Origin: an uncultured Ectothiorhodospiraceae bacterium
GTDB lineage: Bacteria > Pseudomonadota > Gammaproteobacteria > Nevskiales > Oceanococcaceae
Direction of reading: 5' to 3'
Assembly (NCBI GenBank): GCA_937141935.1
Contig: CAKZQS010000009.1
Coordinates: 2,501-66,500 of the forward strand
DNA: 64,000 nt
Under the pieces are notes generated by a model that did no database searches, was not told the DNA's origin, and was given only the letters and a program-made list of their open reading frames with translations. Shown here piece after piece: positions 1-64,000 of the stretch. Every line of letters starts with the position of its first letter. The stretch's first letter is position 1. A program made the position numbers and the translations under genes.

Positions 1-54
1 TTTCGTGACGTGCAACACCTTGGGTGAATTTTTTTGCCTGGCACAGGAAATCAG

Positions 55-1287
55 TCACTTAGGCTCGACGGCGCCCGCGGCCACGACCTCGACGCGCGCA
101 ATTCTGCGCTTGCCCACCTGGACCAGCACCGGACCACCCACGGGAATCGGGCGTTTCGGGTCTTCGACACGCTGCTGATCCAGCCGCACGGCGCCTTGTT
201 TGATCAGGCGCATCGCCTCCCCGCCGCTGGCGGCCAGGCCCGCCTCGCGCAACAGCTGCGGCAGACCCAGGCCGCTGGCGTCATGCGCCTGCACCCGGAG
301 CAGCTCCACGTCGTCGGGGATCTCCTGCTGCCGGAAGCGCGCCTCGAAGGCTTCGCGGGCCCGCGGCCCGGCGCCGGGCGCGTGATAGCGGTCCACGATT
401 TCACTCGCCAGCCCGAACTTGGCCTCCATCGGGTGCAAGCCGCCGCCGGCCACCGAGTCGCGCAAGCGCTGGATCGCCTCCAGGCTCTGTGCGCTGAGCA
501 GCTCGTAGTAACGCCACATCAAGGTGTCGGAGATCGACATCAGCTTGCCGAACATGTCGTCCGGCGCGTCCTGCACCCCGACATAGTTATTGAGCGACTT
601 GCTCATCTTCTGCACGCCGTCCAGGCCCTCGAGGATCGGCATGGTCATCACGACCTGCGGGTCCTGGCCATAGTCGGCCTGCAGCTGCCGACCCACCAGC
701 AGGTTGAAGAGCTGGTCGGTGCCGCCCAGTTCCACATCCGCCTGCAGGGCCACAGAGTCGTAGCCCTGCAGCAGCGGGTACAGAAACTCGTGGATGGCGA
801 TGGGCTGCCCGTTCTTGTAGCGATTGCTGAAGTCCTCCCGCTCCAGCATGCGCGCCACGGTGTGCCGCGCCGCGAGCTGCACCAGGTCGGCCGCCCCCAT
901 CGCACCCAGCCACTGTGAGTTCAGCACCACCCGCGTGCGCTCGGGGTCGAGGATCTTGAAGACCTGCTCTTTATAGGTATGCGCGTTGCGCGCCACGTCC
1001 TCTTCGGTCAGCGGCTTGCGGGTGACGTTTTTGCCCGTGGGGTCCCCGATGCGGCCGGTGAAGTCGCCGATCAGGAACACGACCTGGTGGCCCGCCTGCT
1101 GGAAGTGCCGCATCTTGTTCAGCAGCACGGTGTGCCCCAGGTGCAGGTCCGGCGCGGTAGGATCGAATCCGGCCTTTATAATGAGTGGTCGGGAATTTTT
1201 GGCCAGCTTGTCGGTCAGACCCCCCTCGGGAACCACTTGGGCCGCGCCGCGGACCAGCTCGGCCAGTTGCTCGTGCTGATCGCTCAT
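55..1287 (-). CDS. tyrS: Tyrosyl-tRNA synthetase
   Basis: Class I aminoacyl-tRNA synthetase that charges tRNA-Tyr in the cytoplasm. The HIGH-type motif is HLGH within [12 protein letters not shown], and the KMSKS loop is present as [10 protein letters not shown]. The C-terminal part looks like an S4 RNA-binding domain ([17 protein letters not shown]). At 410 aa it fits the TyrZ-like bacterial subclass. The ORF track begins five codons earlier (MGGDA); MSDQHEQ is taken as the start because families begin near here. It is divergent from the M23 peptidase gene, and the same neighbour set (M23 peptidase, anmK, erpA, argC) is found around tyrZ in Pseudomonas. Function is certain; the exact start is less so. 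Confidence 0.96.
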
Positions 1288-1425
1288 CGCGTCGCCGCCC
1301 ACTTCACTGAAACTTGCACCATCTTGCTTAGAGTCCTTCTGAGCTGATCGCTCTATCCACTTGTTTCTTGTTGCTTTCCATCTGGCGCTGCCTTAGCATG
1401 TCGCCATACGGGGAGGAGAGTCGTT

Positions 1426-2919
1426 TTGACGAATCACCAGCGCGTTATTCTAGGCCACCCGGTCACGCCCCCACCGCCCCGGCGCATTGCAGCCCTGCTG
1501 CCCGCCGCCGTGGCCGTCGCGATCCTGGGTTTTCAGATTGACCGTGGGGACAGCCCGGACACCAACGAACGCAGCGAACGCCTACGGCAGATGAGCCCGG
1601 TGGCGCCGGCGCACGCCAGCCAGATCGAGAACGACGCGCTGTCGCTCGACGAAGCCACCGACCCCGCCGCGGCACAGACCTTCGACCTGCCCGAGGAGGG
1701 CATCGAAGTCGCCGCGGTCGGCGACGTGCCGGCCCCGATCATCAATCTCAAGCCGCTGGACCCGGCCGCGGCCGCCGCGCCGGAAGTCGAGCCCGAGCCC
1801 GCCGTCGAAGCCCAGCGCATCAGCGTCAAGCCCGGCGACAGCCTGTCGGGGCTGTTGAGCGCCGCCGGCGTGCGCGCCGAGGACTGGCTCGCGCTGGCCA
1901 AGATCGATGGCGATGCCCGCCGGCTGCGCACGCTGCGCCCGGGCGAGTCCTTCGACCTCGTGGTCGATGACGACGCCCGCCTGGTCTCCCTGGCCTACGC
2001 CCTGAGCCCGCTGGAGTCGCTGCACATCACGCGCGGCCCCAACGAGAGCTTCCTGCAGGCCCGCGTCGAGCGCCCCTACCGCACCCAGACCCACCAGCTC
2101 AGCGGCACGATTACCGACAGCCTGTATCTGTCGGCGCGGCAGATGGGGCTGAGTGACCGCATGGTCATGCAGCTGGCCGACATCTTCGCCTGGGACATCG
2201 ACTTCGAGCGCGACGTCCGCCGCGGCGACCGCCTGCAGGTCGTCTACGAGCAGGCCTACGAAATCGACGGCGAAGCGCCCCTGGGCAACCCGCGGGTCAT
2301 CGCCGTGCAGTACCAGCAACGCGACCGTGCGCTGCAGGCCGTCCACTTCACCCCCGCCGAAGGCCGCGCCGGCTACTTCAACGCCGACGGCCGGCCGATG
2401 CGCAAGGCCTTCCTGCGCACGCCGGTCGAGTTCACGCGCATCAGCTCGCGCTTCTCCAAGGCCCGCAAGCACCCGGTGCTGAACAAGATCCGCGCCCACC
2501 GTGGGGTGGATTACGCCGCCGGCCACGGCACCCCGATCCGGGCCACCGGCGACGCGCGTGTGGCCTTTGCCGGCACCAAGGGCGGCTACGGCCGCACGAT
2601 CGTGCTGGAGCACAACGGCAAGTACCGCACGCTGTACGCCCACATGTCGCGCTTTGCCCGCGGCCTGCGGCAGGGCAGCCGCGTCCGCCAGGGCGAAACC
2701 ATCGGCTATGTCGGTGCCTCCGGCCTGGCGACCGGCCCGCACCTGCACTACGAATTCCACGTCAACGGCGTGCATGTCGACCCGCTCGGCGTCGCGCTGC
2801 CCGCGGCGGACCCGCTGCCGAAGACCGAGATGCCGCGCTTCGCCGCCCATGCCGAGCCGCTGATTGCGCGCCTGGCGATGCTGGCGGCCGAGGACACGCT
2901 GGCCCAGGCCACGCCCTAG
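1426..2919 (+). CDS. M23-family peptidoglycan endopeptidase (MepM/YebA-like)
   Basis: Predicted periplasmic, membrane-anchored zinc endopeptidase that cleaves peptidoglycan cross-links. It starts with TTG at 1426, well placed behind a GGGGAGGAGAG ribosome-binding site. An N-terminal hydrophobic segment (residues ~20-37, AALLPAAVAVAILGF) follows a basic stretch and serves as signal anchor. A LysM/OapA-like region lies around residues 130-200 (ISVKPGDSLSGLL), and the LytM domain is C-terminal. Zn ligands are visible: H358 and D362 in HRGVD, and the HxH pair H439/H441 in GPHLHYEFH. The 497 aa length is close to E. coli MepM plus linkers. anmK starts 24 bp downstream, so cell-wall cleavage and anhydro-MurNAc recycling are probably co-transcribed. 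Confidence 0.93.
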   Translation: MTNHQRVILGHPVTPPPPRRIAALLPAAVAVAILGFQIDRGDSPDTNERSERLRQMSPVAPAHASQIENDALSLDEATDPAAAQTFDLPEEGIEVAAVGDVPAPIINLKPLDPAAAAAPEVEPEPAVEAQRISVKPGDSLSGLLSAAGVRAEDWLALAKIDGDARRLRTLRPGESFDLVVDDDARLVSLAYALSPLESLHITRGPNESFLQARVERPYRTQTHQLSGTITDSLYLSARQMGLSDRMVMQLADIFAWDIDFERDVRRGDRLQVVYEQAYEIDGEAPLGNPRVIAVQYQQRDRALQAVHFTPAEGRAGYFNADGRPMRKAFLRTPVEFTRISSRFSKARKHPVLNKIRAHRGVDYAAGHGTPIRATGDARVAFAGTKGGYGRTIVLEHNGKYRTLYAHMSRFARGLRQGSRVRQGETIGYVGASGLATGPHLHYEFHVNGVHVDPLGVALPAADPLPKTEMPRFAAHAEPLIARLAMLAAEDTLAQATP

Positions 2920-2943
2920 GCCCCGCCCGGGCCGGCCACCAGC

Positions 2944-4041
2944 ATGAGCGAGGTCTGGCTGGGCCTGATGTCCGGCACCAGCGTCGACGCCATCGACGCC
3001 GTGGCCATCCGCGCGACCGCGGCCGACGCCCGGCCGGAGCTGCTGGCCCATGTCCAGCACCCCTGGCCCGCCGGGCTGCAGCAGCGCCTGCAGGCCCTGC
3101 CACGCATGCAGCAGGGCTGCGACTGGGCCGAGTGGCTGCGACTGGACAAGGCCGTGGCCGAGGAACACGCGCGGGCCGTGCAGCGATTGCGGGAGCAGTG
3201 CCCCGAGGCGGCCCAGGCCCGCGCCGTTGGTTTTCACGGCCAGACGCTGTACCACGCCCCCGACGACGGCAATACCCTGCAGATCGGCAGCGGCGCGCAC
3301 CTCGCCGCCGCGTGCGGGCTCGATGTCATTGCCGACTTCCGCCGCGCCGACATGGCCGCCGGGGGCCAGGGCGCGCCCCTGGCCTGCGTGCTGCACGCGC
3401 CCCTCTTTGGGCAGCTGGCCGAGCGGGTGGCCGTGCTGAACCTGGGCGGCATCGCCAACGCCACGCTGATCGAGCGGGGCGACACCCGCGCCGGCTTTGA
3501 TACCGGCCCGGCCAATGGCCTGATGGATGCCTGGTGCCAACACCACTGGCAGGTGGCTTTCGACGCCGACGGCGCCCGGGCCCGCCAGGGCCGGCTGTTA
3601 CCCGAGCTGCTGGCGGCCTGCCTCGCCGAGCCCTACTTCGCCCGCAGCGGGCCGCGGTCCACGGGCCGGGAATACTTTCACCTCGACTGGCTGGCGCCGC
3701 ATCTGCGCGGCGACGAGGGCCCGCTGGATGTGCTGCGCACGCTGCTGGCGCTGACCGTCCGCAGCGTGGCCGACGCGCTGGCCGCGCACGGGCCGCAATG
3801 CGTGGTGCTGGTGGGCGGCGGCAGCCGCAATTCGCTGTTGCGCGAAGAGCTGGCCGCGGCGCTGGCGCCGGCGCGCCTGCTGGACAGCGGGGCGCAGGGC
3901 TGGCCGGCGGAGGCCATTGAAGCCGGCAGTTTTGCCTGGATGGCCATGCGCCACTGCGCCGGGTTGCCGGCCAACCTGCCGGCCGTGACCGGCGCCCGTC
4001 GGGCCGTGTGCCTGGGCGCCCGCTATCCGGCGCCCGCCTGA
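2944..4041 (+). CDS. anmK: Anhydro-N-acetylmuramic acid kinase
   Basis: Phosphorylates and hydrates 1,6-anhydro-MurNAc released from the murein sacculus, feeding it into the recycling pathway toward GlcNAc-6-P. The protein opens with the signature GLMSGTSVDAID (ATP-binding loop of the ASKHA fold). It also carries GFHGQTLYHAP, NLGGIANAT and the C-terminal LVGGGSRNSLL phosphate/adenosine motif. The length of 365 aa matches the family. It lies 24 bp after the M23 endopeptidase and converges on erpA, whose stop lies 31 bp away. This order is conserved in Pseudomonas. Confidence 0.97.
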   Translation: MSEVWLGLMSGTSVDAIDAVAIRATAADARPELLAHVQHPWPAGLQQRLQALPRMQQGCDWAEWLRLDKAVAEEHARAVQRLREQCPEAAQARAVGFHGQTLYHAPDDGNTLQIGSGAHLAAACGLDVIADFRRADMAAGGQGAPLACVLHAPLFGQLAERVAVLNLGGIANATLIERGDTRAGFDTGPANGLMDAWCQHHWQVAFDADGARARQGRLLPELLAACLAEPYFARSGPRSTGREYFHLDWLAPHLRGDEGPLDVLRTLLALTVRSVADALAAHGPQCVVLVGGGSRNSLLREELAAALAPARLLDSGAQGWPAEAIEAGSFAWMAMRHCAGLPANLPAVTGARRAVCLGARYPAPA

Positions 4042-4072
4042 GCGGGTGCCCGCTGCCGCCGGCGGCCGGGCT

Positions 4073-4444
4073 TCAGATCGAGAAGGAGGAGCCGCAGCCG
4101 CAGGTGGTGCTGGCGTTGGGGTTGCGGATCACGAACTGTGCGCCGTTGACGTCGTCGCGGTAGTCGATTTCGGCCCCTTCGAGGTATACGACGCTCATGG
4201 GGTCGATCAGCAGGCGCACACCCAGGGTGTCCACCGCGGTGTCGTCTTCGGCCTGCTCGTCTTCAAAGCTGAAGCCGTACTGAAAACCCGAGCAGCCACC
4301 ACCGGTCACGAAGACCCGCAGCTTCAGGTCATCGCGCTCCTCGTTTTCCATCAGCTCGCTGACCTTGCGCGCGGCCTGCTCGGTGAATACCACCGCTGCG
4401 TCCATCGCCGCATCTGTTGCCGCGTCCGTCGTTGCCGTTGTCAT
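4073..4444 (-). CDS. erpA: A-type iron-sulfur carrier ErpA
   Basis: Delivers Fe-S clusters to target proteins. It carries the three conserved cysteines of the A-type (HesB/IscA) fold: C51 in GGGCSGFQY and C115/C117 in [11 protein letters not shown] at the C-terminus. The 123 aa chain has a low-complexity N-terminal extension (repeated TDAA/DAA units) before the conserved [11 protein letters not shown]. Its ATG overlaps the stop of the upstream DUF6776 gene (ATGA), so it is the third gene of argC-DUF6776-erpA. This position next to argC/anmK is typical of ErpA rather than IscA or SufA. Confidence 0.95.
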
Positions 4445-5136
4445 CGCTCGGCCTCCAAATCTGCCCAGGGCATTGATTTTACTATGGGGGCGGCCCCGCG
4501 CGGATCAATGGTCGCGATCAGCCGCTCGGGCGTGAACCCCCGTGGCAGCCGCAACTCCGCCTCCCATTCCTGGAAGTGGCGCAAGCGGAAGCGCTCGGCC
4601 GGCGGCGGGCCGGCCAGCAGCTCGCTGATGGGGGTCTCCACCACCTTGTCACCGCGGCGGCCGCGCAGGCGCATGGCCAGCGTGCCCTCCACCACGCGGT
4701 TCTGCGGGCCGGCGCGCACCAGCACGGCCCGCAGCAACACGCGCTCGCTGTCCAGCGCGCTCCATTCCACCCGGTGCAGACGCAGCCCTTCGCTGTCGCC
4801 ATCGGCGCGCATCAGCCCGCGGTAGAACTCCAGCTCGGCGCGCAGCTCGGCCTGCTCCGAGGTCAGCTCGGCCACGCTGTCGCGCAGCGAGATGCGGGCC
4901 TCGCGACATTGGGCCAGCGCGGGCGCACAGCCCGCCGGGGCCAGGCCGGGCGCCACGGCCACGGCCTCCACCTCCGCAGCCTCGCCGGACCCGGTCACCG
5001 GCGCGATCACCGCGGCCGGCAGCGGCTGCGCCCGCTGCGCCTGCAGCGCGCCCATGTGCTCGCCGAGCAGGAAGCCCAGCACGCCGGTCAGGGCCGCCAG
5101 GACCGCGGCCGTAATGGCGCTGCCGACGCGCCTCAA
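4441..5136 (-). CDS. DUF6776-type membrane-anchored coiled-coil protein
   Basis: Function unknown. A single N-terminal membrane segment ([26 protein letters not shown]) is followed by a low-complexity linker and a helical, coiled-coil-like stretch ([27 protein letters not shown]). A C-terminal beta-rich domain ends near PWADLEAER. The ORF track extends the frame far into argC. The supported start is TTG at 5136, which overlaps the argC stop as TTGA and places the transmembrane segment at the N-terminus, giving 231 aa. It occupies the PA0664-like slot between argC and erpA in Pseudomonas. The start is inferred from the overlap. Confidence 0.8.
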
Positions 5137-6155
5137 GGCAGCGGGCCGATGGCCGGCACGCCGGTGTCCTCGGGCCAGCCGTACATGCGGTTCAGGCATT
5201 GCACCGCCTGCCCCGAGGCGCCTTTGACCAGATTGTCGATGACGCTCAGCACCACCAGCCGCCCGTCGCGCTCGCGCAGCGCCAGGTGCGTGCTGTTGCT
5301 GGCACGCACATCGCGGGTGGCCGGGTGCGCACCGGGCTCGCGCACGCGCACGAAGGGCGCACCCGCGTAGTAATCGGCGTACAGCTGCTGCCAATCGACC
5401 CCGGATTGGCGCGGCCGCAGGTACACGGTCGCGTGGATGCCACGGATCATCGGCACCAGATGCGGCTGGAAGTAGACGGCGGCCGGCGCGCCGGCGATGC
5501 GGCTCAGCTCCTGCGCGATTTCCGGCTGGTGTCGGTGGCCGGCGCTGCCGTAGGCCGAAAAGCTGTCGCCGGCTTCGCTGAGCGTCAGGTGGACCTTGCT
5601 ACCGCGGCCGGCGCCGCTGAGGCCGGTCTTGCAGTCGGCGATGATGTCCTGCGGATCCACCAGCCCCGCCGCCAAGGCGGGGGCCACCGCCAGCTCGACG
5701 GCGGTGGGGTAGCAGCCGGCGCAGGCGATCAGCCGCGCGCCAGCAAAATCGGCATCGCTCAGCTCGGGCAGGCCGTAGACGGCCTCGGCCAGCAGCTGCG
5801 GCGCCGCGTGCTCCACGCCGTACCAGTCGGCAAAGGTCTGCGCGTCGCGCAGGCGGAAGTCCGCCGACAGGTCGACCACGCGGCAGCCCGCGTCGAGCAC
5901 CTCGGGCACCTTGTACATGGCGGTGGCGTGGGGCGTGGCGAAAAACACCACGTCATGCGCCGCCCAGTCCACGGCATCCGGGTCGACAAAGCGCAGGCCC
6001 TGGCCGCTGAAATTGGGGTACACGCTGGCCACATCGGCACCGGCCTCGGCGCGCGAGGTCAGCGCCCCCAGCCGCACCTGCGGGTGCGCCAGCAACAAAC
6101 GGATCAGCTCGGCCCCGGCGTAGCCCGAGGCCCCGACGATGGCGGCGGTAATCAT
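5133..6155 (-). CDS. argC: N-acetyl-gamma-glutamyl-phosphate reductase
   Basis: NADPH-dependent reduction of N-acetylglutamyl-phosphate, the third step of arginine biosynthesis. The N-terminal Rossmann motif is MITAAIVGASGYAGAEL. The catalytic cysteine is C148 in CAGCYPTAVEL, and the conserved histidine region is YGSAGHRHQPEI. Starting at MITAAI instead of the longer track ORF gives the family-typical 340 aa. It heads the argC-DUF6776-erpA run and is divergent from the CLC gene with only 30 bp between the two start codons, so their promoters must overlap the neighbouring coding sequences. Confidence 0.96.
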   Translation of the reverse strand: MITAAIVGASGYAGAELIRLLLAHPQVRLGALTSRAEAGADVASVYPNFSGQGLRFVDPDAVDWAAHDVVFFATPHATAMYKVPEVLDAGCRVVDLSADFRLRDAQTFADWYGVEHAAPQLLAEAVYGLPELSDADFAGARLIACAGCYPTAVELAVAPALAAGLVDPQDIIADCKTGLSGAGRGSKVHLTLSEAGDSFSAYGSAGHRHQPEIAQELSRIAGAPAAVYFQPHLVPMIRGIHATVYLRPRQSGVDWQQLYADYYAGAPFVRVREPGAHPATRDVRASNSTHLALRERDGRLVVLSVIDNLVKGASGQAVQCLNRMYGWPEDTGVPAIGPLP

Positions 6156-6185
6156 CGCGCGCACTCCCGCGAGCAAAAGGGGACA

Positions 6186-7991
6186 ATGGGCGCGCAACTT
6201 AGCACGCCGACGATGAACTGGGCCTCGATACTCCCTGCGCTGCGCGAACGCCTGCTGCCCCAGGAACAGCCGCTAACGCTGACACAGCTGGCGCTGCTCG
6301 GCGCGGTTGTGGGCGCGCTCGCGGGTCTGGCCATCAGCGGGCTGCACTGGCTGATCGACGCCGCGCGGCTGCTGCTGGCCGCCGCCCAGGGCCGGGTCGA
6401 GGGCGAGTGGGGCGATGGCTGGCGCATCTTTCTGACCACCGCCGGCGGCGGGCTGCTGCTGGGGCTGTGCTACCAGGCGGTCAAGCCGCGCCACCGCCAT
6501 GGCGGCTTCGTGCACATCATCGAACGCCTGACCTACCACCAGGGCGCCTTTCCCAGCCGTAACGCCTGGCTGCAGATGCTCGGCACCGCGCTGGCCACCG
6601 CCACGCACCAGGCCGTGGGCCGCGAGGGCGCGGCCGCCCATATGGGCGCCTATGCCGGCAGCTGGATGGGCACCCGCCTGGGCGTGCCCACCGCCAGCCT
6701 GCGCACGCTGGTGGGCTGCGGGGCCGCGGCCGGCATCTCGGCCTCCTTCAATACCCCGCTGGCCGGCGTGATCTTCATCATGGAGGTCATCGTCGCCGAG
6801 TACACGGTGGTTGGCCTGGCGCCGGGCATCATCGCCGCCGTCAGCGCAAATGCCGTGGCCCACCTGTGGCTGCAATCGCACCCGGCGCTGATCGCCAACG
6901 CCAGCACGCTCGCCTCGCTGGGCGAGCTGCCCTACCTGGTGCTGATGGGCATCCTGCTCGGGCTCGTGGCCCGCTGGTACCTGGACGTGGCCGCCGAGGC
7001 CACCGCCCGGATGCGCAGCTGGCCGGTGTGGCTGTCGATGACGGCCGTGGGGCTGCTCACCGCGCTGGGCGCCGTGTCGGTGACCGAGCTGGTCGACAAC
7101 GGCTTTGGCGTCATCAATGCCGCGCTGGCCGCGGAGCTGAGCCTGTCGACTGCCGCCAGCCTGGCCGGCCTGATGCTGCTGTGCTCGGCGCTGGCCATCG
7201 CGGCGGGGCTGCCCGGTGGGGTCATCATGCCCTGCATGCTCAGTGGCGCCTGCCTGGGCCTGGTGCTGGGCGTGGTGGGCGCCGAACTCAGCGGGGGGCC
7301 GGTGTCCGACCCCGGTGTCTACGCGCTGCTGGGGCTGGGCGCCATGGTGGCCGCGGTGCTGCAGGCGCCGCTGACGGCGCTGGTGATGGTGGTCGAGCTG
7401 TCCTCGCGCACGCAGATCCTGATGCCGGCGATGCTGGTGGTGGTCACCGCCGTACTGGCCGCGCGCTCGGGGCGCAGCACCGCCTCGGTGTTCGCGCTGG
7501 TGCTGCGCAACCGCGGCCTGGACTACCGCAACGACCCGGTGAGCCAGTCGCTGCGCCGCATCAGCGTGATGGCCGCCATGAGCCGGCGCTTCGTTCGCGC
7601 CGAGCCGCGCCTGGGGCTGGCGCAGGCGCGCGCCCTGCTGGCCGAACACCCCGACTGGATTATCGTTGCCCCCGAGGGCGCGCCACGCTTCGCGCTGGCC
7701 GCGGCCGACCTGCTGCGCGCCTGCAACGCCCTGGAGCAGCCCGGCGAGACCGAGCGCGAGGGCACGGAGGACGAAGCGCGCGAGGAGCCCACGGTCGATC
7801 TGGTCAAGATCCCCGGCGAACGCCGGCGCCTGGCCAGCGTGCACCTGCGGGCCTCGCTGCAGGAGGCCTGGGACACGCTGCGCGAGCAGGAAGTCGAGGC
7901 GCTGGTGGTCGAGCGGCCCACCCACAAGAGCCAGATCACCGTCTACGGCGTACTCACGCGCGAGGCCGTGGACGGGGCCTACCGCACCTGA
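6186..7991 (+). CDS. CLC-family chloride channel/transporter with C-terminal CBS-like region
   Basis: Polytopic inner-membrane anion transporter. Start at ATG 6186, just behind AAAAGGGG, gives 601 aa. CLC signatures in order: GREGAAAHMG (gating glutamate E147), FNTPLAGVIFIMEV (GxFxP-type helix N), and GLPGGVIMPCMLSGACLG. The first anion-coordinating motif (GSGIP in ClcA) is replaced by HGGFVHI. The position matching the internal proton-pathway glutamate (E203 of E. coli ClcA) is V201. The cytoplasmic C-terminus (about residue 455 on) contains an acidic insert (ETEREGTEDEAREE) and resembles a divergent CBS pair. Family assignment is firm; channel versus exchanger behaviour is open. Confidence 0.9.
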   Translation: MGAQLSTPTMNWASILPALRERLLPQEQPLTLTQLALLGAVVGALAGLAISGLHWLIDAARLLLAAAQGRVEGEWGDGWRIFLTTAGGGLLLGLCYQAVKPRHRHGGFVHIIERLTYHQGAFPSRNAWLQMLGTALATATHQAVGREGAAAHMGAYAGSWMGTRLGVPTASLRTLVGCGAAAGISASFNTPLAGVIFIMEVIVAEYTVVGLAPGIIAAVSANAVAHLWLQSHPALIANASTLASLGELPYLVLMGILLGLVARWYLDVAAEATARMRSWPVWLSMTAVGLLTALGAVSVTELVDNGFGVINAALAAELSLSTAASLAGLMLLCSALAIAAGLPGGVIMPCMLSGACLGLVLGVVGAELSGGPVSDPGVYALLGLGAMVAAVLQAPLTALVMVVELSSRTQILMPAMLVVVTAVLAARSGRSTASVFALVLRNRGLDYRNDPVSQSLRRISVMAAMSRRFVRAEPRLGLAQARALLAEHPDWIIVAPEGAPRFALAAADLLRACNALEQPGETEREGTEDEAREEPTVDLVKIPGERRRLASVHLRASLQEAWDTLREQEVEALVVERPTHKSQITVYGVLTREAVDGAYRT

Positions 7992-8052
7992 GCGCGCGGC
8001 CGGGGTTGCGCCGGCGCGCTATGCTGCGCGCGCACTTGCCGCCCACCCGCCA

Positions 8053-8478
8053 ATGCTCTGGGTCAAAGCCTTTCACCTCATCTTCATGGTGACCTGGTTC
8101 GCCGGGCTGTTCTACCTGCCCCGGCTGTTCGTCTACCACGCCGAGATGGCGGCCACCGACCAGCAAGGCCATGCCCGATTTTTGGTTATGGAGCGGCGCC
8201 TGCTGGCCATTACCCACATCGGCGGTGTGCTGACGCTGGGTTTCGGCCTGTGGCTGCTCCTGGGCTGGCGCGCGGCGCTGATCCAGGTGGGCTGGTTCCA
8301 GGCCAAGCTGGCGCTGGTTGCGCTGCTGGTGGGCTACCACCTGTGGTGCGCGCGCCTGGTCGGCGACTTTCGCAGCGCCCGCAACCGCCACAGCAGCCGC
8401 TGGTATCGCGTGTTTAACGAGGGCCCCGCGCTGCTGCTGATCGCCATCGTGTTGCTGGCGGTACTCAAGCCCTACTAG
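8053..8478 (+). CDS. hemJ: HemJ-type protoporphyrinogen oxidase
   Basis: Predicted inner-membrane protein converting protoporphyrinogen IX to protoporphyrin IX in heme synthesis. The 141 aa chain begins MLWVKAFHLIFMVTWFAGLFYLPRL, with the conserved N-terminal histidine (FHLIF) and several transmembrane helices. The conserved lysine lies in GWFQAKLALV, and the typical end is RVFNEGPALLLIAIVLLAVLKPY. The ATG at 8053 was chosen over the much longer track ORF because it gives the exact family N-terminus and length. It sits 61 bp after the CLC gene and converges on bfr. Confidence 0.93.
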   Translation: MLWVKAFHLIFMVTWFAGLFYLPRLFVYHAEMAATDQQGHARFLVMERRLLAITHIGGVLTLGFGLWLLLGWRAALIQVGWFQAKLALVALLVGYHLWCARLVGDFRSARNRHSSRWYRVFNEGPALLLIAIVLLAVLKPY

Positions 8479-8531
8479 GCCGCGGCCTCGGCTTGCGGCG
8501 GGCGCCGCACTGGCGCCGCACGGGCGCCAAC

Positions 8532-8562
8532 GCCGCTGCGGGTGCCGGGCACCCGCGGCGGC
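8532..8562. terminator. Long hairpin between convergent hemJ and bfr
   Basis: Near-perfect 15-bp inverted repeat (GCCGCTGCGGGTGCC and its complement with one wobble) separated by a single base, so the real loop is a little larger. It lies between the hemJ stop and the bfr stop. No T-run follows on either strand, so it is either a poor intrinsic terminator or an mRNA 3'-end stabiliser shared by the two convergent genes. Confidence 0.45.
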
Positions 8563-8570
8563 GCGCCGGC

Positions 8571-9062
8571 TTAGCCGTGATCGGGCTCTTCGATGGCGCC
8601 CATGGCCGACTGCAGGTAGTTCTGCTCGCCCAGGCTGTCCATCAGGCTGAGCTGCGTCTCGATCCAGTCGATGTGATGCTCCTCACCCTCCTGGATACGC
8701 ACGAAAATCTCGCGGGTCACGTAGTCGCCCACCGATTCGCAGTAGCCGATGGCCTCCTTGTACAGCGCGTGGCCCTCGTGCTCGGCCTGCAGGTCGGCCT
8801 CCAGGCATTCGCGCACGTTCTCGCCAATCCGCAAGCGGCCGATGTCCTGCAGATTGGGCAGGCCGTCGAGCAGCAGGATGCGCTGGGTCAGCACATCCGC
8901 ATGCTTCATCTCGTCGATGGATTCTTCGTACTCCACCTTGCCCAGGGCCTTGAAACCCCAGTTTTCGAACATGCGCGCATGCAGGAAGTACTGATTGATG
9001 GCCGTCAGCTCGTTCTTGAGCCCGGCGTTGAGGTATTCCAGGACCTTGGGATCGCCTTTCAT
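8571..9062 (-). CDS. bfr: Bacterioferritin (heme-binding iron-storage ferritin)
   Basis: Forms a 24-mer shell that oxidises and stores iron. All key residues are present: ferroxidase ligands E18, E51 and H54, the second half-site in EGEEHHIDW, and the heme-coordinating M52 in DEMKHAD. It is therefore of the heme-binding, catalytically complete type. Length is 163 aa. It lies downstream of bfd on the same strand with about 125 bp between them, so it probably has its own promoter. That gap is AT-rich for this genome (TTTTTATTGGCTTATTTAG) and contains a weak Fur-like sequence. Confidence 0.97.
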
Positions 9063-9189
9063 GGGGGTGCTCCGAATTGCAATGCCCCATTGTAGCGCAG
9101 CCTCGTGGCGCCGACAATCTAAGCGGTTGTTTTTATTGGCTTATTTAGTGGCAATCACTGCGATTCGCATTCGCAGCCGCGGGCCGGGC

Positions 9190-9438
9190 TCAGGCGACCT
9201 GCGAGGCCGGGTTGGCCGTTGCCACGCTGCCCGCCAGCGCATTGCGCGCCGCCGGCGTGGGCTCGGCCTGTTGCAGTGCCTCGTTGAGCACGTCGCGGGC
9301 GGTGCACAGGCACTTGCCACAACGGGTGCCACAGCGCGTGGCCATGCACAAACCCTTGACCGAGCGCACCCCTTCGCGCGCGCACTGCGCGATGCGCTTG
9401 TCGTTCACGTTGTGGCAGATGCATACGATCATGCGCAT
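9190..9438 (-). CDS. bfd: Bacterioferritin-associated ferredoxin
   Basis: Small [2Fe-2S] protein that docks on Bfr and reduces its core iron for release. The BFD-like cluster cysteines are visible in MIVCICHNVND and in GTRCGKCLC, the fold being about 55 aa followed by an alanine-rich tail (to 82 aa). The track ORF begins 18 codons upstream, across a Fur-like box. The start is therefore set at ATG 9438 (MRMIVCICH); ATG 9432 (MIVCICH) is equally possible. It precedes bfr in the same direction, the usual arrangement. Confidence 0.92.
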   Translation of the reverse strand: MRMIVCICHNVNDKRIAQCAREGVRSVKGLCMATRCGTRCGKCLCTARDVLNEALQQAEPTPAARNALAGSVATANPASQVA

Positions 9439-9446
9439 AGTGAAAT

Positions 9447-9465
9447 GCAAATGCGAATGATTGTC
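9447..9465. promoter_or_regulatory. Candidate Fur box upstream of bfd
   Basis: GCAAATGCGAATGATTGTC matches 13 of 19 positions of the E. coli Fur consensus GATAATGATAATCATTATC, counted by eye. It lies 8 bp upstream of the bfd start, where a bound repressor would overlap the promoter. A weaker related sequence lies near 9155-9175 ahead of bfr. bfd is a classic Fur-repressed gene. Binding is inferred. Confidence 0.55.
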
Positions 9466-9506
9466 AATGGCCAAGTGAATCGCCGTGCGCAAAGTCCCGT
9501 CAGCGC

Positions 9507-10010
9507 CTAGCCCGCGGCCGGCGACTGCTCGGGCAGGGGCCGCCCCGTGCGCTCGGCGAGCTGGCGCAGCGCGCGCCGATACACCGAGCGCTTGAAGAAC
9601 ACGACCTCACGGGGCGGCGTGTCCCAGTCCACCCAGCGCCAGCCGTCAAACTCCGGGTGGCCGGTCGCATCGAACACAATGGCCTCGGTGCTGCAGCGCA
9701 GCCGCAACAAGAACCATTTTTGCTTTTGCCCGATGCACAAGGGCGTTTTGCCGCGGCGGATGTAGCGCAGCGGCAACCGGTAGCGCAGCCAGCCCTGGGT
9801 GCGAGCCACCAGTTCGACATCCTCCCGGCGCAGGCCCAGCTCCTCGTACAATTCGCGGTAGCAGGCTTGCTCGGCGCTTTCGCCACGCTGGATGCCGCCC
9901 TGCGGGAACTGCCAGGCATCCTGCCCCACGCGCTTGGCCCAGAGCAGCTTGCCGTCGTCGCCCGTCACCACGATGCCGACGTTGGGACGAAAACCGTCCA
10001 GATCGACCAT
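9507..10010 (-). CDS. rppH: RNA pyrophosphohydrolase (Nudix)
   Basis: Removes pyrophosphate from the 5' triphosphate (or diphosphate) end of mRNA, triggering RNase E decay. The protein begins [15 protein letters not shown], the RppH hallmark. It carries the full Nudix box [20 protein letters not shown] followed by LG, and ends in the family-typical [18 protein letters not shown]. The 167 aa start at 10010 was chosen over the longer track ORF. It is divergent from a HAD-family gene, a pairing also seen in other Gammaproteobacteria. Confidence 0.95.
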
Positions 10011-10089
10011 GATGCGTCCTTGATTTTTTCGCTGCGGACCATTTTTCCACAGCCAGGCCCGCAGCCCCAAACCCTTGCAGAGCCCCCGG

Positions 10090-10737
10090 ATGAAGCTTGC
10101 CGCCTTTGACCTCGACAACACCCTCCTCGCCGGCGACAGCGATTACCTCTGGGGCCAGTACCTGGCCGACCAGGGCGTGGTCGACGCGCAGGAGCACGCA
10201 CGGCGCAACCAGGAGTTCTATGCGCAGTACCAGGAGGGCACGCTGGATATCCACGAATTCGCGCGCTTTTCCTTTGGTCGCATGGGGCGCATCCCGGCCG
10301 CCGACCTGGCGCGGCTGCGCGCCGCCTACGTGCGCGAGATCATCATGCCGCGCGTCGCCCCGGGCGCCCATGCGCTGCTCGAGCAGCACCGACAGGACGG
10401 CGCCGAGCTGCTGATCATCACCGCCACCAACACCTATATCACCCGGCCCATCGCCGAGCTGCTGGGCGTGCCGACGCTGATCGGCACCGAGCCGGCCTTC
10501 GCCGAGGGCTGCATGACCGGCGAGATCGACGGCACGCCTTGCTTCCAGGACGGCAAGGTGACCAAGCTGCGCGAGTGGCTGAAAGGGCGCGAGGTCGAAC
10601 GCTCCTGGTTCTATTCGGATTCCATCAACGACGTGCCCCTACTGGAGTGGTCGGATCACCCGCACGCCGTGGACCCCTGCCCACGTCTGGAGGCGGTGGC
10701 GAATGAGCGCGGCTGGCCCATCCTCTCTCTGCGCTGA
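10090..10737 (+). CDS. HAD-IB family hydrolase (SerB/CicA-like phosphatase)
   Basis: Cytoplasmic phosphatase of the HAD superfamily. Motif I is [14 protein letters not shown], motif [10 protein letters not shown], and motif [16 protein letters not shown]; the helical cap lies between residues ~20 and 95. The length of 215 aa suits the IB subclass near phosphoserine phosphatase, but the substrate cannot be told from sequence. ATG 10090 is preferred over an upstream TTG at 10075, and neither has a strong ribosome-binding site. Its end overlaps the start of the GNAT-C39 gene by 35 bp, so the two are probably translated from one mRNA. Confidence 0.88.
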
Positions 10738-11872
10738 GCCGGCCGCCGGCGTCGCGCCGCGGCTGCGCCCGGCGCAGCCGGAGGACCTGAGCGCCCTGTG
10801 CCGGCTGGAGGCGCAGGCCTTTGCCAGCGACCGGCTGTCGCGGCGGCGCATGCGCCACTGGATCAGCGCCGACAACGGCTGCCTGCACGTCGCGACAGGC
10901 GCCGACGGCACGCTGCTGGGCTATGCGCTGGCGCTGCTGCGCCCGGGCACGCGCATGGCCCGGCTGTATTCGCTGGCGGTCGACGACCGGGCCCGCGGCC
11001 TGGGGCTCGGCGCCCGCCTGGTCGAGGCGCTGGAGCACGAATGCGCGCACCGCGGCCGGCTGTACATGCGCCTGGAGGTGGCGCCGTCGAACGCGCCGGC
11101 CATCGCCCTCTACCGCCGACTGGGCTATCGCTCCTTCGGTCGCTGGACCGATTACTACGAGGACCACCAGGACGCGCTGCGGATGCAAAAGCCCATCCGC
11201 CCGCTGCCCCCGGCGCCGGGGCTGCGGCCCCTGCCCTGGTACGGCCAGAGCACCGAATTCACCTGCGGCCCCGCGGCGCTGCTGATGGCCATGGCGGCCC
11301 TGGCCCCAGGACGGGACTGCACGCAGGCCGAGGAGCTGGCGCTGTGGCGCGAGGCCACCACGATCTTCATGACCTCCGGTCACGGCGGCTGCCACCCGGT
11401 CGGGCTGGCGCTGGCGGCACAGCGGCGCGGTTTCGTGGCCGAGGCCTGGCTGAACACCCGCGAGCCCCTGTTCGTCGACGGCGTGCGCCGCGAGGACAAG
11501 AAGGCCGTGATCCGCGCCGTGCACACACAGTTTCTGGCCGACGCCGAGGCCAGCGGGCTGGCGGTGCATTGCGGCGAGCTGGAGACCGCCGACCTGGCCG
11601 CGCGGCTGCAGCAGGGCTGGCTGGCGGTGGCCCTGATCTCGACCTGGCGCCTGGACGGGCGCAAGGCGCCGCATTGGGTGCTGCTGAGCGCCGCCGACGC
11701 CGAGTGCTTCTACATCCACGACCCCGACCCGCCGGAGGACGAGGGCGTGCCGCTGGACCATGAGTACCTGCCCATCGCCCGCGAGGACTTCGCCCGCATG
11801 AGCCGCTTCGGTGCCCAGCGCCTGCGCACCCTGTTGCTGCTAGGGGCGCCCACGGGCGGCAGCACGGCCTGA
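10703..11872 (+). CDS. GNAT acetyltransferase fused to C39-like peptidase
   Basis: Two-domain protein. Residues ~20-160 are a RimI-like GNAT acetyltransferase (LYSLAVDDRARGLGLGARLVEAL acetyl-CoA loop region; NAPAIALYRRLGYRSFGRW). Residues ~175-380 are a papain-like C39 peptidase of the DUF3335 type, with the catalytic cysteine in TEFTCGPAALLMAM and a histidine in KAPHWVLLSA. This fusion is known from comparative genomics to associate with RLAN/RimK-like ATP-grasp ligases. Here it faces exactly such a gene tail-to-tail with one base between the stop codons. The ATG lies inside the end of the HAD gene behind GGAGGCGG. Role is inferred: acetylation and proteolytic processing of a peptide or protein target. 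Confidence 0.88.
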   Translation: MSAAGPSSLCAEPAAGVAPRLRPAQPEDLSALCRLEAQAFASDRLSRRRMRHWISADNGCLHVATGADGTLLGYALALLRPGTRMARLYSLAVDDRARGLGLGARLVEALEHECAHRGRLYMRLEVAPSNAPAIALYRRLGYRSFGRWTDYYEDHQDALRMQKPIRPLPPAPGLRPLPWYGQSTEFTCGPAALLMAMAALAPGRDCTQAEELALWREATTIFMTSGHGGCHPVGLALAAQRRGFVAEAWLNTREPLFVDGVRREDKKAVIRAVHTQFLADAEASGLAVHCGELETADLAARLQQGWLAVALISTWRLDGRKAPHWVLLSAADAECFYIHDPDPPEDEGVPLDHEYLPIAREDFARMSRFGAQRLRTLLLLGAPTGGSTA

Positions 11873-11873
11873 G

Positions 11874-13328
11874 CTAGCGGCCGCGGCGCTCCAGGCGGCG
11901 GGCGAACTCGCCGGCGATCTGCATGTACAGCTCCTCGCCCAGAAAGGCGTCCTCGACCCCGTGGTCCAGGCTGGGGTTGTCGTTGACCTCGATCACGTAG
12001 GCCCGCGCCCCCTGCTGCTTGATGTCGATGCCGTACAGCCCGTCGCCAATCATCCGCGCCGCGCGCAGCGCCGCGTCCAGCACCGCCCGCGGCACCTCAT
12101 AGGTCGGCAGCGTTTCGAAGCCGCCGGAGTCCACCCGGCCCTCGCCGTGGGCGTAGATCTGCCAGTGGTTCCGGGCCATGAAATAGCGGCAGGCATACAG
12201 CGGGCGGCCGTTCAGCACGCCGATGCGCCAGTCGTACTCGGTGTACAGATACTCCTGCGCCAGCACCAGCGCCGAGTCGGCCAGCATGCGCGCAAGCTCG
12301 GCCTCCAGCGCCGCGCCGTCGGCCACCTTGCGCACGCCGCGCGAGAAGCTGCCATCGGGAATCTTCAGCACCACAGGAAAGCCCAGCTCGGCCTCGATGG
12401 CGGCGCGCTCCTCGGCACTGGCCGAGGCGACGATGCGGCTGCGCAGCGTGGGCACCCGGTTGTAGCTGAAGGCGTCCTGCAAAAAGACCTTGTTGCAGCA
12501 ACGCAGGATCGAGGTGGGGTCGTCGATGACCACCAGGCCCTCGATCTCGGCCCGCCGCGCGAACTGGTAGGTGTAGTGGTCGATGGCGGTCGTCACGCGA
12601 ATGAACAGCGCGTCGAACTCGCCAATGCGCGACAGATCGCCCGGCCCCAGGCGCTCGGGGTTCAGGCCCACCTTGCGCGCCGCTTTCTCGATGCGCTTCA
12701 ACGCGCCCTCGTCGCTGGGCGGCAGGGTCTCCGCCGGGTCCACCAGCAGCGCGAAATCCCAGCGCGCCGCCTTGCGCTGGCGCGGCCGGCGCCACAGGCT
12801 TTGGGTAAAGCGGCCCAGGGCCTCGTGGAAGGCGGCCCGCTCGGTGGCATCCAGCTCGGCGTAGGCGGCATAGCGCAGCGTGCCCAGGCGCCAGGCGCCG
12901 GCGTAATCCAACCGCACCCGCAGAATCGGGCAGGCGAAGCGCTCGAACAGCCGCCGGCCCAACGGCCGCAGGCGCGCCTCGGCGCTGTGGCCCAGCAGCA
13001 CGACAAACTCGCGGCTGTGCGGCTCCCCGGCGGCCGGCGCCGGCAGCTTGGCCAGCAGGTCCTCGGCGCGCAGCAGCGTCAGCGCCTCGCTGCGCAGGTC
13101 GTTGAGCGTGTTGACCGAGGGCAGCACGCGGTGCCCCCGCGCCTCGGCCAGCAGCGAGCAGTAATAGCCCTCGCTCAGATAGCCGCCGGCGGCGCACAGG
13201 TTCAGGATGCGCGTCTTCTTCTCGCCGGCCCGCGGCAACTCGCGCAGGTAGCTGGCGAAATCCAGCGGCGCAGGGGCCTCGTCCGGCCAGTCCGTGGGGT
13301 CATCGACGACGATGTAAAAGGCGCTCAA
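11874..13328 (-). CDS. RimK-like ATP-grasp ligase with RLAN N-terminal domain
   Basis: Predicted amino acid or peptide ligase. The N-terminal RLAN domain (about residues 1-190) is followed by a RimK-type ATP-grasp domain: PVVLKIPDGSFSRGVRKV (nucleotide loop), EYDWRIGVLNGRPLYACRYF, and the Mg-binding end YVIEVNDNPSLDHG. The start is TTG 13328 behind GGAG, giving LSAFYIVVDDPTDW, which matches the family opening; length is 484 aa. It is the last gene of the rimB-rimK-AstE-selO run, after a 78-bp gap from selO, and converges on the GNAT-C39 gene. The substrate is unknown. Confidence 0.88.
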   Translation of the reverse strand: MSAFYIVVDDPTDWPDEAPAPLDFASYLRELPRAGEKKTRILNLCAAGGYLSEGYYCSLLAEARGHRVLPSVNTLNDLRSEALTLLRAEDLLAKLPAPAAGEPHSREFVVLLGHSAEARLRPLGRRLFERFACPILRVRLDYAGAWRLGTLRYAAYAELDATERAAFHEALGRFTQSLWRRPRQRKAARWDFALLVDPAETLPPSDEGALKRIEKAARKVGLNPERLGPGDLSRIGEFDALFIRVTTAIDHYTYQFARRAEIEGLVVIDDPTSILRCCNKVFLQDAFSYNRVPTLRSRIVASASAEERAAIEAELGFPVVLKIPDGSFSRGVRKVADGAALEAELARMLADSALVLAQEYLYTEYDWRIGVLNGRPLYACRYFMARNHWQIYAHGEGRVDSGGFETLPTYEVPRAVLDAALRAARMIGDGLYGIDIKQQGARAYVIEVNDNPSLDHGVEDAFLGEELYMQIAGEFARRLERRGR

Positions 13329-13406
13329 GCCAGCTCCAGCGGGCGCAAAGCGCGCATCAGAGCAGAAAGCCCGGCGGCGCACAATGTGCGCGCGAATTCG
13401 GCGCGA

Positions 13407-14963
13407 TCAGGAGCTGCAGGAGAGCTGGCTGCAGCCGGCCTTGTCGCGGGCCCAGTCCGGCCGCAAGCCGGCCAGGTGGGCGTCGGCCGGGTCCTCGAAG
13501 GGCCGGGCCAGTGCGGCCTGCAGCCGCTCGAGCACGCTCATGTCGCCGGCCTCGGCCGCCTCGATGGCCTCGGCCAGCAGCCAGTTGCGCGGCACCACGG
13601 CGGGGTTGTGCGCGCGCAGCGCCTCCGGCGCGACCCGGCGGCGGGCATGCCAGCCGGCGAACCACTGTTCGGCCAGGGCGCGCTGCTGCGGCGTCCAGTC
13701 CGACTCGGCGTAGCTGTGCGCGTCCAGCGCCGCCAGCAGCGCCTCGCCCTGCGCCTGCGCCAGCGGCCCGGACAGCGCGCGGAAGGTGCGGCTGAAGTCC
13801 AGCGCGCGCGCCTGCATCAGCGCGAACAGCTGCTGCAGCCAGTCCTCGTCCTCGGCGCCGATGGCTTCCAGCCCCAGCTTGGCCGCCATGCGCGCGCGAA
13901 AGGCCGCGTTGTATTCGGCATGAAAGGCGCGCAGCGCCTGCTCCAGCTCCGCGCGCGGCGGGCCCAGCGGCATCAGCGCCGCGCCCAGGCAGCCCAGGTT
14001 CCACTGCGCGATCTGCGGCTGGCGCGCATAGCAATAGCGCCGCTGCTGGGCGTCGGTGGTGTTGGGCGTCCAGTCCGGCTCCAGCGGCTCCAGCCAGCCA
14101 AAGGGGCCGTAGTCGATCGTCAGGCCCAGAATCGACAGGTTGTCGGTGTTCATCACGCCGTGCACGAAGCCCAGGCTCATCCAGTCGGCCAGCAGCCGCG
14201 CCGTGCGCCGGCACACCTCGGCGTAAAAGCCGACGACGTCGCCGCCCTGCTCCGGGTAATGCTCGGCCATCACGTAATCGCACAGCCGGCGCAGCGTGTC
14301 GGTCTCCTCCAGCGCGGCGTGGATCTCGAAGTTGCCCAGGCGCACGAAGCTGGGTGCCACGCGGGTGACGATGGCCCCGGGCTCCAGGCGCGGGCGGCCG
14401 TCGTAGAACATGTCGCGCTCGACCTGCTCGCCGCTGCCCACCAGCGCCAGCGCGCGCGAGGTCGGCACACCCAGGGCCGCCATCGCCTCGCTGAGCACGT
14501 ATTCGCGTATCGAGGAACGCAGCACGGCCCGGCCGTCGGCGCCACGCGAGTAGGGCGTGCGCCCGGCGCCCTTGAGCTGCAGCGTTTGCCAGACGCCCTG
14601 CGCGTCACGCAGCTCGCCCAGGTTGATGACCCGACCATCACCGAGCTGGCCGGCCCAGTTTCCGAACTGGTGACCGCCATAGCGCAGCGCATAGCACTGC
14701 CCGCCCGGCGCGCCCCGCTGCCCCGCCCACAGCTGCGCGGCGGCCTCCCGCTCGGGCGCATCGGCCGGGTCGGCCAGGCCCAGCTGCGCGGCGCAATCGG
14801 CTGACCAGGCCAGCAGCTCGGGCGCCGGCATCGGCTCGGGGTCCACGGCGCTGGCGCAGGCCTGCGCGACCTGGCGCGGCTGCCGCGGCGCCTCGGGGAG
14901 GTCCTGCGGCAGGGCCTCCCAGAAGCGGGTGGCGAAGCGCAGCGTGTCCGTCGTGGCGGTCAT
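13407..14963 (-). CDS. selO: Protein adenylyltransferase SelO (YdiU)
   Basis: Pseudokinase-fold enzyme that transfers AMP from ATP to Ser/Thr/Tyr of target proteins, linked to redox control. Family motifs include YALRYGGHQFGNWAGQLGDG, GRTPYSRGADGRAVLRSS, GFVHGVMNTDN (catalytic-loop equivalent) and IDYGPFGWLE (metal-binding DFG equivalent). It ends LSCSS, so the antepenultimate residue, which is selenocysteine in animals, is cysteine here as in other bacteria. Length is 518 aa. Its ATG overlaps the stop of the AstE-like gene (TGATG). The location inside a rim-type modification operon is unusual for this gene. Confidence 0.95.
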   Translation of the reverse strand: MTATTDTLRFATRFWEALPQDLPEAPRQPRQVAQACASAVDPEPMPAPELLAWSADCAAQLGLADPADAPEREAAAQLWAGQRGAPGGQCYALRYGGHQFGNWAGQLGDGRVINLGELRDAQGVWQTLQLKGAGRTPYSRGADGRAVLRSSIREYVLSEAMAALGVPTSRALALVGSGEQVERDMFYDGRPRLEPGAIVTRVAPSFVRLGNFEIHAALEETDTLRRLCDYVMAEHYPEQGGDVVGFYAEVCRRTARLLADWMSLGFVHGVMNTDNLSILGLTIDYGPFGWLEPLEPDWTPNTTDAQQRRYCYARQPQIAQWNLGCLGAALMPLGPPRAELEQALRAFHAEYNAAFRARMAAKLGLEAIGAEDEDWLQQLFALMQARALDFSRTFRALSGPLAQAQGEALLAALDAHSYAESDWTPQQRALAEQWFAGWHARRRVAPEALRAHNPAVVPRNWLLAEAIEAAEAGDMSVLERLQAALARPFEDPADAHLAGLRPDWARDKAGCSQLSCSS

Positions 14964-16000
14964 CAGAGTATCGCCGGCTCGTCCGCGCCCAGGTCGGGGG
15001 GATTTTCCTCCTCGCGCAACTGTTCCCAGTCGGCGGCCACCGCCGCGGCGCGCGCGGTGCGGGCGAGGTGGTAGACGGCCTCGCCCTCGAAGACCAGCGG
15101 CATGTTCAGCTTGCCGACCACGATGCCCTCGAAGGGCGCCAGCAGCGTCGTTTCCTGCTCGCCGTAGGTGTCGGCGATATAGCCCAGCAGGGCGCCTTCG
15201 GCCACGTGCTGGCCAAGCGCGACGGTGGTGCGCAGAATGCCGCTGTTGGCCGCACGCACCCAGGAGCTGCCGCGCGCCGTGACCGGCTTGCGCAGCGGCG
15301 CCCGCTTGCGCCCGGCGGCGATCATGCCCAGGTGGCGCAGCACGTTCAGCACGCCGGCCACGCCCACGCGGATGCTGTCCTCGTCGAAGCGCAGGGCCTC
15401 GCCGGCCTCGTACACGATGACCGGCAGCCCTTCGGCGCGGGTCAGGTCGCGCAGCGTGCCGTCGGCGGGCTTGGAGTCCAGGATCAGCGGCGCCCCAAAG
15501 GCCCCGGCCAGCTCGGCCACACCCGGCTGGTCCAGGTCGGCGCGCAGCTGCGGGAAGTTGCTGCGGTAGATCGCGCCGGTGTGCAGGTCGATGCCGTAAT
15601 CGCTCTGCCGCACCACTTCCTCGGCGAAGGTGTGGGCGATGCGCGCGGCCAGCGAGCCGCTGGTGTTGCCGGGAAAGCTGCGGTTCAGGTCGCGGCGGTC
15701 GGGCAGGTAGCGCGAGCGGCTGACAAAGCCGTGCACGTTGACCACGGGCACGGCGATCAGCGTGCCGCGCAGGCGGCTGAGCGCCTTGTGCCGCAGCACG
15801 CGGCGCACGATCTCGACGCCGTTGAGCTCGTCACCGTGCAGCGCCGCGCTGACAAACAGCGTCGGGCCGTCGCGGCGCCCGCGGCGCACCTGCACCGGCA
15901 TCGTCAGCGCGCTGTGCGTGTACAGGTCGGCCAGCGGCAGTTCGATCTTGGCCGACTCGCCGGCGGCGACCTCGCGGCCGCCGATCGTCAGCGGCTTCAA
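14963..16000 (-). CDS. AstE/AspA-like zinc deacylase (succinylglutamate desuccinylase family)
   Basis: Zinc carboxypeptidase-fold hydrolase acting on acyl-amino acids or C-terminal amino acids. The Zn ligands are visible in [11 protein letters not shown] and in YGIDLHTG; catalytic-site arginine and asparagine fall in [12 protein letters not shown]-terminal barrel-like domain (residues ~235-320, [21 protein letters not shown]) resembles the domain typical of the family. The start is TTG 16000, overlapping the rimK stop as TTGA; length is 345 aa. Genes of this type commonly follow rimK and DUF785 genes. A role in removing or trimming glutamates added by RimK is plausible but not shown. Confidence 0.88.
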
Positions 16001-16902
16001 CCCTGGCCGCGGGTCTTGGTCCGGCCCGCGCGCTGATTCTTCTCGATGAAGCCGATGATCATGCCCGCCACATCGCGGCCGGTGACCGACTCGATGCCCT
16101 CCAGACCCGGCGAGGAGTTGACCTCCATCACCACCGGGCCGTGGTTGCTGCGCAGGATGTCCACACCGGCCACGTTCAGGCCCATGATGCGCGCCGCGCG
16201 GGTGGCGGTGGAGCGCTCCTCGGGGGTGATGCGCACCTTCTCAGCCTGGCCGCCGCGGTGGATGTTCGAGCGAAACTCGCCTTCGCGGGCCTGCCGGCGC
16301 ATGGCCGCCACCACTTTGTCGCCGACGATGAAGCAGCGCAGGTCGGCGCCCTTGGCCTCCTCGATGAACTCCTGCACCAGGAAATAGGCCTTCAGGCCGC
16401 GGAAGGCCTCGATGACCGACTCGCCCGCCTTGCGGGTCTCGGCCAGCACCACGCCCACGCCCTGCGTGCCCTCGAGCAGCTTGATCACCGTCTTGTCGCC
16501 GCCCACCAGGTCGAGCAGATCCGACGTGTCGTCCGGCGAATGCGCGAAGCCGGTCACCGGCATGCCGATGCCGCGGCGGGCCAGCAGCTGGTGCGCACGC
16601 AGCTTGTCGCGCGAGCGGGTGATGGCGACCGACTCGTTGAGCGGGTACACGCCCATCATCTCGAACTGGCGCAGCACGGCCGTGCCGTAAAAGGTCACCG
16701 AGGCGCCGATGCGCGGGATGATGGCGTCAAAGCCCTCCAGCACCTGGCCGCGATAGTGGATCTCGGGCTTGTGCGAGACGATCTTCATGTAGCAGCGCAG
16801 CGGGTCGATCACGTGCACCTCGTGATCGCGCTCGCGCCCGGCCTCGATCAGCCGCCGGGTCGAATAGAGCTTCGCGTTGCGCGACAGGATTCCGATTTTC
16901 AT
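15997..16902 (-). CDS. rimK: RimK-family alpha-L-glutamate ligase
   Basis: ATP-grasp ligase that adds glutamates to the C-terminus of ribosomal protein S6 in E. coli and Pseudomonas. It begins [21 protein letters not shown] and contains the ATP-grasp core [33 protein letters not shown], and the Mg-binding end [14 protein letters not shown]. Length 301 aa is typical. Its ATG overlaps the stop of rimB (ATGA), and its own stop overlaps the TTG of the AstE-like gene. By homology it modifies S6 and so tunes translation; other targets are possible. Confidence 0.94.
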
Positions 16903-17336
16903 GCCTCGGCAGGGCCTCCAAGCAGGTAGGAGCGGGCCGGATCGACCCAGAAGCGGCCCGCCATCGCCGTCCGCCCCAGCAACATGCGAAAGCGCATCGT
17001 GTCGCGGTCGGTCAGCGTGAATTCGGCGCGCCAGCGGTGCGCACCCAGGGCCAGCGTGGTTTCAATGACCGGGCGCAGCTCGCGGTGCCCGCCCGAGTCG
17101 GTCACCTCGCGGGTGTCCACCAGCGGCGCCGTGCAGCGCACGATGCGGTCGTTGCTTTGCTGCTCGGGGTGCACGGCGAAGTGAACGACCTTCTGGCCGC
17201 CTTCGACGTCCTGGCGCAATTCAAAGGCGTGCAAGGCGGAGGTGCGCGCGCCGGTGTCGACCTTGGCCTTGATGAGTCCCAGGCCCAGTTCCTCCAGCTG
17301 CACCCACTCGCGCCAGCCAATCAGCGGCTGGTTCAT
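16899..17336 (-). CDS. RimB-like aspartic protease (DUF785, ATP-dependent zinc protease family)
   Basis: Small retropepsin-like domain protein encoded next to rimK in many bacteria; the Pseudomonas equivalent is called RimB. The active-site motif is [14 protein letters not shown], and the ending [23 protein letters not shown] is typical of the family. Starting at [11 protein letters not shown] gives 145 aa. It is the first gene of the five-gene modification run, so the promoter probably lies in the ~110 bp upstream (17337-17450), where no clear motif was seen. It probably processes RimK-modified proteins or regulates RimK; this is inference. Confidence 0.87.
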
Positions 17337-17450
17337 CGGCCCGCCCATCGCCGTTTCGCGGTCTGTGTCATGCGCATGAAACTAGCATGCGCCCCCGGGC
17401 GGCCGCGACGGGCACCACCGGGCGGCGACAGGAGCCGCCGCCCGCGGGCG

Positions 17451-17912
17451 TCAGGAATCCGGCGCGGGCGGCGCCTCGGGGCCGATCGGCACCAGTTGCA
17501 GGCCAACGATCTTGACCCGGTCGCCGACGCGCAGGCCCTCGGCGCCCTCGACCAGCAGGCTGCGCACGAAGCCGTCGTCCATGCGCAGCGTGACTTCGGC
17601 GCGGCGCACGATCTTGCCGTAGCCATGCACCTGGTAAACCGGCGCATCGAAGGTGCCGGCGGTGCCCACCGGGTATTGCAGCCCCAGGCGGTCGGTCAGA
17701 TCACCGCCGCGCCCCACCTCGGGCATGATGCGGGCGGCGCGCGCGGGCGCATCGGCGCGCGGCTCGCTGCCGCGCACACGGTCGATGTCGACGATCTCGC
17801 CGCAGGCGCGGCAGGTGTCATCTTTCGCCGCAGCGGTGTCGTCGTCGGGACTGCTCGCGCAGGCGGCGAGCCACAGGCTGGCGGTCAGGGGAATCAGCAG
17901 GCGGGCAAGCAT
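17451..17912 (-). CDS. Uncharacterised lipoprotein with CxxC motif
   Basis: Probable outer-membrane lipoprotein of 153 aa, start MLARLLIPLTASLWLAACASS with lipobox LAAC. After the lipid cysteine comes an acidic/alanine linker and a CRACGEIVDIDRV motif, then a small beta-rich domain (YQVHGYGKIVRRAEVTLRMDDG...VGDRVKIVGLQLVPIG). The CxxCG motif followed by hydrophobics resembles outer-membrane lipoproteins of the glycine-zipper type, but no glycine zipper is visible. No function can be given. It stands alone between rimB and the receiver-like gene, all on the minus strand. Confidence 0.75.
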   Translation of the reverse strand: MLARLLIPLTASLWLAACASSPDDDTAAAKDDTCRACGEIVDIDRVRGSEPRADAPARAARIMPEVGRGGDLTDRLGLQYPVGTAGTFDAPVYQVHGYGKIVRRAEVTLRMDDGFVRSLLVEGAEGLRVGDRVKIVGLQLVPIGPEAPPAPDS

Positions 17913-17985
17913 GGTCGGGCTCTCCAGTGGGCCGGACCGGCTTCGACCGCGGCGCGGCGCCAAAATTCCGCCGCGCCCGGGATGC

Positions 17986-18006
17986 CGCGACGCGACGCGA
18001 CGCGAC
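17986..18006. repeat. Short CGCGA tandem repeat
   Basis: Four consecutive CGCGA pentamers (plus flanks) immediately downstream of the pseudo-response regulator stop. It is short enough to vary by slippage but lies outside coding sequence. Confidence 0.6.
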
Positions 18007-18007
18007 G

Positions 18008-19243
18008 CTAGAGGGTGCGCCGGTACACGCGAGCCTTGCCGCGCACCGCGCTGTCGGACAGGTTCACCAGCCGGGCGACCAGCGCCGGCGTGACCTGGTA
18101 GCCGCGCGGCACCAGCATGGCACCGGTGCTCAGGCGCAGGTCGTCGGCCAGCGTCATGCCCACTTCCAGCGCCGAGGGCGGCAGTTCGTAGACCTGCCCC
18201 AGGCGCTCGCTGCGCTCGAAGAGCACGCCCAGCGCGTCCAGCACCTCGCCGTGATAGTCGGTTCTGCGGCCGCGCAGCATCTCGGCGGCCAGCGTGGGCT
18301 TGTTGCCGCTGGCCTCCAGCGCCTCGTGGTCGATGGCCACGTGCAGAATGCCGGCCAGGCGGCGCGCGTAGGCGTCGTCGGCCGGCGGCAGCAGCAGGCC
18401 CTCGGGCAGCCGCCCGCGCTGCACCAGCGCGACGATGCCGCGCACCAGCTCCAGCTGCGGGATGCGCCGCAGCAGCTGGTCGGTGGTCACGCGCGAGCGA
18501 TCCAGCGTGCGCTCCTCTTCCAGTTGCAGGGCCCGGCCGTTCAGCGCCTTTTCCAGCAGCAGCGCCGGCACCGCCACGCTGCCCAGCTCGCTGAAGGTGG
18601 CCGCGGTTTCCAGCGGCCAGGTGTCCTCCAGCTTGAGCGCCCGGCCCAGCGCCACCGCCTTGGCGCGCACCCGCTTGGCCCGGCCGGCCGCAAGCGGGCT
18701 GGCCAGCGCCAGCATGTCGGTCAGGGCCGCGACGCTGCCGCGCAGCGTGCGCTGCGCCAGGTCGTGCTCGGCGGCCTCGCGCTGGCCGGCCTCGACCGCC
18801 GCGTCCACCACCGGCAGCAGCTCTTCGACCGTCCAGGGCCGGGGCAGGACCTGGCTGGCACGGGCCTCATTGAGCAGCCGTGGCCAGTCCTGCGCCGAGG
18901 CCGGCTCGCCCAGCAGCACGCGCCGCGCGGCCGGCAGCATCTCGCGGGCCCGGCAGAGCAGCTGCACGCCATCCAGGTCGGGCAGCGTGGGGGCGCACAG
19001 CAGCACGTAAATGCCGCTCATCTGCCGTAGCAGGCGAAAGGCCTCGGCGGCATCGGCCGCGGTCAGGACCTCATAGCGCCGCCCGAGCTGGGCGGACAGC
19101 GTGTCGCGACCGGACTCCTCCGGCTCCACGCACAGCACCCGGGGCTTGGGCGCCAGCGTCGGCCCGCCGACGCCGGACGCGGCCGGCTCCCGCGCGCGCG
19201 GCGGCGGGCGGGTCGGGGGCGGCGACAGGGTGGCGGTGGACAT
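18008..19243 (-). CDS. Degenerate response regulator: pseudo-receiver plus HD-GYP-like domain
   Basis: A 411 aa protein with the layout of an HD-GYP response regulator but lacking catalytic residues. A proline-rich N-terminus precedes a receiver-like domain (residues ~35-150). There the phospho-acceptor aspartate position is A84 (LLCAPTLPDLDG) and the conserved lysine is arginine (LPRPWTVEELL). The second half (residues ~170-300) aligns with the HD-GYP pattern, but the metal-binding HD is replaced by SE (AATFSELGSVAVP), and no GYP motif is visible. The C-terminus (LSTGAMLVPRGYQVTPALV) resembles tails seen on response regulators of this kind. The start MSTATLSPPP was chosen over the longer track ORF, which crosses into queC upstream. 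Confidence 0.8.
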   Translation of the reverse strand: MSTATLSPPPTRPPPRAREPAASGVGGPTLAPKPRVLCVEPEESGRDTLSAQLGRRYEVLTAADAAEAFRLLRQMSGIYVLLCAPTLPDLDGVQLLCRAREMLPAARRVLLGEPASAQDWPRLLNEARASQVLPRPWTVEELLPVVDAAVEAGQREAAEHDLAQRTLRGSVAALTDMLALASPLAAGRAKRVRAKAVALGRALKLEDTWPLETAATFSELGSVAVPALLLEKALNGRALQLEEERTLDRSRVTTDQLLRRIPQLELVRGIVALVQRGRLPEGLLLPPADDAYARRLAGILHVAIDHEALEASGNKPTLAAEMLRGRRTDYHGEVLDALGVLFERSERLGQVYELPPSALEVGMTLADDLRLSTGAMLVPRGYQVTPALVARLVNLSDSAVRGKARVYRRTL

Positions 19244-19322
19244 GGGCGTGGGCGGACGCGGCCGCGCGGGCCACGGGAAGCGGCGATAATCCCCTCTTAG
19301 CAATTCGCATTCCGCGACCGCC

Positions 19323-20012
19323 ATGCCCCACTCCCCGCCCGCCGTCTGCCTGCTCTCGGGCGGCCTGGACTCCGCAACCACACTGGCCATTGCCCGCGAG
19401 CAGGGCTTTGCCGTGCACGCCCTGAGCATCCGCTATGGCCAGCGCCACGCGGTGGAGCTGCAGGCCGCACAGCGCGTGGCCCAGGCGTTGGGCGCGCAGG
19501 CGCACCTGGTCAGCGAACTCGACCTGCGGGCCTTCGGCGGCTCGGCCCTGACGGCCGACATCGACGTGCCCAAGGACCGCGACGAACAGGCGATGGCCGC
19601 GGGCATCCCGGTGACCTATGTGCCGGCGCGCAACACGGTCTTCCTGTCGCTGGCGCTGGCCTGGGCCGAGACCCTGGGCGCCCAGGATCTGTTCATCGGC
19701 GTCAATGCGGTGGACTACAGCGGCTATCCGGACTGCCGGCCGGAGTTCATTCGCGCCTTCGAGACCATGGCCGGCCTGGCCACCAAGGCGGGCGTCGAGG
19801 GCGCGCCGCTGCGCGTGCACACGCCGCTGATCGACCTGAGCAAGGCCGACATCATCCGCCGCGGCACCGCGCTGGGCGTGGATTACGGCCTGACCGTCAG
19901 CTGCTACGACCCGGACGCCGAGGGGCGGCCCTGCGGCCATTGCGACAGCTGCCAGCTGCGCGCGCGCGGCTTTGCCGAGGCCGGGCTGCCGGACCCGGCC
20001 CTGCAGCAGTGA
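19323..20012 (+). CDS. queC: 7-cyano-7-deazaguanine (preQ0) synthase QueC
   Basis: ATP-dependent conversion of 7-carboxy-7-deazaguanine to preQ0, the queuosine precursor. The PP-loop is [14 protein letters not shown]. Further family motifs are [35 protein letters not shown], and the zinc cysteine cluster [17 protein letters not shown]. Length 229 aa is standard. It heads a tightly overlapping queC-queD-queE operon divergent from the pseudo-response regulator gene, with 79 bp between starts. Confidence 0.97.
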
Positions 20013-21127
20013 GCACGCCGCCGAGTGAGGCCGGCGCCGCGCCCGCGGCGGGCTGGGCGCTGGCCGCCGCCGCCTTCGATGCGCTGCGCAGCCTGCCGGC
20101 CCTGCCGCCAGGCCACCGCGCCCGCGGGCCCCACGGCCACCGCTACGTCGCCCAGGCCCGGCAGGCGCTGGGCGCCCTGCCGGCGGGCTGCGCCGTCAGC
20201 GACCTGGGCGCCGCGCTGCAGGCCGCCATCGCCGACTGGGACTACGCCGACCTCGACAGCCGTCTGCCGCAGGCCCCGCAGGGCCGGGGCGACGCCGCGC
20301 TGGCGGGCCTGCTCGCCGCGCGCCTGGGCGCCGGCACCCAGGCCTGGATCCAGAGCACCCCGGACCAGGGCGCCGGCGTGGCCCCCGGCGCGGACGGCCA
20401 CCCCGCCGAAAGCTGGCGCCGCTACCGCTTCGAGGCGGCGCACCGCCTGCCCTACGTCCCCGAGGGGCACAAGTGCGGCCGCATGCATGGCCACAGCTTC
20501 GCCGCCGTGCCGGTCATTGGCTGCGCGCCGGAGGACGTGGCGGCGCATGCGCGCCTGGACACGGCCTGGGCGCCGCTGGCGGCGATGCTGGAACAGCACT
20601 GCCTGAACGACATCCCCGGCCTGGACAACCCCACCAGCGAGAACCTGGCGGCCTGGCTGTATGCGGCCCTGCAGCCGGCCTTGCCGACGCTGCGCCGCGT
20701 GCTGGTCTTCGAAACCGCCAGCTGCGGCGCCTGCCACGCCGACGGCCGGACGCGCATCTGGAAGGACCTGCCCTTCGACAGCGCCACCCGGCTGCCGGCG
20801 GCCGGCGGCGCGCTGGCGCGGCTGCATGGGCACAGCTACACGCTGCGCCTGCACCTCGAAGGCGCGCTGGACGAACGCGCCGGCTGGGTCGTGGACTTTG
20901 GCGCGGTCAAGCAGGCCGTCGCCGCGCTGTACCAGCGCCTGGATCACCACCCCCTGCACGAGCTGCCGGAGCTGGAACAGGCCGACACGGCGCGGCTGGC
21001 GGCCTGGATCGAGAGCCGCGCCGCCGCCAGCCTGCCGCAACTGGGCGGCGTGGAGCTGCTGCAAACGCCGGGCTGCGGCGCGCTGCGCCACCCCGCCGCG
21101 CCGGCGCCGCTGCCATTGACGCTCTGA
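20009..21127 (+). CDS. QueD-like protein: fusion of three PTPS/QueD domains
   Basis: Start GTG 20009 overlaps the queC stop (GTGA), giving 372 aa. Three PTPS-like modules are visible. The central one (about 138-245) is canonical: zinc ligands H145, H160 and H162 (FEAAHRL; RMHGHSF), catalytic C156 ([10 protein letters not shown]), and E235 in VFETASCG. The first (about 20-120) has FDALRSL and PHGHRY, with the first zinc histidine as R27 and no catalytic cysteine. The third (about 253-360) has FDSATRL and [10 protein letters not shown], with T260 at the histidine position, no cysteine, but a conserved [11 protein letters not shown]. QueD makes 6-carboxy-tetrahydropterin from dihydroneopterin triphosphate. 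Only the middle domain looks fully active. Confidence 0.88.
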
Positions 21128-21131
21128 GCGC

Positions 21132-21779
21132 ATGAGCTACGCGGTCAAGGAGATCTACTTCACGCTGCAGGGCGAAGGCGTGCAGGCGGGGCGCCCGGCC
21201 GTGTTCCTGCGCTTTGCCGGCTGCAACCTGTGGTCGGGCCGCGAAGGCCAGCGCGAGCGCGGCCCGGGCGGCTGCGCACGCTGGTGCGACACCGACTTCG
21301 TGGGCATCGATGGCCCGGGCGGCGGCCGCTTTGCCGACGCGCCCACGCTGGCGGCGGCGGTGGCACGGGCCTGGCCCGCCCCACCGCGGGATGCCCTGGT
21401 GGTGTGCACCGGCGGCGAGCCGCTGTTGCAGCTGGACGCCCCGGCCATCGCCGCGCTGCACGCCGCGGGCTTCGCCGTGGCGGTGGAGAGCAACGGCACG
21501 CTGCCGGCACCGGCCGGCATTGACTGGCTGACCATCAGCCCCAAGCCCGGCCGGCCGCTGCGCCAGCGGCGTGGCGACGAGCTCAAGCTGGTCTACCCGC
21601 AGCCCGAGCCGGAGATGGCACCCGAGCATTTTGTCGGGCTGGACTTCCGGCACTTCGCGCTGCAACCGCTGGATAACGCCGCACAGGCGGCGAACACGCA
21701 GGCCGCGCTGGACTATTGCCTGGCCCACCCGCGCTGGCGGCTCAGCCTGCAAACGCACAAGCTGCTGCGCATCCCCTGA
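21132..21779 (+). CDS. queE: 7-carboxy-7-deazaguanine synthase QueE (radical SAM)
   Basis: Radical SAM enzyme converting 6-carboxy-tetrahydropterin to 7-carboxy-7-deazaguanine. It begins YAVKEIYFTLQGEGVQAGRP. The cluster cysteines appear as C31, C48 and C52 (AGCNLWSGRE...GGCARWCDTDF), a CX16CX3C spacing related to but longer than the CX14CX2C reported for Burkholderia QueE. Other motifs are VVCTGGEPLLQLD, VESNGTLPAP, WLTISPKPG and DELKLVYPQ. Length is 215 aa. It starts 4 bp after the QueD-like stop, completing the preQ0 operon; folE (QueD substrate supply) is not in the window. Confidence 0.95.
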   Translation: MSYAVKEIYFTLQGEGVQAGRPAVFLRFAGCNLWSGREGQRERGPGGCARWCDTDFVGIDGPGGGRFADAPTLAAAVARAWPAPPRDALVVCTGGEPLLQLDAPAIAALHAAGFAVAVESNGTLPAPAGIDWLTISPKPGRPLRQRRGDELKLVYPQPEPEMAPEHFVGLDFRHFALQPLDNAAQAANTQAALDYCLAHPRWRLSLQTHKLLRIP

Positions 21780-21828
21780 GACCGGCCCTAGAACCGGAGG
21801 CCGCCCTGCGCAATTCGGCGCGGCGGGG

Positions 21829-21859
21829 GCTGGCTGGGCTGGCTGGGCTGGCTGGGCTG
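21829..21859. repeat. Tandem GGCTGGGCT 9-mer repeat
   Basis: About three and a half copies of a nonamer GGCTGGGCT lie between the convergent queE and PAP2 genes. It is a minisatellite-like tract with no visible function. The ~93 bp gap shows no clear T-rich terminator. Confidence 0.7.
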
Positions 21860-21872
21860 AACTCGAGCTGCC

Positions 21873-22742
21873 TTAAACCTCACCCTCACGCGGGCGCGCG
21901 CCGGCGGGCAGCCTTTGCACCAGCCACTCGCGCAGGCAGATGCTGATCAGCAGCCAGAACAGCCCGACCAGCAGGCCGGCGGCCACATCGGTCAAAAAGT
22001 GCACGCTGAGCAACATCCGGCTGAAGGCCACCAGGCCGACCACGGTGACGCAGCCGGCGAAGAGGTGGTAGCGATGCGTCGGCGAGGCCAGGGGCCGGGC
22101 GATGGCAAAGGCCACAAAGCCGTACACCGCCATCGAGCCGGCCGAGTGGGCGCTGGGGAAGCTGGGCGAATGGGCAACGGCATCCACCAGAAAATCCGGG
22201 CGCTCGCGGCCAAAACCGTATTTGCCGCCCCAGGTCACCAGCTGTGTGCCCACAATGCACAGCCACATCGGGCCGATGTCGGCGTAGCGGCGGTGCGCCC
22301 ACAAGAAGCCGGTGGCGACCAGGGCGACGGCACTGAGCGTGGAGTTGTTGCCGAACTCGGTGATGAAGCGAAACACCAGCACCACCACATCGCTGCGCAG
22401 CGGCGCCAGGGCCTCGTTGACCATGTCGTCCATGGCCTGGGCTTCCTCGCCCTCGACCACTTCCTCGACCAGGTCAAACATCAACAGCACCGTATAGGCC
22501 GCAGCGGCCAGCAGCAGCGTCAGCGGCAGACCCGTTGCCACACGGGGGTTGAAGCGGGCCTCCAGCCAGCCTGCGAGCCGTGGGCTCCAGGCCGCGAGCC
22601 GGCCGTGCGCCTGCTGCACCGGCCGGCGCAGGCGCGGGCTGCTGGCCGTATGCCGGCCCAGGCGCAACAGATACCAGCCACCAAGCCAGCCCGCGGCTAT
22701 CAGCGCCGCCAGGCCGATCAGGACTTCGCTATGATCGATGAT
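21873..22742 (-). CDS. PAP2-family phosphatase (membrane lipid phosphatase)
   Basis: Polytopic membrane acid phosphatase acting on phosphatidic acid or isoprenyl pyrophosphates. All three active-site motifs are present: KYGFGRERPD, PSFPSAHSAGSM and SRMLLSVHFLTDVAAG. Membrane helices run from LIGLAALIAAGWLGGWYLL onward. No ATG/GTG/TTG start falls at the expected place. An AAGGAG ribosome-binding site precedes consecutive ATC codons at 22742 and 22739, so an AUC start (~289 aa) is proposed; the alternative is GTG at 22787, overlapping the divergent DUF1206 start. Function by family is firm, substrate and start are not. Confidence 0.85.
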   Translation of the reverse strand: MIDHSEVLIGLAALIAAGWLGGWYLLRLGRHTASSPRLRRPVQQAHGRLAAWSPRLAGWLEARFNPRVATGLPLTLLLAAAAYTVLLMFDLVEEVVEGEEAQAMDDMVNEALAPLRSDVVVLVFRFITEFGNNSTLSAVALVATGFLWAHRRYADIGPMWLCIVGTQLVTWGGKYGFGRERPDFLVDAVAHSPSFPSAHSAGSMAVYGFVAFAIARPLASPTHRYHLFAGCVTVVGLVAFSRMLLSVHFLTDVAAGLLVGLFWLLISICLREWLVQRLPAGARPREGEV

Positions 22743-22769
22743 CGACTCCTTGTGCCGCCAGGACTGCCG

Positions 22770-23591
22770 ATGGCCAATGCAGAACACCCCGCGTCGGATG
22801 CGGTCCGGGCCTTCGCCAGGCTGGGCTATTTTGCTCGCGGCACAGTCTATCTGACGCTGGCGGTCGTCACGGCGCTGGCCGCATTTGGCGCGACCCAGCC
22901 CGAAAGCAGCGAGGGCGCACTGCGCACCGTGTACAGCATGCCGCTGGGCACCGTGCTGCTGGTTGCCCTGTTTGCCGGCCTCGTCGCCTTCGGTGGCTGG
23001 CGGGTGTGCCAGTCGGTCTTCGACGCCGACAACCATGGCCGCGACCTGCGCGCCGTGGTGGTGCGGATCGGCCTGGGCTCCAGCGCGCTGCTGCACTTTG
23101 GCCTGGCGCTGGCGGCCTTGACGCTGCTGCTGGACTGGAATCCGGGCGGTGGGGGTGGCGGCGGCCAGAGCGCCCAAGAGGACTGGACGGCCTGGCTGCT
23201 CGACCAGCCCTATGGTCTGTGGCTGACCTATGGCCTGGCCGCCTGCATCTTTGGCGCCGGCATCGCGATCAGCTACAAGGGTTATGACGCCGGCTTTCGC
23301 AAGTGGATGAAGCTGGAACACAAGCCGGTGCGGCTGCTGTCGCCGGTGTGCCAGGTCGGCCTGGTCACCCGCGGCCTGATCTCGCTGGGCGTGGGCGTAT
23401 TCCTGGCCCAGGCGGCCTGGCGCAGCAACGCCGGCGAGGTCGCCGGCCTCAAGGAAATGCTGGAGATGCTGCAGGCGCAGGTGTATGGCGCCTGGCTGCT
23501 CGCCGCGGCCTCCGTGGGGCTGCTGAGCTTCGCCGTGTACAGCTTTGTCGAATCGGTCTACCGTGAGATTCAGGGTCTGGACGAGTGGTGA
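22770..23591 (+). CDS. DUF1206 membrane protein
   Basis: Function unknown. The 273 aa chain has about six transmembrane helices in three pairs, each pair beginning with a similar RxGYxARGxVY-like element (FARLGYFARGTVYLTLAV; CQVGLVTRGLISLGVGVF), as in DUF1206 proteins. A glycine-rich loop (GGGGGGG) lies after the fourth helix. Start ATG 22770 (MANAEHPASDAV) was preferred to an upstream ATG at 22731. Its stop overlaps the GTG of the lipid kinase gene, so the two are likely co-translated. Confidence 0.85.
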   Translation: MANAEHPASDAVRAFARLGYFARGTVYLTLAVVTALAAFGATQPESSEGALRTVYSMPLGTVLLVALFAGLVAFGGWRVCQSVFDADNHGRDLRAVVVRIGLGSSALLHFGLALAALTLLLDWNPGGGGGGGQSAQEDWTAWLLDQPYGLWLTYGLAACIFGAGIAISYKGYDAGFRKWMKLEHKPVRLLSPVCQVGLVTRGLISLGVGVFLAQAAWRSNAGEVAGLKEMLEMLQAQVYGAWLLAAASVGLLSFAVYSFVESVYREIQGLDEW

Positions 23592-24490
23592 GCCGGCGCC
23601 GCGCCCTGCTGCTGCTCAAGCCCGAGGCGCATAGCGAATACCCCAACCTGCCCTCCGCGCTCAAGCGCCTGGAGGAGCACGGCATCGACTGCACCGAGCT
23701 CGACAGCGAGGACTTCCACGACCTGCCGGCCGCGATCGCACGCCATACCGATGCGGACATGCTGATTGTCGGCGCCGGCGACGGCACGCTGAACACCGCG
23801 GCGCAGGCCCTACGCGACAGCGACCTGGAGCTGGGCATCCTGCCGCTGGGCACCGCCAATGACCTGGCCCGCACGCTGTGCATTCCGCCGGATCTGACGG
23901 CGGCCGCGGACGTGATTGGCAAGGGGCGCACCGTACCGGTGGACCTGGGGCTGGCCAATGATCACGCCTTTTTCAACGTCGCCCACATTGGCCTGGCCGC
24001 CGAGGTGCCGCGCTTCACCCGCGGCTTTGAGAAGCGGGTGCTGGGGCCGCTGGGCTACCTGGTGGCCGTGTTCCGGGCCTTGCGGCGCTTCCGCGCCTTC
24101 CACGCCAAGGTCTGCATCGACGGCCAGCAACACCGCTTCAAGTGCGACCAGATCTCGGTGGGCAATGGCCGCAACTACGGCGGCGGCATGGTCATCGACC
24201 ACCAGGCCCGCATCGACGACGCCACGCTGGACCTGCTGATCTGGCGCCGCCGCTCCTGGCTGCGCATGCTGGCGCTGGGCCTGGCCATGCGCCAGGGCTG
24301 GCAGCGCTATTACAGCAATGTGCTGGCCGTCAGCGCCCAGCAGATCGAGGTCGAAACCAGCCGCAAGCTGCGCCTGGCCGCCGACGGGGAGGAAATCGGT
24401 CACACCCCGGCCGCCTTCCGCGTGCTGTCGGCTAAGCTGCAGGTGCACGTGGGGCCGGAATACAAGGAGCCATCCGCAGATGCTGATTGA
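23588..24490 (+). CDS. YegS/DagK-family lipid kinase
   Basis: Diacylglycerol-kinase-type enzyme phosphorylating a lipid, possibly diacylglycerol or phosphatidylglycerol. The catalytic loop VGAGDGTLNTAAQAL replaces the usual GGDGT with GAGDGT, followed by GILPLGTANDLARTL. The C-terminal part has GNGRNYGGGMVIDHQARIDD and AADGEEIGHTPA. It has 300 aa, starting with GTG overlapping the DUF1206 stop (a second GTG is directly upstream). A PAP2 phosphatase lies just upstream on the opposite strand, so opposing kinase and phosphatase activities on the same lipid class are possible. Confidence 0.9.
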   Translation: MSRRRALLLLKPEAHSEYPNLPSALKRLEEHGIDCTELDSEDFHDLPAAIARHTDADMLIVGAGDGTLNTAAQALRDSDLELGILPLGTANDLARTLCIPPDLTAAADVIGKGRTVPVDLGLANDHAFFNVAHIGLAAEVPRFTRGFEKRVLGPLGYLVAVFRALRRFRAFHAKVCIDGQQHRFKCDQISVGNGRNYGGGMVIDHQARIDDATLDLLIWRRRSWLRMLALGLAMRQGWQRYYSNVLAVSAQQIEVETSRKLRLAADGEEIGHTPAAFRVLSAKLQVHVGPEYKEPSADAD

Positions 24491-24917
24491 AGAGCGCATC
24501 GTCGCGCTCAACGACGTGGTCGCCAACGCCCAGCGCCTGGTCACGGTGTACCGGGGCGAGGACGAGCGCGTGCCGGAGCAGCAGCACGCCGTGTTTGCCC
24601 GCTGCGCGCAGGATCACGAATCCCTGATTGCGCAGGTGGAAGGCTGCGTGCGCGAGCTGGGCGCACTGCCGCGCGAGGAAGACCCCGAGCGCCTGGGCCT
24701 GGACAAGCTCTTTGTGGACCTGCGCAGCCTGCTGGCCGAAGACCCCATGGCCGCGATCGTCGAAGCCTTGCTGACCGGCGAGCAGGAGTTGCACACCGCC
24801 TTGCAGGAGGCGCTGCAGCATGAGCTGCCGCAGGCTGCCGCCGCGACGCTGCAGGCACACCAGGACACCGTGGCCGAGCATCGCCAAACGCTCGAAGCAC
24901 TCAAGGCGGGCGCCTAG
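24480..24917 (+). CDS. DUF2383-like four-helix-bundle protein
   Basis: 145 aa, highly helical and acidic, with the pattern of PA2169-type four-helix bundles: EERIVALNDVVANAQRLV, a middle helix QQHAVFARCAQDHESLIAQV, and a last helix pair ALLTGEQELHTALQEALQ / TLQAHQDTVAEHRQTLEAL. Its ATG lies 11 bp inside the end of the lipid kinase gene. The function of the family is not known; some members resemble ferritin-like helical proteins, but no clear metal-binding ExxH pattern is seen here. Confidence 0.72.
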   Translation: MLIEERIVALNDVVANAQRLVTVYRGEDERVPEQQHAVFARCAQDHESLIAQVEGCVRELGALPREEDPERLGLDKLFVDLRSLLAEDPMAAIVEALLTGEQELHTALQEALQHELPQAAAATLQAHQDTVAEHRQTLEALKAGA

Positions 24918-24969
24918 CCGCCGGGATCCCGGGCCGTTGTTGCGGCCCGCTCGCGGTGGGGGCCGCGCC

Positions 24970-25623
24970 ATGATCGAAATCACGCTCGCGCAGACGCTGT
25001 ACGGCTTTGGCCAGGCCGCCGTGGCCAGCATGGCCGCGGCCGCCGTGCTGGAGGCCGGGCGCAAACGCTATGACCTCTTTGGCATGTTGCTGGTGGCCAT
25101 CAGCGCCGCGCTGGGCGGCGGCTCGCTGCGCGACATGCTGCTCGACCGCCCGGTGTTCTGGGTCAGCGACCAGGCCTACCTGCTGACCGCCGTCGGCGCC
25201 GCCCTGCTCACCTTCTTCATCGGCCGCCGGCGCAAGCTGCCGCTGCGCGTGTTCCTGTACACCGATGCGCTGGGCCTGGCGCTGTTCACCGTTGTCGGCA
25301 CGCGCATCGCCCTGCAGGCCGAGGCCGGCTGGCTCGCCGCCTCCTTCATGGGGGTCATCACCGGGGTGATGGGCGGCGTGTTGCGCGACATCCTGTGCAA
25401 CGAGGAGCCGCTGGTCTTCCAGGGGCCGCTCTACGCCACCGCGGCCTGGACCGGCGCGCTGTTCTACCTGGGGCTGCTGGAGCTGGGGCTGCGTGGCTTC
25501 GTGCCGGCGCTGGCCGGCGGCCTCGTCGTGCTGCTGCTGCGCGCCGCCGCGCTGCGCTGGTCGCTGGAGCTGCCACGATTTGAGGAGCCGGTGCGGCGGC
25601 GGGAGGGGGAGCCGGGGGATTAG
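24970..25623 (+). CDS. TRIC-type cation channel (UPF0126)
   Basis: Trimeric intracellular cation channel family membrane protein, 217 aa with seven predicted helices. The two inverted-repeat halves each carry the glycine/RD motif: AALGGGSLRDMLLDRP and GVMGGVLRDILCNEEP. It belongs to the same family as YadS/YicG. Start ATG 24970 gives MIEITLAQTLYGFGQAAVASM. It is the last of four plus-strand genes (DUF1206, kinase, DUF2383-like, TRIC) before the repeat region. Confidence 0.9.
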   Translation: MIEITLAQTLYGFGQAAVASMAAAAVLEAGRKRYDLFGMLLVAISAALGGGSLRDMLLDRPVFWVSDQAYLLTAVGAALLTFFIGRRRKLPLRVFLYTDALGLALFTVVGTRIALQAEAGWLAASFMGVITGVMGGVLRDILCNEEPLVFQGPLYATAAWTGALFYLGLLELGLRGFVPALAGGLVVLLLRAAALRWSLELPRFEEPVRRREGEPGD

Positions 25624-25791
25624 CGACGGCGCCCAAGCCCGGAGTCTATTCGTGCGGATTGAGGCACAGGCTCAAGATTGAGGAGGTCTGCGTCCGCCGC
25701 TGATTGGCGGCTGGCGGAACACGGTCGAGTCAGCAGAAGGGGCCCTCGTGCCGCTTTGCGGCACTTTGGGCGCAGCTGGGGTGCTAGCGCA

Positions 25792-25900
25792 CGGCCCGCT
25801 TGGCGGGCCGGAGAGAGAGGGATTGGCTCGGGGCTCCTGCCCCTCGGCCTGCGGCTCGCGCCCTGCGGGCGCGCCCCAAATCGGCTGTCCTGCCGATTTG
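25792..25900. repeat. tRNA-tail repeat unit, distal copy
   Basis: First of two nearly identical 109-bp units (partner 26049-26157; 3 mismatches by eye). Read on the minus strand, it holds 16 nt identical to the 3' end of the tRNA-Ser gene (AATCCCTCTCTCTCCG) followed by a GGCCCGC/GCGGGCC hairpin. On the other side it carries an AAATCGG/CCGATTT hairpin and a GCGCCC/GGGCGC hairpin. A separate GTGCCGC-TTT-GCGGCAC hairpin lies at 25748. The whole 25624-26234 stretch has no credible gene. Confidence 0.85.
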
Positions 25901-26048
25901 CCGACGACCCTGCAGGACAGCAGGGTCGCACGCGGAGCGTAGCGGAGCGCCCGCAGGGTGCCCGCCACGGATGGCGGGACGCCCCCCCCTTGTGCCGCTT
26001 TGCGGCACTTGGGGTTCAGCAGCGGCTGCAAAACCCGAACGGTACGTG

Positions 26049-26157
26049 CGGCCCGCTCTGCGGGCCGGAGAGAGAGGGATTGGCTCGGGGCTCCTGCCCC
26101 TCGGCCTACGGCTCGCGCCCTGCGGGCGCGCCCCAAATCGGCTGTCCTGCCGATTTG
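26049..26157. repeat. tRNA-tail repeat unit, proximal copy
   Basis: Second copy of the 109-bp unit, with its tRNA-tail match at 26066-26081, about 172 bp downstream of the true tRNA-Ser 3' end in the sense of tRNA transcription. The distal copy lies 257 bp further. It is again accompanied by a GTGCCGC-TTT-GCGGCAC hairpin (near 25992). The layout resembles the E. coli tyrT distal repeats, which also contain the 3' end of their tRNA. Confidence 0.85.
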
Positions 26158-26191
26158 TCGACCCGAAGGGTTCTCTTCAAGCCGCTCTCTG

Positions 26192-26239
26192 CGCCAGATA
26201 CCAAACGGCCCGCATGCGCGGGCCGTTTGGTATCTGGCG
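26192..26239. terminator. Perfect 22-bp inverted repeat directly 3' of tRNA-Ser
   Basis: Arms 26192-26213 and 26218-26239 are perfectly complementary with a 4-nt ATGC spacer. The right arm includes the encoded CCA end and the discriminator base of the tRNA. The inner GC stem (ACGGCCCGC) with TTT on its far side resembles an intrinsic terminator, but the U-run is only three long. The outer part would hide the CCA in the unprocessed transcript. Confidence 0.7.
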
Positions 26240-26324
26240 GAGAGAGAGGGATTCGAACCCTCGAGGAGCTTACGCCCCAACACGCTTTCCAGGCGTGCGC
26301 CTTAAACCGCTCGGCCATCTCTCC
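26235..26324 (-). tRNA. tRNA-Ser (anticodon GGA), CCA encoded
   Basis: On the minus strand the sequence folds as a class II tRNA: acceptor GGAGAGA/TCTCTCC, D-arm GCC...GGC, anticodon stem CACGC/GCGTG with loop CTGGAAA (anticodon GGA, reading UCC/UCU), a long variable arm of ~18 nt typical of Ser, T-arm GAGGG-TTCGAAT-CCCTC, discriminator G, and an encoded CCA. It is the only tRNA in the window. AAAAAATAC precedes the 5' end. Confidence 0.95.
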
Positions 26325-26467
26325 GTATTTTTTCAACTCTACCGCCCTGCCACCCCGCGCCTGGGCGCGACCGGAAGGGCGGTTCGCTTTCTAGGCCCGC
26401 ACATCCTGTGCGTGCCAACAAAGCCGGCCTCGACTCCTGTCTCGGCGTTTGCACCCATGGTGCAAAC

Positions 26468-26494
26468 CCGCTCGGCCATCTCTCCGTATTTTTT
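26468..26494 (-). repeat. Duplicated 5' fragment of tRNA-Ser
   Basis: 27 bp identical to 26307-26333: the first 18 nt of the tRNA-Ser gene plus 9 nt of upstream sequence (AAAAAATAC). Beyond it (toward 26448) the tRNA sequence is replaced by a 9-bp palindromic hairpin, GTTTGCACC-CAT-GGTGCAAAC (26448-26468). It cannot form a tRNA, so it is a remnant or an integration scar. Confidence 0.85.
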
Positions 26495-26602
26495 GTCCCC
26501 GTCGGTCAAATCGCTGCACAGGCGTTGACCTCAGGACTGCGCGACACCAATGGCGCAACGCAGCCGAGTATTCTAGCCGGCCATCCCTACCCTGTCAGCC
26601 CG

Positions 26603-26950
26603 ATGCGCATTTATCACAACCCCCGCTGTTCCAAGAGCCGGCAGACGCTGGCGCTGCTGCAGGAGGCGGGCGTGGAGCCAGAGGTCGTGGAATACCTGAA
26701 AACACCGCCCTCGGCGCAGGAGCTGGGGCAGGTGCATGCGGCGCTGGGCGGCGATGTGCGCGCGATGCTCCGCTTCAAGGAGGAGCGCGCCCGCGAGCTG
26801 GGTTTGCGCCCGGACGACGAGCGCGACACCGGCGAATGGCTGCGCCTGCTCGCCGAGAACCCGCAGCTGCTGGAGCGGCCGATTGTGGTGAGCGCGGGCG
26901 CGGCGCGAATCGGGCGGCCGCCGGAGGCGGTGCGCGAACTGCTGGACTGA
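26603..26950 (+). CDS. ArsC/YfgD-family reductase (arsenate reductase-like)
   Basis: Thioredoxin-fold protein of the ArsC family, 115 aa. The active-site cysteine is in IYHNPRCSKSRQTL, and the family ending RPIVVSAGAARIGRPPEAV is present. The housekeeping YfgD branch usually lies near dapA/bepA-type genes, as here, rather than in an ars operon; no arsenical pump or ArsR is present. True arsenate reduction is therefore unproven. ATG 26603 was chosen because the frame upstream runs through the tRNA fragment region. Confidence 0.9.
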   Translation: MRIYHNPRCSKSRQTLALLQEAGVEPEVVEYLKTPPSAQELGQVHAALGGDVRAMLRFKEERARELGLRPDDERDTGEWLRLLAENPQLLERPIVVSAGAARIGRPPEAVRELLD

Positions 26951-27022
26951 AGGGTCCAGGGCCGCGGCCTCTGGGGTGGCGATCCGTGGCGGATCGCCGC
27001 CGCCGCAAGCTGCCGCCGGGGC

Positions 27023-27340
27023 TCAGGCCTCGACGTTGCTCTCGGCGTCAACCGGCGCCGAGTCCTCTTCAGGCGGCAGGCGCGGCGGCTCGTAGATGCA
27101 GGTGGCGCGCCGATCGTCGGCCGGCTGCGCGTCGTCGCGGCGCAGCGCCAGTTCGCCCTGCCCCCCATCCGGTATCGCGTAGGCGGGACTGGCCGGGCCC
27201 AGGCGCACGCCCTCGGGAACCACAAAGCGCGGTGCGCTGGTGGCGCTGAGGTAGTCGGCGCCGGCGCCGCAATCGCGTGCGCTGCAGGCGCCCAGGGCCA
27301 GCGCAGTGGCCAGCAAGGACAAAGTGAGAGTCGGCTTCAT
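27023..27340 (-). CDS. BamC-like lipoprotein consisting of the N-terminal region only
   Basis: 105 aa lipoprotein with signal peptide MKPTLTLSLLATALALGACS (lipid cysteine C19). The mature start (DYLSATSAPRFVVPEGVRLGPASPAYAIP) has the pattern of the unstructured N-terminal segment of BamC, which in E. coli runs along BamD. The two helix-grip domains that make up the rest of the ~340 aa BamC are absent. It lies 5 bp after dapA, where bamC sits in E. coli and Pseudomonas. Identification rests on this short motif plus synteny. Confidence 0.7.
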   Translation of the reverse strand: MKPTLTLSLLATALALGACSARDCGAGADYLSATSAPRFVVPEGVRLGPASPAYAIPDGGQGELALRRDDAQPADDRRATCIYEPPRLPPEEDSAPVDAESNVEA

Positions 27341-27345
27341 GGCGC

Positions 27346-28251
27346 TTATTGTGCCGCCTCGCCGAACGTGATGCCGGCCTCGGCCAGCGCGTCGCGCATG
27401 CGGGGCTCAAACTCGGCGCCCAGCGGCACCAGCGGCAGGCGCAGGCCGGAGGGGATGCGGCCCATCTGCTGCAGGCACCACTTCACCGGGATCGGGCTGG
27501 GCTGGCAGAACAGGTCGCGGTGCAGCGCGCCCAGCGGCGCATCCCAGCGCAGCGCTTCCTGCGCATCGCCGGCCATGGCCGCGGCGCACATCTTGTGCAT
27601 GGCGGCAGGCGCCACGTTGGCGGTTACCGAGATATCGCCGCGCACCCCCAGCAGCATCGACTCGCGGGCGGTGGCGTCGTCGCCGCTGTACACGACCACG
27701 CCGCGACCCAGCTCGAGCAGGGCGCGCATGCGCTCCTGGTTGCCGCCGGCCTCCTTGATGCCGACGACGTGCGGGAAGTCCAGCAACTTGCCCACCGTTT
27801 CCGGCAGCAGGTCGCAGCCGGTACGGCCCGGCACGTTGTACAGGATCAGCGGCAGCTCGCAGGCCTCGGCGATGGCAGCGTAATGCCGGCGCAGGCCCTC
27901 CTGCGGGGGCTTGTTGTAATAGGGCGTCACGCTCAGCGCAGCGTCCGCGCCCACGCTGTGCGCCAGCCGGGTCAGCGTGATCGCCTCGTCGGTGGCATTG
28001 GCGCCGGTGCCGGCGATGACCGGCAGGCGGCCGGCCACCTGGTGCACGACAGCGGTGACCACCGCCATGTGTTCGGCGACGTCCAGCGTGGAGGACTCGC
28101 CGGTGGTGCCCACGGCGATGATGGCGTCGGTGCCGGATTCGATGTGCCAGTCCACCAACGCGCGCAGGGCGCCATGGTCGACCTGACCGTCGCGCTGCAT
28201 CGGGGTGACCAGCGCGACCATGCTGCCGGCGATCTGGGTACGCAGTGTCAT
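27346..28251 (-). CDS. dapA: 4-hydroxy-tetrahydrodipicolinate synthase
   Basis: Condenses pyruvate with aspartate semialdehyde, the first committed step of lysine/diaminopimelate synthesis. Motifs: GSMVALVTPMQRDGQVD, VGTTGESSTLD, VTPYYNKPPQEGL (active-site tyrosine region), LYNVPGRTGCDL and VGIKEAGGN with the Schiff-base lysine. Start MTLRTQIAGSM gives 301 aa; the track ORF is far too long. It is divergent from gcvR and followed immediately by the BamC-like gene. Confidence 0.96.
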   Translation of the reverse strand: MTLRTQIAGSMVALVTPMQRDGQVDHGALRALVDWHIESGTDAIIAVGTTGESSTLDVAEHMAVVTAVVHQVAGRLPVIAGTGANATDEAITLTRLAHSVGADAALSVTPYYNKPPQEGLRRHYAAIAEACELPLILYNVPGRTGCDLLPETVGKLLDFPHVVGIKEAGGNQERMRALLELGRGVVVYSGDDATARESMLLGVRGDISVTANVAPAAMHKMCAAAMAGDAQEALRWDAPLGALHRDLFCQPSPIPVKWCLQQMGRIPSGLRLPLVPLGAEFEPRMRDALAEAGITFGEAAQ

Positions 28252-28363
28252 CGGCGGAGTATATCGCCACGCCGGCCCGCGGGGTCGGCAGCGCGGGGCC
28301 ACTGCACTACAATGCGGCGTTTTACCGGGCGCCGCGCCGCGCCGCCCTGGAGCCCGCGAAAAC

Positions 28364-28903
28364 GTGCCTGAAATCAACCACCAGCTGCTGCTGTGGGCTA
28401 CCGGCCCCTGGAAGGACACCCACCTGCCCGAGCTGCTGTCGGCCCTGAGCGACCGGGGCTGTGTGTCGCACGACATGCGGGTGTCGCAGCTGCAGGATGG
28501 CTTTGCCGCGCACATGGTGGTGGCCGGCAACTGGAGCAGCATCGGCAAGCTGGAAACCGCCCTGCCCGGCCTGGCCGAAAAGCTCGGCCTGCAAATCGGC
28601 GCCAGCCGCATCGCCGCGCGGCCGGCCGAGCCCGAGCTGCGGCCTTTTGCGGTGGAGCTTTCGGCGCCGCAGCAGGCCGACCTGCTGCCGGCCCTGGTGC
28701 AGTTCTTCGCGCACCACGGCGTGTCGGTGGCCGAAGTCGTCTCCCAGCCCTACCAGGCGCACATGACGCAGGCGCCCATGGTCAACATGCAACTCGTGGT
28801 GCTGGTGGGCGCCTCGGCGCAGCCGCCGGCACTACGCGAATCCTTCATGGATTTCTGCGACGATTACCACGCCGACGGCATATTCGACCCGATCAAGAAT
28901 TAA
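28364..28903 (+). CDS. gcvR: GcvR-type ACT-domain regulator
   Basis: Glycine cleavage system repressor-type protein with two ACT domains (residues ~5-85, LLLWATGPWKDTHLPELLSALSDRGC; and ~90-175, FAVELSAPQQADLLPALVQFFAHHGVSVAEV). In E. coli GcvR antagonises the activator GcvA. The start is GTG 28364 (VPEINHQLLLWA), giving 179 aa; no ATG is available. The order dapA (divergent)-gcvR-bcp is the same as in Pseudomonas and E. coli, which supports the name. Confidence 0.87.
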   Translation: MPEINHQLLLWATGPWKDTHLPELLSALSDRGCVSHDMRVSQLQDGFAAHMVVAGNWSSIGKLETALPGLAEKLGLQIGASRIAARPAEPELRPFAVELSAPQQADLLPALVQFFAHHGVSVAEVVSQPYQAHMTQAPMVNMQLVVLVGASAQPPALRESFMDFCDDYHADGIFDPIKN

Positions 28904-28945
28904 GGCCGGCGCCCGCGCGTCGGTCGGTTGTCCCCAGGAGAATCG

Positions 28946-29413
28946 ATGACGATGCAAATTGGCGACTCGCTGCCCGACTTCACGCTGCCCGCCAACGGTG
29001 GCCAGGACATCTCGCTGCCGGCGCAGGCCGGGCGCAAGCTGGTGCTGTACTTCTACCCCAAGGACAACACCAGCGGTTGCACGCTGCAGGGCGAGAATTT
29101 CCGTGATGCCAAGGCCGAGTTCGAAGCGGCCGGCTGCCGGATTCTGGGCGTCAGCCGCGACAGCGTGCGCAAGCACGAGAACTTCATCGCCAAATACGAC
29201 TTCAATTTCGACCTGCTGGCCGACACCGACGAGGCGCTGTGCCAGCACTTCGACGTGCTCAAGGAAAAGAGCATGTACGGCCGCAAGTACATCGGCGTGG
29301 ATCGCAGCACCTTTCTCTTCGACTCGCAGGGCAAGCTGGTGCGCGAATGGCGGGGCGTGAAGGTGCCCGGCCATGTCGACGAGGTGTTGGCCGCCGCGCA
29401 AGACGCCGACTGA
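28946..29413 (+). CDS. bcp: Thioredoxin-dependent peroxiredoxin (BCP/PrxQ family)
   Basis: Thiol peroxidase reducing H2O2 and organic hydroperoxides. The start ATG 28946 follows AGGAG by 5 nt; 155 aa. The peroxidatic cysteine C45 is in YPKDNTSGCTLQGENFRD. The resolving cysteine of the usual GCT-x4-C pattern (C50 in E. coli BCP) is E50 here. Remaining cysteines (AAGCRIL, EALCQHF) could serve as resolving residues, or the enzyme may be 1-Cys. It lies 7 bp upstream of the PhoH2 gene. Confidence 0.94.
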   Translation: MTMQIGDSLPDFTLPANGGQDISLPAQAGRKLVLYFYPKDNTSGCTLQGENFRDAKAEFEAAGCRILGVSRDSVRKHENFIAKYDFNFDLLADTDEALCQHFDVLKEKSMYGRKYIGVDRSTFLFDSQGKLVREWRGVKVPGHVDEVLAAAQDAD

Positions 29414-29420
29414 GGCGCCC

Positions 29421-30830
29421 ATGAGCAAGCGACTCTTCGTGCTCGACACCAATGTGTTGATGCACGACCCCTCGGCCCTGTTCCGCTTCGAGGAGCATGA
29501 CCTCTACCTGCCGATGGTGGTGCTCGAGGAGCTCGACAACGGCAAGAAGGGCATGTCGGAAACGGCGCGCAACGTGCGCCAGGTCAGCCGCACGCTGGAC
29601 GAACTGCTGGGCGGGCGCAGCCAGAAGGCCATCGATGCCGGCATCCCCCTCGCCGAACTGCACGGCGTGGCGGGCGACGTGCCCTGCACCGGCAAGCTCT
29701 ACCTGCAAACCCGCGAGCTGCCGGCCCACCTGCCGGACATGCTGCCGGGCAACAAGGTCGACAACACCATTCTGCAGGTCACGTTGGGCCTGCAGGCCGA
29801 GCACCGCGGCAAGCGCCAGGTGGTGCTGGTTACCAAGGACATCAACCTGCGCCTGAAGGCCGCGGTGGTCGGCGTGGCCGCCGAGGACTACAGCAACGAC
29901 CAGGTCCTGGATGATCTGGACCTGCTGTACAGCGGCTGGCGGCAGCTCTCGCCGGCCTTCTGGGACGAGCTGGGCGACGGCCTGCAAAGCTGGGCCGACA
30001 ACACCGGCCGCACCTATTACCGCGCCCGTACCGAGGCTGCGCGCGAATGGCAGGTGAACGAATTCGTGGCGGTGGCCGAAGGGCCGGACGAGGAAGGCAT
30101 GGAGCTGATCGTGCGCGCCGTGGACGGCGACGAGGTCACGCTGGAGCTGATCCGCAACTACCGCGCGGGCCATACCTCGGCCTGGGGCGTCAACGCGCGC
30201 AACCGCGAGCAGAACTTCGCGCTGAACCTGCTGATGGACCCGGAAATCGAGTTCGTCACGCTGCTCGGCGCCGCCGGCACCGGCAAAACGCTGCTGGCGC
30301 TGGCCGCGGGGCTGTCGCAGGTGCTCGATGAGCCGGTTTACCGCGAGATCGTCATGACCCGCGTGACCGTGCCGGTGGGCGAGGACATCGGCTTTTTGCC
30401 CGGCACCGAAGAGGAAAAGATGACGCCCTGGATGGGCGCGCTGATGGACAACCTCGAGGTGCTGACCCAGTCGCTGGACGGCGGCGACTGGGAGCGCGCC
30501 GCCACCAACGAGCTGCTGTCCAAGCGCATCAAGATTCGCTCGCTGAATTTCATGCGCGGGCGCACCTTTTTGCACCGCTGGCTGATTCTGGACGAGGCGC
30601 AGAACCTGACCAGCAAGCAGATGCGCACGCTGATCACCCGCGCCGGCCCGGGCACCAAAATCATCTGCATGGGCAACCTGTCGCAGATCGACACGCCCTA
30701 CCTCACCGAAACGACTTCGGGCCTGACCTACGTCGTCGACCGTTTCCGCCGCTGGGAGCATGGCGGCCACGTGACGCTGGCCCGCGGCGAGCGCTCGCGG
30801 CTGGCCGATTTCGCCTCCAACAACCTCTAG
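29421..30830 (+). CDS. PhoH2-type protein: PIN domain plus PhoH ATPase
   Basis: Fusion of an N-terminal PIN ribonuclease domain (VLDTNVLMHDPSAL, LEELDNGKKG, VTKDINLRLKA; acidic metal ligands retained) with a C-terminal PhoH-family ATPase (Walker A GAAGTGKTLLALA, Walker B RWLILDEAQN, and TKIICMGNLSQID). PhoH2 proteins have been shown elsewhere to act as RNA helicase/ribonuclease. It has 469 aa and ATG 29421, 7 bp after bcp. There is no toxin-antitoxin partner upstream, so this is the stand-alone YlaK-like form. Confidence 0.92.
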   Translation: MSKRLFVLDTNVLMHDPSALFRFEEHDLYLPMVVLEELDNGKKGMSETARNVRQVSRTLDELLGGRSQKAIDAGIPLAELHGVAGDVPCTGKLYLQTRELPAHLPDMLPGNKVDNTILQVTLGLQAEHRGKRQVVLVTKDINLRLKAAVVGVAAEDYSNDQVLDDLDLLYSGWRQLSPAFWDELGDGLQSWADNTGRTYYRARTEAAREWQVNEFVAVAEGPDEEGMELIVRAVDGDEVTLELIRNYRAGHTSAWGVNARNREQNFALNLLMDPEIEFVTLLGAAGTGKTLLALAAGLSQVLDEPVYREIVMTRVTVPVGEDIGFLPGTEEEKMTPWMGALMDNLEVLTQSLDGGDWERAATNELLSKRIKIRSLNFMRGRTFLHRWLILDEAQNLTSKQMRTLITRAGPGTKIICMGNLSQIDTPYLTETTSGLTYVVDRFRRWEHGGHVTLARGERSRLADFASNNL

Positions 30831-31118
30831 CCGCGTACAGCCCCTGCCCCAGCGGGCATGACGGCCGTCGTGGGACGCCAGGATGACGCTAGGCGCGCGG
30901 CGCGAAGCCCCGCAGCGGACATGAGCGCAGGCCCGCGTGGCGGCGGGAACAGCCCGGCAGGGGGCGCGCAGGAGCGCGCCCTGGCCGCAGGGGCAGGACG
31001 CCCCTTCGGCCAGCCCCGCCGACGCGCGGATCAGCCGCAGCGTAGTCCGCGGAGGGGCTGCGCGCCGCGCGGGCGCCGGGGATGAATCCACTCCCTTGCG
31101 GGCTTTGCGGCGCTCCGC
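30831..31118. other. Gene-free intergenic region
   Basis: 288 bp between the convergent PhoH2 and permease genes. The short ORFs in the track here (e.g. 30858-31085) are arginine/proline-rich GC artefacts without ribosome-binding sites. No convincing terminator hairpin with a T-run was seen. Confidence 0.5.
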
Positions 31119-32252
31119 CTAGGCGGAAGCCCCCTCCTCCTCCACGCCTCGCGCTTCCGCCGCGGGCGCGCCAGCCCCCGCGTCGCCGTGGCTTTCGCTG
31201 CCTGCCAGCTTGGCCTGGGGCCAGGCCTGGATCACGGCGTTGACGACGGTAGCCAGCGGGATGGCGAAGAACACCCCCCAAAAGCCCCAGATCCCGCCGA
31301 AGAAGAGCACGGCCACAATGATCGCCACCGGGTGCAGGTCGACGGCCTCGGAAAACAGCACCGGCACCAGCACATTGCCGTCCAGCGCCTGGATCACGCC
31401 GTAGGCGAAGACCACCCAGGCCATCTCGCTGCCCACGCCCCATTGCGCCGCGGCGACCAGGGCCACCGGCAGCGTGACCACCAGCGCGCCGAGGTAGGGC
31501 ACCAGCACCGACACGCCGGTCAGCGTGGCCAGCAGCAGCGCATAGTTCAGCCCGAACAGCGAGAACACCATCCAGGCGAAGCTGCCCACGATGATGATCT
31601 CCACCGCCTTGCCCCGCACATAGTTGCCCAGCTGGCGGTCCACATCGCCCCACACGTGCTGGATCAGGCTCATGTCCTCGGGCAGGAAGCGCCGCCCCCA
31701 GGCCAGGATGCCCGGCTTGTCCTTGAGCAGGAAAAACACCAGCAGGGGCACCAGCACCAGATACACGGCGAAGTAGATCAGGCCCACACCGACCAGCCAG
31801 GAGCGGGCCAGCACGACATTGCGCAGTTCCACCATCACGCCATTGATTTGCCCCAGCAGGTCATCGATCTGCGCCGGCGAGACCACCTGCGGGTAGCGCT
31901 CGGGCAGCGTGTGCAGGTACTGCTGCAGCGACAGCACCAGCCCCGGCAGCTCCTGCACCGCCTGCGCCAGCTGCGCGGTGACCAGCGGGATGATGGCGAA
32001 CAGCACCACCAGCACGATGGCCACGAAGACCAGCCAGACCAGCACCGTGGCGATGCCGCGGGACACGGCCGAACGCTCCAGGCCGGCAACCGGGCCTTCG
32101 AGCAGATAAGCCAGCACGATGGCCGCGAAAAAGGGCGCCAGCGTCGTCCCGAAATAGGTCACGAGCAGGATGCTGGCCAGCAGCACCAATGTCAGGCTGA
32201 CGATTTGCGGATTGGAGAGGTGGCGCTGGATCCACCCCTGAACCATGTTCAT
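31119..32252 (-). CDS. AI-2E/PerM-family membrane transporter
   Basis: Polytopic inner-membrane protein of the PerM (AI-2 exporter-like) family, 377 aa with about eight helices. Typical features: the N-terminal amphipathic stretch MVQGWIQRHLSNPQIVSL, PFFAAIVLAYLLEGPV, the central soluble region, VPYLGALVVTLPVALVAA, and AIPLATVVNAVIQAWP. The tail is acidic and alanine-rich. The gene is divergent from bepA with 55 bp between starts, as perM and yfgC/bepA are in E. coli. The start is MNMVQGW; the second methionine is equally possible. Confidence 0.9.
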   Translation of the reverse strand: MNMVQGWIQRHLSNPQIVSLTLVLLASILLVTYFGTTLAPFFAAIVLAYLLEGPVAGLERSAVSRGIATVLVWLVFVAIVLVVLFAIIPLVTAQLAQAVQELPGLVLSLQQYLHTLPERYPQVVSPAQIDDLLGQINGVMVELRNVVLARSWLVGVGLIYFAVYLVLVPLLVFFLLKDKPGILAWGRRFLPEDMSLIQHVWGDVDRQLGNYVRGKAVEIIIVGSFAWMVFSLFGLNYALLLATLTGVSVLVPYLGALVVTLPVALVAAAQWGVGSEMAWVVFAYGVIQALDGNVLVPVLFSEAVDLHPVAIIVAVLFFGGIWGFWGVFFAIPLATVVNAVIQAWPQAKLAGSESHGDAGAGAPAAEARGVEEEGASA

Positions 32253-32307
32253 GTACTGTGGTCTCTCGTATATCGCCGCCCGGACGGCACGCCCGTCGTT
32301 GACCCGC

Positions 32308-33798
32308 ATGATACGCACTAGTTTCGGAGCCCCGGTGCTCCGCGCGTTTGGCTTGGCCGCCGCGCTTGCGCTAGCGGGCCCTGCGGTCGCGGCAGATTAC
32401 AACCTGCCGGAATTCGGCGAGCCCGCCGATCGCAGCCTGCCGCTGAGCGAAGAGCGCGAGCTGGGCGCCGAAGTGTACCGCCAGCTCAAGCGCCGCGAGT
32501 TGCTGCTGGCCGACCGCGAACTCGAATCCTATGTGCAGATGCTGGGCCAGTCGCTGGTGGACGCCAGCCCCGAGGCTCGCGGCGAGAGCTTTCGCTTCTT
32601 TGTAATCCGCGATGCCTCGATCAATGCCTTTGCGATGCCCGGCGGCTATATCGGCGTGCACACCGGGCTGCTGAAGGCCGCGCAAAGCGAGGCCGAGCTG
32701 GCCGCGGTGCTGGCGCACGAAATCGCCCACGTCACCCAGCGCCACATCGCCCGGCAGATGGACGCCACCCGCGGCTGGGACCTGGCCAGCGCGGCGCTGC
32801 TGCTAGCGGCCATCGCCGCCGGCGGCAGCGACCCGGACCTGGCCCAGGCCGCCATTGGCCTGGGCATGGGCATGGCCTACCAGCGCCAGGTCAATTTCAC
32901 CCGCGCCCACGAACTTGAGGCCGACCGTCTGGGCATCCAGACGCTGGCCAATGCCGGCTATGACAGCCAGGGCATGGAGGACTTCTTCCGCCGCCTGGCG
33001 GCGCAGTCGCGGCTGTACGGCGAGGGCCTGCCGGAGATTTTGCGCACCCACCCCGTCAGCACGACGCGCATGGCCGAGGCCGCCGGCCGCGCCGAGGCCC
33101 TGCCCGACGGCGCCAGCGAACAAACCGGCCTGTTTCCGCTGATGCGCGTGCGTGCCGAGCTGGCCAATATCGACCTGGCGGCGGACAAGCTGCGCCGCTT
33201 CCCCGCCGGTTTGGGCGAACACCCGGTGGCCGCGCGTTATGGCCGCGCCATCGCCCTGCGGGCGCGCGGCGACCTGAAGGCCGCGCAGGCCGCCATCGAC
33301 GAGGCGCTGGCGCGCAGCGATACCGAGGCGCAGGCCCCGCTGTTGCAGGTCGAGCGCGCGCGCATCCTGTATGCCCGCAAGCAGGCCGATGAGGCGCGCA
33401 CCCTGTTGCGGGCGGTCCACAAGGCGCATCCCGGCAATCACGCGGCGACGCTGCTGCTGGGCGAGTGGCTGCTGGCCGCGGACCGGCCGGCCGACGCCCG
33501 CCAGCTCTTGCTCGAATCCGAGGCCTTCAGCGCCGAGGTGGCCGACACCTTCTTCCTGCTCGCCCGCGCCGCGAGCGCCATGGACGAGGACGCCGAGGCG
33601 CAGTACCAGCTGGCCAACTACCAGCGCGCCCGCGGTGACTGGGCCGCGGCGATCCGCCAGCTGCGCGCTGCCCTGGCGCAGCGCGACTGGGAGGACTACG
33701 CCCGCGCCCGGCTGGAGGGCCGGCTGGAATCCATGCTGGCCAGCGCGCCGCGCAGCGCGATCGAGGAGCTGCGGCGCAAGCCGCGCGAGCCTTCCTAG
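32308..33798 (+). CDS. BepA-like periplasmic M48 metalloprotease with TPR domain
   Basis: Periplasmic protease/chaperone involved in outer-membrane protein (LptD, BamA) quality control. Signal peptide MIRTSFGAPVLRAFGLAAALALAGPAVAA. Zinc motif HEIAH (AVLAHEIAHVTQRH) with third ligand in HELEADRLG. C-terminal TPR-type helices from about residue 300. 496 aa is close to E. coli BepA (487). Divergent from perM and close to arsC/bcp-type genes as in E. coli. The start was set at MIRTSF to place the signal peptide at the N-terminus. Confidence 0.92.
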   Translation: MIRTSFGAPVLRAFGLAAALALAGPAVAADYNLPEFGEPADRSLPLSEERELGAEVYRQLKRRELLLADRELESYVQMLGQSLVDASPEARGESFRFFVIRDASINAFAMPGGYIGVHTGLLKAAQSEAELAAVLAHEIAHVTQRHIARQMDATRGWDLASAALLLAAIAAGGSDPDLAQAAIGLGMGMAYQRQVNFTRAHELEADRLGIQTLANAGYDSQGMEDFFRRLAAQSRLYGEGLPEILRTHPVSTTRMAEAAGRAEALPDGASEQTGLFPLMRVRAELANIDLAADKLRRFPAGLGEHPVAARYGRAIALRARGDLKAAQAAIDEALARSDTEAQAPLLQVERARILYARKQADEARTLLRAVHKAHPGNHAATLLLGEWLLAADRPADARQLLLESEAFSAEVADTFFLLARAASAMDEDAEAQYQLANYQRARGDWAAAIRQLRAALAQRDWEDYARARLEGRLESMLASAPRSAIEELRRKPREPS

Positions 33799-33837
33799 CC
33801 GGCGGGGCCCCGGGCCCCAGACCGTGGCCCGGTGCCG

Positions 33838-35040
33838 CTAGGGCAGGTGGATGCCCGGCCGCGGTGCCGCCATCTGCGCCAGGCGCAGGTCCAGCACCGG
33901 GGTCTGGCTGCCCCAGTGCTTGCAACTCGGACACTGCCAGTTGAGCATGCCCGAGCCGTAGCCGCAGTCCTCGCACAGGTAGCGAATCCGCCGGGCCAGC
34001 AGGGGCTCCAGCGCCCCGCGCAGGGCGTCCAGCAGTTCCTGGAAGCTGGGGCCGGTTTCGGCCGCCGGCCAGGGCAGCTGCAGCGCCGCCTGCATCGCGA
34101 TCCAGTTGGGGAAGCGGCGGATTTCCTCGAGCAGGATCTCCAGGCCCTCTTCGCCCTGCTCCTCGCGCCAGTGCGCCAGCGCAATGGCGGCGGTCACGCC
34201 TTCCTTGCGCCGGGCCAGGCCTTCGAGCACCTCGCCGTAGCGCGCCATGTCGTCCAGCGCCTCGCACAGCGGCCGCAGCCGCGGCACGATCTCGGCCACG
34301 AAGCGGGCATCCTGTTGCGGCACCCGCAGCAAGGCCTCCAGCGCGTTGCGGTGCTCGCCGGCCTTGGCCTCGGCGTCGGCGGCCAGCAGCGAGGCGCGCA
34401 CGTTGCTGGCGTCGGCCTGCAAGGCGCGCTTGAGCTGCTTGGCAAAGCCGCGGGCATCCCCCTCGCGCTGGGCGTTGAGCGCCAGCTCGCAGCAGTAGTG
34501 GGCGATGGTGTGGCCCTGGTCCCGCCCCTTCGCGCTGGCGCGCCAGCGCAACGTGTCGATGGCCGCCTCCCAGTCGCGGGTCTGCTCGTGGATGCGCGCC
34601 AGCGCCTCCAGGCTGGCGTCCAGGAAGATGCCCTGCTCGGCCAGCTCCTGGAACAGGCTTTGCGCCCGGTCCAGGATGCCGGCGCGCAGGTAGTCGCCGG
34701 CCAGCTCGAAGCGGGCGCGATTGCGCTGCAGCGGCGGCAGCGCGATGTTCTGGCTGAGCTGGTGGTGCACGCGCAGCGCCCGGTCGATCTCGCCGCGGCG
34801 GCGGAACAGGTTGCCCAGCGTCAGCTGCAGCTCCACCGTCTCCGGCTCGGCCTCGGCGATGTTCATGAACAGGTCGATGGCCGCGTCGGTCTGGTTGTTG
34901 ACCAGCAGGCCCAGGCCCTGGGTCAGGCGCGGGTCCAACCCGGCGTCCTCCTCCTCGGCCGGGCGCATGCGGGCCACGAACCAGCCGCTGGCGGCGGCCA
35001 GCGGCAGCAGGATCAGCAGCAGCCCGCTGGGGTCCGGCAT
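33838..35040 (-). CDS. lapB: Lipopolysaccharide assembly protein B
   Basis: Membrane-anchored TPR protein (YciM) that controls LpxC turnover with FtsH and so LPS synthesis. N-terminal transmembrane helix (LLLILLPLAAASGWFV), about nine TPR-like repeats, and a C-terminal rubredoxin-type metal knuckle CEDCGYGSGML...CPSCKHWGS. Length 400 aa. It follows lapA by 7 bp, and lapA follows ihfB by one base, so rpsA-ihfB-lapA-lapB form one transcription order, the standard gammaproteobacterial arrangement. Confidence 0.96.
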   Translation of the reverse strand: MPDPSGLLLILLPLAAASGWFVARMRPAEEEDAGLDPRLTQGLGLLVNNQTDAAIDLFMNIAEAEPETVELQLTLGNLFRRRGEIDRALRVHHQLSQNIALPPLQRNRARFELAGDYLRAGILDRAQSLFQELAEQGIFLDASLEALARIHEQTRDWEAAIDTLRWRASAKGRDQGHTIAHYCCELALNAQREGDARGFAKQLKRALQADASNVRASLLAADAEAKAGEHRNALEALLRVPQQDARFVAEIVPRLRPLCEALDDMARYGEVLEGLARRKEGVTAAIALAHWREEQGEEGLEILLEEIRRFPNWIAMQAALQLPWPAAETGPSFQELLDALRGALEPLLARRIRYLCEDCGYGSGMLNWQCPSCKHWGSQTPVLDLRLAQMAAPRPGIHLP

Positions 35041-35047
35041 CGCCGGC

Positions 35048-35338
35048 CTAGCCCTCGTCCTGCTTCAGCGCGCGCAGCGAGTCGAGTTCGCCGGACTGGC
35101 GCAGCAGCGCCTTCTGCAGCCGCGCGGTGCGCAGCCGCTGGTACCACCAGGCGGGGCCGATCAGCAGCATGGCCAGCACGAAGCCGCCCAGCATGGCGCC
35201 CAGCAGCAGCACGCCCAACGGCAGCTGCGACTGGCCAAGCAGCCAGTCCACCTGCACCGGCTGGGCATTGAAATAGCTGAAGGCCGCGCCGACCAGCAGC
35301 GCCAGCACCGCCAGCAGCAACGTCAGGATGCGCAGCAT
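35048..35338 (-). CDS. lapA: Lipopolysaccharide assembly protein A (DUF1049)
   Basis: Small membrane protein with two transmembrane helices (ILTLLLAVLALLVGAAFSYF and LGVLLLGAMLGGFVLAMLLI) joined by the short periplasmic loop NAQPVQVDWLLGQSQLP, then a coiled-coil tail (LRTARLQKALLRQSGELDSLRALKQ). 96 aa from ATG 35338. It acts with LapB in LPS homeostasis. The position between ihfB and lapB confirms identity. Confidence 0.93.
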   Translation of the reverse strand: MLRILTLLLAVLALLVGAAFSYFNAQPVQVDWLLGQSQLPLGVLLLGAMLGGFVLAMLLIGPAWWYQRLRTARLQKALLRQSGELDSLRALKQDEG

Positions 35339-35339
35339 C

Positions 35340-35633
35340 TCAGGCCGCCTGCGAGGCCTGATCCACCCGCTCGCGCAGCTCCTTGCCCGGCTTGAAGTGC
35401 GGCACGCGCTTGGCGGGGATGTTGACCACCTCGCCGGTGCGCGGGTTGCGCCCGGTGCGTGGCGGCCGCTCGTGCAGCTTGAAGCTGCCAAAGCCTCGGA
35501 TCTCGATGCGCTCGTCGTCGACCAGCGCCTCGGTGATGCGGTCGAGAATGATCTTGACGCCCAGTTCGACGTCGCGCAGCGACAACTGGCTGTGGTGCAG
35601 GGACAGGTTGTCGATGAGCTCAGATTTGGTCAT
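35340..35633 (-). CDS. ihfB: Integration host factor subunit beta
   Basis: DNA-bending nucleoid protein; forms the IHF heterodimer with IhfA. The 97 aa sequence [21 protein letters not shown]... has the HU/IHF signature [22 protein letters not shown] and the proline that intercalates into DNA in the arm. It lies between rpsA and lapA as in E. coli and Pseudomonas. Confidence 0.97.
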
Positions 35634-35650
35634 GCCGGCTCCAGCAATGA

Positions 35651-35681
35651 GAAAGCCCGTGCGCGTTGCCGCGGCACGGGC
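35651..35681 (-). terminator. Hairpin between rpsA and ihfB
   Basis: On the minus strand an 8-bp GCCCGTGC/GCACGGGC stem with an 11-nt loop is followed by TTTCTCATT. It would act as a partial terminator or attenuator after rpsA, lowering ihfB-lapAB expression relative to S1. The T-run is weak. Confidence 0.5.
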
Positions 35682-35738
35682 TCGATAGTCTAGGCGATGG
35701 CCGCCCGCCGCGCCGCGAAGGCCCGGCGGGCGGAACGA

Positions 35739-37421
35739 TTACTCGTCGTCGCCGCGGATCTGCTTGAGCAGGTCGCCCATGGTCGTGGCACCCACCGGCT
35801 CGTCATCCTGACGACCGAATTCGCGCACGGCCTGGTCTTCCTCGTACTGCTCCTTGGCCTTGATCGACAGCCCGAGCACGCGGCTCTTGCGGTCGACGCT
35901 GATGAAGCGGGCCTCGATCTCGTCGCCTTCCTTGAACTCGGTGCGGGCATCCTCCACGCGCTCGCGCTTGATGTCCGCGGCACGGATGTAACCACCCACG
36001 CCCTCGGCCAGCTCAACGTGAATCACGCGCTGCTCGACGGAGGTGACCTTGCCGTTCACGATCGAGCCCTTGGGGTGCTCGGCCATGTAGCTGGTCAGCG
36101 GGTCGGTCTGCATCTGCTTGATGCCCAGGCTGATGCGCTCGCGGCCGGCCTCGATGGTCAGCACGACGGCCTCGACCTCTTCGCCCTTCTGGAACTGGCG
36201 CAGCGCATCTTCGCCGTCCAGGTCCCAGGCCACGTCGGAGGCATGGACCAGACCGTCGATGCCGCCGTCCAGGCCGATGAACACGCCGAAGTCGGTGATC
36301 GACTTGACCACGCCCTTGACCCGGTCGCCCTTGGCATGGTTCTGCGCGAACTCTTCCCAGGGGTTGGGCACGCACTGCTTCATGCCCAGCGAGATGCGCC
36401 GGCGCTCCTCGTCGATGTCCAGGATCATCACCTCGACCTCCTGGCCGACGTGCACCACCTTGGCCGGGTTGACGTTCTTGTTGGTCCAGTCCATCTCGGA
36501 CACGTGGACCAGGCCTTCGACGCCATCCTCGATCTCGACGAAGCAGCCGTAGTCGGTGATGTTCGTGACCTTGCCGAACATGCGCGTGCTCTCGGGGTAG
36601 CGGCGCGCGATTTCGACCCAGGGGTCTTCGCCCAGCTGCTTCAGGCCCAGGCTGACACGCATGCGCTCGCGATCGAACTTGAGCACCTTGACGTCCAGCT
36701 CCTGACCGACCTCGACCACTTCGGCCGGATCCTTGACCCGCTTCCAGGCCATGTCGGTGATGTGCAGCAGGCCGTCGATGCCGCCGAGGTCGACGAAGGC
36801 GCCGTAATCGACGAGGTTCTTGACCACGCCGTGCAGCACCACGCCTTCCTGCAGCGTCTCGAGCAGCATTTCGCGCTCTTGGCTGTACTCGGCCTCCAGC
36901 ACTTCGCGGCGCGACAGCACCACGTTATTGCGCAGGCGGTCCAGCTTGATCACCTTGAACTCGAGCGGCTTGCCCTCGAGGTAGGCGGTGTCGCGCACGG
37001 GGCGGATATCGACCAGCGAACCCGGCAGGAAGGCGCGGATGCGGTCGACGTCGACCGTGAAACCGCCCTTGACCTTGCCCGAGATGGTGCCGGTGATGAT
37101 CTCGCCACCCTCGAAGGCGGTGCTCAGGCGATCCCAGGTGCGGATGCGCTCGGCCTTGTCCTTGGACAGGCGGGTCTCGCCAAAGCCGTCTTCCAGGGCT
37201 TCCAGCGCCACCTCGACGGTGTCGCCGGCGGCAATGGTCAGCTCGCCTTCGGCGTTCTTGAACTCCTCGACGGGGATGACGCCTTCGGATTTGAGTCCGG
37301 CATCGACGATGACCACGTCGGGCTTGATAACGATGACCTTCGCTTCAACGAGGTCACCGGGCTTCATGCTCTGGCCGGATTTCAGGCTTTCTTCGAAGAG
37401 CTCAGCAAAACTTTCAGTCAT
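35739..37421 (-). CDS. rpsA: 30S ribosomal protein S1
   Basis: Binds mRNA leaders on the 30S subunit for translation initiation. Six S1 (OB-fold) domains are visible, e.g. [76 protein letters not shown] and [24 protein letters not shown]. Length 560 aa from [12 protein letters not shown]. It is preceded by cmk across about 150 bp, which probably holds the main rpsA promoter. Confidence 0.98.
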
Positions 37422-37573
37422 TGGGTTGTCGTGAACCAATCAGCTTGCGCAGGCCCCAGTCCTTGTGGCTTGCGGTTGGGAGAATCACACCGGCGTCCAT
37501 GCTGGTGCGCCATCGAAAAAAAACGCTGGCCGGGGCCAGCGATTGCTCGAATCTTGTCCGCCCGCCGCCGCGC

Positions 37574-38236
37574 CTAACGCCCCTGGCAGGCCTGCCAATG
37601 CTGGCGGGCCGCGTCCACGACCTGGTCGATCGACAACGCACTGCTGTCGATGACCAGCGCATCCTCGGCCGGCCGCAGGGGTGCTACCGCGCGGTTGCGG
37701 TCGCGTTCATCGCGAGCACAGATATCGCGATAAATCTGGTCAAAATTAGCACTTTTGCCGGCATCAAGCAATTCGGCATGGCGGCGCTGCGCCCGCACCT
37801 GCGCGCTGGCCTCCAAAAAGATCTTGCAGGGCGCGTGGGGAAACACCACCGTGCCCATGTCGCGGCCGTCGGCGACCAGCGGCCGTGGCGCGGCGAAATC
37901 GCGCTGCCATTGCAGCAGCGCCTCGCGCACCTCCGGCCGTGCGCCCAGGCGCGAGGCCGCGGCGCCCGCCTCCTCGGTGCGGATCTGACTGGCGATGGGC
38001 TCATCGCCCATCCACACCTCATTGTCCTGCGTGCCAAAGCGCAGCTCCATCCCCGCCGCGGCCTGCGCCGCCTGCGCGTCGGCCAGCCCCTGGCGCTGCA
38101 CGCGCAGGCCCAGCGCCCGGTAGATCGCGCCGCTGTCGAGGTAGGCAAAGCCCAGTTCGGCCGCCAGGCGCCGGGCCAGCGTGCCCTTGCCCGAGCCGCT
38201 GGGCCCATCGACACAAAGCACCGCACGCGCCGTCAT
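37574..38236 (-). CDS. cmk: Cytidylate kinase
   Basis: Phosphorylates CMP and dCMP. P-loop VDGPSGSGKGTLARRLA at the N-terminus; other motifs FAYLDSGAIYRALGL, DGRDMGTVVFPHAPCKIFLEAS and RDERDRNRAVAPLRPAEDAL. 220 aa. The ATG at 38236 overlaps the aroA stop (ATGA). The frame in the track runs upstream into aroA. Confidence 0.97.
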   Translation of the reverse strand: MTARAVLCVDGPSGSGKGTLARRLAAELGFAYLDSGAIYRALGLRVQRQGLADAQAAQAAAGMELRFGTQDNEVWMGDEPIASQIRTEEAGAAASRLGARPEVREALLQWQRDFAAPRPLVADGRDMGTVVFPHAPCKIFLEASAQVRAQRRHAELLDAGKSANFDQIYRDICARDERDRNRAVAPLRPAEDALVIDSSALSIDQVVDAARQHWQACQGR

Positions 38237-39561
38237 GCCTGGCTCTCGTCGATGCGAAAACCGAGCCGACGCATCAGGTCGGCAAAGCCGGGGAAACTGG
38301 TCTGCACATTGGCGCAATCGCGGATGCGCACGCCCTGCCGGGCGCGCAGCGCCGCGACGGCAAAGCACATGGCGATGCGGTGGTCCCCCGCCGCGTCGAT
38401 CTCGCCGCCGTCCCAGGCGCCCTGGCCGACGATGCGCATGCCGTCCGCGCGCTCCTCGACCTCCACGCCCAGCGCGCGCAGCCCCCGCACCATGGCACCG
38501 AGGCGGTCGGACTCCTTGACCTTGAGCTCCTCCGCGCCGCTAATCACCGTCTCGCCGCGCGCGGCGGCCGCGGCGATGCACAGCGCCGGAATCTCGTCGA
38601 TGGCCAGGGCCACCAGTTCGGCGCCGATCTCGATGCCGGAGAGCGCGCCGCCGCGCACCCGCAGGTCGGCCACCGGCTCGCCACCCAGCGTGCGGATCTG
38701 CTGCCATTCGATGTCGGCGCCCATGCGCTGCAGCGCGGTCAGCACGCCGTTGCGCGTGGGGTTCACGCCGACCTCGCGCAGCAGCAGGTCGCTGCCCGGC
38801 GTGATGGCCGCCGCCACCAGCAAAAAGGCCGCCGAGGACAGGTCGGCGGGCACCGCGATCTGCGTGCCCTGCAAGCGCTGGCCGCCGCGCAGGCTGGCCT
38901 CGCGCTCGCTGTGCGTGATCTCGCAGCCGAAGGCCGCCAGCATGCGCTCGGTGTGGTCGCGGGTCGGGGCCGGCTCGATGGTGGTCGTTGTGCCTGCGGC
39001 GGTCAGGCCCGCCAGCAACACGGCCGACTTCACCTGCGCGCTGGCCATCGGCAGCTCGTAGCGAATGCCCTGCAGCTCCGCCACGGGCTGAATGTGCAAC
39101 GGCGCCGTGCCGGCCTCGGTGGCCGCGATCTGCGCGCCCATCTGCGCCAGCGGGTCGAGCACGCGGCGCATCGGCCGCCGGCTCAGGCTGGCATCGCCGA
39201 CCAGGGTCAGCGCCACGTCACGCCCGGCCAGCAACCCGCAGAAGAGGCGCATCGAGGTGCCCGAGTTGCCCAGATCCAGCGGCGCCTCCGGGCGCGCCAG
39301 CGGCGCGCCGCCGATGCCGCGGATGCGCAGGCTGTGCGGCCCGGTCTGCTCGACCTGCGCCCCCAGCGCCTGCACCGCGTGCAGCGTGGCCAGGCAATCG
39401 GCGCCGTCGAGGAAGTGCTCGACCATGGTCTCGCCCTCGGCCAGCGCGCCGAACATCAGCGCGCGGTGTGATATCGACTTGTCGCCCGGCACGCGCACCG
39501 CGCCGTGCAGCGGCTCGCTGGCCGCGACGGTCCAGTCCAGGCGGGTGTCGGTGGCGCTCAT
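38233..39561 (-). CDS. aroA: 3-phosphoshikimate 1-carboxyvinyltransferase (EPSP synthase)
   Basis: Sixth step of the shikimate pathway (shikimate-3-P + PEP to EPSP). Motifs: RVPGDKSISHRALM, LDLGNSGTSMRL, SAQVKSAVLLAGL, RDHTERML, NPTRNGVL and DRLGAMVRGL. The combination RxHxE, GDK, SAQxK and NxTR is that described for class II (CP4-like) EPSP synthases. 442 aa from MSATDTRLDW. It is a separate gene here, 2 bp from tyrA, whereas in Pseudomonas tyrA and aroA are fused. Confidence 0.96.
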   Translation of the reverse strand: MSATDTRLDWTVAASEPLHGAVRVPGDKSISHRALMFGALAEGETMVEHFLDGADCLATLHAVQALGAQVEQTGPHSLRIRGIGGAPLARPEAPLDLGNSGTSMRLFCGLLAGRDVALTLVGDASLSRRPMRRVLDPLAQMGAQIAATEAGTAPLHIQPVAELQGIRYELPMASAQVKSAVLLAGLTAAGTTTTIEPAPTRDHTERMLAAFGCEITHSEREASLRGGQRLQGTQIAVPADLSSAAFLLVAAAITPGSDLLLREVGVNPTRNGVLTALQRMGADIEWQQIRTLGGEPVADLRVRGGALSGIEIGAELVALAIDEIPALCIAAAAARGETVISGAEELKVKESDRLGAMVRGLRALGVEVEERADGMRIVGQGAWDGGEIDAAGDHRIAMCFAVAALRARQGVRIRDCANVQTSFPGFADLMRRLGFRIDESQA

Positions 39562-39563
39562 TC

Positions 39564-40475
39564 TCAGTCGACCTCGGCGGTGCGAATCCATTGCTCGCGG
39601 GTACTGCGCGCCCCCGCGAAGCGCCGCTGCAGCGCGGCGCCGTCGCCGGCCAGCAGCTCGGCACGGGCGGCCTGCAGCCCGGCGATGTAGGCGTCCAACG
39701 CCTGCCCCACCGCCTCGCGGTTGGCCAGCACGATGTCACGCCACATGCCGGCATCCGAGGAGGCAATGCGGGTCAGGTCGCGCAGGCCGCCGGCGGCATA
39801 GGCGAAGACCTCGCGCTCATCGGCCGCCGCGGCCAGCGTGCCGATCAGCTCGTAGGCGACGACGTGCGGCAGGTGGCTGGTCAGCGCCAGCACCTCGTCG
39901 TGGTGGCGGTCGCTCATGCTGCTGACGGCGGCGCCTACGGCCTCCCACAGCGCACGCACCCGCGCGGTCGCGTCGGCGGCGGCCTGCGCATGCGGCGTCA
40001 GGATCACGCGCCGGTGGCGGAACAGCCCCGGCAGCGCGGCGGCCGGGCCACTACGCTCGGTGCCGGCCACGGGGTGGCCGGCGACGAAGTTCGACGGCAG
40101 CCGCCCCAGCGCCGCCTCCAGGTCCGCGTGCACGCTGGTCTTGGTGCTGCCGCAATCGGTGACGATGGCCTGCTCGGGCCACACCGGTGCCAGCGTGTCG
40201 AACAGCGCGCGGTACTGGCCCATCGGCACCGCGATGACGACCACGTCGGCGCCGGCGATCGCGGCGGCCGGGTCGGTTTCGCCGCGGTCGATCAGGCCCA
40301 AATACTCCGCGGTGGCCAGCGTCTCGGCGCGCCGGGCACAGCCCACGACCTCGCCCACCAGCCCGCGCTCGCGCAGAGCCGCGACCAGCGAGCCGCCGAT
40401 CAGGCCCACGCCGATCACGCAGAGCCGGCCGATCATGGGCGCCTGCTGCGCCGCGCTGTCCGCCGCGAAACTCAC
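39564..40475 (-). CDS. tyrA: Prephenate dehydrogenase (TyrA family)
   Basis: NAD(P)-dependent oxidation of prephenate (or arogenate) toward tyrosine. Rossmann motif MIGRLCVIGVGLIGGSLV, AVPMGQYRALF, VTDCGSTKTSV, the active-site GHPVAGTERSGP, and LTSHLPHVVAYEL. The proposed start is GTG 40475, overlapping the hisC stop (GTGA), 303 aa. ATG 40436 at MIGRLCV is the alternative. No chorismate mutase domain is fused; that activity comes from pheA. Confidence 0.93.
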   Translation of the reverse strand: MSFAADSAAQQAPMIGRLCVIGVGLIGGSLVAALRERGLVGEVVGCARRAETLATAEYLGLIDRGETDPAAAIAGADVVVIAVPMGQYRALFDTLAPVWPEQAIVTDCGSTKTSVHADLEAALGRLPSNFVAGHPVAGTERSGPAAALPGLFRHRRVILTPHAQAAADATARVRALWEAVGAAVSSMSDRHHDEVLALTSHLPHVVAYELIGTLAAAADEREVFAYAAGGLRDLTRIASSDAGMWRDIVLANREAVGQALDAYIAGLQAARAELLAGDGAALQRRFAGARSTREQWIRTAEVD

Positions 40476-41587
40476 CCGCCGCGCACCGTCGCCAGCGCCT
40501 CCAGGCAGTGGGTGTTTTCCTCCGCCGTGCCGATGCTGATGCGCAGGAAGTTGGGCAGGCCGTAGCCGCCCACCGGGCGCACGATGACGCCCTGGCGCAG
40601 CAGCGCCTCGAACAGCGGCCGGCCGGGCTCGCCCATGTCCACGCACACAAAGTTGGCGCGGCTGGGCAGGCAGTGCAGGCCCATGCCGCCCAGCCCGGCT
40701 TCCAGCTGGGCCATGCCCTGGGCATTGACGGCGACCGAACGGGCCAGGAAGTCGGTGTCGGCCAGAGCCGCCAGCGCCGCGCGCTGCGCGGCCGCGTTGG
40801 TATTGAATGGCTGGCGGATGCGGTTGAGCAAGTCGGCCACTTCCGGCGACGACAGCGCATAGCCGATGCGCAGGCTGGCCAGGCCGTAGGCCTTGGAGAA
40901 GGTACGGGTCACGACCAGGTTCGGGTAGCGCGCCAGCCAGTCCTCGACCGGCGGGCGCTCCTCCGGGCGCTGGTATTCGCGATAGGCCTCGTCCAGCACC
41001 AGCAGGCAGTGCTCGGGGATCTGCTGCAGCAGCGCCTCGATGGCGGCCGGCTCGGCCCAGGTGCCGGTGGGGTTATTGGGGTTGGCAACGAAGACCAGGC
41101 GGGTGTCGGCATCGATGTGCGCGGCAAAGCCCGCCAGGTCGTGGCCGCGCGGCTGCGTGCTGTCGGGGCCGAGCGCGGGCACTTCGCGCAGCGTGGCGCC
41201 GCAGGCCTGCGTGGCCAGCGCGTACACGGCGAAGGCATGGGCGCTGGCCACCGCGTTGCGCCCCGGGGCCAAAAAGCAGCGCGCCAGCAGCTCCAGCACG
41301 TCGTTGGACCCGTTGCCCAGCGTGATGCCGGCGGTGTCGAAACCGCCGTGGTGGGCCGACAGGGCCGCCTTGAGCGCGTAGCCGCCGCCGTCGGGATAGC
41401 GCGCCCAGTCCAGGCCCGCGCGCAGCGCCGCGTCCGCCTGCGGGCTGCAGCCCAGCGGGTTTTCGTTGCTGGCCAGCTTGCTGATGCGCTGCACGCCGAA
41501 CTCACGGGCAATCTCTTCGACCGGGCGGCCGGTCTCGTAGGCCGTCAGCCCGCGGACGCCATCCAGCGCGTAGTCGGTGATGCTCAT
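40472..41587 (-). CDS. hisC: Histidinol-phosphate aminotransferase (HisC family)
   Basis: PLP-dependent class I/II aminotransferase; 371 aa. Motifs: KLASNENPLGCSPQADAAL, NGSNDVLELLARCFL, FVANPNNPTGTW, LLVLDEAYREY and the PLP lysine in VTRTFSKAYGLASLRIGY. In the supraoperon this HisH/HisC2-type enzyme works both on histidinol phosphate and on aromatic keto acids; which dominates here is unknown. It lies 34 bp after pheA. Confidence 0.92.
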   Translation of the reverse strand: MSITDYALDGVRGLTAYETGRPVEEIAREFGVQRISKLASNENPLGCSPQADAALRAGLDWARYPDGGGYALKAALSAHHGGFDTAGITLGNGSNDVLELLARCFLAPGRNAVASAHAFAVYALATQACGATLREVPALGPDSTQPRGHDLAGFAAHIDADTRLVFVANPNNPTGTWAEPAAIEALLQQIPEHCLLVLDEAYREYQRPEERPPVEDWLARYPNLVVTRTFSKAYGLASLRIGYALSSPEVADLLNRIRQPFNTNAAAQRAALAALADTDFLARSVAVNAQGMAQLEAGLGGMGLHCLPSRANFVCVDMGEPGRPLFEALLRQGVIVRPVGGYGLPNFLRISIGTAEENTHCLEALATVRGG

Positions 41588-41621
41588 CGCAGCCCCCTGT
41601 CAGGTCGAGATCCGGTCACGG

Positions 41622-42710
41622 TCAGGTCACGGCACGCGGGTAGCTGCCGAGAAATTTGTAGAAGGCCACGCTGCCTTGCATGTCCGCCAGCACCGCGGCA
41701 ATGCCCGGGTCCTCCGCGTGGCCTTCGATGTCCACGAAGAAGTTGTAATCCCAGTTGGCCCGGCGCGAGGGCCGCGACTCGATGCGGGTCAGGTTGACGC
41801 CGGCATCGGAGAAGGGCCGCAGCAGGTCATACAGCGCGCCCGGCCGGTTGTGGCTGGACAGCAGGATGGTCGTCATGTCGTTGCCCGAGGGCGGCACGAG
41901 CTGCCGGCCGATGACCAGGAACCGGGTGGTGTTGTCCGGGTCGTCCTCGATGTTGGCGCTGACGATGCGCAGGCCGTAACGCTCGGCGGCCGGCTTGCCG
42001 GCGATGGCCGCCCGTGGCCCGCCCTGCTCGGCCACCAGACGCGCGGCCTCGCCATTGCTGGACACGACATTGCGCTCCGCCTGCGGCAGCTTGCGGTCCA
42101 GCCACTGGCGGCACTGGGCAAAGGACTGCGAGTGCGCATAGACCTCGGTAATGCCGTCCAGCGCCTCGCCCTGCGCCAGCAGGTGGTGGTGCACCGGCAG
42201 GCTGACTTCACCGCAGATCATCAGCTTGGAGGTGCCGAACATGTCCAGCGTGTGGTTCACCACGCCCTCGGTCGAGTTCTCGACCGGCACCACGCCGTAA
42301 TCGGCATTGCCGGCCTCGACGTCACGGAAGATCTCGTTGATCGCCGCCATCGGCCGCGGGTGCACCGCCTTGCCGAAGTGCTTGTACACGGCGGCCTGGG
42401 TGTAAGTGCCCTCGGGGCCGAGATAGGCGACCTCGAGCGGGGATTCCAGCGACAGGCAGGCCGACATGATCTCGCGCATGACGCGCACGATCTCGTCGCC
42501 GGTCAAGGGGCCACCGTTGCGCTCGCGCACGCGGCGCAGCACTTCGGCCTCACGCGAGGGGCGGTAGCAATCCTTGCCGTCGCCCATGTCGGCCTTGATG
42601 CGCGCGACCTGCTGCGCGATCAGCGCCCGTTCGCTGATCAGGGACTGCAGCTGCACATCGAGCGCATCGATGCGCTCGCGGGCCTGCTGCAGCGGATCGT
42701 CGGCACTCAT
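41622..42710 (-). CDS. pheA: Bifunctional chorismate mutase/prephenate dehydratase (P-protein)
   Basis: Makes phenylpyruvate from chorismate. Three regions are seen: AroQ chorismate mutase (residues ~1-90, RERIDALDVQLQSLISERALIAQQVARIK), prephenate dehydratase (~95-275, VAYLGPEGTYTQAAVYKHFG, ENSTEGVVNHTLDM, DDPDNTTRFLVIG), and a C-terminal ACT domain for phenylalanine feedback (TTILLSSHNRPGALYDLL; LTRIESRPSRRANWDYNFF). 362 aa. It starts 8 bp after the serA-type stop. Confidence 0.96.
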   Translation of the reverse strand: MSADDPLQQARERIDALDVQLQSLISERALIAQQVARIKADMGDGKDCYRPSREAEVLRRVRERNGGPLTGDEIVRVMREIMSACLSLESPLEVAYLGPEGTYTQAAVYKHFGKAVHPRPMAAINEIFRDVEAGNADYGVVPVENSTEGVVNHTLDMFGTSKLMICGEVSLPVHHHLLAQGEALDGITEVYAHSQSFAQCRQWLDRKLPQAERNVVSSNGEAARLVAEQGGPRAAIAGKPAAERYGLRIVSANIEDDPDNTTRFLVIGRQLVPPSGNDMTTILLSSHNRPGALYDLLRPFSDAGVNLTRIESRPSRRANWDYNFFVDIEGHAEDPGIAAVLADMQGSVAFYKFLGSYPRAVT

Positions 42711-42718
42711 GGCCCGGC

Positions 42719-43903
42719 TCAGTCGGCGGCGCGCGGGGCGATTTGCCGCGCCCGCAGCACGCCATCGATGCCGCGAATCGCGTCGAGCACCGGCGCGCCG
42801 GGCTCGGAGTCGACATCGACCAGCGTGTAGGCCAGCTCGCCGCGCGACTTGTTCAGCAGGTCGTGGATGTTCAGGTTGTGCTCGCCGAGCAGCGAGGAGA
42901 TCTGGCCGACCATGTTGGGCTTGTTGGCATTGGCAATGACAATGCGCCAGGACTGGCCCGACCAGGGCAGCTCGGCCTCGGGGAAGTTCACCGAGTTGCG
43001 CACGGTGCCCGACTCCAGGTAATCGCGCAGCTGGTCGGCGACCATGACGGCGCAGTTGTCCTCGGCCTCGCGGGTCGAGGCGCCCAGGTGCGGCAGCGAG
43101 ATGACCTTGGCGTGGTGGCGCGAGCGGTTGCTGGGGAAGTCGCTGACATAGGCGCCCAGGTGGCCGGCATCCAGCGAGGCCAGCACGGCCTCTTCGTCCA
43201 CGATGCCACCGCGGGCGAAGTTCAGCACCACGCCGCCCTTGCGCATCAGCTTCAGGCGCTCGGCGTTGACCAGGTGCTTGGTGGCATCCAGCAGCGGCAC
43301 GTGCACGGTCAGAAAGTCGCTGCGCGAGATCAGATCGTCCACCGACACCGCCTGCTGCACGCCGGCATCGAGCTGCCAGGCGTTGCGCACGGTGATCGAG
43401 GGGTCGTAGCCCAGCACGCGCATGCCCAGCGCCTGCGCCGCATTGGCCACGCGCAGGCCGATGGCGCCCAGCCCGATCACGCCCAGCGTGCGACCCGGCA
43501 GCTCATAACCCGCGTAGGCCTTTTTGCCGGCCTCGACCTGCTTTTCCACCTCGGCGTCGTCGCCGTCCAGGTCGCGCACATAGCTGTAGGCCTGGCAGAT
43601 GTTGCGCGCCGCCAGCAGCATGCCGGCCAGCACCAGCTCCTTGACCGCGTTGGCGTTGGCGCCCGGCGCGTTGAAGACCGGGATGCCCAGCCCGGCGAGC
43701 TTGTCCACCGGGATGTTGTTGGTGCCTGCGCCGGCACGGCCCACCGCCAGCAGGCTGGCCGGGATCTCCATGTCGTGCATCTTGTAGGAGCGCAGCAGGA
43801 TGGCGTCGGGTGCCGAGAAGTCCGAGGCGACCTCGTAGCTCTCGCGCGGCAGCCGCTCCAGGCCTTGCGTCGAAATGTTGTTCAGCGTCCGAATCTTGAA
43901 CAT
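42719..43903 (-). CDS. serA: D-3-phosphoglycerate dehydrogenase (SerA family)
   Basis: NAD-dependent 2-hydroxyacid dehydrogenase, first step of serine synthesis. Nucleotide motif GRTLGVIGLGAIGLRVANAA; catalytic Arg/Glu/His region in VLNFARGGIVDEEAV, DFPSNRSRHHAKVISLPHLGAST; C-terminal ACT domain (NKPNMVGQISSLLGEHNLNIHDLLNKSRGELAYTLVDVD). 394 aa from MFKIRTLNN. It sits between serC and pheA in the supraoperon, so the first two steps of phosphoserine synthesis are adjacent, separated by the inverted-repeat element at 43978-44121. Confidence 0.93.
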   Translation of the reverse strand: MFKIRTLNNISTQGLERLPRESYEVASDFSAPDAILLRSYKMHDMEIPASLLAVGRAGAGTNNIPVDKLAGLGIPVFNAPGANANAVKELVLAGMLLAARNICQAYSYVRDLDGDDAEVEKQVEAGKKAYAGYELPGRTLGVIGLGAIGLRVANAAQALGMRVLGYDPSITVRNAWQLDAGVQQAVSVDDLISRSDFLTVHVPLLDATKHLVNAERLKLMRKGGVVLNFARGGIVDEEAVLASLDAGHLGAYVSDFPSNRSRHHAKVISLPHLGASTREAEDNCAVMVADQLRDYLESGTVRNSVNFPEAELPWSGQSWRIVIANANKPNMVGQISSLLGEHNLNIHDLLNKSRGELAYTLVDVDSEPGAPVLDAIRGIDGVLRARQIAPRAAD

Positions 43904-43977
43904 GTGTCGCACCTTACAAAAAACGTGGTCCGTGGCGGCTTTCCCAGAGCTAGACCTTGCTGGAAAGCCTGATGTGA

Positions 43978-44121
43978 GCCGCAGATTTACGCCGATTCAC
44001 GCGGATGGTTTCGCGCCCCGAAGGCCGCGGCCACGCCAAGCATTCGCGCGAGCCGACCCGGCGCGCACACTCCGCGCAACCCCAGGTCCTGAATCTGTGT
44101 AAATCGGCGTAAATCTGCGGC
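43978..44121. repeat. MITE-like element with 20-bp perfect terminal inverted repeats
   Basis: GCCGCAGATTTACGCCGATT (43978-43997) is repeated as its exact reverse complement at 44102-44121, with imperfect extension inward. About 104 bp of GC-rich sequence without an ORF lies between. The arms contain GCAGATTTACGC-like units of a type common in dispersed intergenic repeats of many bacteria. It sits in the 259-bp gap between serA and serC, the largest in the supraoperon. Confidence 0.8.
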
Positions 44122-44162
44122 CAAATAGTGACAAACCGATCGCGCAGGCCGCACACGAAGCG

Positions 44163-45242
44163 CTAGCCGTGGCGGCGCTCGAAGTCGGCCATGAAATCGA
44201 TCAGCGCCTGCACGCCGGCCTCGGGCATGGCGTTGTAAATGCTGGCGCGCATGCCGCCCACGCTGCGGTGGCCCTTGAGCGTCAGCAAGCCGGCCTGCTT
44301 GGCCTGGGCCAGAAACTCGCCGTCGAGCTCGGGGTTGGCGAGCGTGAAGGGCACGTTCATCCACGAGCGGGCGACCGGGTCGACCGGGTTGGCATAGAAA
44401 TCCGAGCTGTCGATGGCCTGGTACAGCGCCGCGGCCTTGCGCTCGTTGATCGCGGCCATCGCCGGCAGCCCACCCTGGGCCTTGAGCCAGGCAAAGACCT
44501 TGCCGGCCACGTACCAAGTGAAGCAGGGCGGCGTGTTGAGCATCGAGTCGGCCGCGGCCTGGTCGGCCCAGTTCAGCACGCTGGGGCAGGTACCGCGCGC
44601 GCGGCCCAGCAGGTCCTCGCGCACGATCACGATGGTCAGGCCCGCCGGGCCGATGTTCTTTTGCGCGCCGGCGTAGATCACGCCCCAGCGGCGCACGTCG
44701 ATGGGCCGCGACAGCAACGTGGAGGAGAAATCGCCGATCAGCGGCACGTCGCCGACGTCCGGCGTGTCGTGGTACTCCACGCCCTCGATGGTTTCGTTCG
44801 GGGTGACGTGCACATAGCCGGCATCGGCGGACAGATCCCATTCCTCGCGCGGCGGGATCTGGGTGAAGGCGCCGGCCGGCTGCGCGACCACGCGCGCCTG
44901 CACGTACTTGCCGGCCTCCTTGACCGCCTTCTTGCCCCAGCTGCCGGTCACGACATAGTCCGCGCTGGCGGACTCGCCCAGCAGGTTCAGCGGAATGGCC
45001 GAGAACTGGCCGCTGGCGCCGCCCTGCAGGAACAGCACCTTGTAATCCTCGGGCACGTTCAGCAGCTCGCGCAGGTCGGCCTCGGCCGCCTCGGCGATCG
45101 ACACGAACTCCTTGCCGCGATGGCTCATTTCCATCACGGACATGCCGCTGCCGCCCCAGTCCAACAGCTCGTCGCGCACCTCGCGCAACACCGCCTCGGG
45201 CAAAACGGCCGGGCCGGCGCTGAAGTTGTAGATCGGGCTCAT
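44163..45242 (-). CDS. serC: Phosphoserine aminotransferase
   Basis: PLP enzyme making 3-phosphoserine (and phosphohydroxythreonine for pyridoxal phosphate). It begins [19 protein letters not shown]; motifs include [65 protein letters not shown] (PLP lysine) and [21 protein letters not shown]. 359 aa. It follows gyrA by 43 bp; the gap contains a small GGCGCC-rich hairpin. Confidence 0.97.
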
Positions 45243-45285
45243 CGCAGCATTTTCCTGGTGGGGCGGCGCCGGCGGCGCCACGGCG

Positions 45286-47919
45286 TTAATCGGATTCGGG
45301 CTCGGCGGGGGGCGTGCTGTCACCGCCATCGACGGCGGGCGTACCTGCACCGGCTTCGGCGTCGGCCTCGGCCTGCGCCGCGGCTTCCGCGGCGGCGGCG
45401 GCGTCGGCCACCAGTTGCGCGTCGATGCGGTCCACGCCCACCAGATAGGTGTCACGCAGATTGATCAGGCGCACGCCCTGGGTGTTGCGCGACAGCGTGG
45501 GGATCTGACCCACCGGCGTACGCACCAGCTGGCCGCTGGCGGCGATCAGCATCAGGTCGTCGCCTTCCTGCACCGGCAGCGCCGCCACGACGCGGCCCGT
45601 GCGCTCGCTGGTCTTCATGGCCAGCACGCCCTGGGTGCCACGGCTCTTGGCCGGGTAATCCTCGATCGGGGTGCGCTTGCCATAGCCGTTTTCGCTGACC
45701 GTCAGCACCGGGTAGCCACGGTCGGCGAACATGCGGATCAGCGCATCGTCCTCGCCTAGGCGGATGCCGCGCACGCCGAGTGCCGTACGGCCCATGGCGC
45801 GCAGCAGCGTCTCGTCGAAGCGCACCACGCGGCCATTGCGCGAGAACAAGAGCAGGTGGCGGCTGCCATCGGTGATATCCACCGACACCAGCTCGTCGTC
45901 CACGCGCAGGTCCAGCGCGATCAGGCCCACGCTGCGCGGGCGCGAGAACTGCTCCAGCGGCACCTTTTTCACGGTGCCGCGGCGCGTGGCCATGACCACG
46001 TAGTGGTTGTCGCTGTATTCCTTGATCGGCAGCACTTGGCTGATGCGCTCGCCTTCGGCCAGCGGCAGCAGGTTGACGATGGGCCGGCCGCGCGAGTCGC
46101 GCCCACCCGAGGGCAGGTGGAAGACGCGCAGCCAGTACACCTTGCCCAGCGAGGAGAAGCACAGCAGCGTGTCGTGGGTGTGCGTGACCCAGAGCTTGTC
46201 GACAAAGTCCTCGTCGCGGGTCTTGGCGGCGCTGCGCCCCACCCCGCCGCGGCGCTGGGCCTGGTAGGTATCCAGCGTGGTCGCCTTGATGTAGCCCTTG
46301 TGCGACATCGTGACGACCATGTCCTGCGGCGGAATCAGGTCCTCGTCTTCGAAATCGTCGATGGCGGCGCAGATCTCGGAGCGGCGCGGGTCGCCAAAGC
46401 TCTCCTTGACCTCCAGCAACTCATCGCGGACGACCTCGAGCAGGCGCTCGTGGCGGCCGAGGATGTCGAGGTATTCGGCGATCTGGTCGAGCAGCTGGTC
46501 GAACTCCTCGCGGATCTTGTCCTGCTCCAGCCCGGTCAGGCGGTGCAGGCGCAGGTCCAGGATGGCCTGGGCCTGGGTTTCCGAGAGCTGGTAGCCGGCC
46601 TCGGTCAGCCGGTCCGGGTCCACGTCCTCGGACTGCTCGCGCGAACGCTCGATCAGCGCCATCACCGAACCCGGCTCCCAGCGCTGGCCGCACAGGGCGG
46701 CGCGGGCCTCGGCCGGCCCGGCGGAGGCCTTGATCGCGGCGATGATCGCGTCGATGTTGGCCAGCGCGACGGTCAGGCCCTCCAGCACATGGGCGCGGTC
46801 GCGCGCCTTGGCCAGCAGGTAGCGGGTCCGCCGGGTCACGACCTCGCGGCGGTGCGCGAGGAAGGCCTCGAGCAGCTCCTTGAGGTTCATCTGCCGCGGC
46901 TGGCCGCGGTCCAGCGCCACCATGTTGATGCCAAAGACCGTTTGCAGCTGGGTTTGCTGGAACAGGTTGTTCAGCACCACCTCGGCATTCTCACCGCGCT
47001 TCAGGTCGACCACGACGCGGTAGCCGTCCTTGTCGGACTCGTCGCGGATCTCGGAGATGCCCTCGATCTTCTTGTCCTTGGCCAGCGTGGCGATGTCCTT
47101 GACCAGCTTCGCCTTGTTGACCTGGTAGGGCAGCTCGGTAACCACGATCGACTCACGGCCGTTGTCGGCCTCCTCGATCTCGGTCAACGCGCGCAGCTTC
47201 ACCCGGCCGCGGCCGGTGCGGTAGGCCTGCACGATGCCGGAGGTGCCGTTGATGATGGCGCCGGTCGGGAAATCCGGCGCCGGCAGCGACTCCATCAGCT
47301 CGTCGATGCTGGCCTGCGGGTGCGCCTGCAGGTACAGCAGCGCATCGACCACCTCGCCGAGGTTGTGCGGCGGAATGTTGGTGGCCATGCCGACGGCGAT
47401 GCCGGCCGAGCCGTTGACCAGCAGGTTGGGCACCCGCGTGGGCAGCACCACCGGCTCGGATTCGGTCTCGTCGTAGTTGGGCGCGTAATCGACCGTGTCC
47501 TTGTCGATGTCGGCCAGCAGCTCGTGCGCCACCTTGCTCATGCGCACTTCGGTGTAACGCATGGCGGCGGGCGAATCGCCATCGACCGAGCCGAAGTTGC
47601 CCTGACCGTCCACCAGCATGTAGCGCAGCGAGAAATCCTGCGCCATGCGCACGATGGTGTCGTAGACCGCCGAGTCGCCGTGCGGGTGGTACTTACCGAT
47701 CACGTCACCGACGATACGGGCGGATTTCTTGTAGGCCTTGTTGTAATCGTTGCCCAGCTCGCGCATCGCGTAGAGCACGCGGCGGTGCACCGGCTTCAGG
47801 CCATCACGCACGTCCGGCAGGGCACGGCCCACGATGACGCTCATGGCGTAGTCGAGGTAAGACCGCCGCATCTCCTCTTCGAGATTGATCGGCAGAACTT
47901 CCTTGGCGAATTCGCTCAT
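45286..47919 (-). CDS. gyrA: DNA gyrase subunit A
   Basis: Breakage-rejoining subunit of gyrase. 877 aa, starting [17 protein letters not shown]. The catalytic tyrosine lies in [14 protein letters not shown]. The quinolone-resistance region [22 protein letters not shown] has the wild-type serine and aspartate (positions equivalent to S83 and D87). The GyrA box in the C-terminal wheel is [10 protein letters not shown], and the tail is acidic and alanine-rich. It is the first gene of the gyrA-serC-serA-pheA-hisC-tyrA-aroA-cmk-rpsA block. Confidence 0.98.
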
Positions 47920-48039
47920 CAGGTGCGTTACCCGTGCCCGCGATAAACGGCGAATTTTAGCACGCGGCCCCGCTCACAGCCGGGTCGCGGGCGGGCCCGC
48001 GGGATGGGCGACGTGGCGCCGCAGCACCCCCGCCGAGGG

Positions 48040-49473
48040 CTAGCTCGCGCGGGCCTGCGCCCCCGCCGGCAGCGGTTGCGGCTCGCCGCCCAGGCGCCGG
48101 CCGATGGCGTAGACCAGCAGCCCCGCCAGGATGCCCGGCATGCCCTCGTAAACGGCGCCGGCCAGCCCGGCCCAGCGCCAGACCAGAGCCACCAGCACGC
48201 CGATGATGCTCATCGCCAGCACCAGCCGCGCACCGGGCCGGCCGCCCAGCGCCAGCACCACAAGCAGCGGCGCGAAAGCGCTGGCCAGCGCCGACCAGGC
48301 CATGATGACCAGCCCGAATACGGATTGCTGATTGGCCAGAGCCCAGAGCAGTGCCACCCCGGCCATCAGCACCGTGCTGACCTTCAGCAGCCGGGTGCTG
48401 TCGACCGGGCGCGGCCACAGGTCGTGGGTCAGCGCGGCCGAGCAGGACAGCAGCAGTGAGTCGGCGGTGGAGATCGTGGCGGCGAAGATGCCGGCCAGCA
48501 CCAGCCCCACGAGCACCGGCGGCAGCAGCTCCATGGCCATCGTCGGCAGCGCCAGCTCGGCGTCGAAGTCGCCGGGATCGGCCAGGTACACGCGGGCCAG
48601 CATGCCCACGGCGGTGGCCATCGCATAGAAGGCCGTGAACCACAGGTAGTACCAGGCCCGCGCCTGGCGCATGCGACTGGGCGAGTCCAGCGTCATGAAG
48701 CGCACCATGATGTGCGGCTGGCCAATGACGGAAAAGCCGGCGAACATCCAGCTCAGCGCGAACAGCAGGCCGCCGGCCAGGCCGGGCAGCGCCAGATCAC
48801 GCGGGAACCAGTCCAGATAACCCTCGACCTGGCCCATCTGCGCCAACGCGGCCTCGGGCCCACCCAGCGAGGCCACGGCGACGACCAGCATCAGCCCCAT
48901 CGCGGCGATCATCACAAAGGACTGCGCGGCGTCGGTCCAGATCGAGGCGCGAATGCCCCCGGCCACGCAGTAGGCGGCGACGATGACCGCGCCCATCACG
49001 GCGCCGGCCCAGGAGGGCCACTCCAGCAGCACCTGCAGCGCCTTGGAGCCGGCCACCAGCTGCGCGGCGGCATAGGCCAGCAGGAAGACCACCGACAGCA
49101 GCGCGCCCAGGCGCTGCCACAGCGGGCTGCCCGGCCCACCCCAGTTGTTCAGCACGCCCACATAGCTCATCTCGCCGGTGCGCCCGGCGGCGGCGCGCAG
49201 GCGCGCGTGGACGAAGGTCGAAGCGATGTAGTCGCCGGCGATCCAGCCCAGCATCAACCAGATCGAGGCCAGACCGGTCGCGTAGGTGTAGCCAATGACC
49301 CCGATGAACATGTAGCCGGAGTTGTTCGTGGCCACGGCCGACAGCCCTACCAGCCAGGGCGCGACGCCGTGGCTGGCCAGGTAGTAGTCGCCCTTCGTGC
49401 CGCGCGACAGGCGCATTGAGCTGATGCCAATCAGCACGAACAGCGCCAGAAAGGCCACGAAACTGACAATCAT
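48040..49473 (-). CDS. SSS-family sodium/solute symporter
   Basis: Twelve-to-thirteen-helix symporter of the PutP type, 477 aa. Typical regions: DYYLASHGVAPWLVGLSAVATNNSGYMFIG, AAYCVAGGIRASIWTDAAQSFVMI, GQPHIMVRFMTLDS and GIFAATISTADSLLLSCSAALTHDL (sodium-site serines). The GQPHIMVRF motif is characteristic of the PutP/OpuE branch, so proline or another compatible solute is a likely substrate. It lies 88 bp downstream of the ectoine operon in the same direction, which fits a role in osmolyte uptake. Confidence 0.88.
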   Translation of the reverse strand: MIVSFVAFLALFVLIGISSMRLSRGTKGDYYLASHGVAPWLVGLSAVATNNSGYMFIGVIGYTYATGLASIWLMLGWIAGDYIASTFVHARLRAAAGRTGEMSYVGVLNNWGGPGSPLWQRLGALLSVVFLLAYAAAQLVAGSKALQVLLEWPSWAGAVMGAVIVAAYCVAGGIRASIWTDAAQSFVMIAAMGLMLVVAVASLGGPEAALAQMGQVEGYLDWFPRDLALPGLAGGLLFALSWMFAGFSVIGQPHIMVRFMTLDSPSRMRQARAWYYLWFTAFYAMATAVGMLARVYLADPGDFDAELALPTMAMELLPPVLVGLVLAGIFAATISTADSLLLSCSAALTHDLWPRPVDSTRLLKVSTVLMAGVALLWALANQQSVFGLVIMAWSALASAFAPLLVVLALGGRPGARLVLAMSIIGVLVALVWRWAGLAGAVYEGMPGILAGLLVYAIGRRLGGEPQPLPAGAQARAS

Positions 49474-49494
49474 TGAAACTCCCCCGAATCAGCA

Positions 49495-49520
49495 CGCCCC
49501 GGGCCCTGGGGCCCGGGGCG
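49495..49520. terminator. Perfect 12-bp GC hairpin after the ectoine operon
   Basis: CGCCCCGGGCCC/GGGCCCGGGGCG with a TG centre lies between the ask stop and the symporter start. There is no T-run, so it may be a processing or stability hairpin or a partial terminator separating the ectoine operon from the symporter gene. Confidence 0.4.
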
Positions 49521-49561
49521 GCAAACGGCCGCGCTAGCCGCGGCGCGTCATGGTGCGCCGC

Positions 49562-50998
49562 CTACGCGGCGCAGATGGCATCGCCGTGGTCGTGGGCCTC
49601 GACCAGGCGCTGGTGCAGCGCGCGCACGGCGTGCTCGTACTGCTCTTCATCGATGACGAACTGCATGTCCACCTGACGCATGGACTGATGCATGGCCAGG
49701 ATGCCCACGCCGGCGCGCGCCAGCGCGTCGACCGACTTGGCGAGCAGGCCGGCGACGTTCAGATCCGAGCCGATGGCCGAGACGATGGCCACCTTGCGCA
49801 CCTGCAGCTGGGCCTCGGGGTAATGCTCGGCCACCGCGGCGCGGATGCGCTGCACCGTCTTCAGGTTGGTCGCCAGGAAGTGCGTCACCGTGTTGGCGTT
49901 GACGTCCTTGCTGACAATCGGCGCCTTGAAGCGGCGGATTTCGTCGATGATGCTGCGGTCGTAGTCGGCGAGCATGCCGGACATGTCCGGGTCCAGGCAT
50001 TCCAGCGCATAGATGTTGCGCCGCCCGGCGATGATCTCGACGCAGGGGTTCTCGCTGACGTAGTCCGGCGTGACCAGGGTGCCGTCGTGCTCGGGCTCGA
50101 AGCAGTTCTTGACCCGCAGCGGGATGTTGCTGGCACGCAGCCCCTTGGCCGCCTGCGGGTGGATGGCTTCCATGCCCAGGTTGGCCAGTTGGTCGGCCAC
50201 GTCGTAGTTGGTGCGGCCAATCGGCACGACCTGATCCACGCCCACCAGGCGCGGGTCGGCGCTGGACAGGTGATATTCCTTGTGGATCACCGCCTCGCGC
50301 GCGCCGGTCAGCACGGCGATACGCGAGAAGGTCATCTCGCTGTAGCCGCGATGGAAGGTGCGCATCAGCCCGGCCTCGCAGTGCGCATAGCCGGTGACGA
50401 TCGGCAGCTCGCGGCGCAGGTCGATGCCGGCGAAGGCATTGCGGATGGCCTCGTCCAGGCTGTGCTGCTTGGCCGAGTTCCAGCCGGTCAGGTCGACGAA
50501 GCGGGCGTCAATGCCCTCCTCGCGCAGCAAGTGGGTCATGTTCCAGGCGCTGTGCGCCTCGCCCAGGCTGGCCAGCATCTCCTTGACGGTGTTCAGGTAG
50601 CTGCCCAGGGCGAAGTGCCCATGCCGGCAAACGCTTTGCAGGTCGGCCAGGCAGCGCTCGGCATCCTTCAGCCGCGTGGTGATGAAGGACATGCTGCGCT
50701 GCAGGAGCACGTCGTCGCTGAACAGGCCCTCGTTGATCTCGCGGATGCGGGCGCTGACGCGGTCCAGACCCACCAGCCAGTCGCTGCGCTCGTCGGCGTT
50801 GGCGAACAGCGCGTAGACGCCGGGCTCGCCGGTTTTCTTGTGGCTCAGCAGCAGGTCGGTCATGCCGCCATAGGCGGACACGACGAAGATGCGGTTGTAG
50901 GGGTTGTCGGCGTAGCCGGGGCCGAGCACGACGTTGTCGCGCACGGCCTCGTAGTTGCTCATCGACGTGCCGCCGATCTTTTCGACGGTATGTTGCAT
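49562..50998 (-). CDS. ask: Ectoine-operon aspartate kinase
   Basis: Specialised aspartokinase (Ask_Ect) that supplies aspartyl-phosphate, and then aspartate semialdehyde, for ectoine synthesis. Start MQHTVEKIGGTSMSNYEAV; VEKIGGTSM is the kinase signature of this branch. Catalytic region ITRLKDAERCLADL and TGWNSAKQHSLDEAI, ATP-site VTGYAHCEAGLMRTFHRGYSE, then ACT-type regulatory domains (VAIVSAIGSDLNVAGLLAKSVDALARAGVGILAM). 478 aa. It follows ectC by 56 bp, the arrangement seen in many marine bacteria. Confidence 0.95.
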   Translation of the reverse strand: MQHTVEKIGGTSMSNYEAVRDNVVLGPGYADNPYNRIFVVSAYGGMTDLLLSHKKTGEPGVYALFANADERSDWLVGLDRVSARIREINEGLFSDDVLLQRSMSFITTRLKDAERCLADLQSVCRHGHFALGSYLNTVKEMLASLGEAHSAWNMTHLLREEGIDARFVDLTGWNSAKQHSLDEAIRNAFAGIDLRRELPIVTGYAHCEAGLMRTFHRGYSEMTFSRIAVLTGAREAVIHKEYHLSSADPRLVGVDQVVPIGRTNYDVADQLANLGMEAIHPQAAKGLRASNIPLRVKNCFEPEHDGTLVTPDYVSENPCVEIIAGRRNIYALECLDPDMSGMLADYDRSIIDEIRRFKAPIVSKDVNANTVTHFLATNLKTVQRIRAAVAEHYPEAQLQVRKVAIVSAIGSDLNVAGLLAKSVDALARAGVGILAMHQSMRQVDMQFVIDEEQYEHAVRALHQRLVEAHDHGDAICAA

Positions 50999-51054
50999 GC
51001 GGGGTGTTCCTCCTTGCGCGGGCCGCCAAAGGGCGGCCCGCATGGGGGGCCGAT

Positions 51055-51453
51055 TCAGTCTTCGACCGTCTCGGCGTCGAGCTCGTAGGCGCCTTGCGCG
51101 TTATGCACTTCCTTGCCGTGCAGCGGCGGGTTGAAGACGCAGGCCATCTTCATTTCCTTGCGCGCCCGCAGGATGTGCTTGTCGTGCTTGTCCAGCGCGT
51201 ACATCGTGCCGGCCTCGATCGGGTAAACCCGGCCGTCGGCCACGGTTTCCACCTCACCCTCACCGGAAACGCAATACACCGACTCGAGGTGGTTTTGGTA
51301 ATGCAGCTCCAGTTCGGCGCCTTCGTAAATCGTCGTGATGTGGAAGGAAAAGCCCATCTGGTCGCCCTTGAGCAGCAGACGGGTGCTTTCCCAGCCCTTG
51401 GACACGATGCGGCGCGGGCCCTGCTCGGCCTCTTTGAGGTTGCGTACGATCAT
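51055..51453 (-). CDS. ectC: L-ectoine synthase
   Basis: Cupin enzyme that cyclises N-gamma-acetyl-diaminobutyrate to ectoine. 132 aa, starting [21 protein letters not shown]. The cupin core is seen in [36 protein letters not shown] and [34 protein letters not shown]. It starts 11 bp after ectB. Confidence 0.97.
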
Positions 51454-51464
51454 CTAGGCTCTCC

Positions 51465-52823
<1,359 letters not shown>

Positions 52824-52830
52824 TCAGGCT

Positions 52831-53349
52831 TCAGGCCGGCGTGGCAAAGGGGCCGATGCGGTACAGCACCTCGCTGTCGTGCGCGCCGGCAAAATGTGCC
52901 TCGCGCTCAAACAGCGTGTGCCGCTCACCATCGGCGCCCCATTGGCGCGCCAGGCCTTCGAACAGCGCCCAGGAGGCGGCGTTGTCCGGGGTGATCGTGG
53001 TTTCCAGGTGGTCAATGTCGCGGTTGCCATCGCGCTGCAGGATGGCGCTGATCAAGCGCTTGGCCAGCCCGCGACCGCGGGCCCGCTCGTCCACCGCCAC
53101 CTGCCAGACGAACAGCGTCGTCGGCCGCGGCGGCACGCGGTAGCCGGACACGAAGCCGACCACGTCGCCGTCCATGACCGCGGCACAGGACGTGGCCGCG
53201 AAGTGGCTGCACTGCAGCAGGTTGCAATAGACCGAGTTCTCATCCAGCGGCTTGCAGCGGGCAATCAGCTGGTGCACGGCGTGGCCTTCCGTCGCGGCGG
53301 GTTCGCGCAGGATCAAGTCGGTGTCGTCTGATGGGTCCGAATCAGGCAT
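52831..53349 (-). CDS. ectA: Diaminobutyrate acetyltransferase
   Basis: GNAT enzyme acetylating 2,4-diaminobutyrate. Motifs: LDENSVYCNLLQCSHFAATSCAA, FVSGYRVPPRPTTLFVWQVAVDERARGRGLAKRLI (acetyl-CoA loop) and ETTITPDNAASWALFEGLA. 172 aa from MPDSDPSDD; the track ORF extends upstream without support. First gene of ectABC-ask. No ectR or ectD gene is present, so regulation and hydroxyectoine formation cannot be placed in this window. Confidence 0.96.
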   Translation of the reverse strand: MPDSDPSDDTDLILREPAATEGHAVHQLIARCKPLDENSVYCNLLQCSHFAATSCAAVMDGDVVGFVSGYRVPPRPTTLFVWQVAVDERARGRGLAKRLISAILQRDGNRDIDHLETTITPDNAASWALFEGLARQWGADGERHTLFEREAHFAGAHDSEVLYRIGPFATPA

Positions 53350-53613
53350 GGGTTTTGCGTAGCTGTGGGCCAGTATGGTTGCCACTGCCGCCACGGGGGC
53401 GGCCGCGCAAACGGGCGATGATCGCCGCGCCATGCACAGGCCCGGCGGGGGAGCCGGGCGGCCTCGCGCTTCGATGCGACCACTCGCGCGAATCGACCAA
53501 CCCGGAGGTTGTGTCGCAGCGGCGGAGTGTGTGGTCAGCGAAGTCTTGAGTCTGGGTCTTGGAAATTCAAAACACGAGCATTATCAGCGATTTCCGGACT
53601 CAAGTCCACTCTG

Positions 53614-53636
53614 ACCCCGTAGTGCTACGGGGTTTT
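53614..53636 (+). terminator. Intrinsic terminator in the ectA upstream region (possible sRNA end)
   Basis: CCCCGTAG-TG-CTACGGGG followed by TTTT on the plus strand, with a small GGACTCAAGTCC hairpin just before it. There is no plus-strand gene upstream to terminate (ectA reads the other way), so a short non-coding transcript from within 53350-53610 is possible. The 407-bp gap has only arginine-rich short ORFs without ribosome-binding sites. Confidence 0.65.
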
Positions 53637-53686
53637 GCCTCGCAAGTTCCTGCCAGCAAAGCATTGGCAACAATCTTGCTTTGTGC

Positions 53687-53715
53687 TTGGCAATCCACGC
53701 CCGCATGGCTATGCT
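53687..53715 (+). promoter_or_regulatory. Candidate sigma70 promoter of the Asp-box protein gene
   Basis: TTGGCA, then a 17-bp spacer, then TATGCT, placing the transcription start near 53722 and leaving a leader of about 35 nt with a GGAGA ribosome-binding site before ATG 53757. It was found by eye; both hexamers match the consensus at four of six positions. Confidence 0.5.
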
Positions 53716-53756
53716 GCGACGCTGGAGACCTGTCTACATAACACTGGAGAACCGCC

Positions 53757-56678
53757 ATGTTCCGTCCCCAGAGCATGATGCTCGCGGGCGGCCTTGTTGT
53801 TGCCGCGACCGCGTGGCTGGCTGCCCCTGACTCGACCCCCAAAGACTGCAGTGGTGGCGGCCTCGCCTGCCCTGCCCCCCTCGTCCCCGTGGAGGCCGAA
53901 GGAAGCGCCAAGATGGCGCGCTACGACATGCGGGCTCGCGCCCACAGCGCCCCGCCGGCCGGCGGCCTGCGCAAGGCCTATGAGGCCAAGCAGGCCCTGC
54001 AGACTCGCAAGGCCGACGTGCGCGGCGCCAGTGGCGAGTGGGAGCAATATGGCCAAGGCCCGCTGCTGGCCAGCGGCCTGGCCCACAACCTCGACCTGGC
54101 GCCGCTGCCGCGGACCAACCTGTTCCGCTACGCCGGCCGGGTCGACGACTTCGCCTATGACCCGGTCAACCAGCGCCTGTTCGTGGCGGTGGGCACCGGC
54201 GGCATCTGGATGAGCGAAGCCACCAACGGCGATGTCTGGACGCTGGGCAACTACTGGGTCAGCGTGGGCGACAACCTGCCCACGCAGGCCAACGGCGGCG
54301 TGCTTTGGACCGCCGGCGGCGGTGGCACGCTGGTCTCGGCCGGCGGCGACAGCGTGATGTCCACCGGCGCCTATCACGGCCTGGGCGCGCACTGGACCAC
54401 CGATCTCGGTGTGACCTGGACGCGCTCCGAGGGCTTCCCCGACGACGCGCTGGTGTTCAACACCGAAGCCGATCCGGGCAACCCCAACATCCTGTACATC
54501 GCCTCGAGCAAGGGCCTGTACCGCTCCGACGATGCCGGCCGCAGCTTCCGCAACGTGGCGCTGCCGACCACGCCGGAATGCGCGGGCAATATCGACCCGA
54601 CCTCGGCCTGCAACCTGGCCAACGTCGTCTCCGACGTCGTGGTCAAGGCCCCTGGCGGCGTGGGCAACTTCAGCTGCAAGAACACCGGCTGCCCGGTGCT
54701 GGCCGCTGTCGGCTGGCGCGCCGGCGCGCAGTTCTACTCGGACGGCGTGACCCCGCAGTCGCCGGCCAACGGCCTGTATCGATCCGACACCGGCCAGGTG
54801 GGGAGCTTCGAGCGCCTGGAACTGGCTGAGCTGGACAAGACCACCGGCCAGGGCTTTGCCCCGCAGGAGCGCATCGGTCGCGTCGAGATGGGCGTGGCCA
54901 ATGGCCCGCTGCAGGACCACAACTATGTCTACGCGATGGTCGGCGATGCCGTGCTGCTGCAGGGCGGCAACTACACCGCCGATCCGCCGCTGGACATCAT
55001 CCTGGGCGAAAACCCGGTCACCACGCTGGTCAACGGCATCTACGTCAGCTCCGACTTCGGCAGCACCTGGACGCAGATGGCGGACACGCTGGAGCTGGGC
55101 ACTACCCCGGGCCCCTTCGCCGCGCTGATCCCGCCGGGTGTGCAGTCCTGGTACAACCAGTACATCAAGCCCGACCCGACCCGGCAGGTGCCGGGCCTGG
55201 GCATCCCCACCCGCCTGGTCTACGGCCTGGAAGAGGTCTTCCAGAACCCGGTCGAAGTGCCGCTGGATGGCACGCTGCAGGCTTTCAACCCCAACGACTT
55301 CCAGAACATCGGCTATTACTTCTCGGCCGAGGGCGCGCTGAACATCAGCGTGCACCCCGACCAGCACGCCAACATCTGGATTCCGGACGGCCTGGGCGGC
55401 GTCTGCCTGTTTATCGGCCACGATGGCGGTGTGAACCGCCAGTGCACGCTGCCCGGTCAGCCGCTGACCCCGCAAGGCTGGTCCTACGGCGAGAACGACG
55501 GCTTCTACACGCTGCTGCCCTATGGCTTTGACGTGGCCAAGGACGGCACCGTGTGGTGGGGTCTGCAGGACAACGGCTCCGGCTTCACCGGCGCCGACGG
55601 CGTGTCGATCCAGGCCCACGGCGGCGACGGCGTGTACGCGGCCGTGGACCCGGACAACTCGGATCTGTCCTACACCGAGTCGCAGAACGGCGGCCTGCGC
55701 CGCACCACCGACCGCGGCCTGACCTCCACCGGCATCGCGCCGCCCTACGCCCGCGTGAACTTCGTCAACTGGTTCCAGATGGACCCGCTCGACCCGAACC
55801 ACATGATCACGACGGCCAACCAGGTCTTCGAGACGCTGGACGCGCCGAACGTGACCAGCGGCACCTGGAACGAGGTTTACCGCCTGGGCGTGAACCCGCG
55901 CACCGAGGTGCTGTTCACGGCCAAGGTGGCCGATGTGCACGGCTCGGCGATCTACGTCGGCGCCTGCGGCGACTGCGGCGTGACCACGAACGACACGGGC
56001 TTCCAGAACAAGCTGGCGACCAATATCGGCGGCAGCCGGGATCCGGTACCGGGCACCTCGCAGGGCTGGCACACGGCCACCGCGGCCGGCCTGCCGAACC
56101 GCTACATCGGCGCCATCGAGATCGACCCCGAAGACCCCTTCACCGTGTACGTCGGCCTGCATGGCTATGACTCCGGCGGCCTGCGTGGCCCCGGCGCCTT
56201 CGGTGACCAGAACCCGGTCGACCCGCAGGTCGAGGCCGGCAACCTGTTCAAGTCCACCGACGCCGGCGAAACCTTCGTGCCGATCCAGGGCAGCCTGCCG
56301 GTCACGCCGATCGACAACATCCTGGTGCGCGACGGCCAGCTGCTGGTCGCCACGAACCTGGGCGTGTTCATCTCCAGCGACCTGGAAGGCTCCGACTGGG
56401 CCCCGCTGGGCAGCAACCTGCCGAACGTGCCGGTCACCCAGATCAAGATGCAGCCGGGCAACCCGAACACGCTGTTCGCGTCGACCTACGGCCGCCACAT
56501 CTGGACCTACACCTTCCCGGCGGACGCCCAGATGAGCGAAAACCCGGTGGATGCCCGTCGTGATCGCGGCTCCGCGGCCCGCGCGGCCGGCAGCTCGCTG
56601 CGTGGCGGCGCCGCCGGCGGCCTGGCGTTGCTGGTGCTGGCACTGCTTGGCCTGCGGCGTATGCGCCGCGCCCACTAA
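53757..56678 (+). CDS. Large secreted Asp-box (BNR/VPS10-like beta-propeller) protein with C-terminal sorting tail
   Basis: 973 aa. An N-terminal hydrophobic signal (MLAGGLVVAATAWLA) is followed by a predicted beta-propeller rich in Asp-box repeats: TTDLGVTW, SDDAGRSF, SSDFGSTW, STDAGETF, and looser copies. Such repeats occur in sialidases, photosystem assembly factors and VPS10-like exo-glucanases; no sialidase catalytic set was recognised, so enzymatic function is open. The C-terminus SSLRGGAAGGLALLVLALLGLRRMRR has the glycine pair, hydrophobic helix and basic end of a GlyGly-CTERM-type sorting signal. Monocistronic, with promoter- and terminator-like elements on either side. Confidence 0.85.
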   Translation: MFRPQSMMLAGGLVVAATAWLAAPDSTPKDCSGGGLACPAPLVPVEAEGSAKMARYDMRARAHSAPPAGGLRKAYEAKQALQTRKADVRGASGEWEQYGQGPLLASGLAHNLDLAPLPRTNLFRYAGRVDDFAYDPVNQRLFVAVGTGGIWMSEATNGDVWTLGNYWVSVGDNLPTQANGGVLWTAGGGGTLVSAGGDSVMSTGAYHGLGAHWTTDLGVTWTRSEGFPDDALVFNTEADPGNPNILYIASSKGLYRSDDAGRSFRNVALPTTPECAGNIDPTSACNLANVVSDVVVKAPGGVGNFSCKNTGCPVLAAVGWRAGAQFYSDGVTPQSPANGLYRSDTGQVGSFERLELAELDKTTGQGFAPQERIGRVEMGVANGPLQDHNYVYAMVGDAVLLQGGNYTADPPLDIILGENPVTTLVNGIYVSSDFGSTWTQMADTLELGTTPGPFAALIPPGVQSWYNQYIKPDPTRQVPGLGIPTRLVYGLEEVFQNPVEVPLDGTLQAFNPNDFQNIGYYFSAEGALNISVHPDQHANIWIPDGLGGVCLFIGHDGGVNRQCTLPGQPLTPQGWSYGENDGFYTLLPYGFDVAKDGTVWWGLQDNGSGFTGADGVSIQAHGGDGVYAAVDPDNSDLSYTESQNGGLRRTTDRGLTSTGIAPPYARVNFVNWFQMDPLDPNHMITTANQVFETLDAPNVTSGTWNEVYRLGVNPRTEVLFTAKVADVHGSAIYVGACGDCGVTTNDTGFQNKLATNIGGSRDPVPGTSQGWHTATAAGLPNRYIGAIEIDPEDPFTVYVGLHGYDSGGLRGPGAFGDQNPVDPQVEAGNLFKSTDAGETFVPIQGSLPVTPIDNILVRDGQLLVATNLGVFISSDLEGSDWAPLGSNLPNVPVTQIKMQPGNPNTLFASTYGRHIWTYTFPADAQMSENPVDARRDRGSAARAAGSSLRGGAAGGLALLVLALLGLRRMRRAH

Positions 56679-56713
56679 GGCGTAGACAACAAGGCCCGAC
56701 CACGGGCCGCCAG

Positions 56714-56749
56714 GCCGGTGGCAGCGCAAGCTGCCGCCGGCTTTTTTTT
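56714..56749 (+). terminator. Strong intrinsic terminator after the Asp-box protein gene
   Basis: GCCGGTGGCAGC-GCAA-GCTGCCGCCGGC (12-bp stem with one wobble, GNRA-type loop) followed by eight T residues. It lies 36 bp after the stop codon. Confidence 0.92.
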
Positions 56750-56791
56750 GCCCGAGGCCGCTACACTGGCGCCACACAGGGAGGATTGCGC

Positions 56792-57211
56792 ATGGCTTCG
56801 CGGCGCTTTGGCTGGAACAACTTCGCCCCACGCTGGTTTTTTGCACTGCTGCTGGTGCTGTCCACCTGGAACCCGGCCGGGCTGTCCTGGATGCACTGGG
56901 CACTGGCCGACCTGCGCAGCTTTGGCCCTTGGCAGGCGCTCAGCGGCCTGCTGCTGATCGTGGGCTGGACGATTTACCTGCGGGCCACCTTCCGCTCGCT
57001 GGGCGTCGTCGGCATGGCGCTGGTCGCGGCCCTTTTCGCCTGCCTGGTGTGGCTGCTGTTCGAGCTGGGATGGGTGCGGCGCGATTCGGCGCAGGCCGTG
57101 GCCTGGCTGGTGGAGTTTGGCGTGGCGACGCTGATGGCCGTGGGCATGAGCTGGTCGCATGTGCGCCGGCGCCTGAGCGGCCAGGTGGACATGGACGACG
57201 TCGAGGAATAG
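56792..57211 (+). CDS. DUF6524-like small membrane protein
   Basis: 139 aa with about four transmembrane helices (FFALLLVLSTWNPAGLSW, ALSGLLLIVGWTIYL, LGVVGMALVAALFACLVWLLF, AVAWLVEFGVATLMAVGMSW) and a short acidic tail (VDMDDVEE). The start MASRRFGWNNFAPRWF, behind GGGAGG, has the WNNFxPRW-like opening of DUF6524 proteins. Function unknown. It is followed by 236 bp of gene-free, GC-rich sequence. Confidence 0.78.
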   Translation: MASRRFGWNNFAPRWFFALLLVLSTWNPAGLSWMHWALADLRSFGPWQALSGLLLIVGWTIYLRATFRSLGVVGMALVAALFACLVWLLFELGWVRRDSAQAVAWLVEFGVATLMAVGMSWSHVRRRLSGQVDMDDVEE

Positions 57212-57447
57212 CGCCCGAGCCCGGCGCCAACCCCGGCGCCGACGCCGGCGTCCATACCGGCCCGAATCCCCGCCCCACGGGCGGCGGTGGGCCGCGCCGA
57301 CATTACAGGCTCGCCGCGGCGGGCGAAAAGCTTTAGCATTCGCGCTCCGCTGCGCGCCTCACGCGCGCACGCGCGCTGCTGTTCCGGCAGCCGATCGCGG
57401 CGTCATACCCCACAGGCGACGCCTCACGATTCACCAAGGAAAGCACC

Positions 57448-59271
57448 ATGCACCAATACAAAGCGCCTCTGCGCGACATGAAGTTCCTCCTGCACGAGGT
57501 CTTCGATTACGACGCCCACTACGCCGGCCTGCCCGGTGGCGAAAACGCCAGCCCCGACATCGTCGATGCCGTGCTCGACGAAATGGCGCGTTTTTGCGAA
57601 ACCGAAATCGCCCCGCTAAACCAGTCGGGCGATGAGGAAGGCTGCCGCCTGGAAGATGGCCAGGTCATCACGCCCAAGGGCTTCAAGGAGGCCTACGCGG
57701 CCTTCCGCGACGCCGGCTGGCCCAGCCTGTCGCACCCCGAGGAGTTCGGCGGCCAGGGCCTGCCGATGTCGCTCGGCCTGATCAAGCACGAGCTGATCGC
57801 CACGGCGAACTGGTCCTGGAGCATGTACCCGGGCCTGTCCATCGGCGCGATGAACACGATCTTCCTGCACGGCAGCGACGAGCAGAAAGACCGCTTCCTG
57901 AAGCCGCTGGTCTCCGGCGAGTGGCTGGGCACGATGTGCCTGACCGAGCCGCATTGCGGCACCGACCTGGGCCAGCTCAAGACCCGCGCCGAGCCCAATG
58001 GCGACGGCACCTACAAGGTCAGCGGCACGAAGATCTTCATCTCTTCGGGCGACCATGATTTCAGCGACAACATCATCCACATCGTGCTGGCCCGCCTCCC
58101 CGATGCGCCCGAGGGCACCAAGGGCATCTCGCTCTTCATCATCCCCAAGCTGAAGGTCAATGCCGACGGCAGCGCCGGCGAGAGCAACAACGTCAGCTGT
58201 GGCTCGCTGGAAAAGAAGATGGGCATCAAGGCCTCGGCCACCGCCGTCATCAACTTCGATGGCAGCGAGGCGGTGATGCTGGGCGAGCCCAACAAGGGCA
58301 TGGAGGCGATGTTCACCTTCATGAACACCGCCCGCATCGGCACCGGCATCCAGGGCATCGCCCACACCGAGCTGTCCTACCAGGGCGCCGTGGCCTATGC
58401 CAAGGAGCGCCGCTCGATGCGCGCGCTGTCGGGCAAGAAAGAGCCCGAGAAGCCGGCCGATGCGCTGATCTACCACGCCGACGTGCGCCGCATGCTGCTG
58501 ACCCAGAAGGCGATTGCCGAGGGCGGCCGGGCGATGCTGTACCACGCCGCCAAATACGCCGACAAGATGGCCACCGGCGACGCCGAGGCCTGGAAGGTCT
58601 TCGACGACAAGCTCGGCTTTTTGACCCCGATCATCAAGGGTTTTCTGACCGAGCTGGGCTTCGAGGCCGCCAACCACGGCGTGCAGGTCTTCGGCGGCCA
58701 CGGCTACATCCACGAGTGGGGCATGGAGCAGATCGTGCGCGACGCGCGCATCGCCACGCTCTATGAAGGCACCACCGGCATCCAGGCCTTGGACCTGCTG
58801 GGCCGCAAGGTCATCATCATGTCCCGCGGCAAGGCCGTCGTGGAGTTCACCGGCGAGATCGCCCGTTTCTGCGCCCAGCACAACCCGGTCACCGGCTCAC
58901 GCCGCCGCCGTGTGCTGCGCCGCTACGTGACGGCGCTGTCCTCGCTGTCGGTCAAGTGGAACTGGCTGACCGCCCGCATCCTGCTCAACGCCCGCAAGGA
59001 GCGTGACGCCGTGGGCGCCGCCGCCGTGGACTTCCTGATGTTCTCGGGCTACGTGACGATGGCCTACTTCTGGGCGCAGATGCTGGTCACCGCCTACGAG
59101 AAGCTGGAACAGGGCGGCAACGAAACGCCGGACTTCTACAAGGCCAAGATCCGCACCGCCGAGTTCTACCTGGACCGCATCCTGCCGCGCAACGAGGCGC
59201 ATGCCGAGGCCATCGCCGCCGGCCCGCGCTCGACGATGGCGCTGGACCAGGATCACTTCATCTTCGAATAA
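57448..59271 (+). CDS. Acyl-CoA dehydrogenase (large, C-terminally extended type)
   Basis: FAD-dependent dehydrogenase for beta-oxidation-type substrates, 607 aa. It begins MHQYKAPLRDMKFLLHEVFDY, the opening of the PA0506/FadE-like and DmdC-like branch with a C-terminal extra domain. Motifs: TMCLTEPHCGTDLGQLKTRAE (FAD contact), TKIFISSGDHDFSDNIIHIVLAR, FGGHGYIHEWGMEQIVRDARIATLYEGTTGIQALDLLGRK. The substrate (medium/long acyl-CoA or 3-methylmercaptopropionyl-CoA) cannot be decided. It is flanked by its own AAGGAA ribosome-binding site and a strong terminator. Confidence 0.94.
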   Translation: MHQYKAPLRDMKFLLHEVFDYDAHYAGLPGGENASPDIVDAVLDEMARFCETEIAPLNQSGDEEGCRLEDGQVITPKGFKEAYAAFRDAGWPSLSHPEEFGGQGLPMSLGLIKHELIATANWSWSMYPGLSIGAMNTIFLHGSDEQKDRFLKPLVSGEWLGTMCLTEPHCGTDLGQLKTRAEPNGDGTYKVSGTKIFISSGDHDFSDNIIHIVLARLPDAPEGTKGISLFIIPKLKVNADGSAGESNNVSCGSLEKKMGIKASATAVINFDGSEAVMLGEPNKGMEAMFTFMNTARIGTGIQGIAHTELSYQGAVAYAKERRSMRALSGKKEPEKPADALIYHADVRRMLLTQKAIAEGGRAMLYHAAKYADKMATGDAEAWKVFDDKLGFLTPIIKGFLTELGFEAANHGVQVFGGHGYIHEWGMEQIVRDARIATLYEGTTGIQALDLLGRKVIIMSRGKAVVEFTGEIARFCAQHNPVTGSRRRRVLRRYVTALSSLSVKWNWLTARILLNARKERDAVGAAAVDFLMFSGYVTMAYFWAQMLVTAYEKLEQGGNETPDFYKAKIRTAEFYLDRILPRNEAHAEAIAAGPRSTMALDQDHFIFE

Positions 59272-59319
59272 ACCCTTCGAAGACGCGCCCCGGGCTGGCC
59301 CCGGGGGGCGCGCTGATCG

Positions 59320-59354
59320 GCCGCCGCAGCCTTCCTGGCTGCGGCGGCTTTTTT
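59320..59354 (+). terminator. Strong intrinsic terminator after the acyl-CoA dehydrogenase gene
   Basis: Perfect 12-bp stem GCCGCCGCAGCC/GGCTGCGGCGGC with a TTCCT loop and six T residues, about 48 bp after the stop. It is oriented for the plus-strand gene. Confidence 0.93.
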
Positions 59355-59393
59355 ATGCGCCCCGGCGCGCGGGTGTGCCCTGGGGGCGCGGCG

Positions 59394-59870
59394 CTAGAGC
59401 AAGGCCTCGATGTCCTTGCCGATGGACTCGGGCTTGTCCACCGAGCCATAACGCTTGACCACCTCCCCCTCGCGGTTGACCAGGAACTTGGTGAAGTTCC
59501 ACTTGATGCCCTCGCTGCCCAGCAGGCCCTTCTGCGCGCTCTTGAGCTCCTGGTACAGCGGATGGGCCTCGTCGCCGTTGACCTTGACCTTGGCAAACAT
59601 CGGGAAGCTGACGTTGTAGGTCAGGCTGCAGAAGGACTGGATGTCCGCCTCGCTGCCCGGCTCCTGGCTGCCGAACTGGTTGCAGGGAAAACCCAGCACC
59701 GCGAAGCCGCGATCCTTGTACTGCGCGTACAGCGCCTCCAGGCCCTCGTACTGCGGCGTGAAACCGCACTTGCTGGCGACGTTGACGATCAGCAGAACCT
59801 GGCCGCGGTAGTCCTCCAGCGTGGTCGGCTGGCCGTCGATGGTGGTGACGCTGTGCTCGTAGATGCTCAT
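59394..59870 (-). CDS. Glutathione peroxidase-family thiol peroxidase
   Basis: 158 aa thioredoxin-fold peroxidase. Catalytic region VNVASKCGFTPQYEGLEALY (peroxidatic cysteine), FPCNQFGSQEPG (glutamine, and a second cysteine), and KWNFTKFLVNREGEVV (tryptophan and asparagine), completing the Cys-Gln-Trp-Asn tetrad. Bacterial members often use thioredoxin rather than glutathione. Start MSIYEHSVTTIDG. It faces the acyl-CoA dehydrogenase gene and is divergent from the YhhN gene. Confidence 0.95.
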   Translation of the reverse strand: MSIYEHSVTTIDGQPTTLEDYRGQVLLIVNVASKCGFTPQYEGLEALYAQYKDRGFAVLGFPCNQFGSQEPGSEADIQSFCSLTYNVSFPMFAKVKVNGDEAHPLYQELKSAQKGLLGSEGIKWNFTKFLVNREGEVVKRYGSVDKPESIGKDIEALL

Positions 59871-59982
59871 GGGGTGTCCGGATGCATGGCGAGCCCGGAT
59901 TGTACGCCCGCCGGGGCCTGTCGCGGCCCGGCTACAATCGCCCCCAGAAGCGCGCACACCGCGGCGCACACCGGAGACTGCG

Positions 59983-60639
59983 ATGCCCCTGCCCGCGCCC
60001 CTGTGGCCTTATGTCGGCGCCTGCGCCATCGGCCTGGCCATGACCCTGCTGGCCGACGCCCGCGGCCAGCGCGCGCTGGAGTGGGTGGGCAAGCCGCTCG
60101 CCGCGCTGGCCTTCGTCGCCGCCGGTTTCGCCTGGGGCGGACTGGACTCGCCCTATGCGCAGTGGATTCTGGCCGGGCTGGTCTTCGGCGCGCTGGGCGA
60201 TGTGCTGCTGATCCCCCCGGGCACCGGCAAGGTCTTTCTGGGTGGCATGGTCGCCTTCGCGCTGGGCCACCTGTTCTATGTCGTGGCCTTTGCCCAGTGG
60301 CCGATGACCGCCACGGCGCTGGCCGGCGCCACGCTGGGCATGCTGCTCTTCGCGCTGCTGATCGGCCGCTGGCTGATGCCGCACGTGCCCCGCGACTTCG
60401 TGGGCCCCGTGCTGGGTTACATCGGCATCATCAGCCTGATGGTGGCGGTGGGCATCGCGATCACGCTGGCCGGCGCCCCCTGGCCCTTGCTGGTCGGGGC
60501 CATTGGCTTCGCGCTGTCGGATCTGGCCGTGGCGCGGCACCGCTTCGTGGCGCCGGGCCGCGGCAACCGCCTGTGGGGGCTGCCGCTGTATTTCGCCTCG
60601 CAGCTGGTCATTGCCAGCACCGTGATCTATGCGCCCTGA
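59983..60639 (+). CDS. YhhN-family lysoplasmalogenase-like membrane protein
   Basis: 218 aa with about eight transmembrane helices. Family features: KPLAALAFVAAGF, the conserved FGALGDVLLIPPGTGKVFLGGMVAFALGHLFYV with its aspartates, and GFALSDLAVARHRF near the end. Eukaryotic relatives (TMEM86) hydrolyse lysoplasmalogen vinyl ether bonds; the bacterial substrate is uncertain. ATG 59983 follows GGAGACTGCG. Its last codons fall inside the first unit of a tandem repeat array. Confidence 0.85.
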   Translation: MPLPAPLWPYVGACAIGLAMTLLADARGQRALEWVGKPLAALAFVAAGFAWGGLDSPYAQWILAGLVFGALGDVLLIPPGTGKVFLGGMVAFALGHLFYVVAFAQWPMTATALAGATLGMLLFALLIGRWLMPHVPRDFVGPVLGYIGIISLMVAVGIAITLAGAPWPLLVGAIGFALSDLAVARHRFVAPGRGNRLWGLPLYFASQLVIASTVIYAP

Positions 60640-60770
60640 GGCGCAGCAGATTTGGGCGCCCTGAGGCGCGGCAGATCTGGGCGCCCCAGGGCGCGGATTT
60701 GGGCGCCCTGAGTCGGACAGCGTGAGGCGCGAGATTGGGCGCGCGAAAGCGCGGATCTGCGCGCCCGCAG
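60631..60770. repeat. Imperfect ~25-bp tandem repeats (GCGCCCTGAGGCGCgGCAGATtTGGG)
   Basis: About five degenerating copies beginning inside the last codons and stop of the YhhN gene and running to the end of parB. The first two 26-bp units differ at two positions; later ones are shortened or interrupted. Each contains small GGCGCC-like palindromes. There is no gene in the 144-bp gap. Confidence 0.8.
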
Positions 60771-60783
60771 GGGCCGCCGGGCC

Positions 60784-61692
60784 TTAGCCGTTCAGCAGGC
60801 GGCTGAAAATCGATTCCAGCTGCTCGGGCGAGGCGTAATCGATAACGATACGCCCGCGCCCGGCCGTGACCGGCTTCAGTGCGACCTTGGCGCGCAGGCG
60901 CTCGGCCAGCCGGTCGCGCTGCGCCAGGCTGCGGTCATCCAGCGGCGGCGGCGGCGTGCGCGTGGCCAGGGCCTGCGGCTCGCTGAGGCGGCGCACCAGC
61001 GCCTCGGTGTCGCGCACCGACAAGCCCTCGCGCTGCACCCGGGCGGCCAGCTCCTCCTGCAGCGGCGCATCCAGCGTCAGCAGCGCGCGGCCGTGGCCCA
61101 TTTCGATCAGGCCGTGGCGCAGCATGTCCTGCACCGCCGTGCTCAGGTTCAGCAGCCGCAGCATGTTGCTGACAGCGGCGCGCGAGCGGCCCACCGCCTC
61201 GGCGCATTGCTCGTGGGTCAGGCCCACTTCGGCGATCAGCCGAGCCAGCGCATTGGCCTCGTCGATGGGGTTCAGGCCCTCGCGCTGAATGTTCTCGATC
61301 AGGCCGATGGCCAGAACGGCGCGGTCTTCCAGCGGCCGTACCAGGGCCGGAATCTGGCTCAGGCCGGCGAGCTGCGCGGCACGCCAGCGGCGTTCGCCGG
61401 CCACGATCTCGTAGCGATCGCGCTGCGTCGGCAAGGGCCGTACGACGATGGGCTGCACCACGCCCTGGGCACGGATCGAGTCGGCCAGCTCGCGCAGCGC
61501 GTTTTCGTCCATGACCTTGCGCGGCTGCAGGGCGCCAGGCTGCACCTGCTTGAGGTCCAGCTCGACGACCTGCTCGCCCCCGCCGGCGGGCGCCGTGTTG
61601 TCGGCGGCCTCCTCGGCCGGCCGCACCAGGCTCAGGCTGTCGCCCAGCAGCGCATCCAGCCCCTTGCCCAGGCCCTTGCGGTTCTTCGTCAT
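60784..61692 (-). CDS. parB: Chromosome partitioning protein ParB
   Basis: CTP-dependent DNA clamp that loads at parS. The start KNRKGLGKGLDALLGD is typical. ParB/Srx box: VVRPLPTQRDRYEIVAGERRWRAAQLAGL; helix-turn-helix: LTHEQCAEAVGRSRAAVSNMLRLLNL; C-terminal dimerisation end GRIVIDYASPEQLESIFSRLLNG. 302 aa. ATG overlaps the parA stop. Confidence 0.97.
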   Translation of the reverse strand: MTKNRKGLGKGLDALLGDSLSLVRPAEEAADNTAPAGGGEQVVELDLKQVQPGALQPRKVMDENALRELADSIRAQGVVQPIVVRPLPTQRDRYEIVAGERRWRAAQLAGLSQIPALVRPLEDRAVLAIGLIENIQREGLNPIDEANALARLIAEVGLTHEQCAEAVGRSRAAVSNMLRLLNLSTAVQDMLRHGLIEMGHGRALLTLDAPLQEELAARVQREGLSVRDTEALVRRLSEPQALATRTPPPPLDDRSLAQRDRLAERLRAKVALKPVTAGRGRIVIDYASPEQLESIFSRLLNG

Positions 61693-62459
61693 GATTTGCG
61701 GTTCTCTCGTCGGGTCAGCTCGCCGGCCAGCGCGATATAGGCCTTGGCGCCGGTGGAGCGCGGGTCGTAGCTGATGACCGGCTCGCCGTGGCTGGGCGCC
61801 TCGGCCAGGCGGACATTGCGCGGCACGACGGTGCGCAGCAGCGAATCATCAAAATGCTTGGTCAGCTCCAGCGACACCTGCCGCGACAGGTTGCTGCGCG
61901 GGTCGTACATCGTGCGCAGCACGCCGGCGATCTCCAGCCGCGGGTTCACGCTTTGCCGGATCTGGCCGATGGTGCGCACCAGCGAGGACAAGCCCTCCAG
62001 CGCGTAGTACTCGCACTGCATCGGAATCACCACGCCGTCCGCGGCGGCCAGCGCGTTCACCGTCAGCATCGACAGCGAGGGCGGGCAATCCAGCAGCACC
62101 ACGTCGAAGCGGCCGTCCAGCGAGGCCAGCGCCTGGCGCAGCACGCCGCTGGCCGAGTCACGGTTCTTCAGGTGCACCTCGGCCGCGGTCAGCGTGTCGT
62201 TGGCCGGCAGCACCGACAGATTGGCCGTCGGCGTGGGCACCACGGCCTCCAGGGCCGTGGCGTCGCCAGTCAGCACCTCGCAGGCGCCACGCTCGATGCC
62301 GTGCTTGTCGACGCCCACGCCCATGGTCGCATTGCCCTGGGCGTCGAGGTCTACGAGCAAGACGCGCCGCTTCATCGCCGCCAGGGCGGCGGCGAGGTTG
62401 ACGCTGGTCGTGGTCTTGCCCACGCCGCCCTTCTGGTTGGCGATGGCGTATATCTTCAT
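61689..62459 (-). CDS. parA: Chromosome partitioning ATPase ParA
   Basis: Deviant Walker ATPase (MinD/ParA family) that works with ParB in origin segregation. MKIYAIANQKGGVGKTTTSVNLAAAL contains the signature lysine of the deviant Walker A motif; LLVDLDAQGNAT and VVLLDCPPSLSMLTVNAL follow. 256 aa. Its ATG overlaps the rsmG stop. The longer track ORF reads into rsmG. Confidence 0.97.
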   Translation of the reverse strand: MKIYAIANQKGGVGKTTTSVNLAAALAAMKRRVLLVDLDAQGNATMGVGVDKHGIERGACEVLTGDATALEAVVPTPTANLSVLPANDTLTAAEVHLKNRDSASGVLRQALASLDGRFDVVLLDCPPSLSMLTVNALAAADGVVIPMQCEYYALEGLSSLVRTIGQIRQSVNPRLEIAGVLRTMYDPRSNLSRQVSLELTKHFDDSLLRTVVPRNVRLAEAPSHGEPVISYDPRSTGAKAYIALAGELTRRENRKS

Positions 62460-63124
62460 GCGGGGCTTCCCGGGCTGCTCGCGGTGGGGGTGTCGCCCTC
62501 GTCCGGGCGCGTCAGGCGCAGCAGCGTGCGCTGCGCGGACAGCCCCGGTACCGACACCGGCTCTATTGTATAGCGCCAGCCGCTGCCCTCGACGGCGGCC
62601 AGCTCTTCGGCGACCCCCGGGCCCTTGAGCGCCAGCACGCAACCGCCGGCCGCAAGCAGCGGCGCGACCAGTGGCAGCAGGCGCTCCAGCGGCGCGAAGG
62701 CGCGACAGACCACCGCCTCGAAGGGCCCCGCCACATCCTCGACCCGCGCATGCCGCGCGCGGAAATTGCGCAGCCCCCACTCGCCGGCCACGGCCTGCTG
62801 GAAGGCGATCTTCTTGCCGCGGGCATCGACGGAGGTGAACACGGTGTCCGGCCGCTCGCGCGCCCACAGCAGCCCGGGCAGCCCCGCGCCGCTGCCCACG
62901 TCACAGACCGTCGCCGGCAGCTGCGGGGGCAGCGCGGCCAGGCAATCGAGCAGGTGCTTGCGCACGATCTCGAGCGGGTCGGTGATCGCCGTCAGGTTGG
63001 TGCGCGCGTTCCAGCGCAGCAGCGCGTCGACATAGGCCGCCAGTTGCGCCTCGCGCGCCGCGTCCGGCGCTAGGTCCAGGCCCGCCAGTCCGGCCTGCAA
63101 GGCCGCGCGGGCCGCCGCATTCAC
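62456..63124 (-). CDS. rsmG: 16S rRNA (guanine527-N7)-methyltransferase
   Basis: SAM-dependent methylation of G527 in 16S rRNA. Motifs LLRWNARTNLTAITDPLEIVRKHLLDCLA and the SAM loop VCDVGSGAGLPGLLWA; RARHARVEDVAGPFEAVVCRAFAPLERLL. 222 aa from GTG 63124, which overlaps the stop of the acyl-CoA synthetase (GTGA). Normally rsmG follows mnmG; here it does not. Confidence 0.95.
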   Translation of the reverse strand: MNAAARAALQAGLAGLDLAPDAAREAQLAAYVDALLRWNARTNLTAITDPLEIVRKHLLDCLAALPPQLPATVCDVGSGAGLPGLLWARERPDTVFTSVDARGKKIAFQQAVAGEWGLRNFRARHARVEDVAGPFEAVVCRAFAPLERLLPLVAPLLAAGGCVLALKGPGVAEELAAVEGSGWRYTIEPVSVPGLSAQRTLLRLTRPDEGDTPTASSPGSPA

Positions 63125-64000
63125 GTGACGGTGGTCTCCAGGCGCTGCACCGGCTCACCCGTCAGCCGCGATTCGCACAGCTTCAGGTACACCGACTCCA
63201 CCCGGTCGCGACGCACCTTCAGCGTGGGCGTCACCATGCCGTTGTCGGGGGTCCATTCGTCGCTGGCCACGAACAGGTGGCTGAGCTTTTCGTGGGCCTC
63301 CAGCTCGGCATTGACCTCTTCCAGCGTGTGCGCCAGATCCGGGCCGACCTGTTCGAAGGGCCGCGCGGCGGCGCCGGGCTCCAGCACCACGATGCAGATC
63401 GGCTGGCGCATGCCGTCGCCCATCACGCAGATCAGGTCGATGGCGGTGTTGCGGGCGAAGGCACCCTCAATCGGCGCCGGGGCCACGTATTTGCCCTTGA
63501 GCGTCTTGAAGATCTCCTTGACGCGGCCGGTGATGAACAGGTGGCCATTGGCATCCAGCCGGCCCTTGTCGCCGGTGTGCAGCCAGCCATCGACCAGCGT
63601 CTCGGCGGTTTTCTCGTCGTCCTTGTAGTAGCCCATCATCGTCGCCTGGCCACGGGTCAGGATCTCGCCCTTGTCGTCGATGCGGATCTCGCAGCCGGGC
63701 ATGGCCTCGCCCACCGAGCCCGGCACCAGCCGGCCCGGGCGGGTGGCGGTGGCGTAGGCGAGGTTTTCGCTCATACCGTAGCCCTGCAGGATGTCGATAC
63801 CCAGCGCCGAGAACCAGTTCTGCAGCTCCAGCGGCAGCGGCGCGGCCCCGGAGATCGCCTGGCGCACGCGGTGCATGCCCAGCGCCTTGCGGATCTTCTT
63901 GGCGATCAGCTTGCCCAGCAGCGGCACGCGCAGCAGGCGGTCCAGCTTCTCCTGCGGCATCTTGGCCAGCACGCCGGCGCGCAGCTTGTTCCACACGACG
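63121..64000 (-). CDS. AMP-dependent acyl-CoA synthetase, C-terminal part (continues beyond window)
   Basis: Incomplete at the right edge; about 293 C-terminal residues are present. ANL superfamily: AISGAAPLPLELQNWFSALGIDILQGYGMSEN (substrate/adenylate site), GWLHTGDKGRLDANGHLFITGRVKEIFKTLKGKYVAPAPIE (conserved DKG..GR linker). The C-terminal pattern (THXLKVRRDRVESVYL-like, here TPTLKVRRDRVESVYL) is that of long-chain FadD15-type synthetases. Its stop overlaps the rsmG GTG, so it lies in the same transcription unit as rsmG-parA-parB. Confidence 0.92.
   Translation of the reverse strand, partial: VVWNKLRAGVLAKMPQEKLDRLLRVPLLGKLIAKKIRKALGMHRVRQAISGAAPLPLELQNWFSALGIDILQGYGMSENLAYATATRPGRLVPGSVGEAMPGCEIRIDDKGEILTRGQATMMGYYKDDEKTAETLVDGWLHTGDKGRLDANGHLFITGRVKEIFKTLKGKYVAPAPIEGAFARNTAIDLICVMGDGMRQPICIVVLEPGAAARPFEQVGPDLAHTLEEVNAELEAHEKLSHLFVASDEWTPDNGMVTPTLKVRRDRVESVYLKLCESRLTGEPVQRLETTVT

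Follow-up and report, generated by a model that had tools for sequence, protein, structure and literature searches.

What is the function of a terminator-like hairpin that no gene precedes? This question is raised by a plus-strand element in the window (the whole stretch of 64,000 nucleotides that was analysed), located in the gap (53350-53756) between ectA, first gene of a minus-strand cassette for the salt protectant ectoine, and a plus-strand gene encoding an Asp-box/Sortilin-Vps10-like protein. The features of the locus are listed in Table 1.

Table 1. Genes and sequence elements around the upstream edge of the ectoine cassette, in window coordinates
Feature	Position	Strand	Details
Rest of the ectoine cassette (ectB, ectC, aspartokinase, SSS symporter)	48040..52793	-	ORFs, Pfam
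ectA	52831-53349	-	Start chosen by comparison with relatives
Weak promoter-like site, TTGGAA-17-TATCAG	53559..53587	+	Score 6.4; shares -10 region with the putative ectA promoter
Putative ectA promoter, TGGACT-17-GATAAT	53580..53608	-	Score 7.8; predicted TSS ~53573
Hypothetical terminated divergent transcript, 43 nt	53594..53636	+	Predicted from promoter-like site and fold
GGACTCAAGTCC dyad	53596-53607	.	As plus-strand RNA, a weak hairpin; overlap with the -35 of the putative ectA promoter
Intrinsic-terminator-like hairpin and TTTT	53613..53636	+	Core 53615-53632, loop 53622-53625, TTTT 53633-53636
Promoter-like site of the Asp-box gene, TTGGCA-17-TATGCT	53687-53715	+	Score 10.0, highest of the region
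Asp-box/Sortilin-Vps10-like gene, 973 aa	53757-56678	+	ORF, Pfam, G001 orthologue

The hairpin and its class in the genome

The initial annotation described a hairpin followed by TTTT and ending at 53636 on the plus strand, and the sequence is as described: the core reads CCCCGTA-GTGC-TACGGGG (arms CCCCGTAG and CTACGGGG), with TTTT directly 3' of it and then GCC. As RNA, the hairpin would comprise 9 pairs (53613-53634), i.e. the perfect 7-bp core extended by an outer A-U and a G.U pair, closed by a GUGC loop, with a predicted folding energy of -14.2 kcal/mol (z = -4.4). A stable GC-rich stem with a short loop, as expected of an intrinsic terminator, is thus present, and so is a U-tract directly 3' of the stem, though a minimal one, its T-tract score being 3.2 as against mostly 4.5-5.5 for gene-end terminators. 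Termination strength at 53636 is uncertain, and with so short a run before GCC termination may be inefficient.

Strict sites were defined as a stem of at least 7 bp, a loop of 3-5 and then TTTT, and shuffled sequences were scored on either strand. None of 4000 dinucleotide shuffles of the gap gave such a site, a figure that is optimistic since the criteria were chosen after the site was known; independent of that choice is the genome-wide enrichment, with 22 strict sites against about 0.1 expected in the intergenic DNA within 464 kb. Given these counts, a chance inverted repeat without function is most improbable, even though the T-run is short, the hairpin at 53615-53632 was not listed by an automated scan of the region, and no conservation was seen in 100 related genomes. 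The end of a repeat or mobile element was also considered and rejected, the element being single-copy in the genome, and a search of viral contigs for it gave no match.

The distribution of the class was established on 1.26 Mb of the same genome, taken as stretches and allowing loops of 3-6, with gene calls from a simple codon-usage script whose single classifications may err. Among the 51 sites found, 42 occupy gene-end positions (27 in convergent gaps and 15 behind a same-strand gene), four lie in divergent gaps (the present site included), two are co-directional on the other strand, two are genic and one is at a contig edge. Runs of exactly four T are common in this class (10 of the 27 convergent sites). 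Because the element is not a product of chance in the shuffles and the strict class occurs mostly at gene ends, we regard it as a very probable intrinsic terminator, its U-tract being minimal.

Genes and promoter-like sites around the gap

The arrangement given in the initial annotation, with the terminator divergent to the ectoine operon and preceded by no plus-strand gene, was borne out: ectA and the Asp-box gene are divergent, and a hidden plus-strand gene was rejected, the ORFs at 53375-53614 and 53331-53549 being non-coding by codon score (-0.52 and -0.50 log units per codon, against +0.25 to +0.29 for ectA) and having no Pfam match.

Promoter-like sites were scored with a weight matrix that approximates E. 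coli sigma-70; in random 280-bp windows its score reaches 5.97 at the 95th percentile and 7.41 at the 99th. Scanning of 52000-55500 gave 2 sigma-70-like sites against 0.5 expected, both inside the gap. The best plus-strand candidate upstream of the terminator is the weak site at 53559-53587, whose -10 lacks the conserved last T. This site and the putative ectA promoter are opposed and overlap at one AT-rich patch, with predicted start sites at ~53594 (plus) and ~53573 (minus), about 18-21 bp apart. Such a spacing, here between two predicted sites, falls within the 7-25 bp between opposed start sites by which bidirectional promoters are defined (PMC10268837), and elsewhere among bacteria such overlapping, opposed promoters are known to produce divergent transcription (PMC12825309, PMC10268837).

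The promoter-like site of the Asp-box gene is placed 3' of the terminator, about 50 bp further on, and in a genome of the same genus (G001) the distance between GGCTAAGCT and the Asp-box start codon is similar. Since this best site lies downstream of the hairpin, which is not between it and the gene, a leader attenuator or riboswitch of the Asp-box gene was rejected.

On the plus strand, the order over 53596-53636 is GGACTCAAGTCC, ACTCTGA, CCCCGTAGTGCTACGGGG and TTTT. The first of these elements had been annotated as a hairpin ahead of the terminator; the dyad is indeed present, but its RNA stem is just 4 bp, with a UCAA loop, and it holds most of the minus-strand -35 of the putative ectA promoter. 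A role as RNA hairpin is therefore not required, and GGACTCAAGTCC need not act as one.

The position of GGACTNNAGTCC, which overlaps the putative -35, and of the longer dyad just upstream of that -35 could also mean that the two dyads serve the ectA promoter as DNA operators and are not RNA elements, all the more as regulators of the EctR type act on the ectA promoters of other bacteria (PMC5924519) and a palindrome some 200 bp ahead of ectA is conserved in Microbulbifer. We consider operators quite improbable here: a T-run is present 3' of the long dyad on just one of the strands, no further exact copy of this dyad occurs in the genome, and a search with one Alcanivorax query, run without a positive control and hence a weak negative, found no EctR homologue.

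The Microbulbifer palindrome, TTGTTTACTGCTCTAAACAA, is identical in three species and is followed by a T-run; it could be an operator or a terminator. A general design of ect operons was rejected as an explanation, a hairpin with TTTT pointing away from ectA being present in 5 of 78 ectA upstream regions, in Microbulbifer and Sphingobium only. The hairpins in those five regions have AT-rich arms and are possibly operators.

Comparison with a genome of the same genus

The comparison covered one same-genus genome, G001, and the element was found in no relative. In G001, gyrA and the orthologue of the Asp-box gene (75% identical) are adjacent and divergent, some 200 bp apart; no terminator hairpin was seen in this gap, and ectA had no match in the genome. 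The gyrA of the window, a minus-strand gene with its start at 47919, is 94% identical to that of G001 over 417 aa, and the symporter-ask-ectC-ectB-ectA cassette occupies the space between gyrA and the Asp-box gene (47919-53756). Because these two genes adjoin in G001, the terminator can be placed on the upstream flank of a cassette either inserted in the window or lost in G001. The gaps of the two genomes have in common the gene-start regions and short motifs, e.g. GGCTA(T/A)GCT before the Asp-box gene, and in base composition the cassette genes differ little from the rest.

This arrangement, with the terminator at the right flank of a cassette that separates direct neighbours of G001 and with no hairpin in the G001 gap, would agree with a relic or cassette-borne terminator, one that belonged to a plus-strand gene no longer present. 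Such an origin is nevertheless unlikely: 53350-53614 holds no coding remnant, insertion in the window and loss in G001 are indistinguishable with a single same-genus genome, and the gap sequences are too diverged for the cassette junction to be placed.

Three other features were noted around these genes. From the end of the symporter gene to gyrA (47919-48040) there is no minus-strand hairpin of the terminator class, and ectoine transcripts might enter gyrA. Upstream of gyrA lies TGCTAAAAT, an extended -10-like motif. In G001 (G001:C3:536679-542658), the Asp-box gene has a tandem paralogue, which is absent at the window locus.

Small RNA or insulating terminator

A terminator-class element without a gene upstream could end a small RNA, and the initial annotation proposed a plus-strand regulatory RNA ending at 53636 and acting on ectA or the Asp-box gene. 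A stable fold is predicted for the 43-nt RNA (-19 kcal/mol, z = -3.6), but the surplus folding energy comes mainly from the terminator hairpin; the sole plus promoter-like site is modest, the ~43 nt that it would yield are short for an sRNA, and they overlap neither the ectA nor the Asp-box mRNA. Elsewhere in the genome, orphan terminators located in divergent gaps do show weak, sub-threshold matches to sRNA families. In the region studied here, neither a family match (Rfam, permissive threshold included) nor a conserved sequence was found, the ectA/Asp-box spacer having no DNA relative among 100 related genomes, where the nearest ectA genes (about 60% identical as protein) are too distant for spacer comparison; a literature search on ectoine sRNAs returned nothing relevant. 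A small regulatory RNA at this place is accordingly unlikely.

At G000:C4 (~166579-166914), a divergent gap contains two tandem terminator-ended structured segments whose Rfam matches, to anti-hemB and toxic sRNA families, are weak and below threshold (E down to 0.003), and at G000:C42 (~273667-273752) a strong orphan terminator in a divergent gap has a sub-threshold anti-hemB match (E = 0.00013); these are candidate sRNAs.

The other function suggested in the initial annotation, insulation of the Asp-box gene, fits best: plus-strand transcription coming from the ectA side would, if not stopped, enter the Asp-box promoter-like site, which is situated 3' of the hairpin. We thus favour, with a probability of about 0.6, an ordinary plus-strand intrinsic terminator that borders the ectoine operon on its upstream side and insulates the Asp-box gene from ectA-side transcription. 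Transcription in this direction would halt at the 53613-53636 hairpin, and RNA polymerase would thereby be kept from the putative Asp-box promoter. Its likeliest source would be the ectA promoter region fired in reverse, giving a short divergent transcript; antisense transcripts arising within ectA/ectB could be a second one.

For the locus, this reading is mostly a matter of correct annotation, with a probable terminator on the border of the ectoine cassette, flanked by two divergent putative promoters. If the ectA promoter is bidirectional, the locus would cleanly exemplify how a terminator limits the divergent transcript of an osmoregulated promoter. That this bidirectional promoter would moreover give, as its reverse product, a discrete structured 43-nt RNA with a dedicated terminator, a level linked to salt stress and a function of its own is very unlikely.

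The element shares with intrinsic (Rho-independent) terminators the GC-rich stem, the 4-nt loop, the T-run on one strand and membership of the class of the genome's gene-end terminators; it differs in that no gene ends ahead of it and in its minimal T-run of four. As in the bidirectional promoters of Warman, Grainger and colleagues (PMC12825309, PMC10268837), opposed promoter-like sites have a common -10 region, whereas the plus site in the ectA gap is weak and predicted, and a terminator would follow within ~45 nt. Ectoine promoters are sometimes atypical (PMC5924519); as for ectA of Halomonas, Pseudomonas stutzeri and Methylomicrobium (PMC3187862, PMC5924519), a sigma-70-like promoter is predicted before the ectABC-type operon, but the ectA of the window has no ectR beside it, and its predicted leader of ~224 nt is long compared with the 25 and 92 bp of Halomonas elongata (PMC3187862, PMC5924519).
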